From: Paracoccaceae bacterium | GTDB taxonomy: Bacteria > Pseudomonadota > Alphaproteobacteria > Rhodobacterales > Rhodobacteraceae | Length of the DNA stretch: 64,000 nt | Assembly: GCA_024639125.1 (NCBI GenBank) | Contig: JAHEJA010000004.1 | Span: 1 to 64,000, forward strand | Direction of reading: 5' to 3' | In this document: positions 1-64,000 of the stretch, one piece after another | Layout of the letters: each line of letters begins with the position of its first letter | How positions within the stretch are numbered: position 1 is the first letter of the stretch | Translations under genes and position numbers: made by a program | Notes under the pieces: model-generated | What the model saw: the letters and a program-made list of their open reading frames with translations, nothing else | The model's database searches: none | Told to the model about the DNA's origin: nothing

Positions 1-457
1 TCTGATTGCGCCAACGGCAAATTCTTATCAACGCTTGCAACCGGGGTCTTTGTCTGGGTTTTGGAAAAACTGGGGTGGGGATCATCGCAATGTGACCACG
101 CGGATCAGCTGCGAAGGTGGGTCAAAGTCACGATTGGAACACCGCATGGCTGATGCCTCTGCCAACCCCTATACGGCTGTTGCCGCTGTGTTGCAGGCAT
201 CCCTTTTGGGTGTTGAAAAAGGGTATGATTTACAGTCGGTTGAAACGGGGGACGGATTTGAAAAAACCGATGCCAAGGACGGGACTGCCATTGATCTAAA
301 GGGGGCGATTGCCGATCTAAAGGCGGATACAGTTTTGGGGGATGCCATTGGACGTGAGCTGGTGGATAACCACATATTTATGAAAGAAAAAGAAGTCAAA
401 AAGACACGTGATCTAGAAGGGGATGCCCTGCGCGATTTCTATGTGTATTATGTTTAA
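1..457 (+). CDS. Glutamine synthetase family protein, C-terminal part (5' end outside window)
   Basis: The reading frame is open from base 2 to the TAA at 455-457, so only the last about 151 residues are present. It carries the glutamine synthetase catalytic-domain signatures: an NSYQRLQPG stretch at the edge, then RLEHRMADASANPY, which corresponds to the RIEHR..G.DANPYL motif that binds glutamate and phosphate. Family members join ammonia or an amine to the gamma-carboxylate of glutamate using ATP. The W-GGDHR variation and absence of a GlnA-type adenylylation tyrosine region fit a GlnT or PuuA-like paralog better than housekeeping GlnA, but the missing N-terminus prevents a firm call. The Pho-type promoter of the next gene begins 13 bp downstream. 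Confidence 0.9.
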   Translation, partial: LIAPTANSYQRLQPGSLSGFWKNWGGDHRNVTTRISCEGGSKSRLEHRMADASANPYTAVAAVLQASLLGVEKGYDLQSVETGDGFEKTDAKDGTAIDLKGAIADLKADTVLGDAIGRELVDNHIFMKEKEVKKTRDLEGDALRDFYVYYV

Positions 458-469
458 CGGCACGGAACT

Positions 470-503
470 TTGTCATAATTCTGTTACGACGGGCCGCTAA
501 AGA
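470..503 (+). promoter_or_regulatory. Putative PhoB box and promoter of the gap-arsJ operon
   Basis: Bases 470-487 read TTGTCATAATTCTGTTAC, matching the 18-base PhoB consensus (CTGTCATAWAWCTGTCAY) at 15 positions: two 7-base direct repeats separated by AATT. A -10-like hexamer TAAAGA lies at 498-503, exactly 10 bases after the box, the usual distance in PhoB-activated promoters where the box replaces the -35. The downstream ATG is at 543 with AAGGA before it. Seen in sequence; PhoB binding is inferred. Confidence 0.6.
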
Positions 504-542
504 TTTGACAAACGTGACGACACGGACACAAGGATTGAACAC

Positions 543-1541
543 ATGGTAACCTATGCAGTTAACGGATTAGGGCGCATTGGAAAGCTTGCTCTCAAGCCTT
601 TGTTAGAAAGTGGTGCGCAGGTTGCATTTTTGAACGATGCTGTCGGAACGCCAGAAATGCACGCGCATTTGTTTGAATTTGATACTGTCCATGGACGATG
701 GAATGCGACCTTTGGGTTCGATGATACCTCTGTTTCAATCAACGATACGCGGATCCCGATATATCAAGAACGCGCGCTGTCCAAGCTTCCGTTAGAGGGC
801 GTGGATATTGTGATTGATTGTACCGGAGCCTTTAAAACCGAAGCCGCCCTTGCCCCATATTTCGCCGCGGGTGTCAAAAAAGTCGTCGTGTCAGCCCCCG
901 TCAAAGACGGTCCGACAGCAAATATTGTCTATGGCGTCAATTCAGAAACCTATGATGCGCAAAAACATAATATTGTGACCGCTGCGTCCTGTACCACCAA
1001 TTGTTTGGCCCCTGTGGTCAAAGTGATCCATGAAAACCTTGGGATCAAGCATGGGTCAATAACGACCATTCATGATGTCACAAACACGCAAACAATTGTG
1101 GATCGCCCCGCCAAAGATCTGCGTCGTGCGCGCTCTGCTTTGAATTCCTTGATCCCGACGACGACTGGATCGGCAACTGCTATCACGTTGATTTATCCCG
1201 AACTCAAGGGGCGGTTAAATGGCCATGCGGTGCGTGTGCCTTTGCTGAATGCTTCGCTTACAGATTGCGTCTTTGAAGTCGAAACACCCACAACGGCAGA
1301 GGCAGTAAATGCATTGTTCAAAACGGCCTCCGAAACCGAGCTAAAGGGTATTTTGGGGTATGAAACCCGCCCCTTGGTGTCGACCGATTATGTGAATGAC
1401 GCCCGTTCGTCGATTATTGACGCGCCCTCTACTATGGTTGTGAATGGAACGCAGGTGAAAATCTATGCGTGGTATGACAATGAATGGGGCTATGCACATC
1501 GGTTGATTGATGTGGCGCGGATGGTCGCGGCGTCGCTCTGA
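543..1541 (+). CDS. ArsJ-associated glyceraldehyde-3-phosphate dehydrogenase
   Basis: A 332-residue type I GAPDH. An N-terminal NAD-binding Rossmann fold begins with NGLGRIGK (about 7-14). The catalytic motif ASCTTNC places the active cysteine at 150, and His177 is the general base. The ATG at 543 is preceded by AAGGA. The stop overlaps the start of arsJ by one base (TGATG), implying translational coupling. In other bacteria this GAPDH class uses arsenate in place of phosphate to make 1-arseno-3-phosphoglycerate, which ArsJ exports, giving arsenate resistance. The partner gene is what points to that role instead of central glycolysis; enzymatic GAPDH activity itself is clear from the motifs. 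Confidence 0.88.
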
Positions 1542-2740
1542 TGTTGGCATTCGCTGCGGTTACAGTGGCCTATTGGGTGTTCATGCTAAGCGACGGTGCG
1601 CTTAGGATGTTGGTTCTATTGCATTTTCACACCTTGGGATTTAGCCCGTTTCAATTGGCAAATCTTTTTGTTTTGTACGAAGTCGCGGGGATTGTGACCA
1701 ACCTGTCTGCGGGGTGGATTGCTGCGCGCTTTGGCTTGGCCTCGACCCTTTTTGCAGGGCTCGCGCTGCAGATCGTGGCGCTTGTGGCTTTGGCGCAACT
1801 TGATCCGTCTTGGACGATCGCGGGATCGGTCATATTCGTCATGTGCGTTCAAGGTCTATCTGGCGTGGCCAAGGATTTGGCGAAGATGAGTTCGAAATCA
1901 GCAGTCAAAATATTGGCCCCCCAAGGCGACGCACCTTTGTTTAAATGGGTGGCGTTTTTAACGGGGTCCAAGAATGCAATCAAAGGGTTGGGTTTCTTTT
2001 TGGGCGCGTTTTGCCTTGGCGTATTTGGCTTTGTACAAACGGTTAGCGCCTTTGCCATATTGCTCGCTGTGATTTTGACGCTGTTGATTTGGAAGCTTCC
2101 CAAAGGGCTGCCAACGGGGGTAAAAGATGCCAAAGTTAAGGACGTCTTTTCCAAAAACCCCAAGATCAACTATCTATCCCTTGCCCGTGTGTTTCTGTTT
2201 GGTGCGCGTGATGTTTGGTTTGTTGTTGGCATTCCGCTATTCTTTTATGCGCAATGGTCCGATGGCACGGACCAAGGCAACCGCGCGGCCTTTTTCGCAA
2301 TAGGTAGCTTTATGGCGATCTGGGTGATTTTGTACGGATTTGTCCAGGGAATGGCGCCTAAATTGATCCGGCAAAGCAAAAAGACGGCGGCCACATTGGC
2401 GTTGCAGCTTGCAATAATTCCTATGGGTATTGCTAGTTTAATCCTATTGTTTGAAGCTTATCAAACATGGATTGTCATTGTCGGGTTGCTCGTTTTTGGC
2501 GCGGTTTTTGCGCTTAATTCGTCATTGCATTCCTTTTTGATCCTACAGTTCAGTGATGCAAAACGTGTTACGTTGGATGTCGGGTTTTATTATATGGCAA
2601 ATGCGGCCGGTCGATTGATCGGTACGGTCCTGTCCGGCGCAGTCTATCAATTCGCCGGACTTCAGGCCTGTTTGCTGGTGTCGAGTATCATGTTGTTTGT
2701 CACTTGGTGGGCGATGAACAAACTGTCAGCTTATGACTGA
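1541..2740 (+). CDS. arsJ: ArsJ organoarsenical efflux MFS transporter
   Basis: A 399-residue inner-membrane protein with about 11-12 hydrophobic segments of major facilitator type. Recognisable ArsJ features are the N-terminal GALRMLVLLHFHTLG stretch (about 20-34), the cytoplasmic loop with AKDLAKMSSKSA, the LTGSKNAIKG segment and the FLFGARDVWFVV segment. ArsJ exports 1-arseno-3-phosphoglycerate made by the adjacent GAPDH; the product then hydrolyses to arsenate outside the cell. The gene is coupled to the GAPDH gene by a one-base overlap and ends 10 bases inside the convergent amidohydrolase gene. No ArsR, ArsC or Acr3 gene lies nearby, so this pair appears to be a stand-alone arsenate system driven by the Pho-type promoter upstream. 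Confidence 0.92.
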   Translation: MLAFAAVTVAYWVFMLSDGALRMLVLLHFHTLGFSPFQLANLFVLYEVAGIVTNLSAGWIAARFGLASTLFAGLALQIVALVALAQLDPSWTIAGSVIFVMCVQGLSGVAKDLAKMSSKSAVKILAPQGDAPLFKWVAFLTGSKNAIKGLGFFLGAFCLGVFGFVQTVSAFAILLAVILTLLIWKLPKGLPTGVKDAKVKDVFSKNPKINYLSLARVFLFGARDVWFVVGIPLFFYAQWSDGTDQGNRAAFFAIGSFMAIWVILYGFVQGMAPKLIRQSKKTAATLALQLAIIPMGIASLILLFEAYQTWIVIVGLLVFGAVFALNSSLHSFLILQFSDAKRVTLDVGFYYMANAAGRLIGTVLSGAVYQFAGLQACLLVSSIMLFVTWWAMNKLSAYD

Positions 2741-3753
2741 AACCCTGTAAGGAATTTGGTTAGGTTATGCCCTAGCATGTCCGAAATATATCCACCTTCT
2801 TGCACCATCAAAGTGGGGACATTCAGACCAGCGGCGCTCTTGGCAATGTCAGAAAACCCTTCAGGGGTGATTTTCAAGGCCTGAAAGGGATCATCAATGG
2901 ATGCATCCAATCCCAAAGCAATGACCAATGCATCTGCTCCGAACATAGAAATTCTATCTATCGCAACATCAAGCGCGGCCAAAAATGCGTCATTTCCCAG
3001 CCCACGTTCCAAAGGAAGGTTCAGGTTATAGCCTAGACCGTCATCAACCCCACGTTCATGAGCATGTCCCCAAAAGAAGGGATAGAACCGTTCAGGATTG
3101 GCATGAATTGAGACGGTCAAAACATCTGAGCGGTTGTAAAAGATGCCCTGCGTACCGTTTCCATGATGCACATCTACGTCCAAAATTGCGGTGCGAAATC
3201 CCGCGCGGGAAAGGTGATTGGCAGCAATTGCTGAATTGTTCAAAAAGCAAAAACCACCCGCCAAATCGCCGAATGCATGATGCCCAGGCGGGCGCGCAAG
3301 GGCATAGGCGGATTTTTCACCGCTGATCAAAGCCTCCGCCCCATTAAGTGCGGTTTGTGCCGACCAATAGGCTGATCGCCACGTGTGTTCCCCAATTGGG
3401 CAGGCTGTATCGGCTTGGTGGTAGCCTGACTGACCAACGACGGATTTTGGATAGCTGTCAGCGCGGTTTGATGGATGGATGTTCGGGATCACCTCTTCGC
3501 CATTTCCTTCGATTCGGCTCCAACGTGGATAGATGTTTTTTAGGAACGCAAGGTATTCAGGCGAATGTATAGCGGCAATCGGCCCCATGCCCAGATTGTT
3601 AACGGGATGAAAATGGCATCCCGCTTCTTTTGCACCGGCTTCTAGAATGGCAACACGCTCTGGCGCTTCTGGGTTTGGCTTTATGAGGCCATTCGCCATG
3701 AAATATTTGGGATTATGTCGGGATTGCTCTTCGTGAAGATAGGCACGCATCAT
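2731..3753 (-). CDS. Histone deacetylase family protein, acetylpolyamine amidohydrolase-like
   Basis: About 340 residues with the zinc-dependent deacetylase fold. Seen from MRAYLHEE: RPPGHH at 153-158 (paired histidines of the charge relay), DVDVHHGNGT at 191-200 (zinc-binding Asp and His), a later GLDAS aspartate and a C-terminal QEGGY containing the transition-state tyrosine. The length and opening resemble AphA of Mycoplana, which removes acetyl groups from acetylated polyamines. The open frame reaches 3882, but AGGAG followed by ATGATG at 3753/3750 sets the start. It is divergent from the Pcm-like gene. The substrate is inferred; other HDAC-like deacetylases share these motifs. Confidence 0.8.
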   Translation of the reverse strand: MMRAYLHEEQSRHNPKYFMANGLIKPNPEAPERVAILEAGAKEAGCHFHPVNNLGMGPIAAIHSPEYLAFLKNIYPRWSRIEGNGEEVIPNIHPSNRADSYPKSVVGQSGYHQADTACPIGEHTWRSAYWSAQTALNGAEALISGEKSAYALARPPGHHAFGDLAGGFCFLNNSAIAANHLSRAGFRTAILDVDVHHGNGTQGIFYNRSDVLTVSIHANPERFYPFFWGHAHERGVDDGLGYNLNLPLERGLGNDAFLAALDVAIDRISMFGADALVIALGLDASIDDPFQALKITPEGFSDIAKSAAGLNVPTLMVQEGGYISDMLGHNLTKFLTGFQS

Positions 3754-3903
3754 GATCTCCTGTTTTTGGGGATTAAGCCCTGCCTTGGGTGAATTATCAA
3801 CGCTTAGTTTCGGTGCTACGCGCGATTTCATGGTCATAAGCCGTTGCCTGCCTCTGCGAGATGTGGCAATACAGGGCAACACGCGATGAGAAAGAGCTGC
3901 TCG

Positions 3904-4557
3904 ATGTCTGATTATACACTTCGCCGTACCATGATGGTTGATACTCAGGTTCGCCCATCTGACGTTACAAAATTTCCAATTATCGAAGCGATGCTAAGCG
4001 TTCCGCGCGAAGCCTATGTTCCGCAAAATATGCGCGAAGTGGCTTATGTCGGAGAATGCGTCGAACTTGGGGCGGGGCGCGTTGTGCTTGAGCCGCGGAC
4101 ATTGGCGAAAATGCTGGATGCTTTGGATATCCAACAGAACGAATTGGTATTGGATATTGGATCGGCGCTTGGATATTCATCCGCGGTGATTGCGCGGATG
4201 GCAGAAGCCGTTATCGCCCTCGAAGAAAACGAGGCAATGGCCTCAGACGCCCAAGAGAATTTCATGGAAAACGGTGCGGATAATGTTGTGTCCGAAACGG
4301 GTGTGCTTGCTCAAGGGGCGGCTGCACATGGGCCATATGATGTTGTAATTCTTCAAGGCGCGGTGGAAGCCATGCCCCAAACAATCCTTGATCAAGTCAA
4401 AGAAGGCGGTCGCATCGCGTGCATTTTTGCAGAAGGTGCCCTTGGAACCGTGAAAATTGGATATAAATTAGAGGGTAAGATAACGTGGAGATTTGCATTT
4501 AATGCCGCTGCGCCTGTCTTGCCTGGCTTTCAACGCGAAGCTGCTTTCGCGCTATAA
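3904..4557 (+). CDS. Protein-L-isoaspartate O-methyltransferase family protein
   Basis: A 217-residue SAM-dependent methyltransferase of the Pcm family. The N-terminus has MMVDTQVRPSDV, typical of the alphaproteobacterial Pcm-like proteins, and motif I is LVLDIGSALGYSSAV (the usual form is GxGxGY, here G-S-A-L-G). The family repairs isoaspartyl residues in damaged proteins, but the short alphaproteobacterial version next to tolC has divergent motifs and may act on something else. The frame extends upstream to 3844, yet MSDYTLRR at 3904 is the conserved beginning. The tolC gene follows 63 bp later on the same strand, suggesting one operon. Confidence 0.8.
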   Translation: MSDYTLRRTMMVDTQVRPSDVTKFPIIEAMLSVPREAYVPQNMREVAYVGECVELGAGRVVLEPRTLAKMLDALDIQQNELVLDIGSALGYSSAVIARMAEAVIALEENEAMASDAQENFMENGADNVVSETGVLAQGAAAHGPYDVVILQGAVEAMPQTILDQVKEGGRIACIFAEGALGTVKIGYKLEGKITWRFAFNAAAPVLPGFQREAAFAL

Positions 4558-4620
4558 ATTTTTCGGGTGACGCCCCATGCGGTAATGCGCGGTTCCGTCA
4601 TCCATCATGAGGGGGACCGA

Positions 4621-6027
4621 ATGGTCAATATTTGTCGTAAACTTGCGATGCTTGCGGGCGTGTCGACGTTGGTCGTTGGTCTGTCTACTGCGTCGCATGC
4701 AGAAACACTTAATCAAGCTTTAATAAGTGCCTATAACAATAGCGGGTTGTTAGATCAAAACCGCGCTGTTTTGCGGGCCGCTGACGAAGATGTCGCACAG
4801 GCGATGGCAACCCTTGGTCCTGTAGTGAATTGGAGCGCCACCATGCGTCGCCAATTTTCGCGTGGATGGGCCGGGGATCTGTTCTTGGGGGACACGGCGT
4901 CTACGACGGCCTCTGTTGGGTTAGATGTGTCACAATTGTTATATGATGGTGGTCGAAGCGCGCTTGCGGTTGAGCAACGCAAAGAAGCTGTGCTGTCGTC
5001 CCGTCAAACTTTGGTGTCCGTAGAGCAAGCTGTTCTGTTAAACGCGGTTCAGGCCTTTATGGATGTGCGCCGCTATGCTGAAACAGTCGCCTTGCGCGAA
5101 AACAACCTGCGCGTATTAAAAGAAGAGCTGCGCGCGGCCAAAGACCGGTTTGACGTTGGCGAAATCACTAAAACTGATGTTGCCTTGGCAGAGGCCCGCC
5201 TTGCTGCGTCGCAAAGCGCATTGGCTGCGGCACGTGGCAATCTGGCCCAAGCCAAAGAATATTATCGCCAAACCGTTGGCAAAGGTGCCGGGCAATTGGA
5301 TGCGCCGAAATCTGTGCCTAACTTGCCAAAATCTGCGGCTGCAGCCAAAGCAATGGCCGTCCGTAATCACCCGGATATTCGTAAATTGCAGCATGATGTC
5401 ACATCAGCTGAATTGGGCGTGCAAGCCGCTGCATCCTATCGCGAACCGCGCGTGACGCTTGGGGGGCAGGTTCAGCTATCTGATCAATTCCGCTCGGACC
5501 AGTCGGCACTTAGTGGGTCTGTGACATTGAATGCATCAGGTCCGGTATATGCTTCTGGGCGTTACCCATCCCTTATGCGTCAAGCGGAACATCGCAAGAA
5601 TGCGACACGCTCGGCATTGCTTGTGGCGGTCCGCCAAATCGAACAGCAAGCCGGCAGTGCCTATGCTATCTTGGACGTTGCCCGCGCTGGGCGCAGTGCC
5701 AGCGAAGAACAAATTCGTGCGGCTACGGTCGCTTTTCGGGGTATCCGCGAAGAAGCCACGTTGGGATCACGCACGACATTGGATGTGTTGAACGCGGAAC
5801 AAGAATTGCTTGATGCGCGCGCTGGATTGATTTCTGCGATTGCGGATGAAAACATAGCGGCATTCCGGCTTTTGGCGTCTACGGGGCAATTAACCGTCGA
5901 TCATTTGAACCTGCCGGTTCAAAAATATGATCCAACCGCCTATTACAACATGGTCAAAGATGCGCCTGCTGCAACCAGCAAACAAGGCAAGAAATTGGAC
6001 GATTTGCTAAAGTCTTTGAACAAGTAA
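4621..6027 (+). CDS. tolC: TolC family outer membrane channel protein
   Basis: A 468-residue precursor. The signal peptide runs from MVNICRKL through a hydrophobic core to a cleavage site after SHA, leaving ETLNQALISAYNNS, the standard TolC opening. Two internally similar outer membrane efflux domains follow, with long heptad-like alpha-helical stretches (about 130-230 and 340-430). The trimer forms the outer membrane beta-barrel and periplasmic tunnel used by type I secretion and RND or MFS efflux systems. GAGGGGGACCGA before the ATG at 4621 supports this start rather than the one at 4567. Its usual place downstream of a pcm-like gene and upstream of a PopZ-like gene is kept here. Confidence 0.93.
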   Translation: MVNICRKLAMLAGVSTLVVGLSTASHAETLNQALISAYNNSGLLDQNRAVLRAADEDVAQAMATLGPVVNWSATMRRQFSRGWAGDLFLGDTASTTASVGLDVSQLLYDGGRSALAVEQRKEAVLSSRQTLVSVEQAVLLNAVQAFMDVRRYAETVALRENNLRVLKEELRAAKDRFDVGEITKTDVALAEARLAASQSALAAARGNLAQAKEYYRQTVGKGAGQLDAPKSVPNLPKSAAAAKAMAVRNHPDIRKLQHDVTSAELGVQAAASYREPRVTLGGQVQLSDQFRSDQSALSGSVTLNASGPVYASGRYPSLMRQAEHRKNATRSALLVAVRQIEQQAGSAYAILDVARAGRSASEEQIRAATVAFRGIREEATLGSRTTLDVLNAEQELLDARAGLISAIADENIAAFRLLASTGQLTVDHLNLPVQKYDPTAYYNMVKDAPAATSKQGKKLDDLLKSLNK

Positions 6028-6095
6028 TCTGCGAAGCCACTTGTAGGATCGCCCCAAGATTGTTACCCTTTCGGGAACAATAGGGGCGATACCAA

Positions 6096-6623
6096 ATGAC
6101 AGAAGCAGCAGGCAAAGAACTCTCGGATGTTTTGACATCTCTTCGCAAGCTCGTGGCGGATGAGCCTGATCAAACTGTTCATACCACTGAGGATACGCCG
6201 AAAGGGTCGGACACACTTGTGCTGTGCCCTTCTTTGCGTGTGGACGATAGTGAAATTGCGACGCCCCCATCTTTAGAAGATAAAATCACCAAGCTAGAGC
6301 GTTTGATCGCAAACACAGATCAGCTATGGGAACCTGATGATGTGGACCAGGACGAATTTGCAGGCAGCAACACATCCGTCCCATCAGCATTCATAGCCAC
6401 TGAAAAAGCGGTTGCCAGCGTAGAAGACGACATTGCCCAATTGTCAGAGGCTGTCGTGAACACCGCGCCAGACACCGTTGACGAAGACGCGTTGCGGGAC
6501 TTGGTTGCCGAAATGATCCGCGATGAATTGCGCGGTGCTTTGGGTGAAAAAATTACCAAGAACATTCGCAAGCTTGTCCGCCGCGAAATCAACAGCGCTT
6601 TGTTAAAGCAGCGTATTGAATAA
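6096..6623 (+). CDS. PopZ-like (DUF2497) protein
   Basis: A 175-residue acidic protein. The first about 125 residues are rich in Asp, Glu, Ser and Thr and probably disordered, with one predicted helix (EDKITKLERLIA). The last about 45 residues contain the conserved C-terminal module EDALRDLVAEMIRDELRG followed by a basic helix ending in NSALLKQRIE. This layout, acidic linker plus C-terminal oligomerising helices, matches DUF2497, the family of Caulobacter PopZ, the pole-organising scaffold. Function at the cell pole is inferred from the family and the similarity is limited to the C-terminus. The gene ends at a hairpin terminator. Confidence 0.65.
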   Translation: MTEAAGKELSDVLTSLRKLVADEPDQTVHTTEDTPKGSDTLVLCPSLRVDDSEIATPPSLEDKITKLERLIANTDQLWEPDDVDQDEFAGSNTSVPSAFIATEKAVASVEDDIAQLSEAVVNTAPDTVDEDALRDLVAEMIRDELRGALGEKITKNIRKLVRREINSALLKQRIE

Positions 6624-6625
6624 AA

Positions 6626-6649
6626 AAAGCGCCGGTAAACCGACGCTTT
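6626..6649. terminator. Bidirectional hairpin terminator between popZ-like and DUF6280 genes
   Basis: AAAGCG-C-CGG-TAAA-CCG-A-CGCTTT forms a near-perfect hairpin. On the minus strand it is followed by a run of seven T residues, so it should stop the leftward DUF6280 transcript strongly; on the plus strand the T tract is only three long. Confidence 0.75.
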
Positions 6650-6670
6650 CTAGATTATCGCAACTCTGAC

Positions 6671-6991
6671 TTAAGCTGCTTCTGCATGTTGTGCTGCGTT
6701 ACGACGTTCGCTTTCTTCGCGTGACAGCGCGACAGATGTACGAACACCTTTTCCTACAAATTCCATCAAACCAGTGACAACCCGTTCATTTGGGTCAATC
6801 CCTGCGCAGCTAAGGACTTCGCGACCATCGCGAGACCGTGCCCAACGTGCAATTTGTTCAGGACCATTGCCGTATTTTTTATCATCCGCAATGGCATCAT
6901 CTAGCGCAGCAAGAACCACGGCGGCGAACAGTTTGCGCGCTCGGTTCCCTTGTTCACTGTTGAATGCTGTTGCATCAACGAAATCTTTCAT
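6671..6991 (-). CDS. DUF6280 family protein
   Basis: A 106-residue soluble helical protein without signal peptide. Its opening (MKDFVDATAFNSEQGNRARK) and central segment around ALDDAIADDKKYGNGPEQ match a small family that is almost invariant in Rhodobacterales. No catalytic motif is visible and the function is unknown. It is transcribed alone, divergent from efp across 212 bp, with a strong terminator directly after its stop. Such conservation of a small single-gene unit suggests a core cellular role, but nothing in the sequence tells which. Confidence 0.8.
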   Translation of the reverse strand: MKDFVDATAFNSEQGNRARKLFAAVVLAALDDAIADDKKYGNGPEQIARWARSRDGREVLSCAGIDPNERVVTGLMEFVGKGVRTSVALSREESERRNAAQHAEAA

Positions 6992-7203
6992 CTCGTCGTC
7001 CTTTATTATTGCTCTTGTGTTTCAGGCGTGACGTGCCTTATGACCGAAAAAACATGATTCGGGTAGTTTTATTTTGCATATCTCTGTTGCAATTTTTGCA
7101 ACGCTCGTCTTGCGCATACCATAACGCGTGACTTGCCTTGCGCTTGCCCTCAATATATAGGGTCTGTTAAACTTTCATCAACCTTTGAGACTAGGTTTCT
7201 AAC

Positions 7204-7767
7204 ATGGCAAAGATAAACGGTAACGAAATTCGTCCTGGCAACGTATTGGAACATGACGGCGGCCTATGGGCTGCGGTTAAAGTGGACCACGTGAAACCAG
7301 GCAAGGGCGGCGCATTCGCTCAGGTCGAGCTTCGGAATTTGCGCAACGGTACCAAACTAAATGAACGCTTTCGCAGCGCGGACAAAGTTGAACGCGTCCG
7401 CTTAGAGCAAAAAGACCAGCAGTTCTTGTATGAGACAGATGGCATGTTGGTGTTCATGGACACAGAAACCTATGAACAAATTGAATTGCCATCCGAACTA
7501 TTGGGCGACCGTCGTCCGTTCTTGCAAGATGGCATGACTATCGTTGTTGAATTCTATGACGAAGAAGCCCTGCATGCGACTGTCCCACAAAAAGTGACCT
7601 GCCAAATTGTCGAAACCGAGCCAGTCGTAAAAGGTCAAACCGCCGCGAATAGCTTTAAGCCGGCAATTTTGGACAACGGTGTCAAAGTCATGGTGCCACC
7701 GTTCATCGCCCAGGACGAAATGATTATCGTCAATACGGATACGATGGAATATTCCGAACGCGCCTAA
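7204..7767 (+). CDS. efp: Translation elongation factor P
   Basis: A 187-residue protein with the three beta-barrel (KOW/OB/OB) layout of EF-P. It enters the ribosome E site and relieves stalling at polyproline. Lys34 sits at the tip of the first domain in VKPGKGGAF, the loop that carries beta-lysylation in species with EpmA. The ATG follows a modest upstream region in which the intergenic stretch 7000-7203 contains a weak TTGCCT ... TATATA promoter-like pair (7133-7159). A perfect GGCCACC hairpin terminator follows the stop. Length and ends are standard for the family. Confidence 0.97.
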
Positions 7768-7790
7768 TTGCGTTTAGGAATTCTGAAAAT

Positions 7791-7814
7791 GGCCACCGCA
7801 GGGTGGCCTTTTTT
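7791..7814 (+). terminator. Rho-independent terminator of efp
   Basis: GGCCACC, loop GCAG, GGTGGCC, then six T residues. The T tract overlaps the stop codon of the convergent ygfZ gene at 7813-7815. Confidence 0.92.
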
Positions 7815-8547
7815 ATGTGCGTATCACATGTGCCGTGCCCGCAGTGAGCGGTCCGTTGGCACGATCGAACCTAAGATATGCGATCGCTTGGCCATTTGCC
7901 TGGGAAAATAGTGTTCCCACGTCTTTGCCGTCGTCGGCTATGATGGGGGTCCCTATGTCGGCAGAGCCTTCTATTGAAACGGTTTCGAACCCTTTGCGCA
8001 ATTCGGTTTTATGCTTCATGCGCGCGGTGACTTCTTGGCCGACATAGCAGCCTTTGCGAAAATCCACCCCGTTAAGCCGTTCAAATCCGGCTTCTAGGAT
8101 GTAACTGTCCGGCCCCAATTCGACCCCATGTTCGGGGATGCAATGGCTGACCCTTTGTGCGGTCCAGTCAACGTCTTGGCTTTGATCGTGGTCACTATAA
8201 AGCCGCCATCCCATGGCAGGGTGCCTTGGGTCTAATAAGGCCCCAGAGGGCGCATTTTCGATGCCACGGCTCACACCTAGATCGGTTGCCGTGATCGTCA
8301 CGTCAGCCCGCAGGCGATACATCGATAGCCGCTTGATCAAGGCGTCGGCGTCCAGTTGCGGCGCGTCCAAGAGGATGTCAGCCCCGTCAGGCGCCAAAAA
8401 GAAATCACAGATATATTTGCCTTGGGGTGTCAAAATCGCAGCATAGACCAAACCATGATCTAGCTTTTTGATGTCGTTGGTGATCAGCCCTTGCAAAAAC
8501 TTGCGGGCATCCGATCCTGAAATGCGAAAAACTTGGCGCAAAGACAT
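7813..8547 (-). CDS. ygfZ: YgfZ/GcvT-like folate-binding protein
   Basis: A 244-residue member of the tetrahydrofolate-binding YgfZ family, which supports assembly or repair of iron-sulfur clusters. The diagnostic motif KGCYVGQEVTAR is present at about residues 166-177, with the cysteine that is essential in E. coli YgfZ. The N-terminus has FLQGLITNDI typical of GcvT-fold proteins. The open frame continues to 8799, but AAGGAA followed by ATG at 8547 gives MSLRQVFRISG, the usual start. It is divergent from a glycosyltransferase gene with 64 bp between the two starts. Confidence 0.93.
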   Translation of the reverse strand: MSLRQVFRISGSDARKFLQGLITNDIKKLDHGLVYAAILTPQGKYICDFFLAPDGADILLDAPQLDADALIKRLSMYRLRADVTITATDLGVSRGIENAPSGALLDPRHPAMGWRLYSDHDQSQDVDWTAQRVSHCIPEHGVELGPDSYILEAGFERLNGVDFRKGCYVGQEVTARMKHKTELRKGFETVSIEGSADIGTPIIADDGKDVGTLFSQANGQAIAYLRFDRANGPLTAGTAHVIRT

Positions 8548-8611
8548 TCTGTGTTCCTTTGATTTTATAAGTGTCTTAGATATAGGGGGATAAAGCCACA
8601 AGGACCAGAGA

Positions 8612-9292
8612 ATGCCTGCGCCAATCTCAGTAATTATTCCGACATTAAATGCACAAGCCGCTCTAGAAGGCAGTTTGCCGGATTTGTTTCTAGGGATCGA
8701 AGCTGGTTTGATCGCAGAGCTGATCATTTCGGATGGTGGATCCAACGATGCCACGCTTACTATTGCCGAAGATATCGGCGCGCTGGTCGTGTCGGGCACG
8801 GCGTCGCGTGGGGGGCAAATTCAGCGCGGTGTTGCTGCGGCCAAAGGTAAATGGTGTTTGATCCTGCATGCGGATACTCACTTGGGGGCCGGATGGTGCG
8901 ATGCTGTTCAGGCCTACTTGGAAAACGGGCAAGGGATCGGGTATTTCGATCTTGGATTTCAAGCACGTGGAATTGGACCGCGTTGGGTGGCGGCTTGGGC
9001 GAATATGCGGTCGCGAGTGTTCAAATTGCCCTATGGTGACCAAGGTCTGTTGGCGCGTCGGGATGACATCCTCGCGCTTGGCTATCCTGATCAACCGTTG
9101 ATGGAAGATGTTGAATTTGCCAAACGGGCCAAACCGCATCTACGCCCCATTGGGTATCGCATTGAAACCTCGTTTGCCAAATATCGCTCTGCTGGCTGGC
9201 TGCGTCGTGGGGCGCGCAATTTGATCTTGTTGGGTCGTTACAAGCTAGGCGCGGACCCTGCGACGCTGGCGCGTGAATATACGCGTCGTTAG
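8612..9292 (+). CDS. TIGR04283-type glycosyltransferase family 2 protein
   Basis: A 226-residue GT-A fold glycosyltransferase. N-terminal [10 protein letters not shown], then [13 protein letters not shown] (nucleotide-sugar binding), SRGGQIQRG and LHADTHL, the DxD-like metal site, match the TIGR04283 family; a later [10 protein letters not shown] and EDVEFAKR complete the pattern. The family is often named after arsenosugar biosynthesis or selenodomain-associated clusters, but none of those partners is adjacent and the acceptor cannot be read from the sequence. The last four bases overlap the convergent lolD stop. No membrane helix is apparent, so it is probably cytosolic. Confidence 0.82.
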
Positions 9293-9972
9293 CGCGCGAT
9301 TAGCTTGCCATGCCGTAACTCGACCGTGCGATCCATGCGGGCCGCCAGTTCGGGGTTATGCGTCGCGATCAAGGCGGAAAGCCCAGTCTCGCGTACGATT
9401 TTTATCAAGGTTTCAAAGACCGTGTCCGAGGTTGCTTGATCCAAGTTTCCGGTCGGTTCGTCAGCCAATAGAACCTGTGGTTGATTTGCCAAAGCGCGAC
9501 AAAAAGCAACCCGCTGTTGTTCGCCTCCTGAAAGTTCTGCAGGTCGATGGTCAAAGCGGTCATGTAAGCCGACCAGCGACAAAAGCTCTTGGGCGCGTTG
9601 CGTGGCATCTTGCTTGGGGATACCGTTGGCTAGTTGCGGCAGCGCAATGTTTTCACAAGCCGTGAATTCAGGAAGCAAATGGTGGAATTGATAGACAAAC
9701 CCCATATCGTTGCGGCGAATTGCTGTGCGTTTTCGATCCGATAGCGTTGACAGCTCTTCTCCGTTTAGGCGCACAGAGCCGCTGTCAGGTGTGTCCAAAA
9801 GTCCGGCAATGTGCAGCAAGGTGGATTTGCCCGCCCCAGATGGTGCCACCAAGGCTACGATTTCACCGCTGCCCAGTTCGAAATGTGTGTCCACCAAAAC
9901 ATCGATTTGATTGGGGCGGCCTATGTGGTAGCTTTTTGAAATAGAATTAAGGCTGAGGACCGGATTATTCAT
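9289..9972 (-). CDS. lolD: Lipoprotein-releasing ABC transporter ATP-binding protein LolD
   Basis: A 227-residue ABC ATPase. Walker A is APSGAGKST (about 43-51), the Q loop lies near [10 protein letters not shown], the signature is LSGGEQQR and Walker B is [12 protein letters not shown]. The [10 protein letters not shown] segment is characteristic of LolD. With the LolC/E permease it powers release of outer-membrane lipoproteins from the inner membrane to LolA. It overlaps the upstream permease gene by 8 bases, so the two form an operon; only one permease gene is present, as is usual in alphaproteobacteria where a single LolC/E (LolF-type) protein suffices. Confidence 0.93.
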
Positions 9973-11251
9973 AACGCAATGCCTCGACTGGGTTCATACG
10001 TGCGGCACGGCGCGCAGGGAAAATTGTGATAACAAAGCTAAGGCCAAGCGACAAAGACACGGCCTTGATCACATCCCTTAGGTGCAATTCGGCGGGGATT
10101 GAATAGATGCCTCGGATTGACGGGTCCCAAACACCGCCACCGGCAACGTAATTGATAAAAGAAAAAATTGGGTCGATGTAGATCGCAAAGAGACATCCCA
10201 AGATAACCCCAAAGATCGTACCAATTATGCCCGTAAAGCTGCCACAGATAAAAAAGATCCGCATCACTGACCCTTCGGTCAATCCCATCGTGCGTAAAAT
10301 GCCAATATCACGGCCCTTGTTTTTGACCAACATGATTAGCCCCGAAACGATATTCATGGTCGCGATCAAAACAAGGATCGCCATTATTATGAACATCACG
10401 TTGTCTTCGATTTCAAGCGCGCGCAAGAAATTGTTAGACGCGTTTTTCCATGTCCATAGCTGAGAACGGGGGCCGGCGGCCTGATAGAGATCGTTCGACA
10501 GGGTATCGACGTTGTCTGGAATGTCTACCATGACTTCGATTTCATCAGCGGCATTTTCACGATTGAAATAGCTTTGCGCTTCGTCAAAGGGCATGTACAC
10601 GCGGGTCTTATCAATGTCGTAGCGGCCTGCGGTGAAAATATAAGTGATGAAATACGATTTGACCCTTGGGCTGGTCCCAAAGGCGGTTTTAACGCCATCT
10701 GGTGAAATAAGTTTAATTTTATCACCAACTGTTGCGTTTAATTCACGCGCCACCCCAGAGCCGATAGCAATCCCTTGGGCAAAGTCTTTGATAGATCCTT
10801 CATGATCTTCTGGATTGGCAATCCGAGGCAGGGTTAAAAGGTTGTCATAGCTTATGCCATAAACCTGAACACCCGCATTTTCGCCTTCGAAATTGGCCAT
10901 AACTTGGCCCTTGATTAAGGGCGCGGCGCGGGTCACGCCTTGTACTGTGCGGATGTTGTCGACGACTTCGTCGAAGTTTGGAATGGTCCGTTGGATTTTC
11001 CCGAATTCATCAGCTGCGGGCATATTATAAACCGTGACATGCGCATTCGCCCCAAGGATTGTATCCACGATTTCCGACCGGAAACCCGAACGCACAGACA
11101 GCGTAGCAATCAAAGCAAAAACCGCCAAAGTGATCCCGATCAAGCTAATCCATGTCATGACGCTGACACCGCCTTCGGACCGTTTTGCGCGTAAATAGCG
11201 CCACGCGATCATCCATTCATATTGGCTGAAAGGGGGAACTGATTTGCTCAA
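9965..11251 (-). CDS. Lipoprotein-releasing ABC transporter permease (LolC/LolE family)
   Basis: About 428 residues with the MacB/FtsX-type permease plan: one N-terminal membrane helix (around [19 protein letters not shown]), a large periplasmic domain, then three C-terminal helices. The opening [17 protein letters not shown] is highly typical of LolC/LolE. An ATG start lies at 11278, but AGGAGA-CATCC followed by TTG at 11251, giving (M)[12 protein letters not shown], is better supported, so I take a TTG start. Downstream lolD overlaps by 8 bases. The protein extracts mature lipoproteins from the inner membrane for LolA. Confidence 0.9.
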
Positions 11252-11403
11252 AGGATGTCTCCTGCTGAAATTCTGCAATCTTGCTGATCACTATTGTTGA
11301 TTGCTTGTAAACTGGCTTGCTTGAAATCAAAAGTAACTATTCCATCACTTATAGGTGATTTTCTGCGCTTGCGTAAGACACCGAGAATGATTTAGCAAAA
11401 GAC

Positions 11404-12513
11404 ATGACACATACACGGTTTACATCCCTTACTCAGAAATTGCCGCAAACTGTGCCGTTTGTTGGCCCCGAAACTCAGGAACGGCAGAGGGGCGGTCCCT
11501 TTTTGGCACGTTTGGGTGCGAATGAAAACGTATTTGGGCCGTCGCCCAAAGCCATCGCCGCGATGCAGGCCGCATCACGTGAGATTTGGAAATATGGGGA
11601 TCCAACCAGTTATGATCTTCGCATGGCATTGGCGGATCATTACGATATTGGGTTGGATAATATCGTCGTCGGCGAAGGCATCGACGGATTGCTTGGGTAT
11701 CTTGTGCGGCTCATGGTGGGGTCGGGCGATCGGGTTGTGACATCCGATGGTGCCTATCCCACGTTCAACTATCATGTCGCCGGCTTCGGTGGTGAGCTTG
11801 TAAAAATCCCCTATGTCGATGATCGCGAAAACCTTTTGGGTTTGCTTGCCAAAGCCAAAGAGGTGGATGCAAAGCTTGTTTATTTTGCAAATCCCGATAA
11901 TCCTATGGGCACTTGGGTCACGGGATCCGAAATCCAAGCTGCTTTGGATCTTGTTCCAGAGGGAACAGTGTTGATCTTGGACGAAGCATATAGTGAATTT
12001 GCCCCCAAAGAGGCCGTGCCGGACATCGACATCAATGATCCTCGTGTGATACGAATGCGTACATTTTCCAAAGCATATGGTATGGCCGGGGCACGTGTTG
12101 GCTATGCGCTCGGGCAGTCAGATTTGATTGGAAACTTTGAAAAAATACGCAACCATTTTGGCATGAACCGTGCAGCCCAAGACGGGGCAATAGCAGCACT
12201 TGAGGATCAAACCTATCTTGAGGACTTAGTCAAAAAAGTAGCGCTGGCACGCGAACGTATTTATCAAATTGCTTTAGACAATGGGTTGAACGCGCTGCCT
12301 TCAGCGACCAATTTTGTCAGCATAGATTGCGGCCAAGATGGTGCTTTTGCACAGCGGGTCTTGGCGTCATTAGTCGCTCAAGGGCTTTTTGTGAGGATGC
12401 CATTTGTAAGCCCACAAAACAGATGCATCCGTATCAGCGCGGGAACACCCCAAGATTTGGACATTTTGGCAGAGCTACTGCCCAAGGCTTTGGCGCAGGC
12501 GTCAAACGCCTGA
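11404..12513 (+). CDS. HisC-like class I/II aminotransferase
   Basis: A 369-residue PLP enzyme of the histidinol-phosphate aminotransferase branch. Visible motifs are ANENVFGPSPKA near the N-terminus, NPDNPMGTW (PLP phosphate and substrate region), ILDEAYSEF with the PLP-pyridine aspartate, and FSKAYGMAGARVGY with the Schiff-base Lys223. C-terminal R-I-S-A-G-T carries the carboxylate-binding arginine. HisC paralogs also act on aromatic or other amino acids, and no his genes are nearby, so the substrate remains open. The 3' end overlaps the convergent class V aminotransferase gene by 12 bases. Confidence 0.82.
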   Translation: MTHTRFTSLTQKLPQTVPFVGPETQERQRGGPFLARLGANENVFGPSPKAIAAMQAASREIWKYGDPTSYDLRMALADHYDIGLDNIVVGEGIDGLLGYLVRLMVGSGDRVVTSDGAYPTFNYHVAGFGGELVKIPYVDDRENLLGLLAKAKEVDAKLVYFANPDNPMGTWVTGSEIQAALDLVPEGTVLILDEAYSEFAPKEAVPDIDINDPRVIRMRTFSKAYGMAGARVGYALGQSDLIGNFEKIRNHFGMNRAAQDGAIAALEDQTYLEDLVKKVALARERIYQIALDNGLNALPSATNFVSIDCGQDGAFAQRVLASLVAQGLFVRMPFVSPQNRCIRISAGTPQDLDILAELLPKALAQASNA

Positions 12514-13704
12514 TGCAATGACTTTGGCTGCGGCGTCAACCGCACCTGAGCCATGTGGCGCATTCAAAGCACAAAGAGCAGCTTCGACCGATCCAATGAC
12601 GCCAAACAACATTTGTGCGTTTATGTGACCCATGTGTCCAAATCGGAAAAAACCATCGCCATTGGGGTCTTGGGGGGTGGACATACCAAGCCCGATGCCA
12701 AGCGTCATGCCCATGTTGGCTTCGACCCATTTTCGCAGCTGCGTTCCAAGCGGGGCGCCAATGTGAACCGACGTCACAGCGGCGCTGCGCAAATTTTCAT
12801 GCTGGATGTTCATGCGCATTGTACCGCCGTCTTGTCCCCAACGATCAATCGCAGCCCATAGGCCAGACGCTAGGGTGTGATGGCGTTTCCAGACATTTTC
12901 TATGCCTTCTTCGTGGATCATATCCAAGGCAGCCCGCAGCCCGTATAAATGCTGGGTCGGCGCCGTTCCGCAAAATAATTCGTAAAACATTTCGGGATTT
13001 GCCCGTGGCGCCCAGTCCCAATAGGGGCTTATGATTTTCAATGATTTCTGGTGTGCAGCGGCTTTGTCCGAAAAGAAAACAAATCCTAATCCGGGCGGTA
13101 CCATTAGGCCCTTTTGCGAAGCTGCAATAGCAATATCTACGCCCCAATCATCCATTTCAAATCGATCACACCCCATAGAAGCCACACAATCGGCCGCCAA
13201 AAGGGCAGGGTGGCCCGTGTCATCCATCACGCCGCGCAAGGCCGCAATATCGTTGCGTACAGAACTGGATGTATCAACATGGGTGGCGAGAACGGCTTTG
13301 TAACGGTGCTCTTTATCTGCGCTCAAAGCATTCCGAATTTTTTCAAAATCATAGGTGCCATGATTGCCAAAATCCAAGACGTCAACGCCAATCCCCAAAC
13401 GGCGCGCCATGTCGGCCCAGCCATGTCCAAACCGTCCTGTTGCCAGCACCAAAACGTGATCACCGCGGTCCGCGATATTGGCAAGAGCGGCTTCCCAAGT
13501 GCCGTGACCATTGGTGATATAGATCGCCACATGATGCTTTGTTCGCGCCACCCGCTTAAGATCCGGCAGCAGAGCAAAGGTCATATCAACCAGCTCGCCT
13601 TCGTATATGTTTGCGCTGACGCGATGCATTTCACGCAAGACGCGTGCGGGCATCACAGAAGGGCCGGGAATTGCGAGGTAGGTTACACCATTTGCCAAAG
13701 TCAT
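12502..13704 (-). CDS. Class V aminotransferase (alanine/serine-glyoxylate aminotransferase family)
   Basis: About 400 residues. AIPGPSVMP (11-19) and the SANIYEGELVDMT region, then NGHGTWEAA (PLP phosphate loop), THVDTSSSVRND and AASQKGLMVPPG with the catalytic Lys198 identify a fold-type I, class V aminotransferase related to serine- or alanine-glyoxylate aminotransferases and PucG. It most likely converts glyoxylate or a ureido-glycine-like acceptor, but the precise substrate is unknown. Start choice is uncertain: ATG at 13704 (MTLANGVTYL) fits homologs, with ATG 13719 and TTG 13788 as alternatives. No purine or glycolate genes flank it. Confidence 0.8.
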   Translation of the reverse strand: MTLANGVTYLAIPGPSVMPARVLREMHRVSANIYEGELVDMTFALLPDLKRVARTKHHVAIYITNGHGTWEAALANIADRGDHVLVLATGRFGHGWADMARRLGIGVDVLDFGNHGTYDFEKIRNALSADKEHRYKAVLATHVDTSSSVRNDIAALRGVMDDTGHPALLAADCVASMGCDRFEMDDWGVDIAIAASQKGLMVPPGLGFVFFSDKAAAHQKSLKIISPYWDWAPRANPEMFYELFCGTAPTQHLYGLRAALDMIHEEGIENVWKRHHTLASGLWAAIDRWGQDGGTMRMNIQHENLRSAAVTSVHIGAPLGTQLRKWVEANMGMTLGIGLGMSTPQDPNGDGFFRFGHMGHINAQMLFGVIGSVEAALCALNAPHGSGAVDAAAKVIASGV

Positions 13705-13829
13705 CTTTGTCACTTTCATCTTGTTATCCAAAGTTCTAATCTTTTCGGCGACAAGGTCAATTGGTCTTGGTGGTTGCGTCCCTTTCAAAAGCGGCTTAGA
13801 CCATCAGGACAGTCAAAGAAAGAAGGCGT

Positions 13830-14546
13830 ATGCTCTCGACATTACAGCATAAATTAGACCAGCTGGAACGCAAACTACGCACGTCTTTTGGCACAGATAT
13901 TTCTACACCGCGTGCGCGTCGTTGGACCACGTTTCATTATCATTTTTTTGATCAAGCCTTTTTGCGTGAAATCTGGACTAATTTCGCACAAATCGCCCCA
14001 GAGGTGTATCGTTCTAACCAACCCACGTGGAGACGGTTCAAACGGTACAAAGCGATGGGCATTAAGACGGTATTGAACCTTCGTGGCGCAAACGCGTTTT
14101 CACAGTATTTGTTCGAGCGGGAATATTGCGACAAACTTGATCTTGGTTTAGTTGATCACGCGTTTCACGCCCGCCGTGCGCCAGAGCCTGAGCAGATACT
14201 TGAGGTTCTCAAAACGCTGCGCACATTGCAAAAACCGTTTTTGCTGCATTGTAAATCCGGTGCAGATCGCGCGGGGTTTATTTCGGCGATTTATCTCTTG
14301 GTGATCGACGGCCAGCCGATCGACCAAGCGCGACAGCAGCTCAGTTGGCGATATTCGCACTTGGACTTCACCAAGACAGGAATACTTGACTATATTCTAA
14401 ATGTGTTCGAAGCCCGACAAAACATGTCGCAGATAAGGTTCGAGGATTGGTTACATTCGGAATACAGTGCCAAAACACTTCAGCACGGCTTTGATCAACG
14501 TATTGATTGGGCCACGACCGCGCAGAGCATGACCCGCGCAACCTAA
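13830..14546 (+). CDS. Tyrosine/dual-specificity protein phosphatase family protein
   Basis: A 238-residue protein with the cysteine phosphatase signature HCKSGADR (His140, Cys141, Arg147) and, before it, IKTVLNLRG, the segment typical of DSP-like and Siw14-like bacterial phosphatases. A likely general acid aspartate lies in the loop before the P-loop. An N-terminal basic amphipathic helix (LQHKLDQLERKLR) precedes the domain. The substrate could be phosphotyrosine, an inositol phosphate or a lipid phosphate; the sequence does not decide. The Ldh-family gene starts 12 bp after its stop on the same strand, so the two probably share a transcript. Confidence 0.8.
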   Translation: MLSTLQHKLDQLERKLRTSFGTDISTPRARRWTTFHYHFFDQAFLREIWTNFAQIAPEVYRSNQPTWRRFKRYKAMGIKTVLNLRGANAFSQYLFEREYCDKLDLGLVDHAFHARRAPEPEQILEVLKTLRTLQKPFLLHCKSGADRAGFISAIYLLVIDGQPIDQARQQLSWRYSHLDFTKTGILDYILNVFEARQNMSQIRFEDWLHSEYSAKTLQHGFDQRIDWATTAQSMTRAT

Positions 14547-14557
14547 AGGATTTTACC

Positions 14558-15532
14558 ATGCCAAAAATAGCAATCGAAACTATCGAAACCACAGCCAAAA
14601 GCGCATTGCTGCGACATGGGGCCGTGGATTGGATCGCCGCGCATGTTGCTGATGCTGTTGCCAAATCCGAAGCCGTTGGTAATCGTATTTGCGGGTTGTA
14701 CTATCTAGAAAGCTACTGTCAGCAATTGGCCACGGGTCGTGTGAATGGCTCTGTGGAACCCGTTGTAACACGTCCTAAATCGGGGTCTGTCCATGTGGAT
14801 GCGCGTTTTGGATTTGCACAGCCTGCGTTTGCACGGGGTTTGGCGCAAGCTGCGGACGCTGCGCGGGAAAATGGCATTGCATTTTTGGCCGTTGGGCATG
14901 CGCATACCTGTACATCCTTGGGCTATTTTACGGAACAAATCGCGCGTGCGGGTTTGATTGGTCTGGGCATGACCAACGCATCGCCAATTGTGGCGCCTCC
15001 AGGTGGTAAAACGCGTACGATTGGCACCAATCCGATGGCGTTCTCTGTTCCTGACGGGCAGGGCGGTGTTGCGATGCAGTTTGATCAATCGACAACTGTG
15101 GTTGCCTTGGGGAAAATAACCATGGCCAAAGCTGCCGGTGAAAAAATACCACTTGGTTGGGCGGTGGATGCCGAAGGCCAGCCGACAACAGATCCCGAAG
15201 CCGCGCTTGCAGGATCGCTTGTGTCCATTGGTGGCTACAAGGGGTGGGGGCTTGGCCTTATGGTGGAACTCTTGGCCGCTGGAATGACGGGGGGTGTTAT
15301 TTCCAAAGATGTAAAAACGCTCAAGGCACCAGAGGGGGCGCCGCATGATTTAGGACAGTTTTATGTATTAATTGATCCCGCTTCAGGATCAGACTTTGTC
15401 GACCGACTAAAGGCTGTGAGCGCCGTCATTTCTGATGAACCCGGCGCACGGATGCCCGGTCAAAACAAGGTGCCAATGACCGAAGTAGATGTGCCAGACG
15501 CGCTTTGGGATTTGGCGCAATCGCTTGCTTAG
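14558..15532 (+). CDS. Ldh family NAD(P)-dependent oxidoreductase
   Basis: A 324-residue member of the malate/L-lactate dehydrogenase (YlbC/DpkA/AllD) family, which has its own NADPH-binding fold rather than a Rossmann fold. Recognisable parts are VDARFGFAQPAF, the AVGHAHTCTSLGYF segment with the conserved His, the TNPMAFSVP loop and GGYKGWGLGLMVELLAAGMTG. Family members reduce or oxidise 2-oxo acids or cyclic imines such as piperideine-2-carboxylate, ureidoglycolate and sulfolactate. The substrate cannot be assigned. AAGGA precedes the ATG at 14558, so the longer frame from 14507 is rejected. The 3' end overlaps the convergent YdcZ-like gene by 4 bases. Confidence 0.85.
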   Translation: MPKIAIETIETTAKSALLRHGAVDWIAAHVADAVAKSEAVGNRICGLYYLESYCQQLATGRVNGSVEPVVTRPKSGSVHVDARFGFAQPAFARGLAQAADAARENGIAFLAVGHAHTCTSLGYFTEQIARAGLIGLGMTNASPIVAPPGGKTRTIGTNPMAFSVPDGQGGVAMQFDQSTTVVALGKITMAKAAGEKIPLGWAVDAEGQPTTDPEAALAGSLVSIGGYKGWGLGLMVELLAAGMTGGVISKDVKTLKAPEGAPHDLGQFYVLIDPASGSDFVDRLKAVSAVISDEPGARMPGQNKVPMTEVDVPDALWDLAQSLA

Positions 15533-15963
15533 GCTTGCTGCGTAATCCAAACCCCGATTGCCATGACGCCAATTCCGGCGGCGCGGGTCAAAGAAAGGGG
15601 CGATAATGTCGCCCCGAATAAACCAAAGTGGTCAATAGTTGCCGCGGACACCAATTGCCCCAAAAGCACAAAGAAAATCGCGTTACCAATCCCTATTTTC
15701 GGGGCAATAAATGTGATCGACAGCACATAAAAAGCCACCAAAATTCCAGCAACAAAGAGGTGTTTGGGCGCTGAGATCGCTTTGGCTATTGGCGTGGATC
15801 CGGTTACAATCAACAAAGTGAGACAGGCAAGAAACGCCACTGAAAACAATATAGTAGCTGCGGCGATTGGCGAATAGATGAATTTCCCCAAGGCAGCATT
15901 TAGTGCAGCAAGAATTGGAATTCCGATCCCTGCAAACAGCATGGTAATGGTATAGGTGTTCAT
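15529..15963 (-). CDS. YdcZ-type (DUF606) DMT family membrane protein
   Basis: A 144-residue inner-membrane protein with five hydrophobic segments, the size of a half EamA/DMT transporter as in YdcZ. The sequence begins MNTYTITMLFAGIGIPILAAL and contains a small-residue-rich A-A-L-N-A-A-L-G-K motif characteristic of the family. Such half-size proteins usually function as homo- or heterodimers; substrates are mostly unknown. GAGGCG precedes the ATG at 15963. Convergent with the Ldh-type gene and co-oriented with parE, which starts on the other side of parE's own coding region, so it is likely transcribed independently. Confidence 0.8.
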   Translation of the reverse strand: MNTYTITMLFAGIGIPILAALNAALGKFIYSPIAAATILFSVAFLACLTLLIVTGSTPIAKAISAPKHLFVAGILVAFYVLSITFIAPKIGIGNAIFFVLLGQLVSAATIDHFGLFGATLSPLSLTRAAGIGVMAIGVWITQQA

Positions 15964-16042
15964 CGCGCGCCTCGTTTTGGTTCTAGGTGCAACCGTGAAA
16001 CGACTTGCCCTATTTGTCACGCGCTATTTTTGCAATCGTTGA

Positions 16043-17998
16043 TTAGACATCAAGTTCTTCGACGAATTTCGCATTTTCCTGGATGTATTGGAACCGTAAT
16101 TCTGGCTTTTTGCCCATTAATCTTTCGACCAAATCACCTGTTTCTCCGGGTTCATCTTCGTCGATGTTAACGCGGATCAATTTGCGTGATTTGGGGTGCA
16201 TTGTGGTTTCTTTTAGGTCTTTGGCATCCATTTCACCAAGTCCCTTAAAGCGTTGCACGTCGATTTTTCCTTTGCCGCCAAGCCCTTTTTCCAGCCACAA
16301 ATCTTTTTCGGCATCATTTGAAACATAAAGCCGTTTGGCCCCTTGGGTCAGGCGATAGAGCGGTGGACAGGCCAGATAAAGATGACCTTGGTCAATCAGA
16401 GGGCGCATTTGCGTAAAGAAGAACGTCATCAATAGCGCGGCAATATGCGCCCCGTCCACGTCCGCATCTGTCATGATGATAATTTTATCATAGCGCAAAT
16501 CGTCTACGTTGAATTTGGTGCCCATTCCGACGCCTAACGCTTCGCAGAGGTCGTTGATTTCGGCGTTTTGGCCTAATTTGTTTGACGCTGCGCCAAGCAC
16601 GTTAAGGATTTTACCTTTGAGCGGTAAGAGCGCTTGATTTTCGCGGTTCCGCGCGCCTTTGGCTGAGCCGCCCGCACTGTCACCTTCGACGATGAACAAT
16701 TCGGTGCCTTCACGGGATTTGGCCGTACAGTCGGTTAATTTACCCGGCAAACGTAGCTTTTTGGTTGCTGATTTGCGTTGGGTTTCTTTTTCTTGGCGAC
16801 GGCGCATCCGTTCTTCGGCGCGAAGGACCAAGAAATCGAGGATTGCGCCTGCTGACTTGGTATCTGCTGCGAGCCAGTTGTCAAAATGGTCACGGACAGA
16901 ATTTTCGACCAGTCGTGCGGCTTCGTTGGTGGCAAGGCGATCTTTTGTTTGACCAACAAATTCTGGCTCACGGATAAAGCAGCTGACCAAGGCGCACCCA
17001 CCCGTGGTCAGGTCATCCCGTGTGATGTCTTTGGCTTTGCGGTTGTTGACCAATTCGCCATAGGCACGGATGCCTTTCAGGATCGCGGCCCAAAATCCGG
17101 CCTCATGCGTGCCACCTTCGGGTGTTGGAACCGTGTTACAGTAGGATTGGATAAAACCGTCACGGGATGGTGTCCAATTGATGGCCCACTCTACTTTTCC
17201 AGGAAGATCAAAGCGTTCATTAAAATCAACAACGCCCGCAAAGGGGTTTTCTGAATAGGTCGTTGCCGTTCCAAGGGTTTCTTTTAAGTAATCAGAAAGC
17301 CCACCGGGAAAGTGGAATGTCGCTTCGGTTGGTGTTTCGCCATCGTCAATCGCGGTTTTCCAACGAATTTCCACGCCGCTGAACAAATAGGCTTTGGATC
17401 GGATGGATTTAAACAAACGAGCAGGTTTGAAACGGTGGCTTCCAAAAATTTCAGCATCCGCATGAAATGTCACAGTGGTTCCGCGACGGTTGGGGGCCGC
17501 GCCGATTTTCTCGACCGGACCTTGGGGAATGCCGCGTGAAAACCTTTGTTCATAGAGTTCTTTGTTACGCGCAACTTGCACGACCATTAAATCAGACAGC
17601 GCATTCACCACAGAGGCGCCAACCCCATGCAAGCCGCCGGATGTCTGATAGGCTTTGCCGCTAAATTTCCCACCCGCATGCAGCGTACACAAGATGACTT
17701 CGAGCGCTGATTTATCAGGGAACTTGGGGTGGGGATCAATGGGAATACCACGGCCATTGTCGCGCACAGTAAGTGAATAATCTTCGTGTAATTCGACTTC
17801 GATACGGTTCGCATGTCCTGCGACGGCTTCATCCATCGAGTTGTCTAAAACTTCGGCCACTAAATGGTGTAACGCACGCTCGTCTGTTCCGCCGATATAC
17901 ATCCCTGGGCGTTTGCGCACAGGTTCAAGACCTTCTAAAACTTCGATAGACGAGGCGTTATAGTCGTCTTGTTGTGTATTCGCGAGAAGATCGTTCAT
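16043..17998 (-). CDS. parE: DNA topoisomerase IV subunit B
   Basis: About 651 residues in GyrB/ParE order: GHKL ATPase domain with EVLDNSMDEAVAG (ATP and Mg binding), DNGRGIP and GGLHGVGASVVNALS, a transducer domain, then the TOPRIM domain with EGDSAGGSAKGARNR and DADVDGAH, and a C-terminal FKGLGEM. The shorter TOPRIM lacking the GyrB insert and the YIGGTDERALHHL segment mark it as ParE. It decatenates daughter chromosomes with ParC, which is not in the window. ATG 17998 (MNDLLAN) matches homologs; an ATG at 18010 is possible. It is divergent from the long gene-free region and reads away from it. Confidence 0.95.
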   Translation of the reverse strand: MNDLLANTQQDDYNASSIEVLEGLEPVRKRPGMYIGGTDERALHHLVAEVLDNSMDEAVAGHANRIEVELHEDYSLTVRDNGRGIPIDPHPKFPDKSALEVILCTLHAGGKFSGKAYQTSGGLHGVGASVVNALSDLMVVQVARNKELYEQRFSRGIPQGPVEKIGAAPNRRGTTVTFHADAEIFGSHRFKPARLFKSIRSKAYLFSGVEIRWKTAIDDGETPTEATFHFPGGLSDYLKETLGTATTYSENPFAGVVDFNERFDLPGKVEWAINWTPSRDGFIQSYCNTVPTPEGGTHEAGFWAAILKGIRAYGELVNNRKAKDITRDDLTTGGCALVSCFIREPEFVGQTKDRLATNEAARLVENSVRDHFDNWLAADTKSAGAILDFLVLRAEERMRRRQEKETQRKSATKKLRLPGKLTDCTAKSREGTELFIVEGDSAGGSAKGARNRENQALLPLKGKILNVLGAASNKLGQNAEINDLCEALGVGMGTKFNVDDLRYDKIIIMTDADVDGAHIAALLMTFFFTQMRPLIDQGHLYLACPPLYRLTQGAKRLYVSNDAEKDLWLEKGLGGKGKIDVQRFKGLGEMDAKDLKETTMHPKSRKLIRVNIDEDEPGETGDLVERLMGKKPELRFQYIQENAKFVEELDV

Positions 17999-18242
17999 GC
18001 AGCTGCCCATTACCTTTTTCTGTAATATGCCATTCTAATGCGACTAGGGGAAGGGGCAGAAGCAATGGAACCCGATTCGTATCCAACAAAATATTTTCTT
18101 CCGCCTTTAACATTTTAGTTAAAGCCTAGAACAGGATCTATGCAAATTGATCAATTTCTATACCTAAGTGTATGTAGTTGCGTAAATTAATGAGATTTTT
18201 ACTATCTCAATATGAGACGTCTTGATCATATTTTTTTGAAAG

Positions 18243-18263
18243 TTTTCCACAGGTTGTGGATAA
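18243..18263. promoter_or_regulatory. Inverted pair of DnaA-box-like sequences
   Basis: TTTTCCACA (18243-18251) on the plus strand and TTATCCACA on the minus strand (18255-18263) both fit the TTWTNCACA DnaA consensus, facing each other with three bases between. Upstream sequence is AT-rich. The same bases also form an imperfect hairpin, so the match could instead be an operator of a different regulator. Confidence 0.5.
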
Positions 18264-18498
18264 AATTTAGCAATAACGGGATGTTAAGCAATACAACTAC
18301 TAGAGTTCTCATAAATGCAAATAACAACTTGCAATCTTGTATCTTGATTGGGGTGGCTGCATGCCACAAGTTGTAACCACGACAAGCGAAACATTAACAA
18401 CGACCCTTAGTAAATACCTTACGAAAAGGTCACTCACGAAACACTTACTTCTCTCTCGCAAGAGACACAATATTCGCAGTGAACTCCACTCTCCCCTC

Positions 18499-18614
18499 GG
18501 ATGTTCTGTGAATTGTTTACCGCAAGGTGCCCGTCAAGCTCTTCGGTATTCGGACTGACCCAAGCAGAACCTGCATCCCCCCCCACTCCCATCTGCTTGG
18601 GTCAGCCCATTTTT
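18499..18614 (+). ncRNA. Candidate structured RNA: MATE-gene leader (attenuator) or small RNA with terminator
   Basis: A 17-pair hairpin with one mismatch (arms 18552-18568 and 18592-18608) is followed by TTTTT at 18610-18614; its 23-base loop contains eight consecutive C residues. Upstream, GGATG (18499-18503) and TTCTG (18504-18508) can pair with CATCC (18574-18578) and CAGAA (18565-18569), using bases of the terminator's left arm, so the two folds exclude each other. Between them lie ACC-GCAA-GGT (a GNRA-type tetraloop hairpin) and CTTCGG. The MATE start codon is 60 bases downstream. I do not recognise a known riboswitch or sRNA family. Confidence 0.5.
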
Positions 18615-18673
18615 CGTCTCGACCATTCGCCATTATTCTTGTTTGTAAAAACAACTTGGGGTAAGCGGACCCT

Positions 18674-21258
<2,585 letters not shown>

Positions 21259-21291
21259 TCAACATGTAAAGAAAAAGGCGAGAAAACTTTT

Positions 21292-21684
21292 ATGACAACA
21301 GAGACTGACAATTGGTACAGCGCAGAAACAGCAACACTTGGTGACCGGATTGCCGCAGGGCGAGACAAAGCAGGAATGTCTCAGTCACAATTGAGCAAAC
21401 GCCTTGGTGTTACATTGCCCACGCTGAAAGCATGGGAAAATGATGTGTCTGAACCACGGGCCAATCGGTTGTCGATGTTGGCGGGGCTATTGAACGTCTC
21501 TGTGATGTGGCTCTTGACGGGCGAAGGAGAAGGTGTAGGAGACCCTGATCAAACACTTGATCTATCCCCCGAGGTGTCTGAAATTCTGGCGGAAATTCGT
21601 GACTTGCGCGTCGAAATGCGGGATACGTCGGATCGATTGGGACGGCTAGAAAAGAAACTGCGGGCAAAGTTAAAGGACGCATAA
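21292..21684 (+). CDS. XRE family helix-turn-helix transcriptional regulator
   Basis: A 130-residue protein with an HTH_3 domain at about residues 17-72: LGDRIAAGRDKAGMSQSQLSKRLGV, recognition helix LPTLKAWENDVSEPR, and LSMLAGLLNVSVMWLLTG. A C-terminal amphipathic coiled-coil (EILAEIRDLRVEMRDTSDRLGRLEKKL) probably mediates dimerisation. No ligand-binding domain. AAGGCGAG precedes ATG 21292. It overlaps sdhE by one base, so it is cotranscribed with it. Target genes are unknown; the divergent aspartate aminotransferase promoter is a natural candidate. Confidence 0.88.
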   Translation: MTTETDNWYSAETATLGDRIAAGRDKAGMSQSQLSKRLGVTLPTLKAWENDVSEPRANRLSMLAGLLNVSVMWLLTGEGEGVGDPDQTLDLSPEVSEILAEIRDLRVEMRDTSDRLGRLEKKLRAKLKDA

Positions 21685-21950
21685 TGAGCGAACTGCATGA
21701 ACACAAAGTCAAACGTCTAAAAATGCGCTCTATGCGGCGTGGGATCAAGGAAATGGATATTATCCTATCCCATTATTCCGATACGAAAATTCAAACCATG
21801 TCTGAGCAAGAATTGGCATTGTATGACGCGCTTTTGGAAGAAAATGATCAGGATCTCTATCAGTGGGTTTCTGGTCAAGTCCCTGCAAAAACGCAATTTT
21901 CCGATCTGATTTCGGATATCGTATCAACGATGACGGCGTCTCATCAGTAA
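21684..21950 (+). CDS. sdhE: FAD assembly factor SdhE (succinate dehydrogenase assembly factor 2)
   Basis: An 88-residue helical protein with the diagnostic RGxxE motif (RGIKE, residues 19-23) followed by MDIILSHY, and the acidic segment ALYDALLEENDQDLYQWVSG. SdhE proteins promote covalent attachment of FAD to the flavoprotein subunit of succinate dehydrogenase or fumarate reductase. Size and motif spacing match the family. The ATG overlaps the stop of the XRE regulator gene (TAATG), a two-gene operon. No sdh genes are in the window, which is normal. Confidence 0.92.
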   Translation: MSELHEHKVKRLKMRSMRRGIKEMDIILSHYSDTKIQTMSEQELALYDALLEENDQDLYQWVSGQVPAKTQFSDLISDIVSTMTASHQ

Positions 21951-22014
21951 GGCTTAACTGAATTTTTGTAATTTGGCGTCATGCTCTTGGAAATATTTTG
22001 TTTCGGAGTGCATG

Positions 22015-22512
22015 ATGAAAATTACCAGTTCCTTTGATTTATCCAAAGAAGCCCAATTTATGGGAAGCTATTTAGACGCGCTTTCCATGGTGGAAAGATT
22101 ACATCGTCTTTTGTTGGATGTGATCAAAGATGAATTTGAACGCATCGGTTTGTTAGAAATCAATGCGGTTCAAGCATTACTTTTGTTCAACATCGGTGAA
22201 AACGAAGTGACGGCAGGCGAACTAAAATCGCGGGGCTATTATCAGGGCAGCAATGTCAGTTATAATCTCAAGAAATTGGTTGATATGGGCTATATGCATC
22301 ACCAACGCTGCGAAATTGACCGCCGCTCTGTTCGCGTGAAATTAACCGACAAAGGCAGCCATGTGCGCAAGGCAATTGCCAAATTATTTGCACGTCACGC
22401 AGAGGGGCTGATTGCAGGGGATGTGCTGGATCTGGGGTCAATCAACGACATTTCGACGACATTAAAAAAGGTTGAGCGTTATTGGACCGATCAAATTCGC
22501 TATATCTACTAG
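22015..22512 (+). CDS. MarR family winged-helix transcriptional regulator
   Basis: A 165-residue regulator. The central winged helix is seen as INAVQALLLFNIGENEVTAGELKSRGYYQGSNVSYNLKKLVDMGYM, with the wing HHQRCEIDRRSVRVKLTDKG, the classic MarR DxRS..VxLT pattern. N- and C-terminal helices form the dimer interface. GGAG six bases before ATG 22015 supports this start over the ATG immediately before it. Homologs in alphaproteobacteria regulate envelope or stress genes; targets here are not known. Convergent with the DUF1194 gene, sharing four bases. Confidence 0.88.
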   Translation: MKITSSFDLSKEAQFMGSYLDALSMVERLHRLLLDVIKDEFERIGLLEINAVQALLLFNIGENEVTAGELKSRGYYQGSNVSYNLKKLVDMGYMHHQRCEIDRRSVRVKLTDKGSHVRKAIAKLFARHAEGLIAGDVLDLGSINDISTTLKKVERYWTDQIRYIY

Positions 22513-23219
22513 TCAAGCTGCCCAATAACGACTGTTTGCAATTCGCGTAAAAGCTTGCGTTTCATCGCCGTCTCGTAATCTTTAAACCCTTGCGCGGTTT
22601 CGGTGAACCCCACTTTGGGGCTTATCACGTTCGCTTGGAAATAGGCCACAAGCTCGCCAATGTCGACGCGCCGCTGATTGGAATTAACGGGGTCAGGTGC
22701 GATGATCAGAGCGTTGATTGTTATCGAGCGCGACAATTCTTGGGCGATGGGTTTTGGCGGGCGTCCTGTGTTTGATTTTCCGTCCCCAGAAATGTCCAAT
22801 GTTTTGACCCAACATTTGGTATCATTCAAAAGCGATGCCCCAAATAACAAGGCCTCGCCAATCGCCGTAGACGGATCAAGCGGCGTTCTGGTATGGGCGT
22901 TTAAGGTGGAAATTGCAGACTGTAAAACAGTCTCTGTGGTGATGTCAGTCCAAGGTAGAATAATCGCGTGATCTGTGGGTCCACTCCATTCGTAGACCGC
23001 TAATCGAACGGGTGTATCTGGCATGTTTAAGAAGGCGGCGCGCACACTGTCGTGATTTAATGCTGCTACAATACCATGCAGTTGCAGCTGATATTCCAGT
23101 GAATCAACTGATCCTGATACATCCAGCCCAAGCGCTAATGCTTGGCGGCATGGCTCTGCCGCTGTCGCGGATGCGCCTAGAACAAAGACGCATCCCAATA
23201 GGGTAAGGTGCCTTACCAA
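22509..23219 (-). CDS. DUF1194 domain protein (von Willebrand A-like), secreted
   Basis: About 236 residues. The N-terminus is a signal peptide (hydrophobic LTLLGCVFVLGAS then ATA-A), followed by LDVSGSVDSLEY, a MIDAS-like DxSxS metal site characteristic of DUF1194/vWA proteins, and a second part with TLDISGDGKSN. The domain likely binds a protein partner in the periplasm; no function is established. The start is uncertain: no ATG is available and TTG at 23219 or 23246 must be used, both inside the end of the upstream gloA gene, so the two genes are probably translationally linked. Confidence 0.8.
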   Translation of the reverse strand: MVRHLTLLGCVFVLGASATAAEPCRQALALGLDVSGSVDSLEYQLQLHGIVAALNHDSVRAAFLNMPDTPVRLAVYEWSGPTDHAIILPWTDITTETVLQSAISTLNAHTRTPLDPSTAIGEALLFGASLLNDTKCWVKTLDISGDGKSNTGRPPKPIAQELSRSITINALIIAPDPVNSNQRRVDIGELVAYFQANVISPKVGFTETAQGFKDYETAMKRKLLRELQTVVIGQLD

Positions 23220-23641
23220 TGGCCGATATTTTCCATTTCCGTCCAAGGGGCTGCGGGCTCTAATGCGTCGCCGGCTTGCAGCAACTCAACCGAGATGTTG
23301 TCGGGGGATCGAACAAAAGCCATGCGGCCATCACGTGGCGGGCGGTTGATCGTGACGCCATTGTCCATCAAATGTTGGCACATGTCATAAATGTTATCCA
23401 CAGCATAGGCCAAATGGCCAAAATGCCGGCTGTCGCTGGGCAGTGCATCATCGCCATCCCAGTTATAGGTTAATTCAACAGGACAGTCTTCTTGACCCTC
23501 GGCAGCCATAAAGATCAATGAAAACCGACCCGCTTCGCTATCCATGCGTCGTGTTTCTTTTAGGCCTAGTAGCGCATAAAAGGCCATGGATTTCTCAAGG
23601 TCTTTTACGCGAACCATCGTGTGAAGGTACCGTGTCGTCAT
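23213..23641 (-). CDS. gloA: Lactoylglutathione lyase (glyoxalase I)
   Basis: A 142-residue member of the vicinal oxygen chelate superfamily with two beta-alpha-beta-beta-beta repeats. Expected metal ligands are visible: His in YLHTMVRV (first strand), Glu in VELTYNW, His in FGHLAYAV and Glu in SVELLQ. LEKSMAFYALLGLKE is the typical first-repeat motif. It isomerises the methylglyoxal-glutathione hemithioacetal to S-lactoylglutathione, and the window also encodes glutathione reductase. Its start codon lies three bases from the end of the upstream lipoprotein gene, which runs the same way, so the three genes 24727-22509 may be one transcript. Confidence 0.93.
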   Translation of the reverse strand: MTTRYLHTMVRVKDLEKSMAFYALLGLKETRRMDSEAGRFSLIFMAAEGQEDCPVELTYNWDGDDALPSDSRHFGHLAYAVDNIYDMCQHLMDNGVTINRPPRDGRMAFVRSPDNISVELLQAGDALEPAAPWTEMENIGHW

Positions 23642-23644
23642 AGT

Positions 23645-24727
23645 TTATTCCTTTGGTCGGGTGGCGACAAAAGCGCCAGTTTCTCTTGCTGTTATGCCCG
23701 AAGTATTGGGATCAGGCCATTGCAATTCGACGATCCCGATCGCTTCGTCGGCATTTGGTCCGGACAGGATGCCATAATAGGAACCTGCGTTGGTGTCTCC
23801 GTTAATCAAGAGTTGGCCTGAAAATTCACCATTCGAAGTAACGGTGTTCGTGGTTACCTTTGACGTTACGGGGAAATGATAGAATGATGTCGATCCATCG
23901 GCATTTTCTTGTAAAATCGGTGAAAAATTTCCAGAAATGTCCAAGCCATCATCATCGAATATTTGCCTATTGGTAAGCTGAAATGCAACGGCCGGGCTTG
24001 TGTCAAAATCGTCAAAGTCAAACACCAGCTTGCTATCGCCTTTGACGTGGTCAAGCCCGCTTTTTTTGTCTGTGAATACAATCAACCCCTGATAGCCGCC
24101 GATTAGCACAGCTTGACCAGAGGCTGGCATTGTGAATTGCGTGCTGTTTCCAGCTAAATCTTCGGGTGTTCTTTGATAAATATACCCGCCAAAACCTTGA
24201 TTAAGATAAGATCCCGTTTTGACAACCATTGCTTGGCTGCCGCCGGATGGGGACGACACATAGATTGCCCTATATACATGTTGTTCTATCGAAATATTTT
24301 CGTTCATCGAGTCGATAACAACCGGAACCGATTGATAGATGCCAAATCCGTCGCTTGTTGGTACGAACGTATAACGACTGTAGGCGTCACTTTGAAGGCC
24401 ATCAAAGGGCAAGTTATTGATAAACAATTGATCGTTGACGGAGTCATATGAATAAGAGTCTGCGTCGCCTTGAGCGCGCGTAATTGCGGATGTTGTCACG
24501 TCAATTTTTGACATCGTTGGCGGTGACAGCCCATCCGTAAAAATTCCCAATGGCGCATTGGTATCCGGTGCCGCTACGCCATCTTGATCGGTGGGTGTGA
24601 CAGCATCCCCTACTTGGTCGCCCGTTTGATCTTCATTGTCCATTTTGTTGAACGGATTTGTGCCGTCCGCTTGGGAACAGGCAGAAAGAAGGCCAATTAA
24701 AATTAGGAAAATAAAATTGCGTTGCAT
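23645..24727 (-). CDS. Lipoprotein with TbpB-like C-terminal pattern, function unknown
   Basis: A 360-residue predicted lipoprotein: signal peptide ending in the lipobox LLSAC (mature Cys at about 17), then an acidic, Asn/Asp/Thr-rich linker, then a beta-rich region. The last part, GSYYGILSGPNADEAIGIVELQW and TGAFVATR, resembles the GxFxGPxAxExGG pattern of transferrin-binding-protein-B-like surface lipoproteins. It probably sits in the outer membrane and may be surface exposed, but no ligand can be inferred and no Slam translocator gene is present. It is divergent from thyX. Confidence 0.72.
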   Translation of the reverse strand: MQRNFIFLILIGLLSACSQADGTNPFNKMDNEDQTGDQVGDAVTPTDQDGVAAPDTNAPLGIFTDGLSPPTMSKIDVTTSAITRAQGDADSYSYDSVNDQLFINNLPFDGLQSDAYSRYTFVPTSDGFGIYQSVPVVIDSMNENISIEQHVYRAIYVSSPSGGSQAMVVKTGSYLNQGFGGYIYQRTPEDLAGNSTQFTMPASGQAVLIGGYQGLIVFTDKKSGLDHVKGDSKLVFDFDDFDTSPAVAFQLTNRQIFDDDGLDISGNFSPILQENADGSTSFYHFPVTSKVTTNTVTSNGEFSGQLLINGDTNAGSYYGILSGPNADEAIGIVELQWPDPNTSGITARETGAFVATRPKE

Positions 24728-24902
24728 GAAATAGTCCCATGTGAGTGTGTGTTTGACCGGCTACTTGTTAAATAAAACACCCTATTACCTTAGTCTTCTT
24801 TGGTTTCATAAGTAAAGTACAGCAAAGCTAATTGTGGCGGTTTCTTCAATTCAATTCCCAATATATAGTGGCATCAAAATAATTCAGAAAGGATTCGTCC
24901 CC

Positions 24903-25808
24903 ATGCCGCTGTCCCCAGAACAACAGGCTGAAATCAACGAACAGCGTTCGCAAAGCAAACCAACATTGCGTGCTGTCAGTGAAGGCATGGAAGGTCACCT
25001 TTATACGGCCTACCCGGTCTTGGATCATGGGTTTGTCCGTGTGATTGACTATATGGGCGATGATGCCGCCATTTGTCAGGCTGCGCGTGTCAGCTATGGC
25101 AAGGGAACGAAATCTGTACAAAATGACGAAGGGCTTATTCGTTATTTGATGCGCCACTGGCATTCTACGCCTTTTGAGATGTGTGAAATCAAATTGCATG
25201 TGAAATTGCCTGTGTTTGTCGCACGTCAATGGATTCGTCATCGTACGGCAAACGTGAATGAATATTCGGCGCGCTATTCAATCCTTGATCGCGAATTTTA
25301 CATTCCCGCACCAGAATCTTTGGCGGCTCAGTCGGTTGTTAACAACCAAGGGCGCGGCGAAGCGTTATCCGGTGTAGAAGCCGAACGCGTTTTGCGTTAT
25401 TTACGTGATGACGCGATGCGGGCGTATGATCATTACGAAGAGATGATTAGCCAAGACGGACAACAAGGTTTGGCGCGGGAACTTGCGCGGATGAATTTGC
25501 CGGCAAATATTTATACGCAGTGGTATTGGAAGGTTGATCTTCATAATTTGCTGCATTTCTTACGCTTGCGCGCCGATGCACACGCACAATATGAAATCCG
25601 TGTATATGCAGATTCAATGTGTAAAATTGTGGCCGATTGGGTGCCATTTGCCTACAAAGCATTTGAAGATTACCGCATGGGCGGGGCAACCCTGTCTTCG
25701 ACCGCGCTAGAATGCGTACGGCGTATGCTCAAGGGCGAAGATGTTACCCAAGAGAATTCTGGCATGTCAGCCGGAGAGTGGCGCGAATTCCAAGGCGTCT
25801 TAGGCTAA
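24903..25808 (+). CDS. thyX: Flavin-dependent thymidylate synthase
   Basis: A 301-residue ThyX. The signature [15 protein letters not shown] (112-126) matches RHRxxSxNExSxRYS, with the Ser replaced by Ala but Arg, His, Asn and Glu kept; HSTPFEM and the C-terminal [14 protein letters not shown], which positions dUMP and FAD, are intact. The enzyme makes dTMP from dUMP using methylene-tetrahydrofolate and NADPH through FAD, replacing ThyA. ATG 24903 follows AAAGGA; the longer frame from 24834 is not supported. Two small hairpins (25819-25835 and 25849-25889) lie after the stop, without a clear T run. Confidence 0.96.
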
Positions 25809-26020
25809 GTTTCACGATGGGCAACACCTTTGCCCTATGATGTAAATTCTTTCGGGTTGGGACGCACATGTTTGTCAACGGCCCGAAAGACACAATTCTA
25901 TTTTTGTATCAGACGTGACTGCTGAGGTTTGGTTCTTACGCAGTCGGTTTTAAGTCATATTTTTGTCTGAATTTCGGTGTAACACAAAATTCTAATTTTA
26001 AATTACTGGACAACTGAAAA

Positions 26021-26611
26021 ATGCATAAAACCCTTATCCTCCTAACCGCGGTGATCGTGTCTGCTTGCGCATCTGATGAGCCTGCTTTTTCGGAATTTGC
26101 TTCAGTTGTTGGAACAGGCTCTGCTGCGAAAGTTGATAAGGAGCTAAGACAGGAATATAATGGACATCTTTATTACCCCGATATCGGGGGTGTTGCATTT
26201 TTGGCTGGCATCAAAGACGAGTCAGTCGCGGGTTATTCTGGAATGACCGCCGATGTAGATGTTGGTGCGCCTTTACAAGCATCGGCAAAGTTTTCAGGCG
26301 AGTATTCTTTATACAAAGTGTTACTTGTCCATCAATCGTCGACTATGATTTCGGGTTGGATTGATGCTTATAGGGGTAATATTGACTTAACTGCGAATTT
26401 TGCAACGGGCAAGCTTTGGGGCGGAAATATATTCCACCTCTTCAAAGTGAATGGAGATATAAGCGGCAAAACCTTAGGAGGGTTTATTCGTTACGAAGGT
26501 GTGGAAGCCCAGTTGGATGGACAAATTGGTCAAGATGGTGTCGTTGCGGCCTTTCAAGGGAATACTGAAACAAAAATTGTGGTCGGTGGCATGGTTGCCT
26601 TGCCTAAATAG
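26021..26611 (+). CDS. Predicted outer-membrane lipoprotein, function unknown
   Basis: A 196-residue protein with a signal peptide MHKTLILLTAVIVSAC, ending in the lipobox VSAC. The mature part is beta-strand rich with many Gly-aromatic alternations, and the C-terminus (LDGQIGQDGVVAAFQGN then GGMVALP) echoes the small TbpB-type barrel pattern seen in the lipoprotein on the other side of thyX. It is therefore possibly a distant relative of it. There is no enzyme motif. The gene stands alone with 212 bp upstream and is convergent with the DUF6476 gene. Codon use looks more AT-rich than in the flanking housekeeping genes. Confidence 0.7.
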   Translation: MHKTLILLTAVIVSACASDEPAFSEFASVVGTGSAAKVDKELRQEYNGHLYYPDIGGVAFLAGIKDESVAGYSGMTADVDVGAPLQASAKFSGEYSLYKVLLVHQSSTMISGWIDAYRGNIDLTANFATGKLWGGNIFHLFKVNGDISGKTLGGFIRYEGVEAQLDGQIGQDGVVAAFQGNTETKIVVGGMVALPK

Positions 26612-26612
26612 G

Positions 26613-26921
26613 TTAATTATTAACGACCAGCGTTTCTTTCAAAACACCATTTAGGTCAAAAATCAAAATGCGGTTGTCCTCTGTGACGACGGCATACCAG
26701 TCCTTGGTCTGAGTGAATGCAATTGGTGCAGATCCATCCGGTAATGTGACGGATGCTGGCAAGCTGACGCCATCTTCATTTAAGCGGATGACAAGCAGGG
26801 CAATGATGACTAAAACGCCTGCAATCATGGTGATGGTCAAAACCGTTACCAGCTGTCGTAAAAACCGCAGGCTTGGCGGAAGCTCAAAGTCCTGAGAAGG
26901 GTCAACAATGTCTTTGTCCAT
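26613..26921 (-). CDS. DUF6476 family small membrane protein
   Basis: A 102-residue protein with a cytoplasmic acidic head (MDKDIVDPSQDFELPPSLR), a single membrane helix (about 24-46, LVTVLTITMIAGVLVIIALLVIRL) and a C-terminal beta-rich tail (TKDWYAVVTEDNRILIFDL). The pattern matches DUF6476 of Rhodobacterales; the function is unknown. The frame extends to 27155 as an antisense shadow of rluD, so the ATG at 26921 is chosen. That start lies inside the first codons of rluD on the other strand, a divergent overlap of 14 bases. Confidence 0.8.
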   Translation of the reverse strand: MDKDIVDPSQDFELPPSLRFLRQLVTVLTITMIAGVLVIIALLVIRLNEDGVSLPASVTLPDGSAPIAFTQTKDWYAVVTEDNRILIFDLNGVLKETLVVNN

Positions 26922-27933
26922 AATCACGTTCCAAATTAGTGAAAATCCGCCTAACCGCCTTGATAAAGCGCTTTTCCAAGATGCGCCAGTAGATGCTGAC
27001 TTGTCGAGGACGCGATTGGGGAAATTAATCGAAGCAGGGATGGTCAAAGTCGACGGAGCCGTACAAACCAACATCAAAGCCAAAGTCGCCGAAGGGCAGG
27101 CCATTGAAATTACCTTTGAAGAAGCGGAAGACATCGAAACTGTTGCACAGGACATACCGCTTGATGTGATTTACGAAGACGCGGATTTGATCGTGGTCAA
27201 CAAGCCAGTTGGCATGGTCGTTCATCCCGCGCCCGGATCACCAGATGGCACTTTGGTCAATGCGTTGCTCTTTCACTGCGCCGATAGCCTGTCTGGAATT
27301 GGCGGCGAAAAACGCCCCGGTATTGTTCATCGGATCGACAAAGACACCAGTGGACTTTTGGTTGTGGCCAAGAACGACAAAACGCATCACGGGTTAGCCG
27401 CGCAGTTTGAAAAACACACGGTCGAACGCTATTATCAAGCCCTGTGTTATGGGGTTCCGGATGCGAATGATCCACGTGTGCGCGGGGTGCGCGGGGTGAA
27501 TTTTGAATCTGGTAATATCATGAAAATCACCACCCATTTGGCACGCCATAAAAATGATCGCCAGCGTCAGGCGGTCCTCTTTGAAGGCGGTCGTCATGCG
27601 GTTACCCGTGTGCGTATTGTTGAAAAATTTGGCACGCCCGAGGTGATGGCCTTGGTTGAATGTTGGCTTGAAACTGGGCGCACGCATCAAATTCGCGTTC
27701 ATATGGCGCATACAGGACATGGGTTGATTGGTGATCAAACCTATGGTGGGCGGCGAAAACTGGCGCAAAAGGCGCTTCCTGATGCCGGATTGCAGGCTGT
27801 CGCGGATTTCCCACGTCAAGCATTGCATGCCGCTGTTTTGGGATTTGTACATCCTATAACCGGCGAAGATATGCGTTTTGAGGCCCCTTTGCCACAGGAT
27901 ATGCAGGACCTTATTTCATCGCTTTCACGCTAA
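26908..27933 (+). CDS. RluD-family 23S rRNA pseudouridine synthase
   Basis: A 341-residue enzyme. An N-terminal S4 RNA-binding domain (RLDKALFQDAP.. LIEAGMVKVDG) precedes the catalytic domain with VVHPAPGSPDGTLVNAL, the catalytic aspartate in VHRIDKDTSGLL, and CWLETGRTHQIRVHM. It forms pseudouridines at 23S positions 1911, 1915 and 1917 in E. coli RluD and is important for 50S assembly. GAAGGG precedes ATG 26908. The end is followed by 118 bp that carry the rpoH promoter region. Confidence 0.93.
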   Translation: MSLSIITFQISENPPNRLDKALFQDAPVDADLSRTRLGKLIEAGMVKVDGAVQTNIKAKVAEGQAIEITFEEAEDIETVAQDIPLDVIYEDADLIVVNKPVGMVVHPAPGSPDGTLVNALLFHCADSLSGIGGEKRPGIVHRIDKDTSGLLVVAKNDKTHHGLAAQFEKHTVERYYQALCYGVPDANDPRVRGVRGVNFESGNIMKITTHLARHKNDRQRQAVLFEGGRHAVTRVRIVEKFGTPEVMALVECWLETGRTHQIRVHMAHTGHGLIGDQTYGGRRKLAQKALPDAGLQAVADFPRQALHAAVLGFVHPITGEDMRFEAPLPQDMQDLISSLSR

Positions 27934-27989
27934 CGTGACCTAAAAACCGACGGAACTTGGGGGTTTAGACGTATTAGTTTGCATGGGGC

Positions 27990-28018
27990 CTTGAACCTAT
28001 GGCTTTGGTTTCCTAACT
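27990..28018 (+). promoter_or_regulatory. Candidate promoter of rpoH (sigma-32-like)
   Basis: CTTG (27990-27993), 18 bases, CCTAACT (28012-28018). The extended -35 CTTGAA resembles the heat-shock -35 (CTTGAAA) and the -10 approximates CCnATnT. The same spacing and a nearly identical -10 (CCTACCT) occur before degP at 63366-63394. A housekeeping reading (TTGAAC, 17 bases, TAACTA) is also possible. Confidence 0.4.
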
Positions 28019-28051
28019 AAATGTTAATGCTTGACACATTAAGGGATCGTC

Positions 28052-28948
28052 ATGAGCAAATATGCAAACCTACCGGCACCAAGTCCAGAAGGCGGTTTAT
28101 CCCGTTACCTTCAGGAAATTCGTAAATTTCCAATGCTTGAACCCGAAGAAGAATACATGTTGGCAAAACGTTGGGTCGAAGAGCAAGACGCGAATTCGGC
28201 GCATAAAATGGTCACAAGCCATCTTCGATTGGCAGCCAAAATTGCGATGGGGTATCGTGGGTACGGATTGCCTCAGGCCGAAGTGGTTTCCGAAGCAAAT
28301 GTCGGACTTATGCAGGCTGTAAAACGGTTTGATCCCGAAAAAGGGTTCCGCCTTGCGACCTATGCGATGTGGTGGATCCGTGCGAGCATTCAAGAATATA
28401 TTTTGCGCAGCTGGTCCTTGGTGAAAATGGGCACAACCAGCGCGCAGAAAAAATTGTTCTTTAACCTGCGCAAAGCCAAATCGCGGATTGGGGCCTATGA
28501 CGAAGGGGATATGCACCCCGACAATGTCAAGAAAATCGCCACTGATTTAGGGGTCACCGAAGCCGAAGTCATTTCAATGAACCGCCGTATGTCGGGTGGG
28601 GATGCGTCGCTAAATGCAATGGTATCCGCCGATGGGGATGGCGCGATGGAGTGGCAAGAATGGCTCGAAGACGAAGATGCCGATCAAGCCGGTGACTATG
28701 AGGCAAACAACGAATTAGAAGTGCGTCGCGAACTCTTGCTCGAAGCAATGTCGACATTGAATGAACGCGAGCGCGATATTCTAACGCAGCGCCGGCTATT
28801 GGATGACGTCGTCACGCTAGAAGACCTAAGCACACAATATGACGTGAGCCGTGAACGCATTCGTCAAATCGAAGTGCGGGCTTTTGAAAAGCTGCAAACG
28901 CGTATGACCGAATTGGCCGACGAAAAAGGCTTGCTTGCCAAAGTGTGA
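28052..28948 (+). CDS. rpoH: RNA polymerase heat-shock sigma factor RpoH
   Basis: A 298-residue sigma-32 family factor with regions 1.2 to 4. LSRYLQEIRKFPMLEPEEEY is region 1.2, KRFDPEKGFRLATYAMWWIRASIQEYILRSW covers 2.2-2.4, and the RpoH box AQKKLFFNLRKAKS follows. Region 4 ends with DVSRERIRQIEVRAFEKLQ. It directs transcription of chaperone and protease genes after heat or oxidative stress. The candidate promoter at 27990-28018 could be self-regulated, as known for alphaproteobacterial rpoH genes. A terminator hairpin starts about 30 bases after the stop. Confidence 0.97.
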   Translation: MSKYANLPAPSPEGGLSRYLQEIRKFPMLEPEEEYMLAKRWVEEQDANSAHKMVTSHLRLAAKIAMGYRGYGLPQAEVVSEANVGLMQAVKRFDPEKGFRLATYAMWWIRASIQEYILRSWSLVKMGTTSAQKKLFFNLRKAKSRIGAYDEGDMHPDNVKKIATDLGVTEAEVISMNRRMSGGDASLNAMVSADGDGAMEWQEWLEDEDADQAGDYEANNELEVRRELLLEAMSTLNERERDILTQRRLLDDVVTLEDLSTQYDVSRERIRQIEVRAFEKLQTRMTELADEKGLLAKV

Positions 28949-28976
28949 AACAGTTGAAACACCGCCGAATTCATGT

Positions 28977-29007
28977 ACCCTCTCATTGAAAAGTGAGAGG
29001 GTTTTTT
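28977..29007 (+). terminator. rpoH terminator that contains the next gene's ribosome binding site
   Basis: ACCCTCTCA, loop TTGAAAAG, TGAGAGGG(T), then six T. The right arm holds GAGAGG (28995-29000), which is the only Shine-Dalgarno-like sequence for the ATG at 29009. Termination and initiation signals are thus the same nucleotides. Confidence 0.85.
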
Positions 29008-29008
29008 G

Positions 29009-29974
29009 ATGGCGAATGAATTGCGTTGGGGAATACTGGGGGCTGCCAAATTTGCCCGCGAACATATGGGGCCGGCAATTCACCAAACCCCGTATAACCG
29101 AATTGCCGCCTTGGCGACATCGCATCCAGACAAAGCCGCACCATTTTTGGCGATGGATAGCCGTATCACAGTGTTCAAAGACTATGATGCTATGATCCAC
29201 AGCGATGAGATCGACGCGGTTTATGTGCCTTTACCCAATCATTTGCATGTTGAGTGGGCGCATAAGGCGGCGCAGGCGGGCAAGCATGTTCTGTGCGAAA
29301 AACCGATTGCGATGCAGGCAGATGAAATTGACGGTCTTATCAAGCTGCGTGATCAACAAAAGGTTCTTATTGCCGAGGCATTTATGATTGTTCATCATCC
29401 TCAATGGCAATATGCACGCGAATTGTTTCAATCCGGCGCTATTGGCAATTTGGTACAGGTTGATGGAGTCTTTTCCTATGATAACCGAGCAGACACAGCC
29501 AATATTCGCAATCGTCCCGAAACAGGCGGTGGCGGTATTCGCGACATCGGGGTGTATACATTTGGATCCACGCGGTATGTCACCGGCGAAGACCCCACTC
29601 ATATTCTATCAACCAAGATTGACCGTGTGAACGACGTTGATACATGGGCGAATGTGACTGCTCAATTTCCAAGTTTCTTTTTTAATGGAACCACCTCTAT
29701 GGCGATGTTGCCGCGACAAGAGATGAATTTCCATGGAGAAAACGGTATTATCCGCTTAACAGCCCCCTTTAATCCAACGGTGTTTGATCAGGCCGAAGTC
29801 CACTTTATCCAAGGGAACGGAATTCAAACGACCAAACGGTTTCCCCAAGACAATCACTATGTCCATCAGGTGCGCGCGTTCTACAATTCAGTTGTAAACG
29901 GGGATGGCTATGCGTGCCCTTTAGAGTTTTCAAAAGGCACGCAGCGCATGATCGATATGGCATTTGCACATTAA
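29009..29974 (+). CDS. Gfo/Idh/MocA family oxidoreductase
   Basis: A 321-residue NAD(P)-dependent oxidoreductase. N-terminal Rossmann motif WGILGAAKFA (7-16) binds the dinucleotide; YVPLPNHLHVEWAHKAAQAGKHVLCEKPIA contains the conserved Glu-Lys-Pro of the family, and AEAFMIVHHPQW holds the catalytic region. The C-terminal alpha/beta domain has GGGGIRDIGVYTF. Members act on sugars, inositols or other polyols; this substrate is unknown and no sugar genes are adjacent. The start at 29009 lies just after the rpoH terminator T run. A hairpin terminator follows. Confidence 0.9.
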   Translation: MANELRWGILGAAKFAREHMGPAIHQTPYNRIAALATSHPDKAAPFLAMDSRITVFKDYDAMIHSDEIDAVYVPLPNHLHVEWAHKAAQAGKHVLCEKPIAMQADEIDGLIKLRDQQKVLIAEAFMIVHHPQWQYARELFQSGAIGNLVQVDGVFSYDNRADTANIRNRPETGGGGIRDIGVYTFGSTRYVTGEDPTHILSTKIDRVNDVDTWANVTAQFPSFFFNGTTSMAMLPRQEMNFHGENGIIRLTAPFNPTVFDQAEVHFIQGNGIQTTKRFPQDNHYVHQVRAFYNSVVNGDGYACPLEFSKGTQRMIDMAFAH

Positions 29975-29986
29975 CCAAACGGGGTG

Positions 29987-30013
29987 AAAAGGTAGCTTAA
30001 TTAGCTGCCTTTT
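29987..30013. terminator. Hairpin terminator after the Gfo/Idh/MocA gene
   Basis: AAAAGGTAGCT, loop TAATT, AGCTGCCTTTT (one G-T pair), with T residues continuing to 30014. It overlaps the stop codon and last codons of the convergent phaZ gene and could act for both directions because the outer pairs are A/T. Confidence 0.7.
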
Positions 30014-31274
30014 TAGCTTGGCCAGGTGCTTTTGTGCGTGGCATTTTGGAATGCATGTCGATGAACTCCAAAACCAAGGGGCGGATATTATTGCGCCAGC
30101 TTTTCCCTGCGAAAATACCATAATGGCCTGCATCCGGTTCTAGGTGTTGTCGTTTATTTGCCGAATCAACACCGGTACATAGATCAAGCGCGGCAACGCA
30201 TTGACCCGGGGCAGAGATGTCATCTTTGGCGCCTTCGACTGTCATAATTGCAACATCTGTGATCTTGCCCATATCGACCTTGGTCCCATTAACGACAAAT
30301 GCGTTTTTGGCGATCTCACATTTTTTGAATATACGATCGACAGTAGAAAGATAGAATTCTGCAGTCATGTCCATCACGGCCAAATATTCATCGTAGAATT
30401 TATTATGCGGATCAAAGTCCGAAGCCTCGCCTTGGGCGACGCGCATGATTTGATCTGTGAATGCCTTGGAGTGGCGATCCCCGTTCATCGACATGAAGGA
30501 TGCCAATTGTAACAATCCGGGATAAACTTTGCGACCAACACCCGCATATTTGTATCCAACACGTTGGATCATTGTTTGTTCAAGTTGACCCATTGTAACG
30601 CTGTGACCAAAATCCGTGACGTCTGTTGGGCTTGCTTCTGGATCGATCGGCCCCCCAATCAAAGTAAGACTACGCGGTTGCGCGCTTGGGTTTTCTTGGG
30701 CCAAATAAGCCGTGGCAGCAAGCGTAAGAGGCGCAGGTTGACAGACGGCTATGACATGGGTGTCAGGCCCTAAATGACGCATATAATCAACAAGGTAGAG
30801 GGTATAATCCTCTACGTCGAATTTGCCTTTTGACACAGGTATGTCGCGGGCATTGTGCCAATCCGTGACATAGACTTCGCAATCGGGAATAAGGCTGCGG
30901 ACCGTAGAGCGCAACAATGTTGCATAATGCCCTGACATCGGCGCCACCAAAAGAACCTTGCGGTCCATCGTTTCGCGATCGGACACTTTGAAATGGATAA
31001 GGTCGCCAAAGTCGCTTTTTACTTCGATGTTAATATCAACAGTATGATCCCGCCCATCTGCGCAGGTGAAACTATCTAAATTCCAATCTGGTTTGACAAC
31101 CATACGCTGGAATGTGCGTTCTGTTACTTCGCCCCATGCTGCAATCATATTCATCATAGGGTTTGGAACCAAAGCAAACATCGGATAAGATGCCATTGCC
31201 TGAGCAGAAGCGCCCATCCATTGGTTTGTATTGCGAATTGATTCCATAAAGTCGTAACTTGCCATGTATCGCAT
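29997..31274 (-). CDS. phaZ: Intracellular polyhydroxyalkanoate depolymerase
   Basis: A 425-residue alpha/beta-hydrolase of the intracellular PHB depolymerase family. The nucleophile is Cys178 in VIAVCQPAP, replacing the serine of lipases as in Cupriavidus PhaZ1. TDWHNARDIPVSKGKFDVEDYTLYLVDYMRHLGP is the typical segment before it, and EPDAGHYGIFAGKSW holds the catalytic histidine. It degrades native PHB granules to hydroxybutyrate oligomers. AGGAG precedes ATG 31274. It is divergent from phaC, and the PhaR-like site in the 106-bp gap could govern both. Confidence 0.93.
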   Translation of the reverse strand: MRYMASYDFMESIRNTNQWMGASAQAMASYPMFALVPNPMMNMIAAWGEVTERTFQRMVVKPDWNLDSFTCADGRDHTVDINIEVKSDFGDLIHFKVSDRETMDRKVLLVAPMSGHYATLLRSTVRSLIPDCEVYVTDWHNARDIPVSKGKFDVEDYTLYLVDYMRHLGPDTHVIAVCQPAPLTLAATAYLAQENPSAQPRSLTLIGGPIDPEASPTDVTDFGHSVTMGQLEQTMIQRVGYKYAGVGRKVYPGLLQLASFMSMNGDRHSKAFTDQIMRVAQGEASDFDPHNKFYDEYLAVMDMTAEFYLSTVDRIFKKCEIAKNAFVVNGTKVDMGKITDVAIMTVEGAKDDISAPGQCVAALDLCTGVDSANKRQHLEPDAGHYGIFAGKSWRNNIRPLVLEFIDMHSKMPRTKAPGQAKKAAN

Positions 31275-31320
31275 TTTAGTTTCTCCTTCGGCGAATATTT
31301 GTTCTTGCTATTCAGCCGAA

Positions 31321-31357
31321 TTGTAATTTTGTTACTTCAGCGTATGCTGCATAGCAG
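31321..31357 (+). promoter_or_regulatory. Candidate phaC promoter with PhaR-like operator
   Basis: TTGTAA (31321-31326), 16 bases, TATGCT (31343-31348) is a plausible promoter. The palindrome CTGC-ATA-GCAG (31347-31357) overlaps the -10 and the presumed start of transcription. CTGC-N3/4-GCAG is the reported PhaR recognition pattern in Paracoccus and Rhodobacter. The site lies between the divergent phaZ and phaC genes. Confidence 0.55.
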
Positions 31358-31380
31358 AAAGATAAGTGGAAAAAATTGAT

Positions 31381-33174
31381 ATGACAACAGACGACACACA
31401 AATTGTAACCAATAGTGATGTTTTGCAGCAGAACCTGTCCAAGCTTGACGAGCTGACCAAACGTTTTGTCCAAGTTGTTCAAAATAAGAAAAAGATAAAC
31501 TCGGCTTTGAACGGACCGGGGCCAGATTTGATGCTAAAGGCGTCAACGGCCTATTGGCAAAATATGTTAGAAAACCCCAGCAAATTGATGGAGCAACAGA
31601 TTGCCTATTGGGGTCAAACGTTAACCCATTTTGTCGAGGCACAGCAGGCTATGACAACTGGTGCTGCTGAAGATGCTGAGAAAGACGCCCCCAAGGATCG
31701 CCGTTTTTCAAATCCGCAATGGACCACGAATCCTTATTTCCGCCTAATTCGTCAGCAATACGAAACCAACGTCGCAACGATGCGTGCCTCGGTTGCTCAG
31801 GTCGAAGGCTTGCCAAACAAAGAACGCCAAAGGTTAAATTATTTTACGCAACAAATCGTTGATATGATGGCGCCGACAAATTTCTTTGGCACCAATCCTG
31901 ATGCGCTCGAACGGGCCGTGGAAACCGAAGGTCAGTCGCTGATCACGGGGCTAGAAAATTTAATTACGGATCTAGAAGCCAACGAAGGTGAATTGATCGT
32001 CAAACTTGCGGACGAGTCCGCATTTGAAGTGGGTGGAAACATTGCGACGTCGCCCGGCAAGGTCATTTTCCGCAATGATATGATGGAGCTTATTCAATAC
32101 ACTCCGACGGCTGACGAAGTCTATGAAACGCCGATTGTCATCTTTCCTCCGTGGATCAATAAATACTACATCTTGGATCTGAAACAGCAAAACAGTTTGA
32201 TCAAATGGATTACAGATCAAGGGTATACTTTGTTTGTTGTCTCTTGGATCAATCCCGACGCAAGCCACCGTCAAGTTGGATTAGAAGACTATATCGAACG
32301 CGGCTATCTCAAGGCGTTTGACATCGTAAAAGATGTCACCGGTCAATCAGAGGTAAACGCGATTGGCTATTGTATCGCGGGAACCACACTAAGTTTGACA
32401 TTGTCCTTGCTTAAAAAGCGCGGCGACACAACGATTAAATCCGCAACGTTCTTTACCGCTTTGACGGATTTTTCGGATCAGGGGGAATTTACGCCGTTCT
32501 TGCAAAATGACTTTATCGATGGGATCGAGCAACAAGTCGAAGACACGGGTATGTTAGAAAGCTTTATCATGTCGCGCACCTTTAGTTATTTGCGCTCGAA
32601 TGATTTGATTTATACCCCTGCGATCAAAAGCTATATGATGGGCGAGGCGCCACCAGCATTCGATCTTTTGTTCTGGAACGGCGACGGCGCGAATTTGCCA
32701 GCCAAAATGGTTATGCAATATCTGCGCGGTCTTTGCCAAAACAATGAATTTGCAGATAAGGGTTTTGATCTGATGGGGGAAACGTTGCATTTGTCTGATG
32801 TTGATGTCCCCGTCTGTTCGATTGCCTGTGAAACAGATCATATCGCGGCTTGGAAGGATTGTTATCGTGGTGTTCAGCAGATGGGCAGTACGGACAAAAC
32901 GTTTATTCTTTCACAGTCGGGCCACATTGCCGGAATTGTTAATCCGCCAAGTAAAATGAAATATGGGCATTATACCAATGATGACCTGAATTTGGAAAAC
33001 GAGGATTGGTATGCCTCCGCGACCTTTACCCAAGGAAGTTGGTGGCCACGCTGGGAAACATGGCTGCGAGCTCGATCTGGAAACAAAGTTCCTGCCCGCG
33101 TTCCAGGTGAATCGGGGTATGATGTGATCATGGATGCGCCAGGATTATATGTTATGCGTCGCGCAACTGATTGA
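31381..33174 (+). CDS. phaC: Class I polyhydroxyalkanoate synthase
   Basis: A 597-residue PHA polymerase. The N-terminal helical part contains DRRFSNPQWTTNPYFRLIRQ (about 107-126), typical of class I enzymes. The catalytic Cys331 lies in the lipase-like box GYCIAGT; Asp and His follow around DVPVCSIACETDHIAAW and SQSGHIAGIVNPP. It polymerises 3-hydroxyacyl-CoA into PHB granules. A GTG start at 31366 would add five residues, but ATG 31381 is taken. The phaP and phaR genes follow on the same strand; phaA and phaB are not in the window. Confidence 0.95.
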   Translation: MTTDDTQIVTNSDVLQQNLSKLDELTKRFVQVVQNKKKINSALNGPGPDLMLKASTAYWQNMLENPSKLMEQQIAYWGQTLTHFVEAQQAMTTGAAEDAEKDAPKDRRFSNPQWTTNPYFRLIRQQYETNVATMRASVAQVEGLPNKERQRLNYFTQQIVDMMAPTNFFGTNPDALERAVETEGQSLITGLENLITDLEANEGELIVKLADESAFEVGGNIATSPGKVIFRNDMMELIQYTPTADEVYETPIVIFPPWINKYYILDLKQQNSLIKWITDQGYTLFVVSWINPDASHRQVGLEDYIERGYLKAFDIVKDVTGQSEVNAIGYCIAGTTLSLTLSLLKKRGDTTIKSATFFTALTDFSDQGEFTPFLQNDFIDGIEQQVEDTGMLESFIMSRTFSYLRSNDLIYTPAIKSYMMGEAPPAFDLLFWNGDGANLPAKMVMQYLRGLCQNNEFADKGFDLMGETLHLSDVDVPVCSIACETDHIAAWKDCYRGVQQMGSTDKTFILSQSGHIAGIVNPPSKMKYGHYTNDDLNLENEDWYASATFTQGSWWPRWETWLRARSGNKVPARVPGESGYDVIMDAPGLYVMRRATD

Positions 33175-33198
33175 TTTTCCTGTATATCTAAAATTATT

Positions 33199-33248
33199 CT
33201 GCACCGCAGCAAAAAATACTTGAAATGCTGCAGTGCAGAATGTATATA
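33199..33248 (+). promoter_or_regulatory. phaP promoter with two PhaR-like operators
   Basis: TTGAAA (33220-33225), 17 bases, TATATA (33243-33248) gives a near-ideal housekeeping promoter. CTGC-AGT-GCAG (33228-33238) lies in the spacer between them and CTGC-ACC-GCAG (33199-33209) lies upstream of the -35. Extended over 18 bases, the two sites are almost identical in inverted orientation. Binding inside the spacer would block RNA polymerase, matching the known role of PhaR as phaP repressor. Confidence 0.75.
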
Positions 33249-33303
33249 TTTGGTACAAGGTCAAAAACAGAGAGCCTCTGTTAATCGGTTAAAGGATATT
33301 ATC

Positions 33304-33750
33304 ATGACAAAAGCACTAGATATGACAGCTATTTTCAAAGACATGATGGGCGCATTTCCAGTAGACACATCCATGTTCGACGGCGCGTTCAAAAACGCGA
33401 CATCCATGAATGAAAAACTAGCAGGCGTTGCATTTTCAGCAGCTGAAAAATCTGCTGTGTTGTCTACAAAATGGACGCAAGAAACATTGGCGAAAATGAC
33501 AGAAATGTCAAAAGCCAAAGCAGAGCCAGCAGATTACGCAAAAGCAATGACAGAATTCGCGTCTGCTCAAGCTGAAGTTGCTGCAGAAAACATGGCGGCT
33601 TTCGCAGAAATCGCGAAAAAAGTTCAAATGGACACAGTAGAATTGTTGATGGCAGCTGGCAAAGAAGCCACTGAAGAAGCAACTGCTGCAGTTCAAAAAG
33701 CAACAAGCGACGTTACAGCTGCTGCTAAAAAAGCAACTGCTGCAAAGTAA
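33304..33750 (+). CDS. phaP: Phasin, PHA granule surface protein
   Basis: A 148-residue protein almost wholly alpha-helical and alanine-rich, with an amphipathic heptad pattern (for example AEVAAENMAAFAEIAKKV) and a Lys/Ala/Thr-rich tail ending in KKATAAK. Size, composition and place between phaC and phaR identify a phasin, which coats PHB granules and controls their number and size. AAAGGA precedes the ATG at 33304; the longer frame to 33220 is inside the promoter. Strong expression is expected from the TTGAAA-N17-TATATA promoter when PhaR is released. A perfect hairpin terminator follows. Confidence 0.93.
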   Translation: MTKALDMTAIFKDMMGAFPVDTSMFDGAFKNATSMNEKLAGVAFSAAEKSAVLSTKWTQETLAKMTEMSKAKAEPADYAKAMTEFASAQAEVAAENMAAFAEIAKKVQMDTVELLMAAGKEATEEATAAVQKATSDVTAAAKKATAAK

Positions 33751-33797
33751 GAACCTGCTTTTCGGCCCGAACTCCTCCCTCCCTAGGGCTGAGGCAT

Positions 33798-33820
33798 AGA
33801 GCGAGCATTATGCTCGCTCT
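33798..33820 (+). terminator. Terminator of phaP
   Basis: AGAGCGAGCAT and ATGCTCGCTCT form an 11-base perfect inverted repeat around one T, followed by TTTCTTTTTG. It separates phaP from phaR, so phaR likely receives reduced readthrough or has its own promoter. Confidence 0.9.
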
Positions 33821-33849
33821 TTCTTTTTGTGCGCAGACCGCGTAAGGTT

Positions 33850-33863
33850 TGCTGCAGTGCTGC
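33850..33863 (+). promoter_or_regulatory. Candidate PhaR autoregulatory operator
   Basis: TGCTGCAGTGC (33851-33861 within TTGCTGCAGTGCTGCAA) is identical to 11 bases of the second phaP operator, and the wider 17 bases form a near-palindrome. It lies 18 bases before the phaR GTG start. The strict CTGC-N3-GCAG pattern has one mismatch here (GCTG), so affinity may be weaker. Confidence 0.5.
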
Positions 33864-33880
33864 AATCCTGGGAGGAACCC

Positions 33881-34450
33881 GTGGCTGATACTTCGAAACC
33901 ACTCTTGATCAAGCGTTATGCAAGTCGCCGGTTATACAATACCGAAACCAGCGATTATGTAACGTTAGAAGATATCTCGACCTTTATTCGTGACGGTCGC
34001 GAAGTTCAGATTGTTGATCTAAAATCAGGCGACGATCTAACACGACAGTACCTTTTGCAGATCATCGCAGAACACGAAAGCCGTGGGGAAAGCGTGCTTC
34101 CGATTGATGTCTTAACCGATCTCGTCCGCAGCTATACCACGCAAGCCACATCGGTTGTGCCGCAGTTCTTGCAAATGTCCTTTGATATGTTGCGCGACGG
34201 ACAAAGCAAGATGGTTGAAAACATGACGAGCATGTCGCCTGTTTCGGCGCCGATCCCCGGTTTGGATATGATGCAAGCTCAGCAAGAAGCCTTTATCAAA
34301 GCTTGGACAGGTGGATTTGCAGGCTGGCCAACCGCCAAAAGCAAACCTGCTCAGCCCGCGACCAAGGATGCGCAAAGCGATAGCGATTTGAATGACATCA
34401 AAAGCCAGCTTGCCGAGTTACAAGCCAAATTAAACGACCTAGGGAAATAG
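33881..34450 (+). CDS. phaR: Polyhydroxyalkanoate synthesis repressor PhaR
   Basis: A 189-residue regulator. The N-terminal PHB/PHA accumulation regulator DNA-binding domain is seen as IKRYASRRLYNTETSDYVTLEDI, followed by the PHB_acc domain with VVPQFLQMSFDMLRDGQSKM, which binds PHB; the C-terminus is a coiled coil (DIKSQLAELQAKLNDLG). PhaR represses phaP and its own gene until it is titrated onto nascent PHB granules. GGAGGAACCC directly precedes the GTG at 33881, giving (M)ADTSKPLLIKRYA, so the longer frame from 33827 is rejected. It is convergent with the amine oxidoreductase gene 3 bp away. Confidence 0.95.
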   Translation: MADTSKPLLIKRYASRRLYNTETSDYVTLEDISTFIRDGREVQIVDLKSGDDLTRQYLLQIIAEHESRGESVLPIDVLTDLVRSYTTQATSVVPQFLQMSFDMLRDGQSKMVENMTSMSPVSAPIPGLDMMQAQQEAFIKAWTGGFAGWPTAKSKPAQPATKDAQSDSDLNDIKSQLAELQAKLNDLGK

Positions 34451-34453
34451 GGG

Positions 34454-35758
34454 CTAAATCCCCAACCGATCTCGCAGAGCGTACCATGTCATCGCAGTGA
34501 CCAACATGGGCGTTCTTGCGATGCCACCGCCCGGAAAAGGTATGGCTGGGACGCGTGCCATCGTGTCAAATCCATCGCTCTGCCCTTGAATAGCAAGCGC
34601 CATGAGTTTCCCCGCATGCGTGGCTGTTCCCACGCCATGCCCCGAATACCCAGACGCAGACAGAATATTCTGATCAAGCCGCCGCACATAGGGCATGCGT
34701 TTGACCGTAATGCCCAAAGTTCCCCCCCAAGCATAGTCAATGCGGACATCTTTAAGATGCGGGAATATCTCGCACATTGGCTTGCGGACTGTGGCTGCGA
34801 TGTCTTTTGGAAAGCGATAGCTATAATTTTCACCACCGCCGAACAGCAGGCGACCATCGTGGGACAGGCGGAAATAGTTCACAACGAATTTTGTATCCGC
34901 AACGGCCACATCTTGGTTCAGGACGCGTTTTGCATCATCGCCCAACGGCTCGGTTGCGGCGATGAAATTATTGATCGGCATGACGCGGCTGGCCACTTTG
35001 CGGTTCAGCCCGCCTAGATATCCATTACAGGCCAAGATAACATGTTCGCAATCGACCTCACCTTGATCGGTGCGAACACTTGGGCGTGGGCCTTGTTGAA
35101 TGTGGTGAACATGTGTTTTTTCATAAATCCGCACGCCTGCATCAGCCGCTGCTTGACCCAAGCCCAAAGCATAGCGAAGAGGGTGTAAATGCCCGGCACT
35201 CATGTCCAAAATGCCGCCGTCATAGGCCGGAGAGGGGCAAAGTTCTTGGGCGGCTGCGCTGTCTAGTTTCTGAATGCTGTCGTAGCCATATCGCGTATTT
35301 AGATAGTCTGCATAGCTATGAAGTTCACGGGTTTCTTTGGGATTTAATCCAATATTGGCAACACCGGGGCGATAGTAACAGTCGATGTCAAATCGCTTGA
35401 TCAAGGATTTGACCAAAGTTTTGGCGTCTTCGGCAAGCTCCCAAAGCTTGTCGGCGTCGTCTTGGCCCATAAGTGCGGCAAGCGCGTCTTGTTCTTTGCG
35501 CTGACCAGATCCCAGTTGCCCACCATTGCGACCTGATGCGCCAAAACCGATTTTGTGGGCATCCAACAAAACCACATCGCGCCCAGCTTCGGCTAAATGA
35601 AGTGCGGCAGACAACCCTGTGTAGCCAGCGCCGATAATACAGACATCCGCCTTGATCCGCCCCTTAAGGGATGGGAAGTCGGCAAGCGGTGTTGCCGTCG
35701 CCCCGTACCAGCTATCAGGATATTGTCCCTTTTTATCGTTTGAATACAGAAGGTTCAT
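34454..35758 (-). CDS. FAD-dependent oxidoreductase, gamma-glutamylputrescine oxidase-like
   Basis: A 434-residue DAO-family flavoprotein. The GxGxxG FAD motif is CIIGAGYTGLSAALHLAEAG (about 40-59), preceded by a short PuuB-like leader (SWYGATA). GFGASGRNGGQL and the C-terminal SGYSGHGVGTATHAGKL match gamma-glutamylputrescine oxidase and related glutamylated-amine or sarcosine-type oxidases. It likely oxidises a C-N bond of a secondary amine. The ATG at 35758 overlaps the stop of the upstream GS-like gene (ATGA), so translation is coupled. The substrate is an inference from the neighbouring ligases. Confidence 0.8.
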   Translation of the reverse strand: MNLLYSNDKKGQYPDSWYGATATPLADFPSLKGRIKADVCIIGAGYTGLSAALHLAEAGRDVVLLDAHKIGFGASGRNGGQLGSGQRKEQDALAALMGQDDADKLWELAEDAKTLVKSLIKRFDIDCYYRPGVANIGLNPKETRELHSYADYLNTRYGYDSIQKLDSAAAQELCPSPAYDGGILDMSAGHLHPLRYALGLGQAAADAGVRIYEKTHVHHIQQGPRPSVRTDQGEVDCEHVILACNGYLGGLNRKVASRVMPINNFIAATEPLGDDAKRVLNQDVAVADTKFVVNYFRLSHDGRLLFGGGENYSYRFPKDIAATVRKPMCEIFPHLKDVRIDYAWGGTLGITVKRMPYVRRLDQNILSASGYSGHGVGTATHAGKLMALAIQGQSDGFDTMARVPAIPFPGGGIARTPMLVTAMTWYALRDRLGI

Positions 35759-37122
35759 ACGTTCAACAAAAGGTGTTCGCGCTCCCAAGGGGAAATGACC
35801 TGAAGGAATTCTTCGTATTCTGTGCGTTTGACAATGGAATAGACCCGCGTAAATTCAGGCCCAAGGATATCGCGCAATTCTTCTGAGGCTTCGAATAAAT
35901 CCAAAGCTTCGCCCATGACGCGTGGAATGTCTTCGTCTCCGTCATAGGCATCACCGTGGAATTGTTTTGATGGGCGTACTTCGTTCATCATGCCCAAATA
36001 TCCACAGGCCAAAGATGCCGCGATTCCAAGATACGGATTGCAATCCATACCCGCCAACCGGTTTTCCACGCGACGTCCGCTTGGGTCAGAAATCGGAATA
36101 CGGATACCCGTGGTCCGATTGTCCCGCGCCCATTCAAGGTTGATTGGTGCTGCGTGATCTTTGACATAGCGTCGATAGGAATTCACATAGGGGGCAAGCA
36201 CTGCGATCGCAGCCGGAAGGTATTTTTGCAACCCACCGATAAAGTGATAAAACAGATCGGTTTCACCACCCTGTGGACCAGAAAATGCATTTTTCCCAGT
36301 TTCGATGTCGATGATCGAATGGTGGATATGCATAGCGCTTCCGGGTTCGTCTTCGATTGGTTTTGCCATAAAGGTGGCAAAGCAATCGTGGCGCAGTGCG
36401 GCTTCTCGGATCAGGCGTTTGAAATAGAATACTTCGTCGGCAAGCTTGATTGGATCACCGTGACGAAGGTTGATTTCAAGCTGACCTGCGCCGCCTTCTT
36501 GGGTGATGCCATCGATTTCAAACCCTTGCGCTTCGGCAAAATCATAAATGTCGTCAATCACCGGACCGAATTCATCGACGGCGGTCATTGAATAGGCTTG
36601 CCGCGCGGCAGCCGGACGACCCGTACGGCCCATCATTGGGGCGATGGCTTTGGCAGGATCAATGTTGCGGCCTACCAAAAAGAATTCCATCTCTGGTGCC
36701 ACAACAGGGGTCCAGCCTTGTTTTTTGTAAAGGTCAACAACGCGACGTAGCACATTGCGGGGGGCAAACGGAACCGGATTGCCTTTTCGGTCATAAGCAT
36801 CATGAATAACCTGAAGCGTCCAGTCCGCAGTCCATGGCGCCGCCGTTGCTGTGCTGTAGTCGGGTTTTAGGATCATGTCGCGTTCGATAAATCCCTCTTT
36901 GCCAGCGGCTTCACCCCAATCACCCGTGATCGTTTGATAAAAAATTGAGTCGGGTAAATAAAATGAACTTTGACGTGCAAATTTGGTCGCAGGTACAGCT
37001 TTGCCCCGTGCAATGCCGGGCAAGTCTGCAATGATGCATTCGACTTCGTCCAGTTTGCGCCCCTCTAAAAAGTTTTGCGCACGTGGTGGCAATATCGCCG
37101 TTAAATCATCAAGCTCTTTCAT
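35755..37122 (-). CDS. Glutamine synthetase family protein, PuuA-like (second ligase of cluster)
   Basis: A 455-residue GS-fold ligase. Motifs: APEMEFFLV (metal-binding Glu), EGGAGQLEINL, GSAMHIHHSI (His of the active site), VNSYRRYV, DNRTTGIRIP and RVENRLAGMDCNPYLG. The GlnA adenylylation loop is absent. Resemblance to gamma-glutamylputrescine synthetase (PuuA) suggests glutamylation of an amine. The gene overlaps both neighbours by ATGA. It is the paralog of the gene at 37884-39218, but the two are clearly divergent, so they probably use different substrates or form a mixed complex. Confidence 0.85.
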   Translation of the reverse strand: MKELDDLTAILPPRAQNFLEGRKLDEVECIIADLPGIARGKAVPATKFARQSSFYLPDSIFYQTITGDWGEAAGKEGFIERDMILKPDYSTATAAPWTADWTLQVIHDAYDRKGNPVPFAPRNVLRRVVDLYKKQGWTPVVAPEMEFFLVGRNIDPAKAIAPMMGRTGRPAAARQAYSMTAVDEFGPVIDDIYDFAEAQGFEIDGITQEGGAGQLEINLRHGDPIKLADEVFYFKRLIREAALRHDCFATFMAKPIEDEPGSAMHIHHSIIDIETGKNAFSGPQGGETDLFYHFIGGLQKYLPAAIAVLAPYVNSYRRYVKDHAAPINLEWARDNRTTGIRIPISDPSGRRVENRLAGMDCNPYLGIAASLACGYLGMMNEVRPSKQFHGDAYDGDEDIPRVMGEALDLFEASEELRDILGPEFTRVYSIVKRTEYEEFLQVISPWEREHLLLNV

Positions 37123-37802
37123 GATACTAATTCCTTGCGACGTATAAACTCTGCGATGACCTGGGCGAGCAAAGCGTTATCAGTTGCTTTGGACATCTGG
37201 GTGCGCGCTTGCGCGACCAAGTCTTGTGGAACACTTGCGCTCCGGTATGTGGCAAGCCCGTCAACGACATCTGCGCTAAATTCAGGATGTGCCTGAACCG
37301 TAAAGACTGTGTCGCCATAGGTCACCATCGCATTTTTGCAAAAGCTGCTCGACCCTACAGTTTTCCCATCTTTAGGAAGCAAGACAACCTGGTCTTGGTG
37401 CCAAGCATTCAAGGCAATGGTTTGGCCGTTGAATTCATATTCGGTGCGCCCAACGGACCATCCACCTGTGAATTTTTCGACGCGACCGCCAAGCGCTTGG
37501 GCAATGATTTGATGCCCAAAACAGACGCCTACCAATGGGATTTTCTGTTCGTAAATTGCACGAATTAGGATTTCCAATGGCGGGATCCAAGCATGGTCTT
37601 CATAGGCACCGTGTTTGGATCCGGTAATGAGCCAAGCATCTGCATCATGATGCGATGCGGGAAAGACACCATCCACCACATCATAGACATCAAATTCAAA
37701 TCCATTTCCTGCTAACAAATTCTGGAAAAGATCTGAGTAATCTCCTAGGCTATCGCGAAGTTCATCTGCGCTATGACCCGTTTGTAATATTCCGATTTTC
37801 AT
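37119..37802 (-). CDS. Class I glutamine amidotransferase-like hydrolase
   Basis: A 227-residue GATase1-fold protein. The catalytic triad is readable: Cys94 in GVCFGHQII, His172 and Glu174 in VQAHPEF. This stand-alone type resembles GMP-synthase-like amidotransferases and, by context, the PuuD-type gamma-glutamyl hydrolase that removes glutamate from gamma-glutamyl-GABA. Cotranscribed with two GS-like ligases (ATGA overlap downstream). In the proposed pathway it would release the product after oxidation. It may alternatively supply ammonia to an unknown acceptor; sequence alone cannot tell. Confidence 0.82.
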   Translation of the reverse strand: MKIGILQTGHSADELRDSLGDYSDLFQNLLAGNGFEFDVYDVVDGVFPASHHDADAWLITGSKHGAYEDHAWIPPLEILIRAIYEQKIPLVGVCFGHQIIAQALGGRVEKFTGGWSVGRTEYEFNGQTIALNAWHQDQVVLLPKDGKTVGSSSFCKNAMVTYGDTVFTVQAHPEFSADVVDGLATYRSASVPQDLVAQARTQMSKATDNALLAQVIAEFIRRKELVS

Positions 37803-37883
37803 AAATCACCGAATTTTTTCCCCAAGGGGAGGGTTCCCCTTGGTTGAAGTATGACAAAGTATTTTCTCAACGTATATGTCTTT

Positions 37884-39218
37884 TTAGACAGTATCGAGAT
37901 AGATTTCCGACTGCTCTTGTTCGGTAAGCTCATTCATATAATAAAGCTCTTGGCGTTTGGTCAAAAGCATATTTCGAATAAGCTCGGGCGAAAATATCCG
38001 CTTGATATAGGGGCTATTTTCAAAAGCGTTGATTGCATCGCCCCAGGTTGGTTGCAGCTGTGGCAAATCAAGCGCATAGGCGTTTCCGGTGATCGGATCG
38101 GGTGGGGTTATCTTGTCTTCCATTCCGATGAATGCGGCCCCCAAAATATTCGCCAACAGCAAATAAGGGTTCACATCCCCGCCTGCAACACGGTGTTCAA
38201 TGCGTCGCGCTGCGGTCGAACCAGAGGGGATGCGCAGGGCGGCAGTACGGTTTTCATAGCCCCAGCAAATTGCAGTCGGAGCATGGTTATCTGGCACCAA
38301 GCGTTGATAGCTGTTTGCGTGTGGCGCAAAAATCAACGTGCTGTCCCCCATGGCTTCGATACAGCCACCGACAGCATGTTTCAAAGCATCTGATCCCTGA
38401 GCAGAGCCATCGTCAAAGATGTTGGCCCCGTCCTTATCGAGGACAGAAAAATGTGTATGAAGCCCGGATCCTGCGTATTCTTCGTAGGGTTTTGCCATAA
38501 AGCTTGCGGCGAACCCATGGCTACGAGCCAAACCTTTTACGAGCATTTTGAATAACCATGCATCGTCTGCGGCACGCAGTGCATCGTCGCAATGCATAAG
38601 GTTGATTTCAAATTGTCCAAGTCCCGCTTCGGAAATGGCGGTATCCGCAGGAATGTCCATTTCTTCACAGGCATCATAAAGATCCGTAAAAAATTGGTCA
38701 AAGCTATCAAGTGCGCGAATAGACAGGGTTTCTGCCGCTTTGCGCCGTCTGCCTGATCTTGGTGACAACGGAACCTGAAGGTTACGGCCGGAATCATCTA
38801 TCAAGTAGAATTCCATTTCCATAGCAACCACAGGCGTCAAACCGGCGTCTTTATATAGCTTTACGATTGAATTTAACGCTTGGCGCGGATCACCTTCGTA
38901 AGGGCGCCCATCATCGCGGAACATCCAAATCGGTAACAATGCCGTCGGCGCACTTAGCCATGGCATTGGCATAAAGCCCCGCTCTGTTGGACGCAAAACG
39001 CCGTCTGCATCGCCGCTGTCAAACAGCAAGGGGCTATCGTCTATATCCTCGCCCCAGATATCTAGATTAAGAGCAGACAGAGGAAAGCGTGTTCCGTCTT
39101 CTACCACTTTGTCTGCAAATCGCGTCGGTACCCGTTTTCCACGAGGCTGACCGTTTAGATCCGCAGCTGCAACCCGAATTGTTTTAACTTCGGGATGCTT
39201 TCTTAGCCAATTTTTCAT
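37884..39218 (-). CDS. Glutamine synthetase family protein, PuuA-like (first ligase of cluster)
   Basis: A 444-residue GS-family ligase. The N-terminal beta-grasp begins TIRVAAADLNGQPRGKR. Catalytic-domain residues are present: AMEMEFYLI, EAGLGQFEINL, GSGLHTHFSV, ANSYQRLVP, NRTAALRIPSG and RRIEHRVAGGDVNPYL. No adenylylation tyrosine loop, so it is not GlnA. Likely ATP-dependent gamma-glutamylation of an amine, as in PuuA or GlnT-type enzymes. It sits 184 bp downstream of the ABC permease gene and 81 bp upstream of the amidotransferase gene on the same strand. Confidence 0.86.
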   Translation of the reverse strand: MKNWLRKHPEVKTIRVAAADLNGQPRGKRVPTRFADKVVEDGTRFPLSALNLDIWGEDIDDSPLLFDSGDADGVLRPTERGFMPMPWLSAPTALLPIWMFRDDGRPYEGDPRQALNSIVKLYKDAGLTPVVAMEMEFYLIDDSGRNLQVPLSPRSGRRRKAAETLSIRALDSFDQFFTDLYDACEEMDIPADTAISEAGLGQFEINLMHCDDALRAADDAWLFKMLVKGLARSHGFAASFMAKPYEEYAGSGLHTHFSVLDKDGANIFDDGSAQGSDALKHAVGGCIEAMGDSTLIFAPHANSYQRLVPDNHAPTAICWGYENRTAALRIPSGSTAARRIEHRVAGGDVNPYLLLANILGAAFIGMEDKITPPDPITGNAYALDLPQLQPTWGDAINAFENSPYIKRIFSPELIRNMLLTKRQELYYMNELTEQEQSEIYLDTV

Positions 39219-39402
39219 TTTCTCACCGGTTGGGGCCGGTGGCCCTGATGCTTAAACGGTTAAACCGTTTTATATACAGGTCCATGCCCTTGGTCCTATT
39301 TGTTGAATTGATCAAAAATCTGTCTCCGAACTGTAGCATACATGCGCCACAATTTAAGCGTGCCGCATGACCGTTCGAAATAATTTGATCAAATTTAGCT
39401 TA

Positions 39403-40209
39403 CTATCGAATAAGGTTCGGACGCAAGCGAATTTTCTGTCGGCTGTTTTGGGGCAAATGGCGGTTTAGTTTTCGGTTTATCAGCCCGAAAATTCCAACAA
39501 CGATCAGCGTCAGCACAATAAAGTAGCCCGCCAAAATAGGGTAGGGCACAAACGGGTTAAAGGTTTTGTCCGCGAAATAGCTGGCATAATACAAGGCGTC
39601 TCCGCGTTGCTGCCAAGCGGGGAAGCCGGAAAAATAAACCAGCGTGGTTGCGTGAAACAAAAAGATAGCTTCGTTGGTATAGGCCGGCCAAGCCAATCTG
39701 AGCATCGTTGGCCATATGACACGGCGAAAACGGGTCCAGCCAACCATGCCATAGGCATCTGCCGCTTCGACGTCGCCTTTGGGGATAGACTGTAATGCGC
39801 CATAAAAAATTTCGCCAGAATAGGCCGCGGTGTTCAGAAACAACACAACAAGTGCGCCAAGCCATGCGGCTGTAAAAGGCGCAAAGATTGGGACGGATTG
39901 TTTCAAACTTAGAAATAGGAAATAGGCAAAAAAGAACTGAATAAATAGGGGGGACCCACGGAACACAAAGATGAACCATTCAGATGGCTTTCTAACCCAA
40001 GCAGATCGCGCAGCTTTTCCGACGGCTACGGCGGTGGCCAATACAAATCCGGAAACCAAAGCGACGATACCAAAATAGATATTCCATATCATGCCAGACC
40101 CAATCAGGGTGAATTGATGGCATAGGGTGAAATCCGAGCGCGGTAGTAAACGTTCGCCGATTCCAATAGATCGCAGGCCGTAGTCCGCTATGATGTCTAT
40201 GCAGCTCAT
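39403..40209 (-). CDS. Polar-amino-acid ABC transporter permease (second)
   Basis: A 268-residue inner-membrane permease of the HisM/GlnP type. About five helices; the EAA loop appears as VEAADAYGMVGWTRFRRVIWPTMLRLA, which contacts the ATPase. The segment FIFVFRGSPLFIQFF is typical of amino-acid permeases. The ATG at 40209 overlaps the stop of the first permease (ATGA). It works with the permease at 40206-41090, the ATPase at 42996-43772 and the binding protein at 42250-42972. Substrate is a polar or basic amino acid or a related amine. Confidence 0.9.
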   Translation of the reverse strand: MSCIDIIADYGLRSIGIGERLLPRSDFTLCHQFTLIGSGMIWNIYFGIVALVSGFVLATAVAVGKAARSAWVRKPSEWFIFVFRGSPLFIQFFFAYFLFLSLKQSVPIFAPFTAAWLGALVVLFLNTAAYSGEIFYGALQSIPKGDVEAADAYGMVGWTRFRRVIWPTMLRLAWPAYTNEAIFLFHATTLVYFSGFPAWQQRGDALYYASYFADKTFNPFVPYPILAGYFIVLTLIVVGIFGLINRKLNRHLPQNSRQKIRLRPNLIR

Positions 40210-41090
40210 GCTTCGACCCTCCGTTGTGCTTCTCCGCCCGTGGTGGCTTGTCCATGTGTAAGCTTGCGCATCAATTTATCCAGAGCCATCTCTGAGACAC
40301 GCGTAAAGGCGAGGTAAAAAACCAAAAGCGCCAGAAAATACCACATACGCCAATCCCCATGTGGATAATCCGTAAAGCGTTCTGTTTTAGTGCCGCCTAA
40401 TTCACGGGCCCAATAGACAATGTCTTCGATCCCAAGAAGGAACAAAAGCGGCGTTGCCTTGATGAGAACCATCCAAAGGTTGCCAAGTCCTGGTAAGGCA
40501 TAGACCCACATTTGGGGTACTAGAATGCGCCAAAATGTTTGACGGTCGTTCATTCCATAAGCTGCCGCTGTTTCCAGTTGCGCTTTGGGTACGGCGCGCA
40601 TGGCGCCGAACAGAACATTCGCGGCAAAGGCGCCGAATACGATAGAGAATGTGATGACTGCAATCGCAAAGCCATACATTTCATGGATCCATTGCGGCGC
40701 AGTTCCCAGCGGCATTTTGGCAGCGCTACAGACGACAAAATCGTTGCCTTGGCGAATGGGATCCGTCCAGTCCGGGCAAATCACTTTGTGCCGTGCCCAT
40801 TCGATCAGCTGATCCAGTGCAATTACAAAGAACAAAAAGAACGCAATATCAGGAACGCCGCGCACAATGGCGATATAGCCTTTTCCAAACCAGCTAAGCG
40901 GAGCAATCCGGGATCGGGCCGCCATTGCGCCACCAAACCCGAACGAAAGCGCGACAGGGGCGGTAACTGCGAGCAGAATTAAAACTGTGGCAAAGGATTG
41001 GTAGAACCCCATGTGTTTGCCCGTGGTCAAATAACAGGCCATCCACCGAAAGGTTTCAAGCGAGTCTGGGTCCGTGCAAAAATCAAACAT
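40206..41090 (-). CDS. Polar-amino-acid ABC transporter permease (first)
   Basis: A 294-residue permease with five or six helices and the EAA signature LETAAAYGMNDRQTFWRILVPQMW. The IVRGVPDIAFFLFFV stretch matches the first conserved region of the HisMQ family. A hydrophilic insertion with two Cys-containing segments (HKVICPDW, DFVVCSAA) sits between helices on the periplasmic side and is longer than in HisQ. It overlaps the upstream FAD oxidoreductase gene by eight bases, so transporter and enzyme are made together. Confidence 0.9.
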   Translation of the reverse strand: MFDFCTDPDSLETFRWMACYLTTGKHMGFYQSFATVLILLAVTAPVALSFGFGGAMAARSRIAPLSWFGKGYIAIVRGVPDIAFFLFFVIALDQLIEWARHKVICPDWTDPIRQGNDFVVCSAAKMPLGTAPQWIHEMYGFAIAVITFSIVFGAFAANVLFGAMRAVPKAQLETAAAYGMNDRQTFWRILVPQMWVYALPGLGNLWMVLIKATPLLFLLGIEDIVYWARELGGTKTERFTDYPHGDWRMWYFLALLVFYLAFTRVSEMALDKLMRKLTHGQATTGGEAQRRVEA

Positions 41091-42189
41091 CAGAGCTATC
41101 CTTGTTTATCGGATCAAAAGAAAGGGGCGATGATGCAAAATCATAGGTCAAGCTGCGCGTATCGCGTGGCTCGCCCAAGAGGTCATCAACACAGGTCTTG
41201 GCTGCCATTGGCGCATTTGTAACGCCACCATGCATTGCGAGCGCATAAAGCGTATCATACGGCGCAACAAATCCAATTTTAGGGCGGCCATCCATTGGCA
41301 GCACACGCGTGCCAAGTGAATATTTGTGAACCTCAAGGTCGCTTGGCAAATCAAAATTCAATCGAACAAGGTTGCACAGGTTTTCAACCGCTTGATCAAG
41401 GTCCGCATCCCCATGATCGGCATCAAATGCGCCGCCGATCAATACAGATCCATCAGCGCTTTGACGAATATGAAACTCATGCCCCATGATCATATGATCC
41501 AGGAACGGGGCCATTGGCGTACTGCGCACAAGCAAACCGGTGGATTTCGCGAGTTGAAAATGAATTCCGAGCCGACGCAAGAGCGGGGGAATTCCGTGCC
41601 CTGCGGCGAGGATAACTTTATCCGCATAGACCGCGCCTTGATCTGTCATGGCGCCTGTTACTGTGCCATCTTTCAAAATCATGGAATGCACATAGGCCGT
41701 CCGGCACGTGGCATTGGATTTTGCCAGCAATTGTTCTGCGACGATGTGCTGTTCGACACCAAGCTCACCTTGGGTCAAGAGCGCCTTGGGCGGCGCATTG
41801 CGAAAGATTGGGGTTACTTGTTGGATTTCGTTATGAGACAGCAGATTTACGGGATAGCCCCAATTTCTGTGATGAAGAAAAGCAGCGTCAAGCGCCTCTG
41901 GGTCAAGATCATACACCAAGCTTGGCAGGATTTGAGCAGCCAAATCGGGATGATCGGCTAGCAAATCGTGCCATAGCATCCGCGACGCATTTCTAAAGTC
42001 GAAATAGTATTGATCGTTGTCCGTATGCGCGTTGACCCAACCCCAAGAGGCTCCGGTTGCGGTTGCGCCACTGTTCAAAGGATGGGCGGCAATTACGGTG
42101 ATATCTGCATTTGGTTGACGCTGCGATAGCTCATATGCAACGCATGCCCCAAGGATACCTTGGCCGATTATAAGGAAACGATCTGTCAT
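41083..42189 (-). CDS. DadA-like FAD-dependent amine/amino-acid oxidoreductase
   Basis: A 368-residue flavoprotein of the DAO family. The N-terminal FAD site is FLIIGQGILGACVAYELSQ (about 5-23), then GATATGASWGWVNAH, and the C-terminal GTRVLPMDGRPKIGFV with LYALAMHGGVTNAPM closes the FAD site. Such enzymes deaminate D-amino acids or oxidise N-substituted amino acids and opines, passing electrons to the respiratory chain or oxygen. Inserted between binding-protein and permease genes of an importer, it very likely acts on the imported compound. It is distinct from the PuuB-like enzyme at the other end of the cluster. Confidence 0.82.
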   Translation of the reverse strand: MTDRFLIIGQGILGACVAYELSQRQPNADITVIAAHPLNSGATATGASWGWVNAHTDNDQYYFDFRNASRMLWHDLLADHPDLAAQILPSLVYDLDPEALDAAFLHHRNWGYPVNLLSHNEIQQVTPIFRNAPPKALLTQGELGVEQHIVAEQLLAKSNATCRTAYVHSMILKDGTVTGAMTDQGAVYADKVILAAGHGIPPLLRRLGIHFQLAKSTGLLVRSTPMAPFLDHMIMGHEFHIRQSADGSVLIGGAFDADHGDADLDQAVENLCNLVRLNFDLPSDLEVHKYSLGTRVLPMDGRPKIGFVAPYDTLYALAMHGGVTNAPMAAKTCVDDLLGEPRDTRSLTYDFASSPLSFDPINKDSSDV

Positions 42190-42249
42190 AGGAATAAATG
42201 TATAAGACCGGCAAACATAATGTTGCCGGTCTTGTCCAAATAGGGAAAC

Positions 42250-42972
42250 TTAGAAAGTTTCGCCGATACCGTGCTTTTCGATCAACGCGTTCAACGTTCC
42301 ATCAGCTTTCATAGAGTCGATCGCCGCTGTGAATTTGTCGCGCAATTCTGTGTCTGATTTACGCAGACCCATACCAACGCCGCCACCGATTAGAACAGAT
42401 TCGCCCACGATCGCCAAATCCGCATCTGAGTCCGCGATTGGTTCAAGATACGCTTTGTCCGCAAGAACAGCATCCGCTTCGCCGTTTTTCACAGCTGCAA
42501 CTGTTTCTTCTGGCGTTGCGAATTCAACCAAAGTCGCGCCGGATTCTGCAATGTAGCTTGCTTGAATTGTGTTCGACTGCGCTGCGATCACGCCGCCTTT
42601 TAGGTCCGCATCCGCTGACATTGCCAAGAACGCAGATGGATCTGGCTGTGTGTAGTTGGTTGTGAAGTCGATTTTTTCTTTGCGCTCGTCTGTGATGGAC
42701 ATACCAGCGATAATCGTATCGTAGTTACCTGACACGAGGTTTGGAATGATGCTGTCCCAATCGTTCGTGACCCATTCACATGTCAATTCTGCACGCGCGC
42801 AAAGCTCGTCGCCCAATTCGCGTTCAAAACCGGCAACTTCGCCATTGTCGTCGATAAAGTTGTACGGAGGGTAAGCGCCCTCTGTGCCCATACGAACAAC
42901 TGAGTGGCTGCCTGCAAGCGCCATGCCTGCTGTCAAAGCAAGCGCTGCTGTGCTTAGGATAAGGTTTTTCAT
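42250..42972 (-). CDS. Polar-amino-acid ABC transporter periplasmic binding protein
   Basis: A 240-residue precursor: signal peptide MKNLILSTAALALTAGMALA, then the family-3 (SBP_bac_3) fold. GTEGAYPPYNFIDDNGEVAGFERELGDELC is the classic opening of lysine/arginine/ornithine- and glutamine-type binding proteins; IAGMSITDERKEKIDFT supplies residues that bind the alpha-amino and alpha-carboxyl groups. Two Cys (residues about 58 and 65) likely form a disulfide, as in LAO-type proteins. The ligand is probably a basic or polar amino acid. It is 23 bp from the ATPase gene. Confidence 0.92.
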   Translation of the reverse strand: MKNLILSTAALALTAGMALAGSHSVVRMGTEGAYPPYNFIDDNGEVAGFERELGDELCARAELTCEWVTNDWDSIIPNLVSGNYDTIIAGMSITDERKEKIDFTTNYTQPDPSAFLAMSADADLKGGVIAAQSNTIQASYIAESGATLVEFATPEETVAAVKNGEADAVLADKAYLEPIADSDADLAIVGESVLIGGGVGMGLRKSDTELRDKFTAAIDSMKADGTLNALIEKHGIGETF

Positions 42973-42995
42973 TTTCTCTACTCCCTAGAGGTTGG

Positions 42996-43772
42996 TTATG
43001 CGGCGACAGTTGAGCTTAGGAACTGCTGTAGCCGCTCTGATTTAGGTGCTCCAAATAGGTCTTTGGGCGCACCTTGTTCTTCGATCAAGCCTTGGTGAAG
43101 GAACACGACATGGTCGGACACATCCGCGGCCATTTTCATGTCATGTGTGACGATCAACATTGTGCGACCCTCGGCCGCCAAATCTTTGATTACCTTTACC
43201 ACTTCTTGCTCTAATTCTGGATCTAGCGCCGATGTTGGTTCGTCAAACAAAAGCGCTTGGGGTTCCATGCATAATGCGCGTGCGATTGCCGCCCGCTGTT
43301 GTTGGCCCCCGGATAGCTGGGCAGGATAGACGTCACATTTGTCCCCAATACCAACTTTTTCCAAATACTGGCGTGCCGCATGTTCGACCTCTTGTTTGTC
43401 GCGCTGCAGCACCGTGACCGGAGCTTCCATTACATTTTGCAGAATGGTCATATGTGCCCACAGATTGAACTGTTGAAACACCATCGATAGGTTTGTCCGG
43501 ATACGCATGACTTGGGCGCGATCGGCGGGCACGCGGTTTAATCCGCTGCCTTTCCACGTCACAGGTTCGCCTTTGAACAAAATGTCACCTTGTTGGCTGT
43601 CTTCGAGCAGGTTCGCACATCGTAGCAAAGTGGATTTCCCCGACCCTGACGACCCTATCAAAGACACAACATCCCCACGTTTCGCAGAAATATCCACACC
43701 TTTGATTACTTCTAGCGAACCATATGCTTTGTGGAGGTTGCGAATTTCTATAACGGGGCTTTGATCTGACAC
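42996..43772 (-). CDS. Polar-amino-acid ABC transporter ATP-binding protein
   Basis: A 258-residue HisP/GlnQ-type ATPase. Walker [10 protein letters not shown] (about 38-46), Q loop [12 protein letters not shown], signature LSGGQQQR, Walker [15 protein letters not shown] and switch histidine in VTHDM are all intact. It energises the importer encoded by the following genes. The start is GTG at 43772 with AGGAA ahead. It is first gene of the leftward importer/catabolic block, and the 90 bp before it should hold the block's promoter unless read from the PhnD-like gene upstream. Confidence 0.93.
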
Positions 43773-43862
43773 GTGATTCCTACCATTTTGCGGACTTCAG
43801 TTTGCCACTAGGGACTAATTTTTTGTCCGACGCAACGTTCAAAACGGAATTATTCCGTCATT

Positions 43863-44627
43863 TTATAACCAATCGGCGTGGTTTTTGAACATTTCGTAAG
43901 GTAAAGGTGGTGTGGCCACGCTAAAATACTGCTCTGGGCATAATTTGACAAATTGTGAAACCCCCAGAACGGCTTTGTCTGAAGTGTGCAATTTGGAAAA
44001 GGCACTTAAAACAGATACTTCAACTTCCGCAGGGTCAATATTTGGACTGCAAATATAAGGAAGGGCCGGTGTCGGAGCCGTCTGGTCTATCACCAAAAGC
44101 GTCTGTGTCCACGGATCATACCGCTGCATAAGCCGCCAAGTTTGGGCATCCACCGCGCAAAAGTCCGCTTTGCCCTGTGTTACCAATTCAGCAGACGCAC
44201 GATGTGCACCAGATTGCTGACCCTGTGTCGGGCCAAGCCCCAGGTCCAGCAAATGCTGAACCGGTCCGGCCCAACCCGATTGGGACAGGCCATCATTATA
44301 AGCAAACACGCCTTGGCATAACTGATCCAGATCACGGGTGTCGTCCTTGCGTTTGAGAAAAACACTATTGTAATATCCAGCAGGACAATGAGGTAAACCA
44401 AAGTCAGGCGTTGTGACATAAGACACATCATGACGCAGTTTAACACGATAGGGCATACCGCAGGTTTGTGCCAAAAATAATTGTGGATCGGTCCAAATAT
44501 CCCAAAGGTCCCTGTCACGGCACAGCGCCTTTGGTGCGTTTGTGTGTTCCTTAGCTATGAGCGACCAAAAGCGATCAGTTTCCGAGCGCGTTTCCATGCG
44601 ATCATACATGGGCAATGCGGCGATCAT
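43863..44627 (-). CDS. PhnD/SsuA-like substrate-binding-fold protein without signal peptide
   Basis: A 254-residue protein of the PhnD/phosphate-phosphonate binding superfamily: IAALPMYDR at the start, TCGMPYR, and FCAVDAQTWRLM fit this group's pattern. It has no signal peptide or lipobox and no ABC partner of its own, so it probably stays in the cytoplasm or is a solitary protein of another role. It begins five bases after the TerB-family gene and ends 90 bp before the amino-acid ABC ATPase gene, all on the same strand. Function is unknown. Confidence 0.68.
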   Translation of the reverse strand: MIAALPMYDRMETRSETDRFWSLIAKEHTNAPKALCRDRDLWDIWTDPQLFLAQTCGMPYRVKLRHDVSYVTTPDFGLPHCPAGYYNSVFLKRKDDTRDLDQLCQGVFAYNDGLSQSGWAGPVQHLLDLGLGPTQGQQSGAHRASAELVTQGKADFCAVDAQTWRLMQRYDPWTQTLLVIDQTAPTPALPYICSPNIDPAEVEVSVLSAFSKLHTSDKAVLGVSQFVKLCPEQYFSVATPPLPYEMFKNHADWL

Positions 44628-44632
44628 TACCG

Positions 44633-45064
44633 TTAACTGACCCGTTGACGGGCGGTTGCGCTTTCAACGTCGCTGACGCCCAATAGTGATGAAACCAAAC
44701 GTACCAATGAATCTTCTTCTGCGTCTCGAACGCCATCGGCCAGCACGATTGACCAGAGGTCTTCTATCACGGCGATGCGGTCTTCATAAGCAACGGCGTC
44801 TTTTATTGCTCGGGTAAAGCGCACGGTATCCGGTGCTTCGCTTTCGAGCTTTTCTGCATCTTGTCTCAGTGTTTGCGCTTCGGTGGCGTTAAGTTGATAC
44901 CTTTTGGCCAAAAGCTGATCTATTTTTACGATTTCGTTACGTGCATAATCCCCATCAGATCGTGCAATACGCACCATCAGTGCCGCCAAAGAAAGATGTG
45001 CATCATGGGCTGAAAGAGGCTGAGAGGGGCCATCCAATAGCGTTTTTAGAAAGGCTGCAAACAT
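44633..45064 (-). CDS. TerB family protein
   Basis: A 143-residue all-helical protein of the TerB domain. Two internal helical repeats are visible: LSLAALMVRIARSDGDYARNEI and YEDRIAVIEDLWSIVLADGVRDAEEDSLVRLVSSLLGV, each with the acidic DGD/DGVRDAEE loop that binds divalent metal in tellurite-resistance TerB. A link to tellurite is only historical; in many proteobacteria single TerB proteins have unknown roles. The ATG overlaps the DUF1330 stop by one base. Confidence 0.88.
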   Translation of the reverse strand: MFAAFLKTLLDGPSQPLSAHDAHLSLAALMVRIARSDGDYARNEIVKIDQLLAKRYQLNATEAQTLRQDAEKLESEAPDTVRFTRAIKDAVAYEDRIAVIEDLWSIVLADGVRDAEEDSLVRLVSSLLGVSDVESATARQRVS

Positions 45065-45357
45065 TATTCTTCGTATCCTTCTACAATCACAATATCGGCC
45101 ATGGAAATTGGTGCGCGAATGGCGAGGGCGCGTTGATATTCGGGGCTTTCGTAACAGTCTTGTGCCGCCTGCAAGCTTGGGAATTCAATCACAACGGAAC
45201 GAGGCCGCAATGCGCCTTCGACTTGGTGTTGTGGGGCGCCGCGAACCAAAAAACGCGCGCCGTATTTTGCAAAAGGTTCTGCGTTAGCGGCGCGATAGGC
45301 TTCATAGCCTTGTGGGTCATCGACTGTGACGTGACCGATCCAATAGCCTTTGGGCAT
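45064..45357 (-). CDS. DUF1330 domain protein
   Basis: A 97-residue ferredoxin-like (dimeric alpha/beta barrel) fold protein. The family pattern GYWIGHVTVDDPQGYEAY, KYGARFLVRG, VVIEFPSLQAAQDCYESPEYQ is complete. Such proteins resemble antibiotic-biosynthesis monooxygenase dimers, but no catalysis is established. First gene of the DUF1330-TerB-PhnD-like series, coupled to TerB by a one-base overlap. The region 45358-45496 on its upstream side contains the rhodanese terminator. Confidence 0.9.
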   Translation of the reverse strand: MPKGYWIGHVTVDDPQGYEAYRAANAEPFAKYGARFLVRGAPQHQVEGALRPRSVVIEFPSLQAAQDCYESPEYQRALAIRAPISMADIVIVEGYEE

Positions 45358-45450
45358 AAGGTAATCCCCCGAATTGCGGTTTTGTGTATCGGTTTATATG
45401 TGGGCGATCTGAACGCAAGTGGCAAGGGGGCGTCGGCTTTGACAAGAAAA

Positions 45451-45472
45451 GGGATCAAGCGCCCTTGATCCC
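45451..45472 (-). terminator. Terminator of the rhodanese gene
   Basis: GGGATCAAG, loop, CTTGATCCC is a perfect nine-base stem; on the minus strand it is followed by TTTTCTTG, and it lies 25 bases after the rhodanese stop codon. Confidence 0.85.
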
Positions 45473-45496
45473 CGTTTCCAAATTCCGTTTCGTTCT

Positions 45497-45856
45497 TTAG
45501 ACTGTTTCGACTTCTGCACCAGAAGACGCTAGTTGACCAAATCCACCCATATTGGTCACGTTTTGAAATCCCAATTGTGCCAATATTTGTGCCGCCATTT
45601 GGCTGCGCCCACCAGAAGCACAGTATACCGCGATGTCAGCATCTGTCTGTAAAGACGGGTCAAAATCTGGGTGACGGCGATCCGCGACATTCGCAAGCTG
45701 CATCAAAGGGATATGCTTTGCACCTTTGATTTTACCAGAGGCTTTGAGTTCGGATATGTCGCGCACGTCGATGAGGATGGCGCGCCCAAGTTGTGCATCC
45801 GCCAAAATTTGAGGCAGCGCAGGGGCCGTACGTGGTGTAGATCGAAGTCCAAACAT
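45497..45856 (-). CDS. Rhodanese-like sulfurtransferase
   Basis: A 119-residue single-domain rhodanese. The active-site loop VYCASGGRS places the catalytic Cys79 with a six-residue loop, and ILIDVRDISELKASG is the CH2A-type motif. It transfers sulfane sulfur, for example from persulfides to thiols. No signal peptide, so cytoplasmic. Its promoter carries an ATTC-N8-GAAT palindrome in the -35/-10 spacer, suggesting repression by an SqrR/BigR-type sulfide sensor (see 45929-45957). It is a single-gene unit with its own terminator. Confidence 0.9.
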   Translation of the reverse strand: MFGLRSTPRTAPALPQILADAQLGRAILIDVRDISELKASGKIKGAKHIPLMQLANVADRRHPDFDPSLQTDADIAVYCASGGRSQMAAQILAQLGFQNVTNMGGFGQLASSGAEVETV

Positions 45857-45928
45857 GACATTTCCTTTCCGAGTCGTGTTGAAAGGAATATGGCATCTAT
45901 TTTTTTATATTCAAGTTTTAATATGTGA

Positions 45929-45957
45929 ATAACATTCTAAAAACTGAATATTTTCAA
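45929..45957 (-). promoter_or_regulatory. Rhodanese promoter with SqrR/BigR-like operator
   Basis: On the minus strand TTGAAA (45957-45952), 17 bases, TGTTAT (45934-45929) form a promoter. The spacer contains ATTC-N8-GAAT (45934-45949), the pattern reported for the sulfide-responsive repressor SqrR. A second, wider ATTC-N14-GAAT pair lies at 45909-45930 between promoter and gene. The stretch is AT-rich, so chance matches are possible. Confidence 0.5.
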
Positions 45958-45976
45958 AACCTAGCCAAAATAGCCA

Positions 45977-46762
45977 TTATTTTTTGGTCAGTGTCGCAAA
46001 TCTTTGGCTGATTTTGTTCAGCTCCACATGCAATCCAAAAGGCGCATTCACAATAAATAGCCCCGAACCGATCATGCGATGACCTTCGCGGGCAGGGGGA
46101 AAGCCGACTTCGTGGCACTTGCCATCTGGAAAGGAACGTTTCAATTCGTCAATCATTGGGGCATGGGCTTTGGACGTTAAAATAGGATACCAAAGCACGA
46201 TAACCCCGACGTTCCACTTTTTGTTTATTTTGGCCATAAACGACGGGATTGTCGTGTAATCTGATTTGATCTCGTAAGAGGGATCAATCAACATTAATCC
46301 ACGTCTGGGTGTGGGGGGGGTGATTGACAAAGCGGTTTCAAAACCATCCCTTTGATAGACATGCGCTGATGGCATGGCATAGCGCAGGGCGTCTGCTTCT
46401 TGGGGATGTAGCTCGGCAAGGTGAAGCGCATCGCCGTCCCGCAACAGGTGCTCGGCGATCATTGGGGACCCGGGATAAGCGGTTGCGCCATGCGCCTTTC
46501 TGGTGTCTGCCAACACGCGCATATAGGGATGGTCTGGGGCAAACCAAGCCTTGGCTTGCGCGACATCGATCCCTTGTTGTGCTTCGCCTGTTTTGACAGC
46601 GGCGTCATCATCAAGATGATACAGCGCGCGGCCTGAATGCGTTTCGATATAGCTAAGCGGTTTGTCCTTTTGTGTCATGTAAGACAAACACGCCGCAAGA
46701 ACAGCGTGTTTTTGGACATCCGCCAAATTTCCAGCGTGGAATATATGTTGGTACGAAAGCAC
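45977..46762 (-). CDS. rlmJ: 23S rRNA (adenine(2030)-N6)-methyltransferase RlmJ
   Basis: A 261-residue SAM-dependent methyltransferase. The opening MLSYQHIFHAGNLADVQKH is nearly diagnostic for RlmJ (YhiR). Motif IV reads LIDPSYE, the (D/N)PP(Y) variant of N6-adenine methyltransferases, and YIETHSGRALY corresponds to the SAM-binding region. It methylates A2030 in domain V of free 23S rRNA. It begins 12 bp after pyrG, so it is likely cotranscribed with it. Confidence 0.95.
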   Translation of the reverse strand: MLSYQHIFHAGNLADVQKHAVLAACLSYMTQKDKPLSYIETHSGRALYHLDDDAAVKTGEAQQGIDVAQAKAWFAPDHPYMRVLADTRKAHGATAYPGSPMIAEHLLRDGDALHLAELHPQEADALRYAMPSAHVYQRDGFETALSITPPTPRRGLMLIDPSYEIKSDYTTIPSFMAKINKKWNVGVIVLWYPILTSKAHAPMIDELKRSFPDGKCHEVGFPPAREGHRMIGSGLFIVNAPFGLHVELNKISQRFATLTKK

Positions 46763-46774
46763 CAGTTTATCCCA

Positions 46775-48418
46775 TTAAACCAAACGAGAATTGTCTTTGG
46801 CAGCGCGCACAAAATCTTTGAACAAAGGATGTGGCTCAAACGGTTTTGATTTTAGTTCGGGGTGAAACTGAACCCCAATAAACCAAGGGTGGTCTTGCCA
46901 TTCGACAATTTCTGGTAGCTTGCCATCAGGAGACATTCCAGAAAACGACAACCCAGCCGTTTCAAGCTGCTCACGGTATTTCGTGTCAACTTCGTAACGA
47001 TGGCGGTGACGTTCTTCGATCTGTGTTGATCCATAAATTTCAGCCACTTTTGAACCAGCTTCCAAAGTCGCATCATAGGCACCCAGACGCATTGTTCCGC
47101 CTTTGTCGTCATCAACGCCACGTGCGACCTTGTGATTGCCTTGGACCCATTCTTTTAGGTGATAGACAACGGGTTCAAAACGACGCTTGCCTGCTTCGTG
47201 ATCGAATTCCTCTGACCCAGCATCGGCAACGCCTGCAACATTGCGTGCGGCTTCGATAACGGCCATCTGCATCCCAAGACAAATTCCAAGATAGGGAACT
47301 TTGTGGATGCGCGCAAATTCTGCGGCCTTGATTTTACCTTCGGTGCCCCGTTCCCCAAATCCACCTGGGACAAGGATCGCATGGAACCCTTGCAAATGTG
47401 GTGTCGCATCTTCGCTGTCGAATATTTCTGCATCCACCCATTTCACATTTACTTTGACGCGATTTGCCATGCCGCCATGTGTTAGGGCTTCGGCAATGGA
47501 TTTATAAGCATCTTCGAGCTGTGTATACTTGCCGACAATAGCGATGTTTACTTCGCCTTCAGGGTTGTAAATGCGGTCTGCGACGTCTTCCCAACGTGCC
47601 AAATCAGGTTTGGGTGCTGGCGCAATCCCAAAGGCATCAAGCACGGCTTGATCCATACCTTCCCGGTGATAGGCAAGTGGCGCTTCGTAGATTGATTTCA
47701 AATCTTGTGCCGCAATCACGCTGTCTGGGCGCACGTTACAAAACAGCGCCAATTTTTCGCGTTCTTTCGCAGGGATAGGGCCTTCGGAACGGCAGACCAG
47801 AATATCTGGGGCCAACCCAATTGAGCGCAATTCTTTCACCGAGTGCTGGGTTGGTTTTGTTTTCAATTCACCACTTGCCTTGATCCATGGCAACAAGGTG
47901 AGGTGCATGAAAATACACTGACCGCGGGGTTTGTCCTGAGAAAATTGACGAATGGCTTCGAAAAAGGGCAGACCTTCGATATCGCCAACGGTCCCCCCGA
48001 TTTCACACAGCATGAAATCAACTTCGTCTTCACCAATGGATATGAAATCTTTGATTTCATTGGTGACGTGGGGGATGACCTGAATGGTTTTGCCCAAATA
48101 GTCGCCACGACGTTCTTTTTCTAGGACGGTTGAATAAATCCGACCCGAGGAAATGGAATCAGTTTTGCGCGCAGCAACACCGGTAAAACGTTCATAATGG
48201 CCAAGATCCAGATCGGTTTCTGCACCATCGTCGGTGACAAAGACTTCGCCATGTTCAAATGGGCTCATGGTGCCTGGATCGACGTTTAGATAGGGATCAA
48301 GCTTACGCAAACGCACACTGTAACCGCGTGCTTGTAACAGGGCACCCAGTGCTGCAGAAGCAAGCCCTTTGCCCAAGGATGAAACAACACCACCTGTGAT
48401 GAAAACAAATCTAGCCAT
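46775..48418 (-). CDS. pyrG: CTP synthase
   Basis: A 547-residue enzyme with the standard two domains. The N-terminal synthetase domain starts [20 protein letters not shown] (P-loop like), with [24 protein letters not shown]; the C-terminal glutaminase domain has [15 protein letters not shown] with the nucleophilic cysteine and FHPELKSKP with His-Glu of the triad. It converts UTP to CTP using glutamine-derived ammonia. The secG gene is upstream on the same strand across 173 bp, and a hairpin terminator of secG lies between. Confidence 0.97.
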
Positions 48419-48538
48419 GTGTTCGGCGCTCCCGTGATTTTAGCGTCTAGCGTTTCGCAATATGGCGTCCTCAGTGATTGTAAAAAATCACAGTACCACG
48501 GGACTTGAGACATATAGGATTCGCAAAATTAATGCAAG

Positions 48539-48565
48539 AAGACCGCAAGATAATGTTGCGGTCTT
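48539..48565 (-). terminator. Hairpin terminator between secG and pyrG
   Basis: AAGACCGCAA, loop, TTGCGGTCTT is a perfect ten-base stem 26 bases after the secG stop codon, followed on the minus strand by CTTGCATT. The T tract is weak, so partial readthrough into pyrG is possible. Confidence 0.65.
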
Positions 48566-48591
48566 ATGGTTCCCCTCAAGGGGTAGTTACT

Positions 48592-48954
48592 TTAGTCGGC
48601 GCTAGGCACCAAAGGTGTCGCGTCGCTCGCGCTTGGTGGCAAGAGCGATTCAGCATCTGGCAAAGCCGGTGCGGTTTCTTGTGCGACGGGGGCATTGCCC
48701 AAACGGTCAAACACAGACGATCCTGCTGATTTCTGAGCGGCCACAACAGTCAATGAAATTGACGTGATGATGAAAGCAATCGCTAGAAACCATGTAACCT
48801 TGGTAAGTGCATTCGCAGCACTGCGGCCTGACATTACGCCGCCGCCGCCACCACCGCCCATACCGAGGCCTCCGCCTTCGGAACGTTGTAAAAGAACGAC
48901 GCCAACAAGAGAAAGTGCCAAGATTAGGTGGATAGTAAGGATGACGTTTTCCAT
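48592..48954 (-). CDS. secG: Preprotein translocase subunit SecG
   Basis: A 120-residue membrane protein with two hydrophobic helices (MENVILTIHLILALSLVGVVLLQ and LTKVTWFLAIAFIITSISLTVVA) separated by the typical glycine-rich loop GGGLGMGGGGGGGVMSGR. The C-terminal tail is Ala/Pro/Ser-rich and cytoplasmic. SecG joins SecYE and aids SecA-driven export. The standard alphaproteobacterial order secG-pyrG is kept. It is divergent from the nitrile hydratase operon with 107 bp between starts. Confidence 0.94.
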   Translation of the reverse strand: MENVILTIHLILALSLVGVVLLQRSEGGGLGMGGGGGGGVMSGRSAANALTKVTWFLAIAFIITSISLTVVAAQKSAGSSVFDRLGNAPVAQETAPALPDAESLLPPSASDATPLVPSAD

Positions 48955-49061
48955 AAGGCCCCGCGAAGTCTGTTACAGCGCGCTAGATAAGAAAGATTTG
49001 CACAATGGGCAAGGCTTGATTACCAATGAGCCAAAGTAATTCTAAAAAATTGGGTGAATTG

Positions 49062-49682
49062 ATGCCACATGACCACCACGATCACGATCATGCACATGCT
49101 GTTTTGCCCTCTGAACCAGCCTTGCGGGTCAAAGCGATTGAAACAGTCCTGACGCGCAAGGGGTTAATTGATCCTGCGGCTCTGGATGAAATCATTGACA
49201 CATATCAAAACAAAGTTGGTCCGCAGAACGGTGCATTGGTCGTTGCCAAAGCTTGGCATGATGACACATTTCGTGCGGCTCTATTGGCTGATCCAATGGG
49301 TGTGATTGCCGAACTTGGCTTTTATGGTCGCCAAGGTGAACATGTCGACGTTGTGGAAAACACGCCCGACACGCACAACATGGTCGTGTGTACCTTGTGT
49401 TCTTGTTATCCTTGGCCCTTGTTGGGTATTCCGCCGTCTTGGTACAAATCTGATGCCTATCGCGCGCGCTCTGTGCGCGAACCACGGGCGGTTTTGGCGG
49501 AATTTGGCGTGACTTTGCCGGAAACAACCAAAGTGCGCGTTTGGGATTCTACCGCAGAAATGCGCTATCTTGTGCTTCCGATGCGGCCCAAAGGCACCGA
49601 GGGTATGACGGTCCAAGACCTCGCCAAGCTTGTTACCCGCGATTCGATGATTGGCACGGGTTTTCCAAAGGATCCGGCATGA
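49062..49682 (+). CDS. nthA: Nitrile hydratase alpha subunit (Co-type)
   Basis: About 206 residues. The metal-binding motif is VCTLCSC with Cys110, Cys113, Ser114 and Cys115 (numbered from the chosen start); Thr in position 2 of CTLC marks the cobalt type rather than the iron type (CSLC). A His/Asp-rich leader ([10 protein letters not shown]) may bind the metal. The enzyme hydrates nitriles to amides. ATG 49026 is an alternative start giving 12 more residues; 49062 fits homologs that begin MPHDH. It overlaps nthB by ATGA. Confidence 0.93.
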
Positions 49683-50365
49683 GCCGCTTGCATGATATGG
49701 GCGCGCGGTTTGGCGATGGCCCTGTTGTGCCAGACTTTGGTCAGGAACCTGTGTTCAAAGAAGACTGGCACGGGCGCGCACTTGCCGTTACGCTTGCAGC
49801 CGGTTCCTTGGGGCAATGGAATTTAGATGTATCGCGTCATGCACGCGAATGCCTGTCACCTGTGGATTACGGGTCGTTTTCCTATTATGAAAAATGGATT
49901 TCTGCTTTGGCTGATCTTTTGGCAAACCAAGGTGTTTTGACGTCACAAGACATGATTGACGCGGTTGCAACGCCACATCCCTTGGCTCATCGCGCTATGC
50001 GATCTGAAAATGTCGCTGCTGTGCTTGCAGCAGGTGGCCCAACTGATCGCAAGGTGACAAGTAAGCCCAAGTTTCAGATCGGGGAAACCGTGTGTACCAA
50101 ACGCGCGGAAAACAGGTTTGTGTCGGGTGGGCACACACGATTACCGCAGTATGCCGAACGTAGCTTTGGCACAATTGTCGCCCATCGTGGTGCGCATGTT
50201 TTACCCGACAGCAACGCCCATGGACTTGGCGAGGCACCTGAACATTTATATTCCGTGGCACTGTTGGCGAAGGATCTATTTGAGCATCCGGAACATCCAG
50301 AGGACGAGGTCATTTTGGATCTCTGGGAAAGCTACCTAAAGGGGGCCGACGATGTCAAAGCCTGA
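49679..50365 (+). CDS. nthB: Nitrile hydratase beta subunit
   Basis: A 228-residue beta subunit. It opens [16 protein letters not shown], the typical HDMGG-like region of NHase beta, has [15 protein letters not shown], and the C-terminal SH3-like barrel [32 protein letters not shown], which contacts the alpha subunit metal centre. It pairs with NthA to form the alpha-beta heterotetramer. ATG 49679 overlaps the nthA stop by ATGA; the accessory gene overlaps its 3' end by 14 bases, so all three are tightly coupled. Confidence 0.95.
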
Positions 50366-50666
50366 ACCTATTTTCTATGAACCTTGGCACGCGCAAATCT
50401 TTGCTTTGACGGTGTGTTTGAATGAAACAGGCGCATTTACATGGTCTGACTGGGTGGATCGATTTAGCGCGACTTTGAAAAAGCATGGTCTAACCAAAGA
50501 GCTGAACGGGGGCGATGATTATTTTGCGGCTTGGCTCGAAACCTTTCAGGCATTGTTGCACGAGAAAAATTTTGCAACGCCCGATCAGGTTGCCGAATTG
50601 CGTGGTTTGTGGGAAGCGGCGTATTTGTCTACGCCGCATGGTGATCCTGTTCAGTTGGGGGATTAG
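50352..50666 (+). CDS. Nitrile hydratase accessory (activator) protein
   Basis: A 104-residue protein resembling the N-terminal part of the beta subunit, as known for NhlE/P14K-type activators: FYEPWHAQIFALTVCLNETGAFTWSDWVDRF parallels the beta [17 protein letters not shown] segment. It delivers cobalt to the alpha subunit through subunit exchange. Its position immediately downstream of nthB supports this. No amidase, nitrilase or cobalt transporter gene is adjacent. It ends four bases inside the convergent DUF6524 gene. Confidence 0.9.
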   Translation: MSKPEPIFYEPWHAQIFALTVCLNETGAFTWSDWVDRFSATLKKHGLTKELNGGDDYFAAWLETFQALLHEKNFATPDQVAELRGLWEAAYLSTPHGDPVQLGD

Positions 50667-51049
50667 TCGGATATATCATCCATATCCGCTTGCCCACTAA
50701 GAGCGCGGCGCACATGCGACCAACTTAGACCAATACCAAGCACAATACTAAGTGCCAAATCCCCAAGCCAAATATTCATTGTCGGATTTGCCAAATCCAA
50801 CCATCCGAAATCAAACAGTACCCAGATCAAGGCGGCCAATATTGCCAAGATTAGGCCCATGCCAATGATGCCAATAGAGCGCAGCGTTGCCCGAATGTAG
50901 ATGATGTAGCCAACGAGCAATAACAGCCCAACCAAAACCACAATAGGCAGATCGCCGTTACGGCTCCAGGCGATATAATTCCACTGAGTCGGGTTAAATG
51001 TGGCCACAACCAAACCAAAGGCAAATGCCCATCGTATCAAGAATCCCAT
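50663..51049 (-). CDS. DUF6524 family membrane protein
   Basis: A 128-residue inner-membrane protein with four hydrophobic segments. The pattern MGFLIRWAFAFGLVVATFNPTQWNYIAWS then LLLLVGYIIYIRATLRSIGIIGMGL matches DUF6524 of Rhodobacterales. No catalytic residues. The Asp/Ser tail (ADMDDISD) is cytoplasmic. Divergent from purA with 139 bp between starts, convergent with the nitrile hydratase operon. Function unknown. Confidence 0.8.
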   Translation of the reverse strand: MGFLIRWAFAFGLVVATFNPTQWNYIAWSRNGDLPIVVLVGLLLLVGYIIYIRATLRSIGIIGMGLILAILAALIWVLFDFGWLDLANPTMNIWLGDLALSIVLGIGLSWSHVRRALSGQADMDDISD

Positions 51050-51188
51050 TGCATACCCTTCCTAAAGTCGGCCTTAGAATGCGAATTTTCTGCACTCTGT
51101 CCACCCCTGCGGCAATTTCGAGGTTTCTTTCGCCGGCGTGTCCAGTTATATCAACGCGGGTTTGAACGCGTATTCAGAAAGGTCCAAT

Positions 51189-52481
51189 ATGGCAAACGTA
51201 GTTGTTGTCGGTGCTCAGTGGGGCGATGAAGGCAAAGGTAAAATCGTTGACTGGCTCAGCGAACGAGCAGATGTAATTGCCCGCTTCCAGGGTGGCCATA
51301 ATGCGGGTCATACATTGGTTATCGATGGAACAGTCTATAAACTTCATGCTTTGCCTTCGGGTGTTGTGCGTGGCGGTAAGCTGTCTGTCATTGGCAATGG
51401 TGTTGTCTTGGATCCTTGGCATTTGTTGAAAGAGATCGAAACCATTCGTGCGCAGGGTGTTGAAATTACACCTGAAACATTGATGATTGCTGAAAACACG
51501 CCGTTGATTTTATCCGTTCACGGTGAATTGGACCGTGCACGTGAAAGTCAAAATTCTGTGGCTAAAATTGGCACAACAGGTCGCGGTATTGGTCCGGCGT
51601 ATGAAGACAAAGTTGGCCGTCGCGCTATTCGTGTAGCTGACTTGGCGGACCGCTCTACCCTAGAAGCGCGTGTAGATCGTTTGTTGCAGCACCATGATAC
51701 ATTGCGCCGCGGCATGGGATTGCCCGAAGTGGATCGCGCAGCGCTCTTGGCAGAACTCGAAGAGATCGCACCCAAGATTTTGGAATATGCAGCCCCAGTT
51801 TGGAAAGTGCTGAATGAAAAGCGCAAAGCTGGCAAGCGGATATTGTTCGAAGGCGCCCAGGGCGCATTGCTCGATATCGACTTTGGCACTTATCCATTTG
51901 TGACGTCATCCAACGTTATCGCGGGTCAAGCGGCAACAGGCACTGGTATCGGACCAAATGGCATCGACTTTGTGTTGGGTATTGTCAAAGCCTATACCAC
52001 GCGCGTTGGTGAAGGCCCGTTCCCGACTGAGTTATTCGACGATGATGGCGAACGCTTGGGTGTGCGTGGTCATGAATTTGGAACAACCACTGGGCGCAAG
52101 CGTCGTTGCGGTTGGTTCGATGCGGTATTGGTAAAACAAACCTGTGCGACATCCGGTGTCACAGGCATTTCTTTGACCAAGCTGGATGTCTTGGACGGCT
52201 TTGAAAAATTGAAAATCTGTGTTGGATACGATTTGGATGGGACGCGGTTGGATTATCTGCCGACGGCTGCCGATCAACAAGCCCGCTGTACTCCGATTTA
52301 TGAAGAAATGGACGGATGGAGCGAAAGCACAGAGGGCGCGCGCAGCTGGGCAGATTTGCCAGCCAATGCAATCAAATATGTGCGACGCGTAGAAGAATTG
52401 ATCGAATGCCCCGTTGCGCTTTTGTCAACTTCGCCTGAGCGTGAAGACACCATTCTTGTTACAGATCCATTCCAAGACTGA
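51189..52481 (+). CDS. purA: Adenylosuccinate synthetase
   Basis: A 430-residue enzyme. The GTP-binding P-loop is [19 protein letters not shown] (5-23), with [10 protein letters not shown] providing the catalytic histidine, [13 protein letters not shown] and [14 protein letters not shown]. It makes adenylosuccinate from IMP and aspartate in AMP synthesis. The frame opens at 51138, but AAAGG before ATG 51189 gives the conserved MANVVVVG start. It overlaps the DUF2842 gene by one base (TGATG), and a bidirectional terminator follows that gene. Confidence 0.97.
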
Positions 52482-52696
52482 TGGCATTAAGTTACAAAGC
52501 ACGCCGTCGTTGGGCATTGATCATACTTTTGATCGGGCTGCCGCTTTATGTGGTGGTCTCGGTCAATGTGATCGACATGTTCGGCATTGAAAACAAATTG
52601 GTCCAATTGATCGTTTATGTGACACTTGGCCTGCTGTGGGCGTTTCCATTTAAAACCGTATTCAAGGGCATTGGCCAAGCCGACCCAGATGAATAA
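52481..52696 (+). CDS. DUF2842 family small membrane protein
   Basis: A 71-residue protein: a basic N-terminus ([10 protein letters not shown]) and two hydrophobic helices (WALIILLIGLPLYVVVSVNVI and LVQLIVYVTLGLLWAFPF) with an acidic tail. This matches DUF2842, a small alphaproteobacterial membrane family usually located after purA, as here. Translation is coupled to purA through TGATG. Function is unknown. Confidence 0.9.
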   Translation: MALSYKARRRWALIILLIGLPLYVVVSVNVIDMFGIENKLVQLIVYVTLGLLWAFPFKTVFKGIGQADPDE

Positions 52697-52704
52697 TCCC
52701 AAGT

Positions 52705-52728
52705 AAAAGGCCCCTGATGGGGCCTTTT
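52705..52728. terminator. Bidirectional terminator after purA-DUF2842
   Basis: AAAAGGCCCC, loop TGAT, GGGGCCTTTT is a perfect ten-base stem with T tracts on both strands. It lies between the DUF2842 stop and the stop of the convergent gene at 52731. Confidence 0.93.
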
Positions 52729-52730
52729 GT

Positions 52731-54866
52731 TTATCCGGCTTTCAATTCATCGGGATGAAAGCCAATATCGTCGCTGGCTTCGAACATTCCGCCGTCTTTG
52801 CGGCGAATTTTACCGCTCCGGATGAGTTCACCAAACCCGCGCAAACCGTCTTCTCTTGAGAATTCGTCAGGCGAGCTGCGTTTTACTGTGTTCATCAGCT
52901 GTGGACGCGTAAAGCCGTCCATCCCTTTGACAAAGAAAAGGAATGATGCCGCGGCTTCTAGTTTCTCTTCTAGATTAAACGCGCCGATAGCGTCGGAATA
53001 GTCTTCGAAGGTTGCGAATTCCTTTGGGTCCGGTTCGTCCGACGCATGGGCGACTTTGACGGGTTCCACTGTAACCGGCTCTACTTTAACGGGCTCGACT
53101 TTGGCAGGCGGGGCATCTTTGATGTCCTCTGACGGGTCCACCCGTTGTTCTGCTACCAAACGCAGCGGTGTGGTTTTTGACGGCTCGTCAATTTCGCTAC
53201 GCAGTTTGCGCGTTTCGGGGCGACGTGGACGCACAACAGTTGCCAAATCTTCGCGATAGGCATCGCTATTGTCGTCCTTGCGATCTGCTGTTTCAATTGA
53301 TTTGTCAGCAATTGTTGCCGCAACCGCTGCCCGCAAATGGGCAAGGGCGCTTCGGCGTCGATTGCTGGCTGGATTTGATAATTTTTCATCGGTTTCTTGC
53401 ATCAACCGCGACACATCTTGGCGTTCGTGACGCAAGAGGCTGTCGCTGCGCTGTGGCGTTGTTTCTGACGCGGCTTTGACACGGCGAGGCGTGATTGGTT
53501 GGGCCAAAGTTTCATCCGTTTCGATGTCTTGGCTATCCTCTGGTTTGCTATCCTCTGGTTTGCCGTCATCAGGCTCAACGTCACGCACAGCAAGATCAGG
53601 GCCAAGCACATAGGTCGTGTCATCGCCGTCATTATTGGTGTCTGCTGTATCATTCAGAATATTCGCTAATTCTGCATCAAGTTCGTCAGACGCATCCTTA
53701 TCCTCGGTTGCATCCTCCACAGCTACACTATCGTCAGTTTTGTTTATTTTGATGACGTGGACGCGCGGTTTGCGCGCTTCGGTTACGTTGGTTTTTACGG
53801 TGGTTTTTACAGTGGATTTCTGTTTTGTATCGTTGTCTTCTTCGCCCAAAGCAGAGGCCAAGGCGTCATCGAACGCAACACTTGGTGTTTGGTGTGTTGT
53901 GATCTCTTTGGTGTCTTCAATGTCAGCTGTAAGCGGCTTTTCCTCGCCCAAAGCGGCGGCAAGGGAATCTTCAAATTCGATATCATCCAAAATAGGAAGA
54001 TCATCCTCTTTTGGTGCAACCTTTGCTTTTTTGACAGCGGGGTCTGTAATAGCCTGATCGGATTTCAGCGCTTTGTTGTCCGCGTCCGCACCCGATTTTG
54101 TGTCGGATTTGTCCTTGCGCAATGAAATTGGCTTTGGTTCAAGCGCCGCTTCTTTGCTTTTTACGGGCTCTTGTTTGGCCACAGTTTCAACCTGAGTTTC
54201 AACCTGAGTGTCGTCCTGAGCCGCTTTTGGCTGTTTTGGTGCTGCTTGGGCTGTTCCCTTTTCAGGTTCAACTTTTACCGTCTCATCTGGTTTTTTGGTT
54301 TCCGGGGCCACTACAGTGATGTTTTCAGGGTCTTGGGCCGTTGCATCCGGGGCGATGTTTTCTTCTGTTTCGTCAAATACTTCTTTTAAGGATTTGGTTG
54401 CAGCGACATCTTCGACGTGTTCATTTTCGGAATAGGGGTCAGCCACTGGTGTATCGACCACACTTCGAATTCGGTGCAGACGCTCGGCAATCGAAGTTAC
54501 GGGCGAAGTTGCGGGCGCCACTTTGGGTGCGGTCTCTGTGCTCGTGCCTGTGCTCGTGGCTGTGTTCGTGGCTGTGGGTGGCGTAGTTACGGGAACAGAG
54601 CCATCCTCTGTTGGCATAGGCGCAAGCACAACGTTTTCACCCTCTTTACGGGCCGATATTTTATGACGCGTGCCGCGCGCTGCGATATGTGCAAGCGTTT
54701 CTGCATCTAACGAGGGTGGTTCAGCGCCAAAATAACGGTCATCCGAGGCAAGATCACGAAAATACTCAGCAACCGCCTTCATCATGTCAAAAGAATCGTC
54801 AAACCCCTCTAGCGTACAAGAGAATGTTCCGTAGGAAACTGTAAGAACTTTGTTTGTATTTACCAT
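52731..54866 (-). CDS. Long acidic low-complexity protein, function unknown
   Basis: A 711-residue protein. The first about 80 residues are folded (VLTVSYGTFSCTLEGFDDSFDMMKAVAEYFRDLA). A long acidic, Thr/Glu/Lys/Pro-rich middle (about 90-600) includes short tandem motifs such as PEDSKPEDSQD and VEPVKVEPVTVEPVK. The last about 90 residues are folded again (FLFFVKGMDGFTRPQLMNTV.. DGLRGFGELIRSGKIRRKDGGMFEASDDIGF), resembling a winged-helix. No signal peptide or membrane helix. AAGGTACGC precedes ATG 54866; the 54905 start is less likely. I do not recognise a function; the two folded ends around a disordered linker suggest a scaffold or regulatory protein. Confidence 0.75.
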   Translation of the reverse strand: MVNTNKVLTVSYGTFSCTLEGFDDSFDMMKAVAEYFRDLASDDRYFGAEPPSLDAETLAHIAARGTRHKISARKEGENVVLAPMPTEDGSVPVTTPPTATNTATSTGTSTETAPKVAPATSPVTSIAERLHRIRSVVDTPVADPYSENEHVEDVAATKSLKEVFDETEENIAPDATAQDPENITVVAPETKKPDETVKVEPEKGTAQAAPKQPKAAQDDTQVETQVETVAKQEPVKSKEAALEPKPISLRKDKSDTKSGADADNKALKSDQAITDPAVKKAKVAPKEDDLPILDDIEFEDSLAAALGEEKPLTADIEDTKEITTHQTPSVAFDDALASALGEEDNDTKQKSTVKTTVKTNVTEARKPRVHVIKINKTDDSVAVEDATEDKDASDELDAELANILNDTADTNNDGDDTTYVLGPDLAVRDVEPDDGKPEDSKPEDSQDIETDETLAQPITPRRVKAASETTPQRSDSLLRHERQDVSRLMQETDEKLSNPASNRRRSALAHLRAAVAATIADKSIETADRKDDNSDAYREDLATVVRPRRPETRKLRSEIDEPSKTTPLRLVAEQRVDPSEDIKDAPPAKVEPVKVEPVTVEPVKVAHASDEPDPKEFATFEDYSDAIGAFNLEEKLEAAASFLFFVKGMDGFTRPQLMNTVKRSSPDEFSREDGLRGFGELIRSGKIRRKDGGMFEASDDIGFHPDELKAG

Positions 54867-55004
54867 AATAACGCGTACCTTAGATTTTGCTCGCCGTCGT
54901 TTCACGTCATAAGTACCGACGAAAGCGGATCGAATCTGTGATCATGAATGTATCATTTCATGACCATAATGTGGCATTGTGCCTAAATTGAGAGGGAATT
55001 CGTA

Positions 55005-55685
55005 TTGAATCCTACTATTGTTTCCAAAATCGAACCAATAACGTTGGTTGGCGGCGCTGAAGTCTCGCAAGAGTTGTTTTTTGCTGCGATTGCCCTTGGC
55101 CCAAGAATCATTGCCGCGGATGGTGGGGCCGCTCAGGTTTTAGCATATGACGCAATGCCAGAGTGTGTCATTGGCGATATGGACAGTTTGGATGCGTCGG
55201 ATCGGGCACGGATTGCCGCGGATCGTATCATTCCCGTTTCCGAACAGGACAGCACCGATTTTGAAAAGGTTTTGCAAAGGGTCAGGGCACCAATTTGTTT
55301 GGGCGTTGGGTTTCTTGGGGGCCGTGTCGATCACGAATTGGCGGCGTTGAGCGCGCTTGTGCGTTACGCGCATCGCAAAGTTATCTTGATGGGCGAAGAT
55401 GACATCATTTTTGCTTTGCCCCCCTCATTTGCACTGCATCTGCCGACGGAGGAACGGGTGTCGTTGTTTCCAATGGGCGCATGCAAAGTGACGTCGGACG
55501 GTTTATATTGGCCTACCAATGGTTTGGAGTTTCATCCCACTGCGCAAATAGGCACATCAAACAAAGCCACGGGACCAATCGATCTAACCTGTTCTGATCC
55601 AAACATGCTAATCATTCTGCCGCGTGAACATCTTGCTTCTGCTGTGGACGCTTTGGTGCGGGCTCCTGATTGGGGCTCTAGTTAG
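55005..55685 (+). CDS. Thiamine pyrophosphokinase
   Basis: A 226-residue enzyme (TPK/ThiN-type). Motifs: AADGGAAQVLA (ATP loop), VIGDMDSLDA (Mg-binding Asp), SEQDSTDFEK (catalytic Asp pair) and GGRVDHELAAL. The C-terminal part has the beta-sandwich with SLFPMGACKVTSDGLYWP. It pyrophosphorylates thiamine with ATP to make TPP. The start is TTG at 55005 after AGAGGGAA at a normal spacing; no ATG fits. No TPP riboswitch is seen upstream. The 3' end overlaps the convergent EamA transporter gene by eight bases. Confidence 0.92.
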   Translation: MNPTIVSKIEPITLVGGAEVSQELFFAAIALGPRIIAADGGAAQVLAYDAMPECVIGDMDSLDASDRARIAADRIIPVSEQDSTDFEKVLQRVRAPICLGVGFLGGRVDHELAALSALVRYAHRKVILMGEDDIIFALPPSFALHLPTEERVSLFPMGACKVTSDGLYWPTNGLEFHPTAQIGTSNKATGPIDLTCSDPNMLIILPREHLASAVDALVRAPDWGSS

Positions 55686-56598
55686 GGGTGTGTCGCGCCA
55701 ACTGGCGTTCGCGATGAAAAACATATAGCCCAGAGCCAATCACGATGGTCATCCCTGTGATTGACATGGCATTGGGTAAGTCACCAAAAATTGCATACCC
55801 AAAGATAACGGCGCTTACGATTTCTAGGTAATGCAAGGGGGCCAAAGTGGCAGAGGGTGCGAATTTAAGCGCAAAGCTTATCATCATATGGGAAATTGTT
55901 GCCCAGAGGCCAACGCCAAATAACCACACCCAATAAATCCCAAACGGCATGACTGGATCTAAGGTGGGCCATGCGTAAATATCGGCAAAGAACATCACTG
56001 GTATGCACATAATGCTCCCTGCAATGGCAGTATGCATTTGCATGGGAACAGGATGAATTTTGCGCGATAGGCTACGGGTCATCAGCATATAAAACGCAAA
56101 GAAAAACGCAGTTCCCAAAGGATAAAGCGCGACAAGTCCAAATACGGCTAGGCTTGGTTGAATAACAAAGCAAACGCCGATAAATCCAACCAAACTGGCT
56201 ATGAGCCGTCTTGGTCCAACTTGTTCTTGAAAGAGCCATTTGCCCAAAAGCAAAAGGATAAAGGGTTCGATAAACACAATTGCCAAGGCATCTGCGATTG
56301 GCATAACTGCCACAGCCGCCACAAAGCAGTAGGTGGATATAATCAAAAACAATGCCCGCATCGTCATGTGAGGCACCAATGAACGCGGGTATGTTAATGA
56401 AAATCCCAGCCCAAGCACGACAGGGAACATCAAAACCGATTGGATCACAAAGCGCAACGTCGTGATTTGCCCAACAGGGATTTCATCCGACGCCAGCTTG
56501 GCTGCGACATCAAGTAAAGGCCCAGTCACACAAAACCCAAGCATCAATAGAATGCCCAGAACGATGCGATCGCCAGAAGGAACAAATGTTTTCGTCAT
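55678..56598 (-). CDS. EamA/DMT family transporter
   Basis: A 306-residue inner-membrane protein with ten predicted helices in two EamA repeats (about 12-140 and 155-290). ALAIVFIEPFILLLLGKWLFQEQVG is the end of repeat one and ALAPLHYLEIVSAVIFGYAIFGDLPN that of repeat two, the standard DMT pattern. Such transporters export or import amino acids and other metabolites; the substrate is unknown. It ends eight bases within the thiamine pyrophosphokinase gene and starts 70 bp downstream of the end of sdaA on the same strand. Confidence 0.9.
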   Translation of the reverse strand: MTKTFVPSGDRIVLGILLMLGFCVTGPLLDVAAKLASDEIPVGQITTLRFVIQSVLMFPVVLGLGFSLTYPRSLVPHMTMRALFLIISTYCFVAAVAVMPIADALAIVFIEPFILLLLGKWLFQEQVGPRRLIASLVGFIGVCFVIQPSLAVFGLVALYPLGTAFFFAFYMLMTRSLSRKIHPVPMQMHTAIAGSIMCIPVMFFADIYAWPTLDPVMPFGIYWVWLFGVGLWATISHMMISFALKFAPSATLAPLHYLEIVSAVIFGYAIFGDLPNAMSITGMTIVIGSGLYVFHRERQLARHTPN

Positions 56599-56668
56599 AG
56601 CCCCATGTCATGTGATTTAGGAACCGCGTCTTGTTTGTTTGCGACGTCTCTTCGTCGCCCCCAAAGGT

Positions 56669-58042
56669 TTAGCAATTTGGAATGTTTACCGCCAAGCCCC
56701 CCAAAGAGGTTTCTTTGTATTTTTCGCTCATATCGGCTCCGGTTTGGCGCATAGTTTCGATACAGGCATCCAGAGGAACCAAATGTGTCCCGTCCCCCCG
56801 CAAGGCGAGGCTGGCTGCAGATACGGCCTTGATTGCTCCCAGTCCATTGCGTTCGATACAGGGCACCTGAACCAAGCCTTTGACGGGATCACAGGTCATG
56901 CCAAGGTGATGCTCTAACGCGATTTCTGCGGCATTTTCGACTTGTTCAGGGGTGCCGCCTAAGACCGCGCATAATCCCGCGGCCGCCATCGCGCTTGCGC
57001 TTCCGACTTCGGCTTGGCAGCCCGCTTCGGCACCACTGATTGAAGCATTGAATTTGACCAATCCACCAATGGCAGCAGCCGTCAAAAGGAAATCTTCGAT
57101 TTTGCTTTTGCTGGCACCCGGTACGTGGTCCAAGTAATAACGAATTACCGCAGGCACGACACCTGCAGCCCCGTTAGTCGGGGCCGTGACCACTTGACCG
57201 CCAGCTGCATTTTCTTCGTTGACGGCCATTGCATAGACGCTCATCCAGTCATTGATCGTATGCGGCGGCGCTAGGTTCAGACCACGTTCCGCGATCAAGG
57301 CGTCGTGGATCCCTTTGGCGCGGCGTTTCACAGACAAACCTCCGGGTAATATGCCACCGCGTTCGAGGCCACGATTGATACAATCATCCATGACTGTCCA
57401 AATCCGTTTGACGCCTTCATTCAGTTTGTTGCTGCCACCACGTGATATTTCATTTGCCCGCTTGAGTTCTGCCACCGTTTTTCCGGTGGTCAGGCACATC
57501 TCTAACATCTCTTTTGCGGATTTAAAGGGATAGGGGACTGGCGCGCCATCATCGGTATCTTTGCCTTGGGCAAGTTCGTCTTCGGTTAAAACAAAACCAC
57601 CGCCAACAGAGTAATATGTTTCCTTAAGGATAACGTCGCCTTGGGAATCCGTCGCCATCAAGATCATGCCATTGGCGTGACCCGGTAAGTTCGGCCCAAA
57701 ATCAAAGATCATATCGTCCTTTGGGTGAAAATTCAGTGTGGGCAATCCGTCAGGGTGCAAACTATGGGTTTCGTGGATCTGACGAAGTGCTTTTTCTGCA
57801 AGCTCATTGTCATAGGTGTCCGGCATAAAGCCAGCAAGCCCAAGAATGGTCGCACGGTCGGTGGCATGTCCCACACCAGTAAACGCAAGCGATCCGTGCA
57901 AACTTGCGCGGACACCGGAAAAAACAAAGGGCGATGCGCGCATTTTGTCCAAAAACCGTGCGGCGGCAACCATTGGCCCCATAGTGTGAGAAGACGAGGG
58001 ACCAATCCCCACTTTGAACATATCAAAAACGGACAAGAACAT
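56669..58042 (-). CDS. sdaA: L-serine ammonia-lyase (iron-sulfur type)
   Basis: A 457-residue single-chain enzyme with the beta domain (SVFDMFKVGIGPSSSHTMGPM) fused to the alpha domain. Cysteines that hold the [4Fe-4S] cluster lie in the C-terminal half in SGAEAGCQAEVGSASAMAAAGLC and MTCDPVKGLVQVPCIERN. It deaminates serine to pyruvate and ammonia without PLP. The start is ATG 58042, immediately after the GST stop codon. Upstream gene is a GST; no sda regulatory gene is seen. It ends 70 bp before the EamA transporter gene. Confidence 0.96.
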   Translation of the reverse strand: MFLSVFDMFKVGIGPSSSHTMGPMVAAARFLDKMRASPFVFSGVRASLHGSLAFTGVGHATDRATILGLAGFMPDTYDNELAEKALRQIHETHSLHPDGLPTLNFHPKDDMIFDFGPNLPGHANGMILMATDSQGDVILKETYYSVGGGFVLTEDELAQGKDTDDGAPVPYPFKSAKEMLEMCLTTGKTVAELKRANEISRGGSNKLNEGVKRIWTVMDDCINRGLERGGILPGGLSVKRRAKGIHDALIAERGLNLAPPHTINDWMSVYAMAVNEENAAGGQVVTAPTNGAAGVVPAVIRYYLDHVPGASKSKIEDFLLTAAAIGGLVKFNASISGAEAGCQAEVGSASAMAAAGLCAVLGGTPEQVENAAEIALEHHLGMTCDPVKGLVQVPCIERNGLGAIKAVSAASLALRGDGTHLVPLDACIETMRQTGADMSEKYKETSLGGLAVNIPNC

Positions 58043-58732
58043 TTATGTGGCACTTCCTATTGGTGGGGTTGCATAAGTTGGATTGCTGAACACGCAGGCA
58101 CCCAAGCCTTCTGATTGCGCTGCGTCTAATACAGAGCGGCGGCGTTCCAGTGTCTTTGCTAAACGGTGTAGGTTCGGGAACTGATCCAATGAAAACCAGT
58201 CCGTTCCGGCGATTGGGTAAAGCTGCATCCACCGGATTAATGTACATAGATACATGTCCAGCGCGCTGGGCGCGTCTGCGCAGAACCAATCGCGATCGCT
58301 CAGCTCTTGGTTCAAGATCGCAAGATGCGCCAAAAGGTGATTTTGCATGCTGGATTGGATCACCGATGCAGTTTCAAGAGGGGCGTATTTATCTGGGTAA
58401 AACAGCATACGCAGCGTTGGATGGACCGTGTTTGAAAGAAAGAACAACCATTTCAAAGCTGATGCACGCAATGGGCTTGCGACGTCTGGAAATCCTGTTT
58501 TATGGCGATCCGCAAGCCAGAGCAAAATTGCCCCAGTTTCAAATATTGCACCATCAGGTGTTTCCAAAACCGGAATCAAACCGTTGGGATTGAGCGACAG
58601 GTAAGATTGTGACTTTTGACCGTTTTGTTTGCGGTCGACTAAGACACAGGAATACTCTGCCCCGATCTCGTTTAACAAGATCCGCACAATCAAGGATGCA
58701 TTATCAGGGGCAAAGTAAAGGGTATAGCTCAT
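58043..58732 (-). CDS. Glutathione S-transferase family protein
   Basis: A 229-residue GST: N-terminal thioredoxin-fold domain (SYTLYFAPDNASLIVRILLNEIG.. NPNGLIPVLETPDGAIFETGAIL, where the cis-Pro and the Glu-Thr bind glutathione) and a C-terminal helical domain with the N-capping motif SALDMYLCTLIRW. The serine in the first loop (DNAS) is the likely catalytic residue, as in beta/theta-like classes. The substrate is unknown. The stop codon directly adjoins the sdaA start codon, so the two are probably cotranscribed. Confidence 0.88.
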   Translation of the reverse strand: MSYTLYFAPDNASLIVRILLNEIGAEYSCVLVDRKQNGQKSQSYLSLNPNGLIPVLETPDGAIFETGAILLWLADRHKTGFPDVASPLRASALKWLFFLSNTVHPTLRMLFYPDKYAPLETASVIQSSMQNHLLAHLAILNQELSDRDWFCADAPSALDMYLCTLIRWMQLYPIAGTDWFSLDQFPNLHRLAKTLERRRSVLDAAQSEGLGACVFSNPTYATPPIGSAT

Positions 58733-58891
58733 AGCGATTGATTTAGCGTATCAAATGCCAAGGCACTGTGCAAATTACGACGTTTCCTATTGGAAACTGG
58801 TCATTGTTGGCGGCTCATCTGAATTTGGGTGAAATGACACTCGCACATTTTGCGAAACTTGTTATAACGCGTCAAACTCAGGAGATAACCA

Positions 58892-59680
58892 ATGACCCAA
58901 GACCTTTCCCCCTCTGATCGCGCGAAATATGCCTGTGCCCGTCGGGCTGCTGACTTTGTCGAAAATGGCATGAAGGTTGGGCTTGGTACGGGCAGTACCG
59001 CTGCGTTTTTGGTCAAGTGTTTGGGTGAAATGGTGCGCGACGAAGGATTGGATATTCAAGCGGTGCCAACATCATCCCGTACAGCGGAATTGGCGCGTGC
59101 CGAAGGTATTACAGTCAAAACACTGGACGAAGTGGGCCTGTTGGATTTGACCATCGACGGTGCGGATGAATTTGACGCAGAGCTTACGTTGATCAAAGGG
59201 GGTGGGGCCGCCCATCTTCAGGAAAAAATTGTCGCCACGGCGAGCAAGCGGATGATCGTTATCGCGGATGCATCCAAAGATGTTGCGGTTTTGGGCAAAT
59301 TCCCGTTACCAGTAGAAGTGATCCCTTTTGGTTTGGAAGCCAGCCGTGCGTTGATCCATGATGTGCTCTCGGCGCTGGGCTATGCCAAGACAGAGGTCAC
59401 CATGCGTATGGCTGGGGATGTGCCTTTGGTCAGTGACGAAGGGAACCACATATTAGATTTGCATTTGGGTCAAATCACGGATGCGACGCAGTTGTCCGCA
59501 GCCTTGAACCAAATTCCGGGGGTCGTGGAAAACGGCTTGTTCATTAACATTGCCTCTGCTGTTGTGATCGGTCATGCAGATGGAACAGCTGTAACACGCG
59601 ATCTTTTGCTGGGCACGGAAACGTCGGTGAATGTGTTCGAAGCGGATAATCTATTTTCCGACATAGGAGACGATGCATGA
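58892..59680 (+). CDS. rpiA: Ribose-5-phosphate isomerase A
   Basis: A 262-residue enzyme. VGLGTGSTAAFLVKCLGE (phosphate loop), LTIDGADEFDAEL with catalytic aspartates, LIKGGGAAHLQEKIVA with the conserved Lys and Glu, and FPLPVEVIPFG form the active site. It interconverts ribose- and ribulose-5-phosphate. AGGAGA precedes ATG 58892 at six bases. The stop overlaps the gor start by ATGA, an arrangement common in this order. The 159-bp upstream gap has no clear promoter match. Confidence 0.97.
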   Translation: MTQDLSPSDRAKYACARRAADFVENGMKVGLGTGSTAAFLVKCLGEMVRDEGLDIQAVPTSSRTAELARAEGITVKTLDEVGLLDLTIDGADEFDAELTLIKGGGAAHLQEKIVATASKRMIVIADASKDVAVLGKFPLPVEVIPFGLEASRALIHDVLSALGYAKTEVTMRMAGDVPLVSDEGNHILDLHLGQITDATQLSAALNQIPGVVENGLFINIASAVVIGHADGTAVTRDLLLGTETSVNVFEADNLFSDIGDDA

Positions 59681-61038
59681 GCTTTGATTATGACCTCTTC
59701 GTTATTGGAGGAGGATCAGGTGGCGTGCGCGCGGCGCGTGTTGCGGCCCAAGACGCAGGCGTCAAAGTCGCGTTAGCCGAAGAAGATCGCTATGGTGGGA
59801 CCTGTGTCATTCGGGGCTGCGTCCCTAAAAAATTAATGGTCTTTGCGAGCGAATTTCCAAGCATAATGTCAGAAGCGCGGGCCTATGGGTGGGATACGCC
59901 GCAAGGGGCGTTTGATTGGGCACATTTTCGATCAAAAATGCATGCCGAATTGGATCGGCTCGAAGGTATCTACCGGAGTTTGCTGAAAAATGCAGGCGTA
60001 GAAACCTTTGATGCGCGCGCGACTGTTGTCGATGCACATACGGTTGAATTATCAACAGGTGAACGCAAAACAGCCAAGGTCATTTTGTTGGCAATGGGCG
60101 GACGCCCGACGTTGCCCGATATCCCCGGAATTGAACATGCGATCACGTCAAATGACATGTTCCACTTTGATCAGCTTCCTAAATCAATCTTGATCGTTGG
60201 GGGCGGTTACATCGCATCTGAATTTGCGGGCATCATGAATGGAATGGGCGTCAAAACGACCCAGTTTTATCGCGGATCCCAAATTCTACGTGGCTTTGAT
60301 GATGAAGCCCGTAATCTTGTGTCGTCTGAAATGGTGGCGCGTGGTGTTGATCTGCGTTTGGGGGTCAATGTTGTTTCAATCGAAAAAACACCCCAAGGCG
60401 TGCGTATCACCGATACCGATGGCAACAGCCATGATTTTGATCATGTGATGTTCGCAACCGGTCGTCACCCCAATACCGAAAACATGGGGCTAGAACAGGT
60501 CGGTGTTCAGATTGGTCCCAAGGGCCAAGTGGTTGTGGATGCCTATTCGCAAACGGCTCAGCCGTCTATTTATGCTGTCGGGGATATTACGGATCGTGCG
60601 AACCTTACTCCGGTTGCGATCCGTGAAGGCATGGCATTTGTTGAAACTGTGTTCAAATCCAACCCAACCAAGCCTGATCATGAATTGATCCCAACAGCAA
60701 TCTTTACCCAGCCTGAAATGGGCACAGTTGGCTTGTCCGAAGAGGACGCCAAAGCCCAAGGTCCGATCGAGGTTTATGCAACCTCATTCAAGCCAATGCG
60801 CCAAAGTTTCGCAGGGCAAGCGGAAAAAGTTCTGATGAAATTGATCGTTTGCGCCACCACACGCAAAGTTTTGGGCTGTCATTTGGTTGCGCCTGGAGCC
60901 GGTGAAATGATCCAGCTGGCAGGCATTGCTGTGAAGATGGGCGCCACCAAAGAGGATTTTGATCGGACCGTGGCTGTGCATCCAACTATGTCCGAAGAAT
61001 TGGTGACTATGCGCAATCCAACAAGAAGTTTTCCATAA
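59677..61038 (+). CDS. gor: Glutathione-disulfide reductase
   Basis: A 453-residue pyridine nucleotide-disulfide oxidoreductase. FAD motif FVIGGGSGGVRAARVAA, redox-active CVIRGC (Cys43, Cys48) followed by VPKKLM, NADPH motif LIVGGGYIASEFAG and C-terminal VAVHPTMSEELV with the catalytic His and Glu. The RGC variation with an IRGCVPKK sequence is typical of glutathione reductases rather than lipoamide dehydrogenases. It keeps glutathione reduced, supporting the glyoxalase and GST encoded in the window. Coupled to rpiA by ATGA. Confidence 0.95.
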   Translation: MSFDYDLFVIGGGSGGVRAARVAAQDAGVKVALAEEDRYGGTCVIRGCVPKKLMVFASEFPSIMSEARAYGWDTPQGAFDWAHFRSKMHAELDRLEGIYRSLLKNAGVETFDARATVVDAHTVELSTGERKTAKVILLAMGGRPTLPDIPGIEHAITSNDMFHFDQLPKSILIVGGGYIASEFAGIMNGMGVKTTQFYRGSQILRGFDDEARNLVSSEMVARGVDLRLGVNVVSIEKTPQGVRITDTDGNSHDFDHVMFATGRHPNTENMGLEQVGVQIGPKGQVVVDAYSQTAQPSIYAVGDITDRANLTPVAIREGMAFVETVFKSNPTKPDHELIPTAIFTQPEMGTVGLSEEDAKAQGPIEVYATSFKPMRQSFAGQAEKVLMKLIVCATTRKVLGCHLVAPGAGEMIQLAGIAVKMGATKEDFDRTVAVHPTMSEELVTMRNPTRSFP

Positions 61039-61043
61039 ACTTG

Positions 61044-61071
61044 CTTGAAATAATCGAAATGCTGCCCAGTT
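61044..61071 (+). promoter_or_regulatory. Candidate hflK promoter (sigma-32-like)
   Basis: CTTG (61044-61047), 17 bases, CCCAGTT (61065-61071). Compared with the rpoH and degP candidates it has a weaker -10. An inverted repeat GCTGCC (61061-61066) / GGCAGC (61077-61082) overlaps the -10. Both readings are tentative. Confidence 0.3.
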
Positions 61072-61120
61072 ATAAAGGCAGCGTTAAAGAATGAAGAGTT
61101 CTGACAGAGGAATTATATAT

Positions 61121-62242
61121 ATGACTGGAAATTCAGGCGGCCCTTGGGGCGGCGGTGGATCAAACGGCGGCGGTAATCGCGGTCAAAACGACGATAAAAA
61201 TCGGCGCCCTCCGAATAATGGCAGTCAGATGCCTCCTGAAATCGACGATATGTTGAAAAAGGGTCAGGAACAGTTGCGCGTCCTTATGGGCGGTCGTGGC
61301 GGCTCCGGCGGGAATAACAGCAATGGCGGTGGCTCTGGTCCCGAAATAAACAAAAGCGTGTTCGTTATCGGCGGTTTGGCTGCTGTTGGGCTTTGGGTTT
61401 TTTCAAGCCTGTACCAAGTCCAGAACTACGAGAAATCGGTTGAATTGCTGTTCGGCTCTTACCTTGAAACGGGCGAAGAGGGCTTGAACTTTGCGCCTTG
61501 GCCTTTTGTCAAAGCAGAAATTGTACCCGTCGATCGTGAACAAACCGAAGATATCGGTGTTGGCGTTCGCGGAGATGCTGGTTTTATGCTGACACGTGAT
61601 GAAAACATCGTTGATATTGATTTCCAAGTTGTTTGGAACATCAATGATCCTGCACGTTTCTTGTTCAATCTGCGTGAACCTCAAGCAACTATTCGGGCGG
61701 TGTCTGAATCTGCCATGCGTGAAATTATTGCGCAATCTGAATTGTCACCAATTTTGAACCGTGAACGTGGTGTCATCGCTGCGCGGCTTCAGGAATTGAT
61801 CCAAGGGACCTTGGATTCCTATGACAGTGGCGTTAATGTGGTGCGTGTCAACTTTGACAAAGCCGATCCACCGGATCAGGTTATTGACAGTTTCCGCGAA
61901 GTTCAGGCTGCTGAACAGGAACGCGATCGTTTAGAAAAACAAGCGGATGCCTATTCAAACCGTATTACGGCGCAAGCGCGCGGTGAGGCCGCTCAGGTGC
62001 TAGAAGAAGCCGAAGGTTATCGTGCGCGGGTCGTGAACGAAGCCGCCGGTGAAGCAAGCCGGTTTAGTGCTGTTCTGGCAGAATATCAAAAAGCCCCTGA
62101 TGTGACACGCAAGCGTCTTTATATTGAGACGATGGAAAATGTCCTAGGTGGCTTGGATAAAGTCATCATTGATGATGCCGCTGGCGGTCAGGGCGTTGTG
62201 CCTTATCTTCCGCTGAACCAACTTCGTCAGGAGACAAAATAA
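61121..62242 (+). CDS. hflK: FtsH protease modulator HflK
   Basis: A 373-residue SPFH protein. The N-terminus is Gly/Asn/Arg-rich (MTGNSGGPWGGGGSNGGG) and cytoplasmic, a membrane helix follows at about 79-99, and the SPFH domain begins after QNYEKSVELLFG. The C-terminal half is a long coiled coil (QAAEQERDRLEKQADAYSNRI..). HflK and HflC form a cage around FtsH that limits membrane protein degradation. The GAGG before ATG 61121 and the MTGNSGG start support this rather than 61091. The next gene overlaps by one base. Confidence 0.95.
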   Translation: MTGNSGGPWGGGGSNGGGNRGQNDDKNRRPPNNGSQMPPEIDDMLKKGQEQLRVLMGGRGGSGGNNSNGGGSGPEINKSVFVIGGLAAVGLWVFSSLYQVQNYEKSVELLFGSYLETGEEGLNFAPWPFVKAEIVPVDREQTEDIGVGVRGDAGFMLTRDENIVDIDFQVVWNINDPARFLFNLREPQATIRAVSESAMREIIAQSELSPILNRERGVIAARLQELIQGTLDSYDSGVNVVRVNFDKADPPDQVIDSFREVQAAEQERDRLEKQADAYSNRITAQARGEAAQVLEEAEGYRARVVNEAAGEASRFSAVLAEYQKAPDVTRKRLYIETMENVLGGLDKVIIDDAAGGQGVVPYLPLNQLRQETK

Positions 62243-63138
62243 TGAACAAACAGTTTTTCCTGCTGGCATTTGTTGCCGCTCTGGCTTTCGTTGGAATTAA
62301 TTCTTTGTACGTGGTGGATGAACGTGAAAAAGTCTTGGTTCTTCAATTTGGTCGTGTTGTCGCGGTCAAAGAAGATCCCGGTCTTTCTGTGAAAATCCCG
62401 TTCATTCAAAACGTTGTCCGATACGAAGACCGTATCCTTAGCCGCGAAATTGAGTCTTTCGAGGTGACACCTCTGGATGATCGCCGTTTGGTGGTTGATG
62501 CATTTGCCCGTTATCGCATCGTGGACGTCAACAATTTTCGCGCGGTAACCGGTTCATCTGGGGATCAAGCGATTGCTATTGCCGGCTCGCGCTTGGATCG
62601 TATTCTTAGTTCGCAAACGCGTGAAATTTTAGGCTCTGTTTCATCTAATGATATCCTATCATCGGACCGAGCGGCGTTAATGTTGCGAATTCGGTCTGGT
62701 GCAGTTCCAGAAGCCGCTAAAATGGGCATCGAAGTCATCGATGTGCGTCTAAAGCGGACAGATTTGCCACGTCAAAACTTGGACGCAACATTTGCGCGTA
62801 TGCGCGCAGAACGTGAACGCGAAGCAGCCGACGAAATCGCGCGTGGTAACGAAGCCGCTCAGCGTGTGCGCGCCCAAGCAGATCGTGCCCAAGTCGAAAT
62901 CGTATCAGAAGCTAAAAAAGAATCAGAGATCATTCGCGGTCAAGCTGATGCCGAGCGGAACGCAATTTTCGCTCAAGCATTTGGCGCAGACCCAGAGTTC
63001 TTTGAATTCTATCGCTCACTAAGTGCCTATGAAAAGGCTTTGGGTGGGAATAATTCATCCATGGTCATGTCGCCGAATTCAGAGTTCTTTAATTATCTGA
63101 AGTCCGACAAAGGCATGAGTGCGGCTGGCCAAAACTAA
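62242..63138 (+). CDS. hflC: FtsH protease modulator HflC
   Basis: A 298-residue partner of HflK. One N-terminal membrane helix (FFLLAFVAALAFVGINSLYVV), then SPFH domain with VDEREKVLVLQFGRVVAVKEDPGLSVKIPFIQNV, and a coiled coil REREAADEIARGNEAAQRVRAQADRAQVEIV. Start at ATG 62242 inside the hflK stop (TAATG). DUF2065 follows with the same type of overlap. The operon rpiA-gor ... hflK-hflC-DUF2065-degP is standard for this lineage. Confidence 0.96.
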   Translation: MNKQFFLLAFVAALAFVGINSLYVVDEREKVLVLQFGRVVAVKEDPGLSVKIPFIQNVVRYEDRILSREIESFEVTPLDDRRLVVDAFARYRIVDVNNFRAVTGSSGDQAIAIAGSRLDRILSSQTREILGSVSSNDILSSDRAALMLRIRSGAVPEAAKMGIEVIDVRLKRTDLPRQNLDATFARMRAEREREAADEIARGNEAAQRVRAQADRAQVEIVSEAKKESEIIRGQADAERNAIFAQAFGADPEFFEFYRSLSAYEKALGGNNSSMVMSPNSEFFNYLKSDKGMSAAGQN

Positions 63139-63323
63139 TGTCCTATGTGCTTTTGGGCATTGGACTTGTCTTATTGATCGAGGGGCTGGTGTTCGCACTG
63201 GCCCCTTCTTTTATTGATCGTGTGTTTGACATGCTCAAAGACATGACGCTCTCTGAACGCCGCTTTTACGGGATCAGCTGCGCCTTGGTCGGGGCACTGA
63301 TTTTATGGTTTCTCAAAGGCTAG
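63138..63323 (+). CDS. DUF2065 small membrane protein
   Basis: A 61-residue protein with two hydrophobic segments (VLLGIGLVLLIEGLVFALAPS and YGISCALVGALILWFL) separated by a basic/acidic loop (DMTLSERRF). It matches DUF2065, the YjeT-type protein regularly found between hflC and a DegP-family protease gene. Function is unknown; location suggests a role in the HflKC/FtsH membrane complex. Translation is coupled to hflC by TAATG. Confidence 0.9.
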   Translation: MSYVLLGIGLVLLIEGLVFALAPSFIDRVFDMLKDMTLSERRFYGISCALVGALILWFLKG

Positions 63324-63365
63324 GTATAACATCTGTTCACATTCAATTGAGCAACGGCCTAATGG

Positions 63366-63394
63366 CTTGTCTTCTGTGCTCTGCATTCCTACCT
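63366..63394 (+). promoter_or_regulatory. Candidate degP promoter (sigma-32-like)
   Basis: CTTG (63366-63369), 18 bases, CCTACCT (63388-63394), the same layout as the rpoH candidate (CTTG-N18-CCTAACT). It lies in the 126-bp gap between DUF2065 and the protease gene, 56 bases before the ATG. Confidence 0.4.
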
Positions 63395-63449
63395 TTACGA
63401 CATGGATGCCAAGATCATCTGGTTCTAACAACGTATAGGAGTTGTTGAT

Positions 63450-64000
63450 ATGCTTCACTTTCGCCGCTTGCCTCAGGTTCAAGCGAAAACATTGACCAAA
63501 GCAAAACCAACGTATCACGTGCAAGTGGGCTTTATCGCTCTGGCTTTGGTGCTCTTGCAGGCTATTTCTGCCGCAGCACGTGGCGCCCCAGAAAGCTTTG
63601 CAGACCTGGTCGAAGACATTAGCCCTGCTGTGGTAAATATTACGACAACCACCAAAGTCGCCAAAGGCGTTACCCCCCGCGGTATCGTCCCCGAAGGAAG
63701 CCCATTTGAAGATTTCTTCAAAGAATTCCAAGATCGCCAAGGCGGCAATAATGCGCCACGACCAACATCGGCTTTGGGATCTGGCTTTGTCATTTCAGAA
63801 GATGGCTATGTTGTAACAAACAATCACGTGATCGAAGGCGCCGATGAAATCATGGTCGAATTCAACGACGGCAAAGAGCTAAAAGCGTCGATCGTTGGCA
63901 CGGACAAGAACATTGATATCGCATTGCTCAAAGTTGTGGCAGACGGCCCATTGGCACATGTGTCCTTTGGCGACAGCGACATCGCACGCGTCGGCGATTG
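63450..64000 (+). CDS. DegP/HtrA-type serine protease, N-terminal part (3' end outside window)
   Basis: The frame is open from ATG 63450 (AGGAG eight bases before) to the window end, 183 residues. A signal peptide (GFIALALVLLQAISAAARGA) leads to the periplasm. SFADLVEDISPAVVNITTT is the typical Deg opening, then LGSGFVISEDGYVVTNNHVIEGADE contains the catalytic His, and TDKNIDIALLKV the catalytic Asp; the serine lies beyond the window. Such proteases degrade misfolded envelope proteins. Location after hflKC-DUF2065 is the usual one. Confidence 0.94.
   Translation, partial: MLHFRRLPQVQAKTLTKAKPTYHVQVGFIALALVLLQAISAAARGAPESFADLVEDISPAVVNITTTTKVAKGVTPRGIVPEGSPFEDFFKEFQDRQGGNNAPRPTSALGSGFVISEDGYVVTNNHVIEGADEIMVEFNDGKELKASIVGTDKNIDIALLKVVADGPLAHVSFGDSDIARVGD

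Follow-up and report, generated by a model that had tools for sequence, protein, structure and literature searches.

A conserved C-rich-loop hairpin in the divergent parE-MATE intergenic region of Rhodobacteraceae, the candidate core of a clade-specific small RNA

The parE-MATE intergenic region and its predicted hairpin

The window, a stretch of 64,000 nucleotides from one contig of a Paracoccaceae bacterium, holds an intergenic region of 663 bases (18011-18673) between two divergently oriented genes. On the minus strand lies parE (16043-18010), encoding subunit B of DNA topoisomerase IV, for which Pfam shows gyrase B domains, the name parE over gyrB being the choice of the initial annotation and our own. 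On the plus strand lies a gene for a MATE efflux transporter (18674-20005; Pfam MatE, 9.6e-50), whose ATG at 18674 confirms a start that had been placed 60 bases downstream of the structured stretch. The open-frame list adds a plus-strand frame of 65 codons (18361-18558), ending inside the left arm of the hairpin described below, with no clear counterpart in the relatives G139, G200 and G222 and no Pfam match over the cut-off. The region also carries two facing sites, TTTTCCACAGG and TTGTGGATAA (18243-18264), which resemble DnaA boxes.

The main feature of the region is a plus-strand hairpin, in which a left arm (18552-18568) and a right arm (18592-18608) enclose a C-rich loop of 23 bases (18569-18591) bearing the motif UGCAUCCCCCCCCACUCCC (18572-18590), with a T-run, TTTTT (18610-18614), one base past the stem. 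The initial annotation had described a stem of 17 positions with one mismatch and a C-rich loop followed by TTTTT, and both descriptions hold: the fold has 16 pairs and an A.C mismatch (18554/18606), and the loop contains a run of eight C. Folding of 18540-18616 gave -27.7 kcal/mol, compared with a mean of -13.7 (sd 2.6) for shuffled sequences (z -5.4; 0/200 shuffles equally good), and each of six hairpins gave z values of -3.8 to -6.9 against single-base shuffles, at most 1/300 of which were as low. With the T-run one base after the stem, the window hairpin could itself be an intrinsic terminator; a simple terminator scan, which permits loops of 3-8 bases only, found none and left the hairpin unflagged, and a scan for the sigma-70 consensus over 17900-18800 found no promoter.

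Smaller elements were also predicted upstream of the main hairpin. A possible first hairpin with the C-rich loop ACTCTCCCCTC (18481-18506) is weaker, being suggested by a weak fold. Two further elements of the initial annotation stood as letters rather than as structures: the GCAA of a proposed GNRA-type tetraloop hairpin is present but its stem is a weak one of three pairs, and the proposed CTTCGG loop is present but has no stem of its own, both being absorbed into a single UACCG...CGGUA helix in the best fold.

Conservation, distribution and history of the hairpin

Judged by comparison with relatives, the hairpin is a real, conserved RNA element. Nine species of five genera carry such a hairpin at the matching position between the divergent parE and MATE genes: the window, G139, G200, G222, G320 (of the same genus as G139) and four genomes of the G351 genus. 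A BLAST search with 241 bases matched only the window's own genome among 61 searched; inspection of parE-upstream regions brought out like-looped hairpins, similarly placed, in G139, G200 and G222, and then in G320, the genus of G139 comprising three genomes of which one, G319, had no parE match and was left out. The intergenic region of the nine carrier species spans 612-723 bases; the start of the loop is 500-578 bases away from parE, and 82-123 bases separate the loop's end from the aligned MATE start.

The loop varies little among carriers. The core UGCAUCCCCCCACUCCC, counterpart of the window motif, is common to G139, G222 and G320, the window carrying two extra C, while the loop reads UGCAUUCCCCACCCCCC in G200 and UGCAUCCCACCCCUAAAAUCCC in the G351 genus. 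In the latter, the hairpin lies in the parE-MATE region of 4/4 genomes, all of which retain it nearly letter for letter, and it is the best-conserved stretch of the region (49/50 columns invariant in its two central windows, compared with 61% overall and 19-22 of 25 per window where MATE begins), these genomes not being four independent cases because L241 and L252 are nearly identical there. C-rich first hairpins also precede the main hairpin in G139, G320 and G222; G139 and G222 have two or three C-rich hairpins, and the window has one strong and one weak, possible one.

Stems were compared by holding the loop motif unpaired and registering the pairs outward from the loop. Relative to the window, the pairs altered on both sides numbered 11/15 in G222, 9/13 in G320, 8/13 in G200, 5/15 in G351 and 5/16 in G139, and 9, 7, 7, 9 and 5, respectively, when registered from the other end, such counts depending on the register because the stems carry insertions and have unequal lengths. 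With stems of unequal length, the comparison therefore speaks for retention of pairing rather than for a base-by-base history. The predicted stems are partly shared (window, G139 and G351) and partly rewritten, each arm of every stem still finding its partner in the fold, and the homology of the carrier hairpins rests on loop and place. In a registered alignment of three species, 5/16 pairs had changed on both sides, against 0-2 when slid, a number reached by 13/500 shuffles; one of five covariation measures (further pair types) did no better than shuffles (300/500). The comparison with relatives that the initial annotation had proposed showed loop and place kept in nine species, with stems largely rewritten and pairing intact.

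A covariance model, R1, was built from the window, G139 and G200 only. With it, G320, which lies outside the model within the genus of G139, scored 43.1 bits (E 2e-10). The score of G222, 23.7 bits (E 8e-5), is exceeded by those of the window and G200 on the wrong strand (33.8 and 25.8 bits). Over 394 family genomes (one per genus, stricter filters), R1 gave matches in 13 at E <= 0.01, of which 5 lie in the parE-MATE region: those of the window, G139 and G200, which are the model's own, and those of G222 and G351. The G351 match (E 4.1e-5 for that genome) was placed there by a whole-genome search blind to position. Distribution of the hairpin within the family is narrow. Matches in G285, G346, G161 and G210 were set aside as lying under open frames of 2,025-2,193 bases, as were those in G326 and G403, under open frames of 633 and 651 bases. 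A further match set aside, in G270 (L240 1501-1552), is a 17-pair hairpin of doubtful kinship whose C-rich loop is without UGCAU, between genes that by eye are aldehyde dehydrogenase-like and choline dehydrogenase-like. Applied to 53 loci chosen from 80 (named genomes), R1 gave one match up to E 10, at L085 (E 6.9).

Searches by pattern were also run. A multi-copy repeat was rejected because the loop pattern occurs once in the own genome, and a class-wide spread because a 16-base loop core (at most one mismatch), which does not match the window itself with its two more C, was found in 7/385 genomes against 6 for its backward control (our count). The pattern TGCATYCCCCN{0,6}CYCCC occurred in 38/295 family genomes, at 43 listed places compared with 15 for the backward control (our counts); it fell inside the parE-MATE region in only four genomes, most of the 43 places lying outside. 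Scanning for C-loop hairpins across 91 loci (90 upstream of parE, one upstream of MATE) produced 12 hits, 5 of them in carriers, that for G222 being its first hairpin and not its UGCAU hairpin; because the reversed control gave 9 hits, the scan alone is not specific.

A quick tree of 122 MATE rows puts all nine carriers in one group of 12; the enclosing fork has moderate support (84), and long branches among the carriers drew a warning from the program. The carrier label requires 2 changes on this tree, against a shuffled mean of 8.8 (0/500 as low); the change count of the parE tree was left unused because that tree is poorly resolved and contains duplicate unlabelled rows of four carriers. 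The remaining three members of the group are uncultured Rhodobacteraceae genomes (L058, L059 and L069), in which the parE-MATE region measures 221-222 bases and gives no R1 match. The hairpin was probably lost in these three, one gain and one loss being the simplest reading, and the RNA may have arisen once in a Rhodobacteraceae group and been lost in close relatives with a shrunken parE-MATE region.

A possible copy lies elsewhere, in G413, between frames named by eye as monothiol-glutaredoxin-like and rhodanese-like genes. This hairpin (a low score of 24.2 bits) has 9 pairs and the loop TGCATCCCCCCACTCC, equal to the first 16 of 17 loop bases, and directly after this UGCAU hairpin stands a second one of 13 pairs with a C-rich loop, GGAGCCCGAAGCG-ccactccccccattggca-CGCTTCGGGCTCC (L248 1461-1504, minus strand); the genome yielded no MATE of the carrier kind at E <= 1e-80. 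The likeness may be due to common descent or to chance, longer chance hairpins being found around pattern matches under long open frames, as at L150. If the G413 copy is homologous, it would represent the RNA separated from MATE.

Readings of the hairpin's function

Weighing predicted folds and their comparison, we favour, as probable, the reading that the hairpin is the core of a clade-specific small RNA with a C-rich loop that acts in trans. A small stand-alone regulatory RNA would be made from the plus strand of the parE-MATE intergenic region, its long stem presenting the single-stranded C-rich loop (UGCAU, C-tract and CUCCC) as a pairing site. The stem would serve as a mere scaffold, free to change, and the loop would be the functional part, base-pairing in trans with several mRNAs at G-rich sequences such as ribosome-binding sites. 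We favour this reading because a C-rich, G-poor loop on a scaffold stem is a design shared by RNAs whose pairing partners are G-rich stretches of mRNA. We infer the transcription of such an RNA, its size, its partners in Hfq or other proteins, its pairing and its regulation. A changing stem with a kept loop makes target pairing testable by compensatory mutation.

Two readings had been offered by the initial annotation, a free C-loop small RNA and a ligand- or translation-controlled leader with mutually exclusive hairpins. The former is the better supported: the loop is kept while the stem is rewritten with pairing intact, some relatives have a terminator of their own, and the G413 look-alike occurs without this MATE. 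As for the end of the transcript, the window hairpin with its T-run may terminate its own RNA. Separate terminators occur elsewhere, consisting in the G351 genus of a GC-rich hairpin and CTTTTTCTTG after the main hairpin and ahead of MATE, and in G139 of a GC-rich hairpin and a T-run, likewise ahead of MATE; no clear terminator was found in G222, G320 or G200. TTTT stands directly after the stem in G351 and G420, and no T-run of at least 4 does so in G222, G320, G200, G139, G421 or G422. A further hairpin, with CTCTCCTCCC, was seen in G139 alone, where it lies with the terminator after the main hairpin (L119 2636-2712), a stretch with a weak resemblance to suhB/mmgR (22.9 bits, E 0.48).

The main rival, a possible though rather doubtful reading, is a 5' leader or attenuator of MATE, in which the hairpin or a later terminator would halt most transcripts and a signal would allow read-through into the gene; the short product may then be incidental or, as with a leader-derived small RNA, have a second function. 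The rival stays in contention because MATE follows the hairpin in all nine carriers, the loop ending at the above distance from the aligned MATE start in 9/9 species; in G139 and the G351 genus a terminator separates the hairpin from MATE, and the carriers cluster on the MATE tree. Against it, divergent parE-MATE pairs in G007, G118, G248, G256 and G281 have no C-loop hairpin (0/5), the three uncultured genomes keep MATE without the hairpin, and the G413 look-alike sits in a genome that lacks such a MATE.

The leader with exclusive hairpins is not supported. The alternative stem on which it was drawn, pairing 18499-18508 with 18565-18578, is indeed present in the sequence (10 pairs, 4-base bulge) but is unfavourable, since forcing it costs 13.9 kcal/mol (-25.9 vs -39.8) and its pair probability in the full stretch is about 0. 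A truncated stretch that starts at 18480 and lacks the right arm does fold best with this stem, but one that takes in 150 bases ahead of the loop motif does not; inspection by eye of the last 90 bases of truncated folds from eight relatives showed no conserved alternative helix. The 65-codon frame ending in the stem is not conserved, and complementarity between the loop and the MATE start is inconsistent across the nine species, the duplexes being clearly better than shuffles only in G200 and G420 (z about -2.1), with z values of -1.2 to +0.3 for the remaining seven. That the loop masks the MATE start in cis was rejected on the same inconsistency, and a ligand riboswitch on the lack of an Rfam match and of a complex conserved core.

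A combination of the two functions, in which the MATE promoter would yield a terminated, trans-acting C-loop regulator and read-through would yield the pump, is in our judgement unlikely; if true, such a dual-function RNA would couple expression of the pump to a wider post-transcriptional response. On this reading, since the reverse complement of the loop, GGGAGUGGGGGGAUGCA, resembles a G-rich ribosome-binding stretch running into AUG, pairing with targets could mask their start codons.

That the stem instead presents the G-poor, C-rich loop for binding by Rho or by an RNA-binding protein seems improbable to us. Rho prefers C-rich, G-poor RNA, and conservation of the loop rather than the stem fits such a site, yet the loop, at about 20 bases, is short for a Rho site and intrinsic terminators are present there in several relatives. 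We give very little credence to a plain intrinsic terminator or a chance hairpin with no regulatory role: the T-runs after the stems of the window, G351 and G420 would suit a terminator, but they are missing from the other six carriers, the G351 genus and G139 have a better, separate terminator downstream, the plus strand upstream offers no conserved gene to terminate, just the unconserved 65-codon frame, and position, loop and pairing are kept over five genera despite largely rewritten stems. That the hairpin is structured DNA, or belongs to the opposite strand as part of the 5' region of parE with a G-rich loop, we scarcely credit at all. It does fold on both strands, and R1 scores the minus strand at 33.8 bits, but R1 (built on the plus strand) scores the plus strand at 64.4, the plus strand also bears the T-run and the separate terminators, and the loop starts 500-578 bases from parE.

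Comparison with known C-rich-loop RNAs

Rfam gave no match in the window, and lax searches of the carrier loci returned nothing over the gathering score at the hairpin; the comparison with Rfam that the initial annotation had suggested thus assigns it to no family at that score. A search of largely open literature brought up no RNA described in a parE-MATE region, so that an earlier mention is possible, and the main text of two surveys of Rhodobacteraceae small RNAs (PMC4809877, PMC5107571) contains neither parE nor topoisomerase.

Among Rhizobiales, hairpin RNAs with CCUCCUCCC keep their loops while their stems diverge (PMC3927594), and CcsR belongs to these CCUCCUCCC hairpin RNAs (PMC10253847). 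The hairpin resembles CcsR1-4/cuckoo (RF02791; SmelA075, SmelA099) in having a C-rich loop kept on a variable stem (PMC3927594, PMC10253847), but its loop is UGCAUCCCCCCCCACUCCC rather than CCUCCUCCC, and the window shows one main hairpin, with a weak possible second, rather than four alike. RF02791 and RF02344 (ar14) gave no match at the hairpin locus, and DUF1127 gave none in the 65-codon frame, the DUF1127 matches of the own genome lying elsewhere. At L003 of the same genome (G000:C35:8302-11403, minus strand), a DUF1127 gene precedes four hairpins in tandem, with loops of the CUCCUCCC type; by its layout this appears to be a CcaF1-CcsR/cuckoo-like locus, with weak Rfam matches of 29.6 and 35.1 bits, below the gathering score. 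We do not file the hairpin as CcsR/cuckoo because its loop differs, no DUF1127 gene adjoins it upstream and Rfam gave no match, and because a locus of this type is present at L003. A DUF1127-CcsR identity of the parE-MATE locus was rejected on the 65-codon frame, which has neither a DUF1127 match nor a clear counterpart in three relatives.

AbcR (ar15) carries the 6-base M1 motif, CUCCCA, in its first hairpin and the M2 motif, GUUCCC, between hairpins (PMC5461406). It had no Rfam match at the hairpin, and M2 was not seen by eye in 18480-18615. M1 does occur in the loops of the window (18586-18591) and G222, but is not kept in G139, G320, G200 or G351, and the hairpin is not filed under AbcR. 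In Caulobacter, an exposed C-rich loop of GsrN pairs with G-rich mRNA sequences (PMC5869019). The hairpin shares the exposed C-rich loop; GsrN-like RNAs outside the Caulobacteraceae, however, were sought and named beside general stress regulators (PMC5869019), whereas the hairpin adjoins parE and MATE.

The last comparison is with PmaR of Agrobacterium, a spoon-like, lineage-restricted RNA with a long stem, a C-rich end loop and validated targets (PMC6234868). Like PmaR, the hairpin has a long stable stem and, in its predicted fold, an end-standing single-stranded C-rich loop; both are restricted to one lineage, and the pairing region, a presumed one in the hairpin, is in both mostly C and not a plain anti-Shine-Dalgarno motif (PMC6234868). 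PmaR comes from another order, is likened here by description and not by sequence, and differs in that its targets are validated (PMC6234868). RNAs with C-rich loops are a recurring theme of riboregulation in Alphaproteobacteria, to which the hairpin would add one that stands outside the Rfam families.
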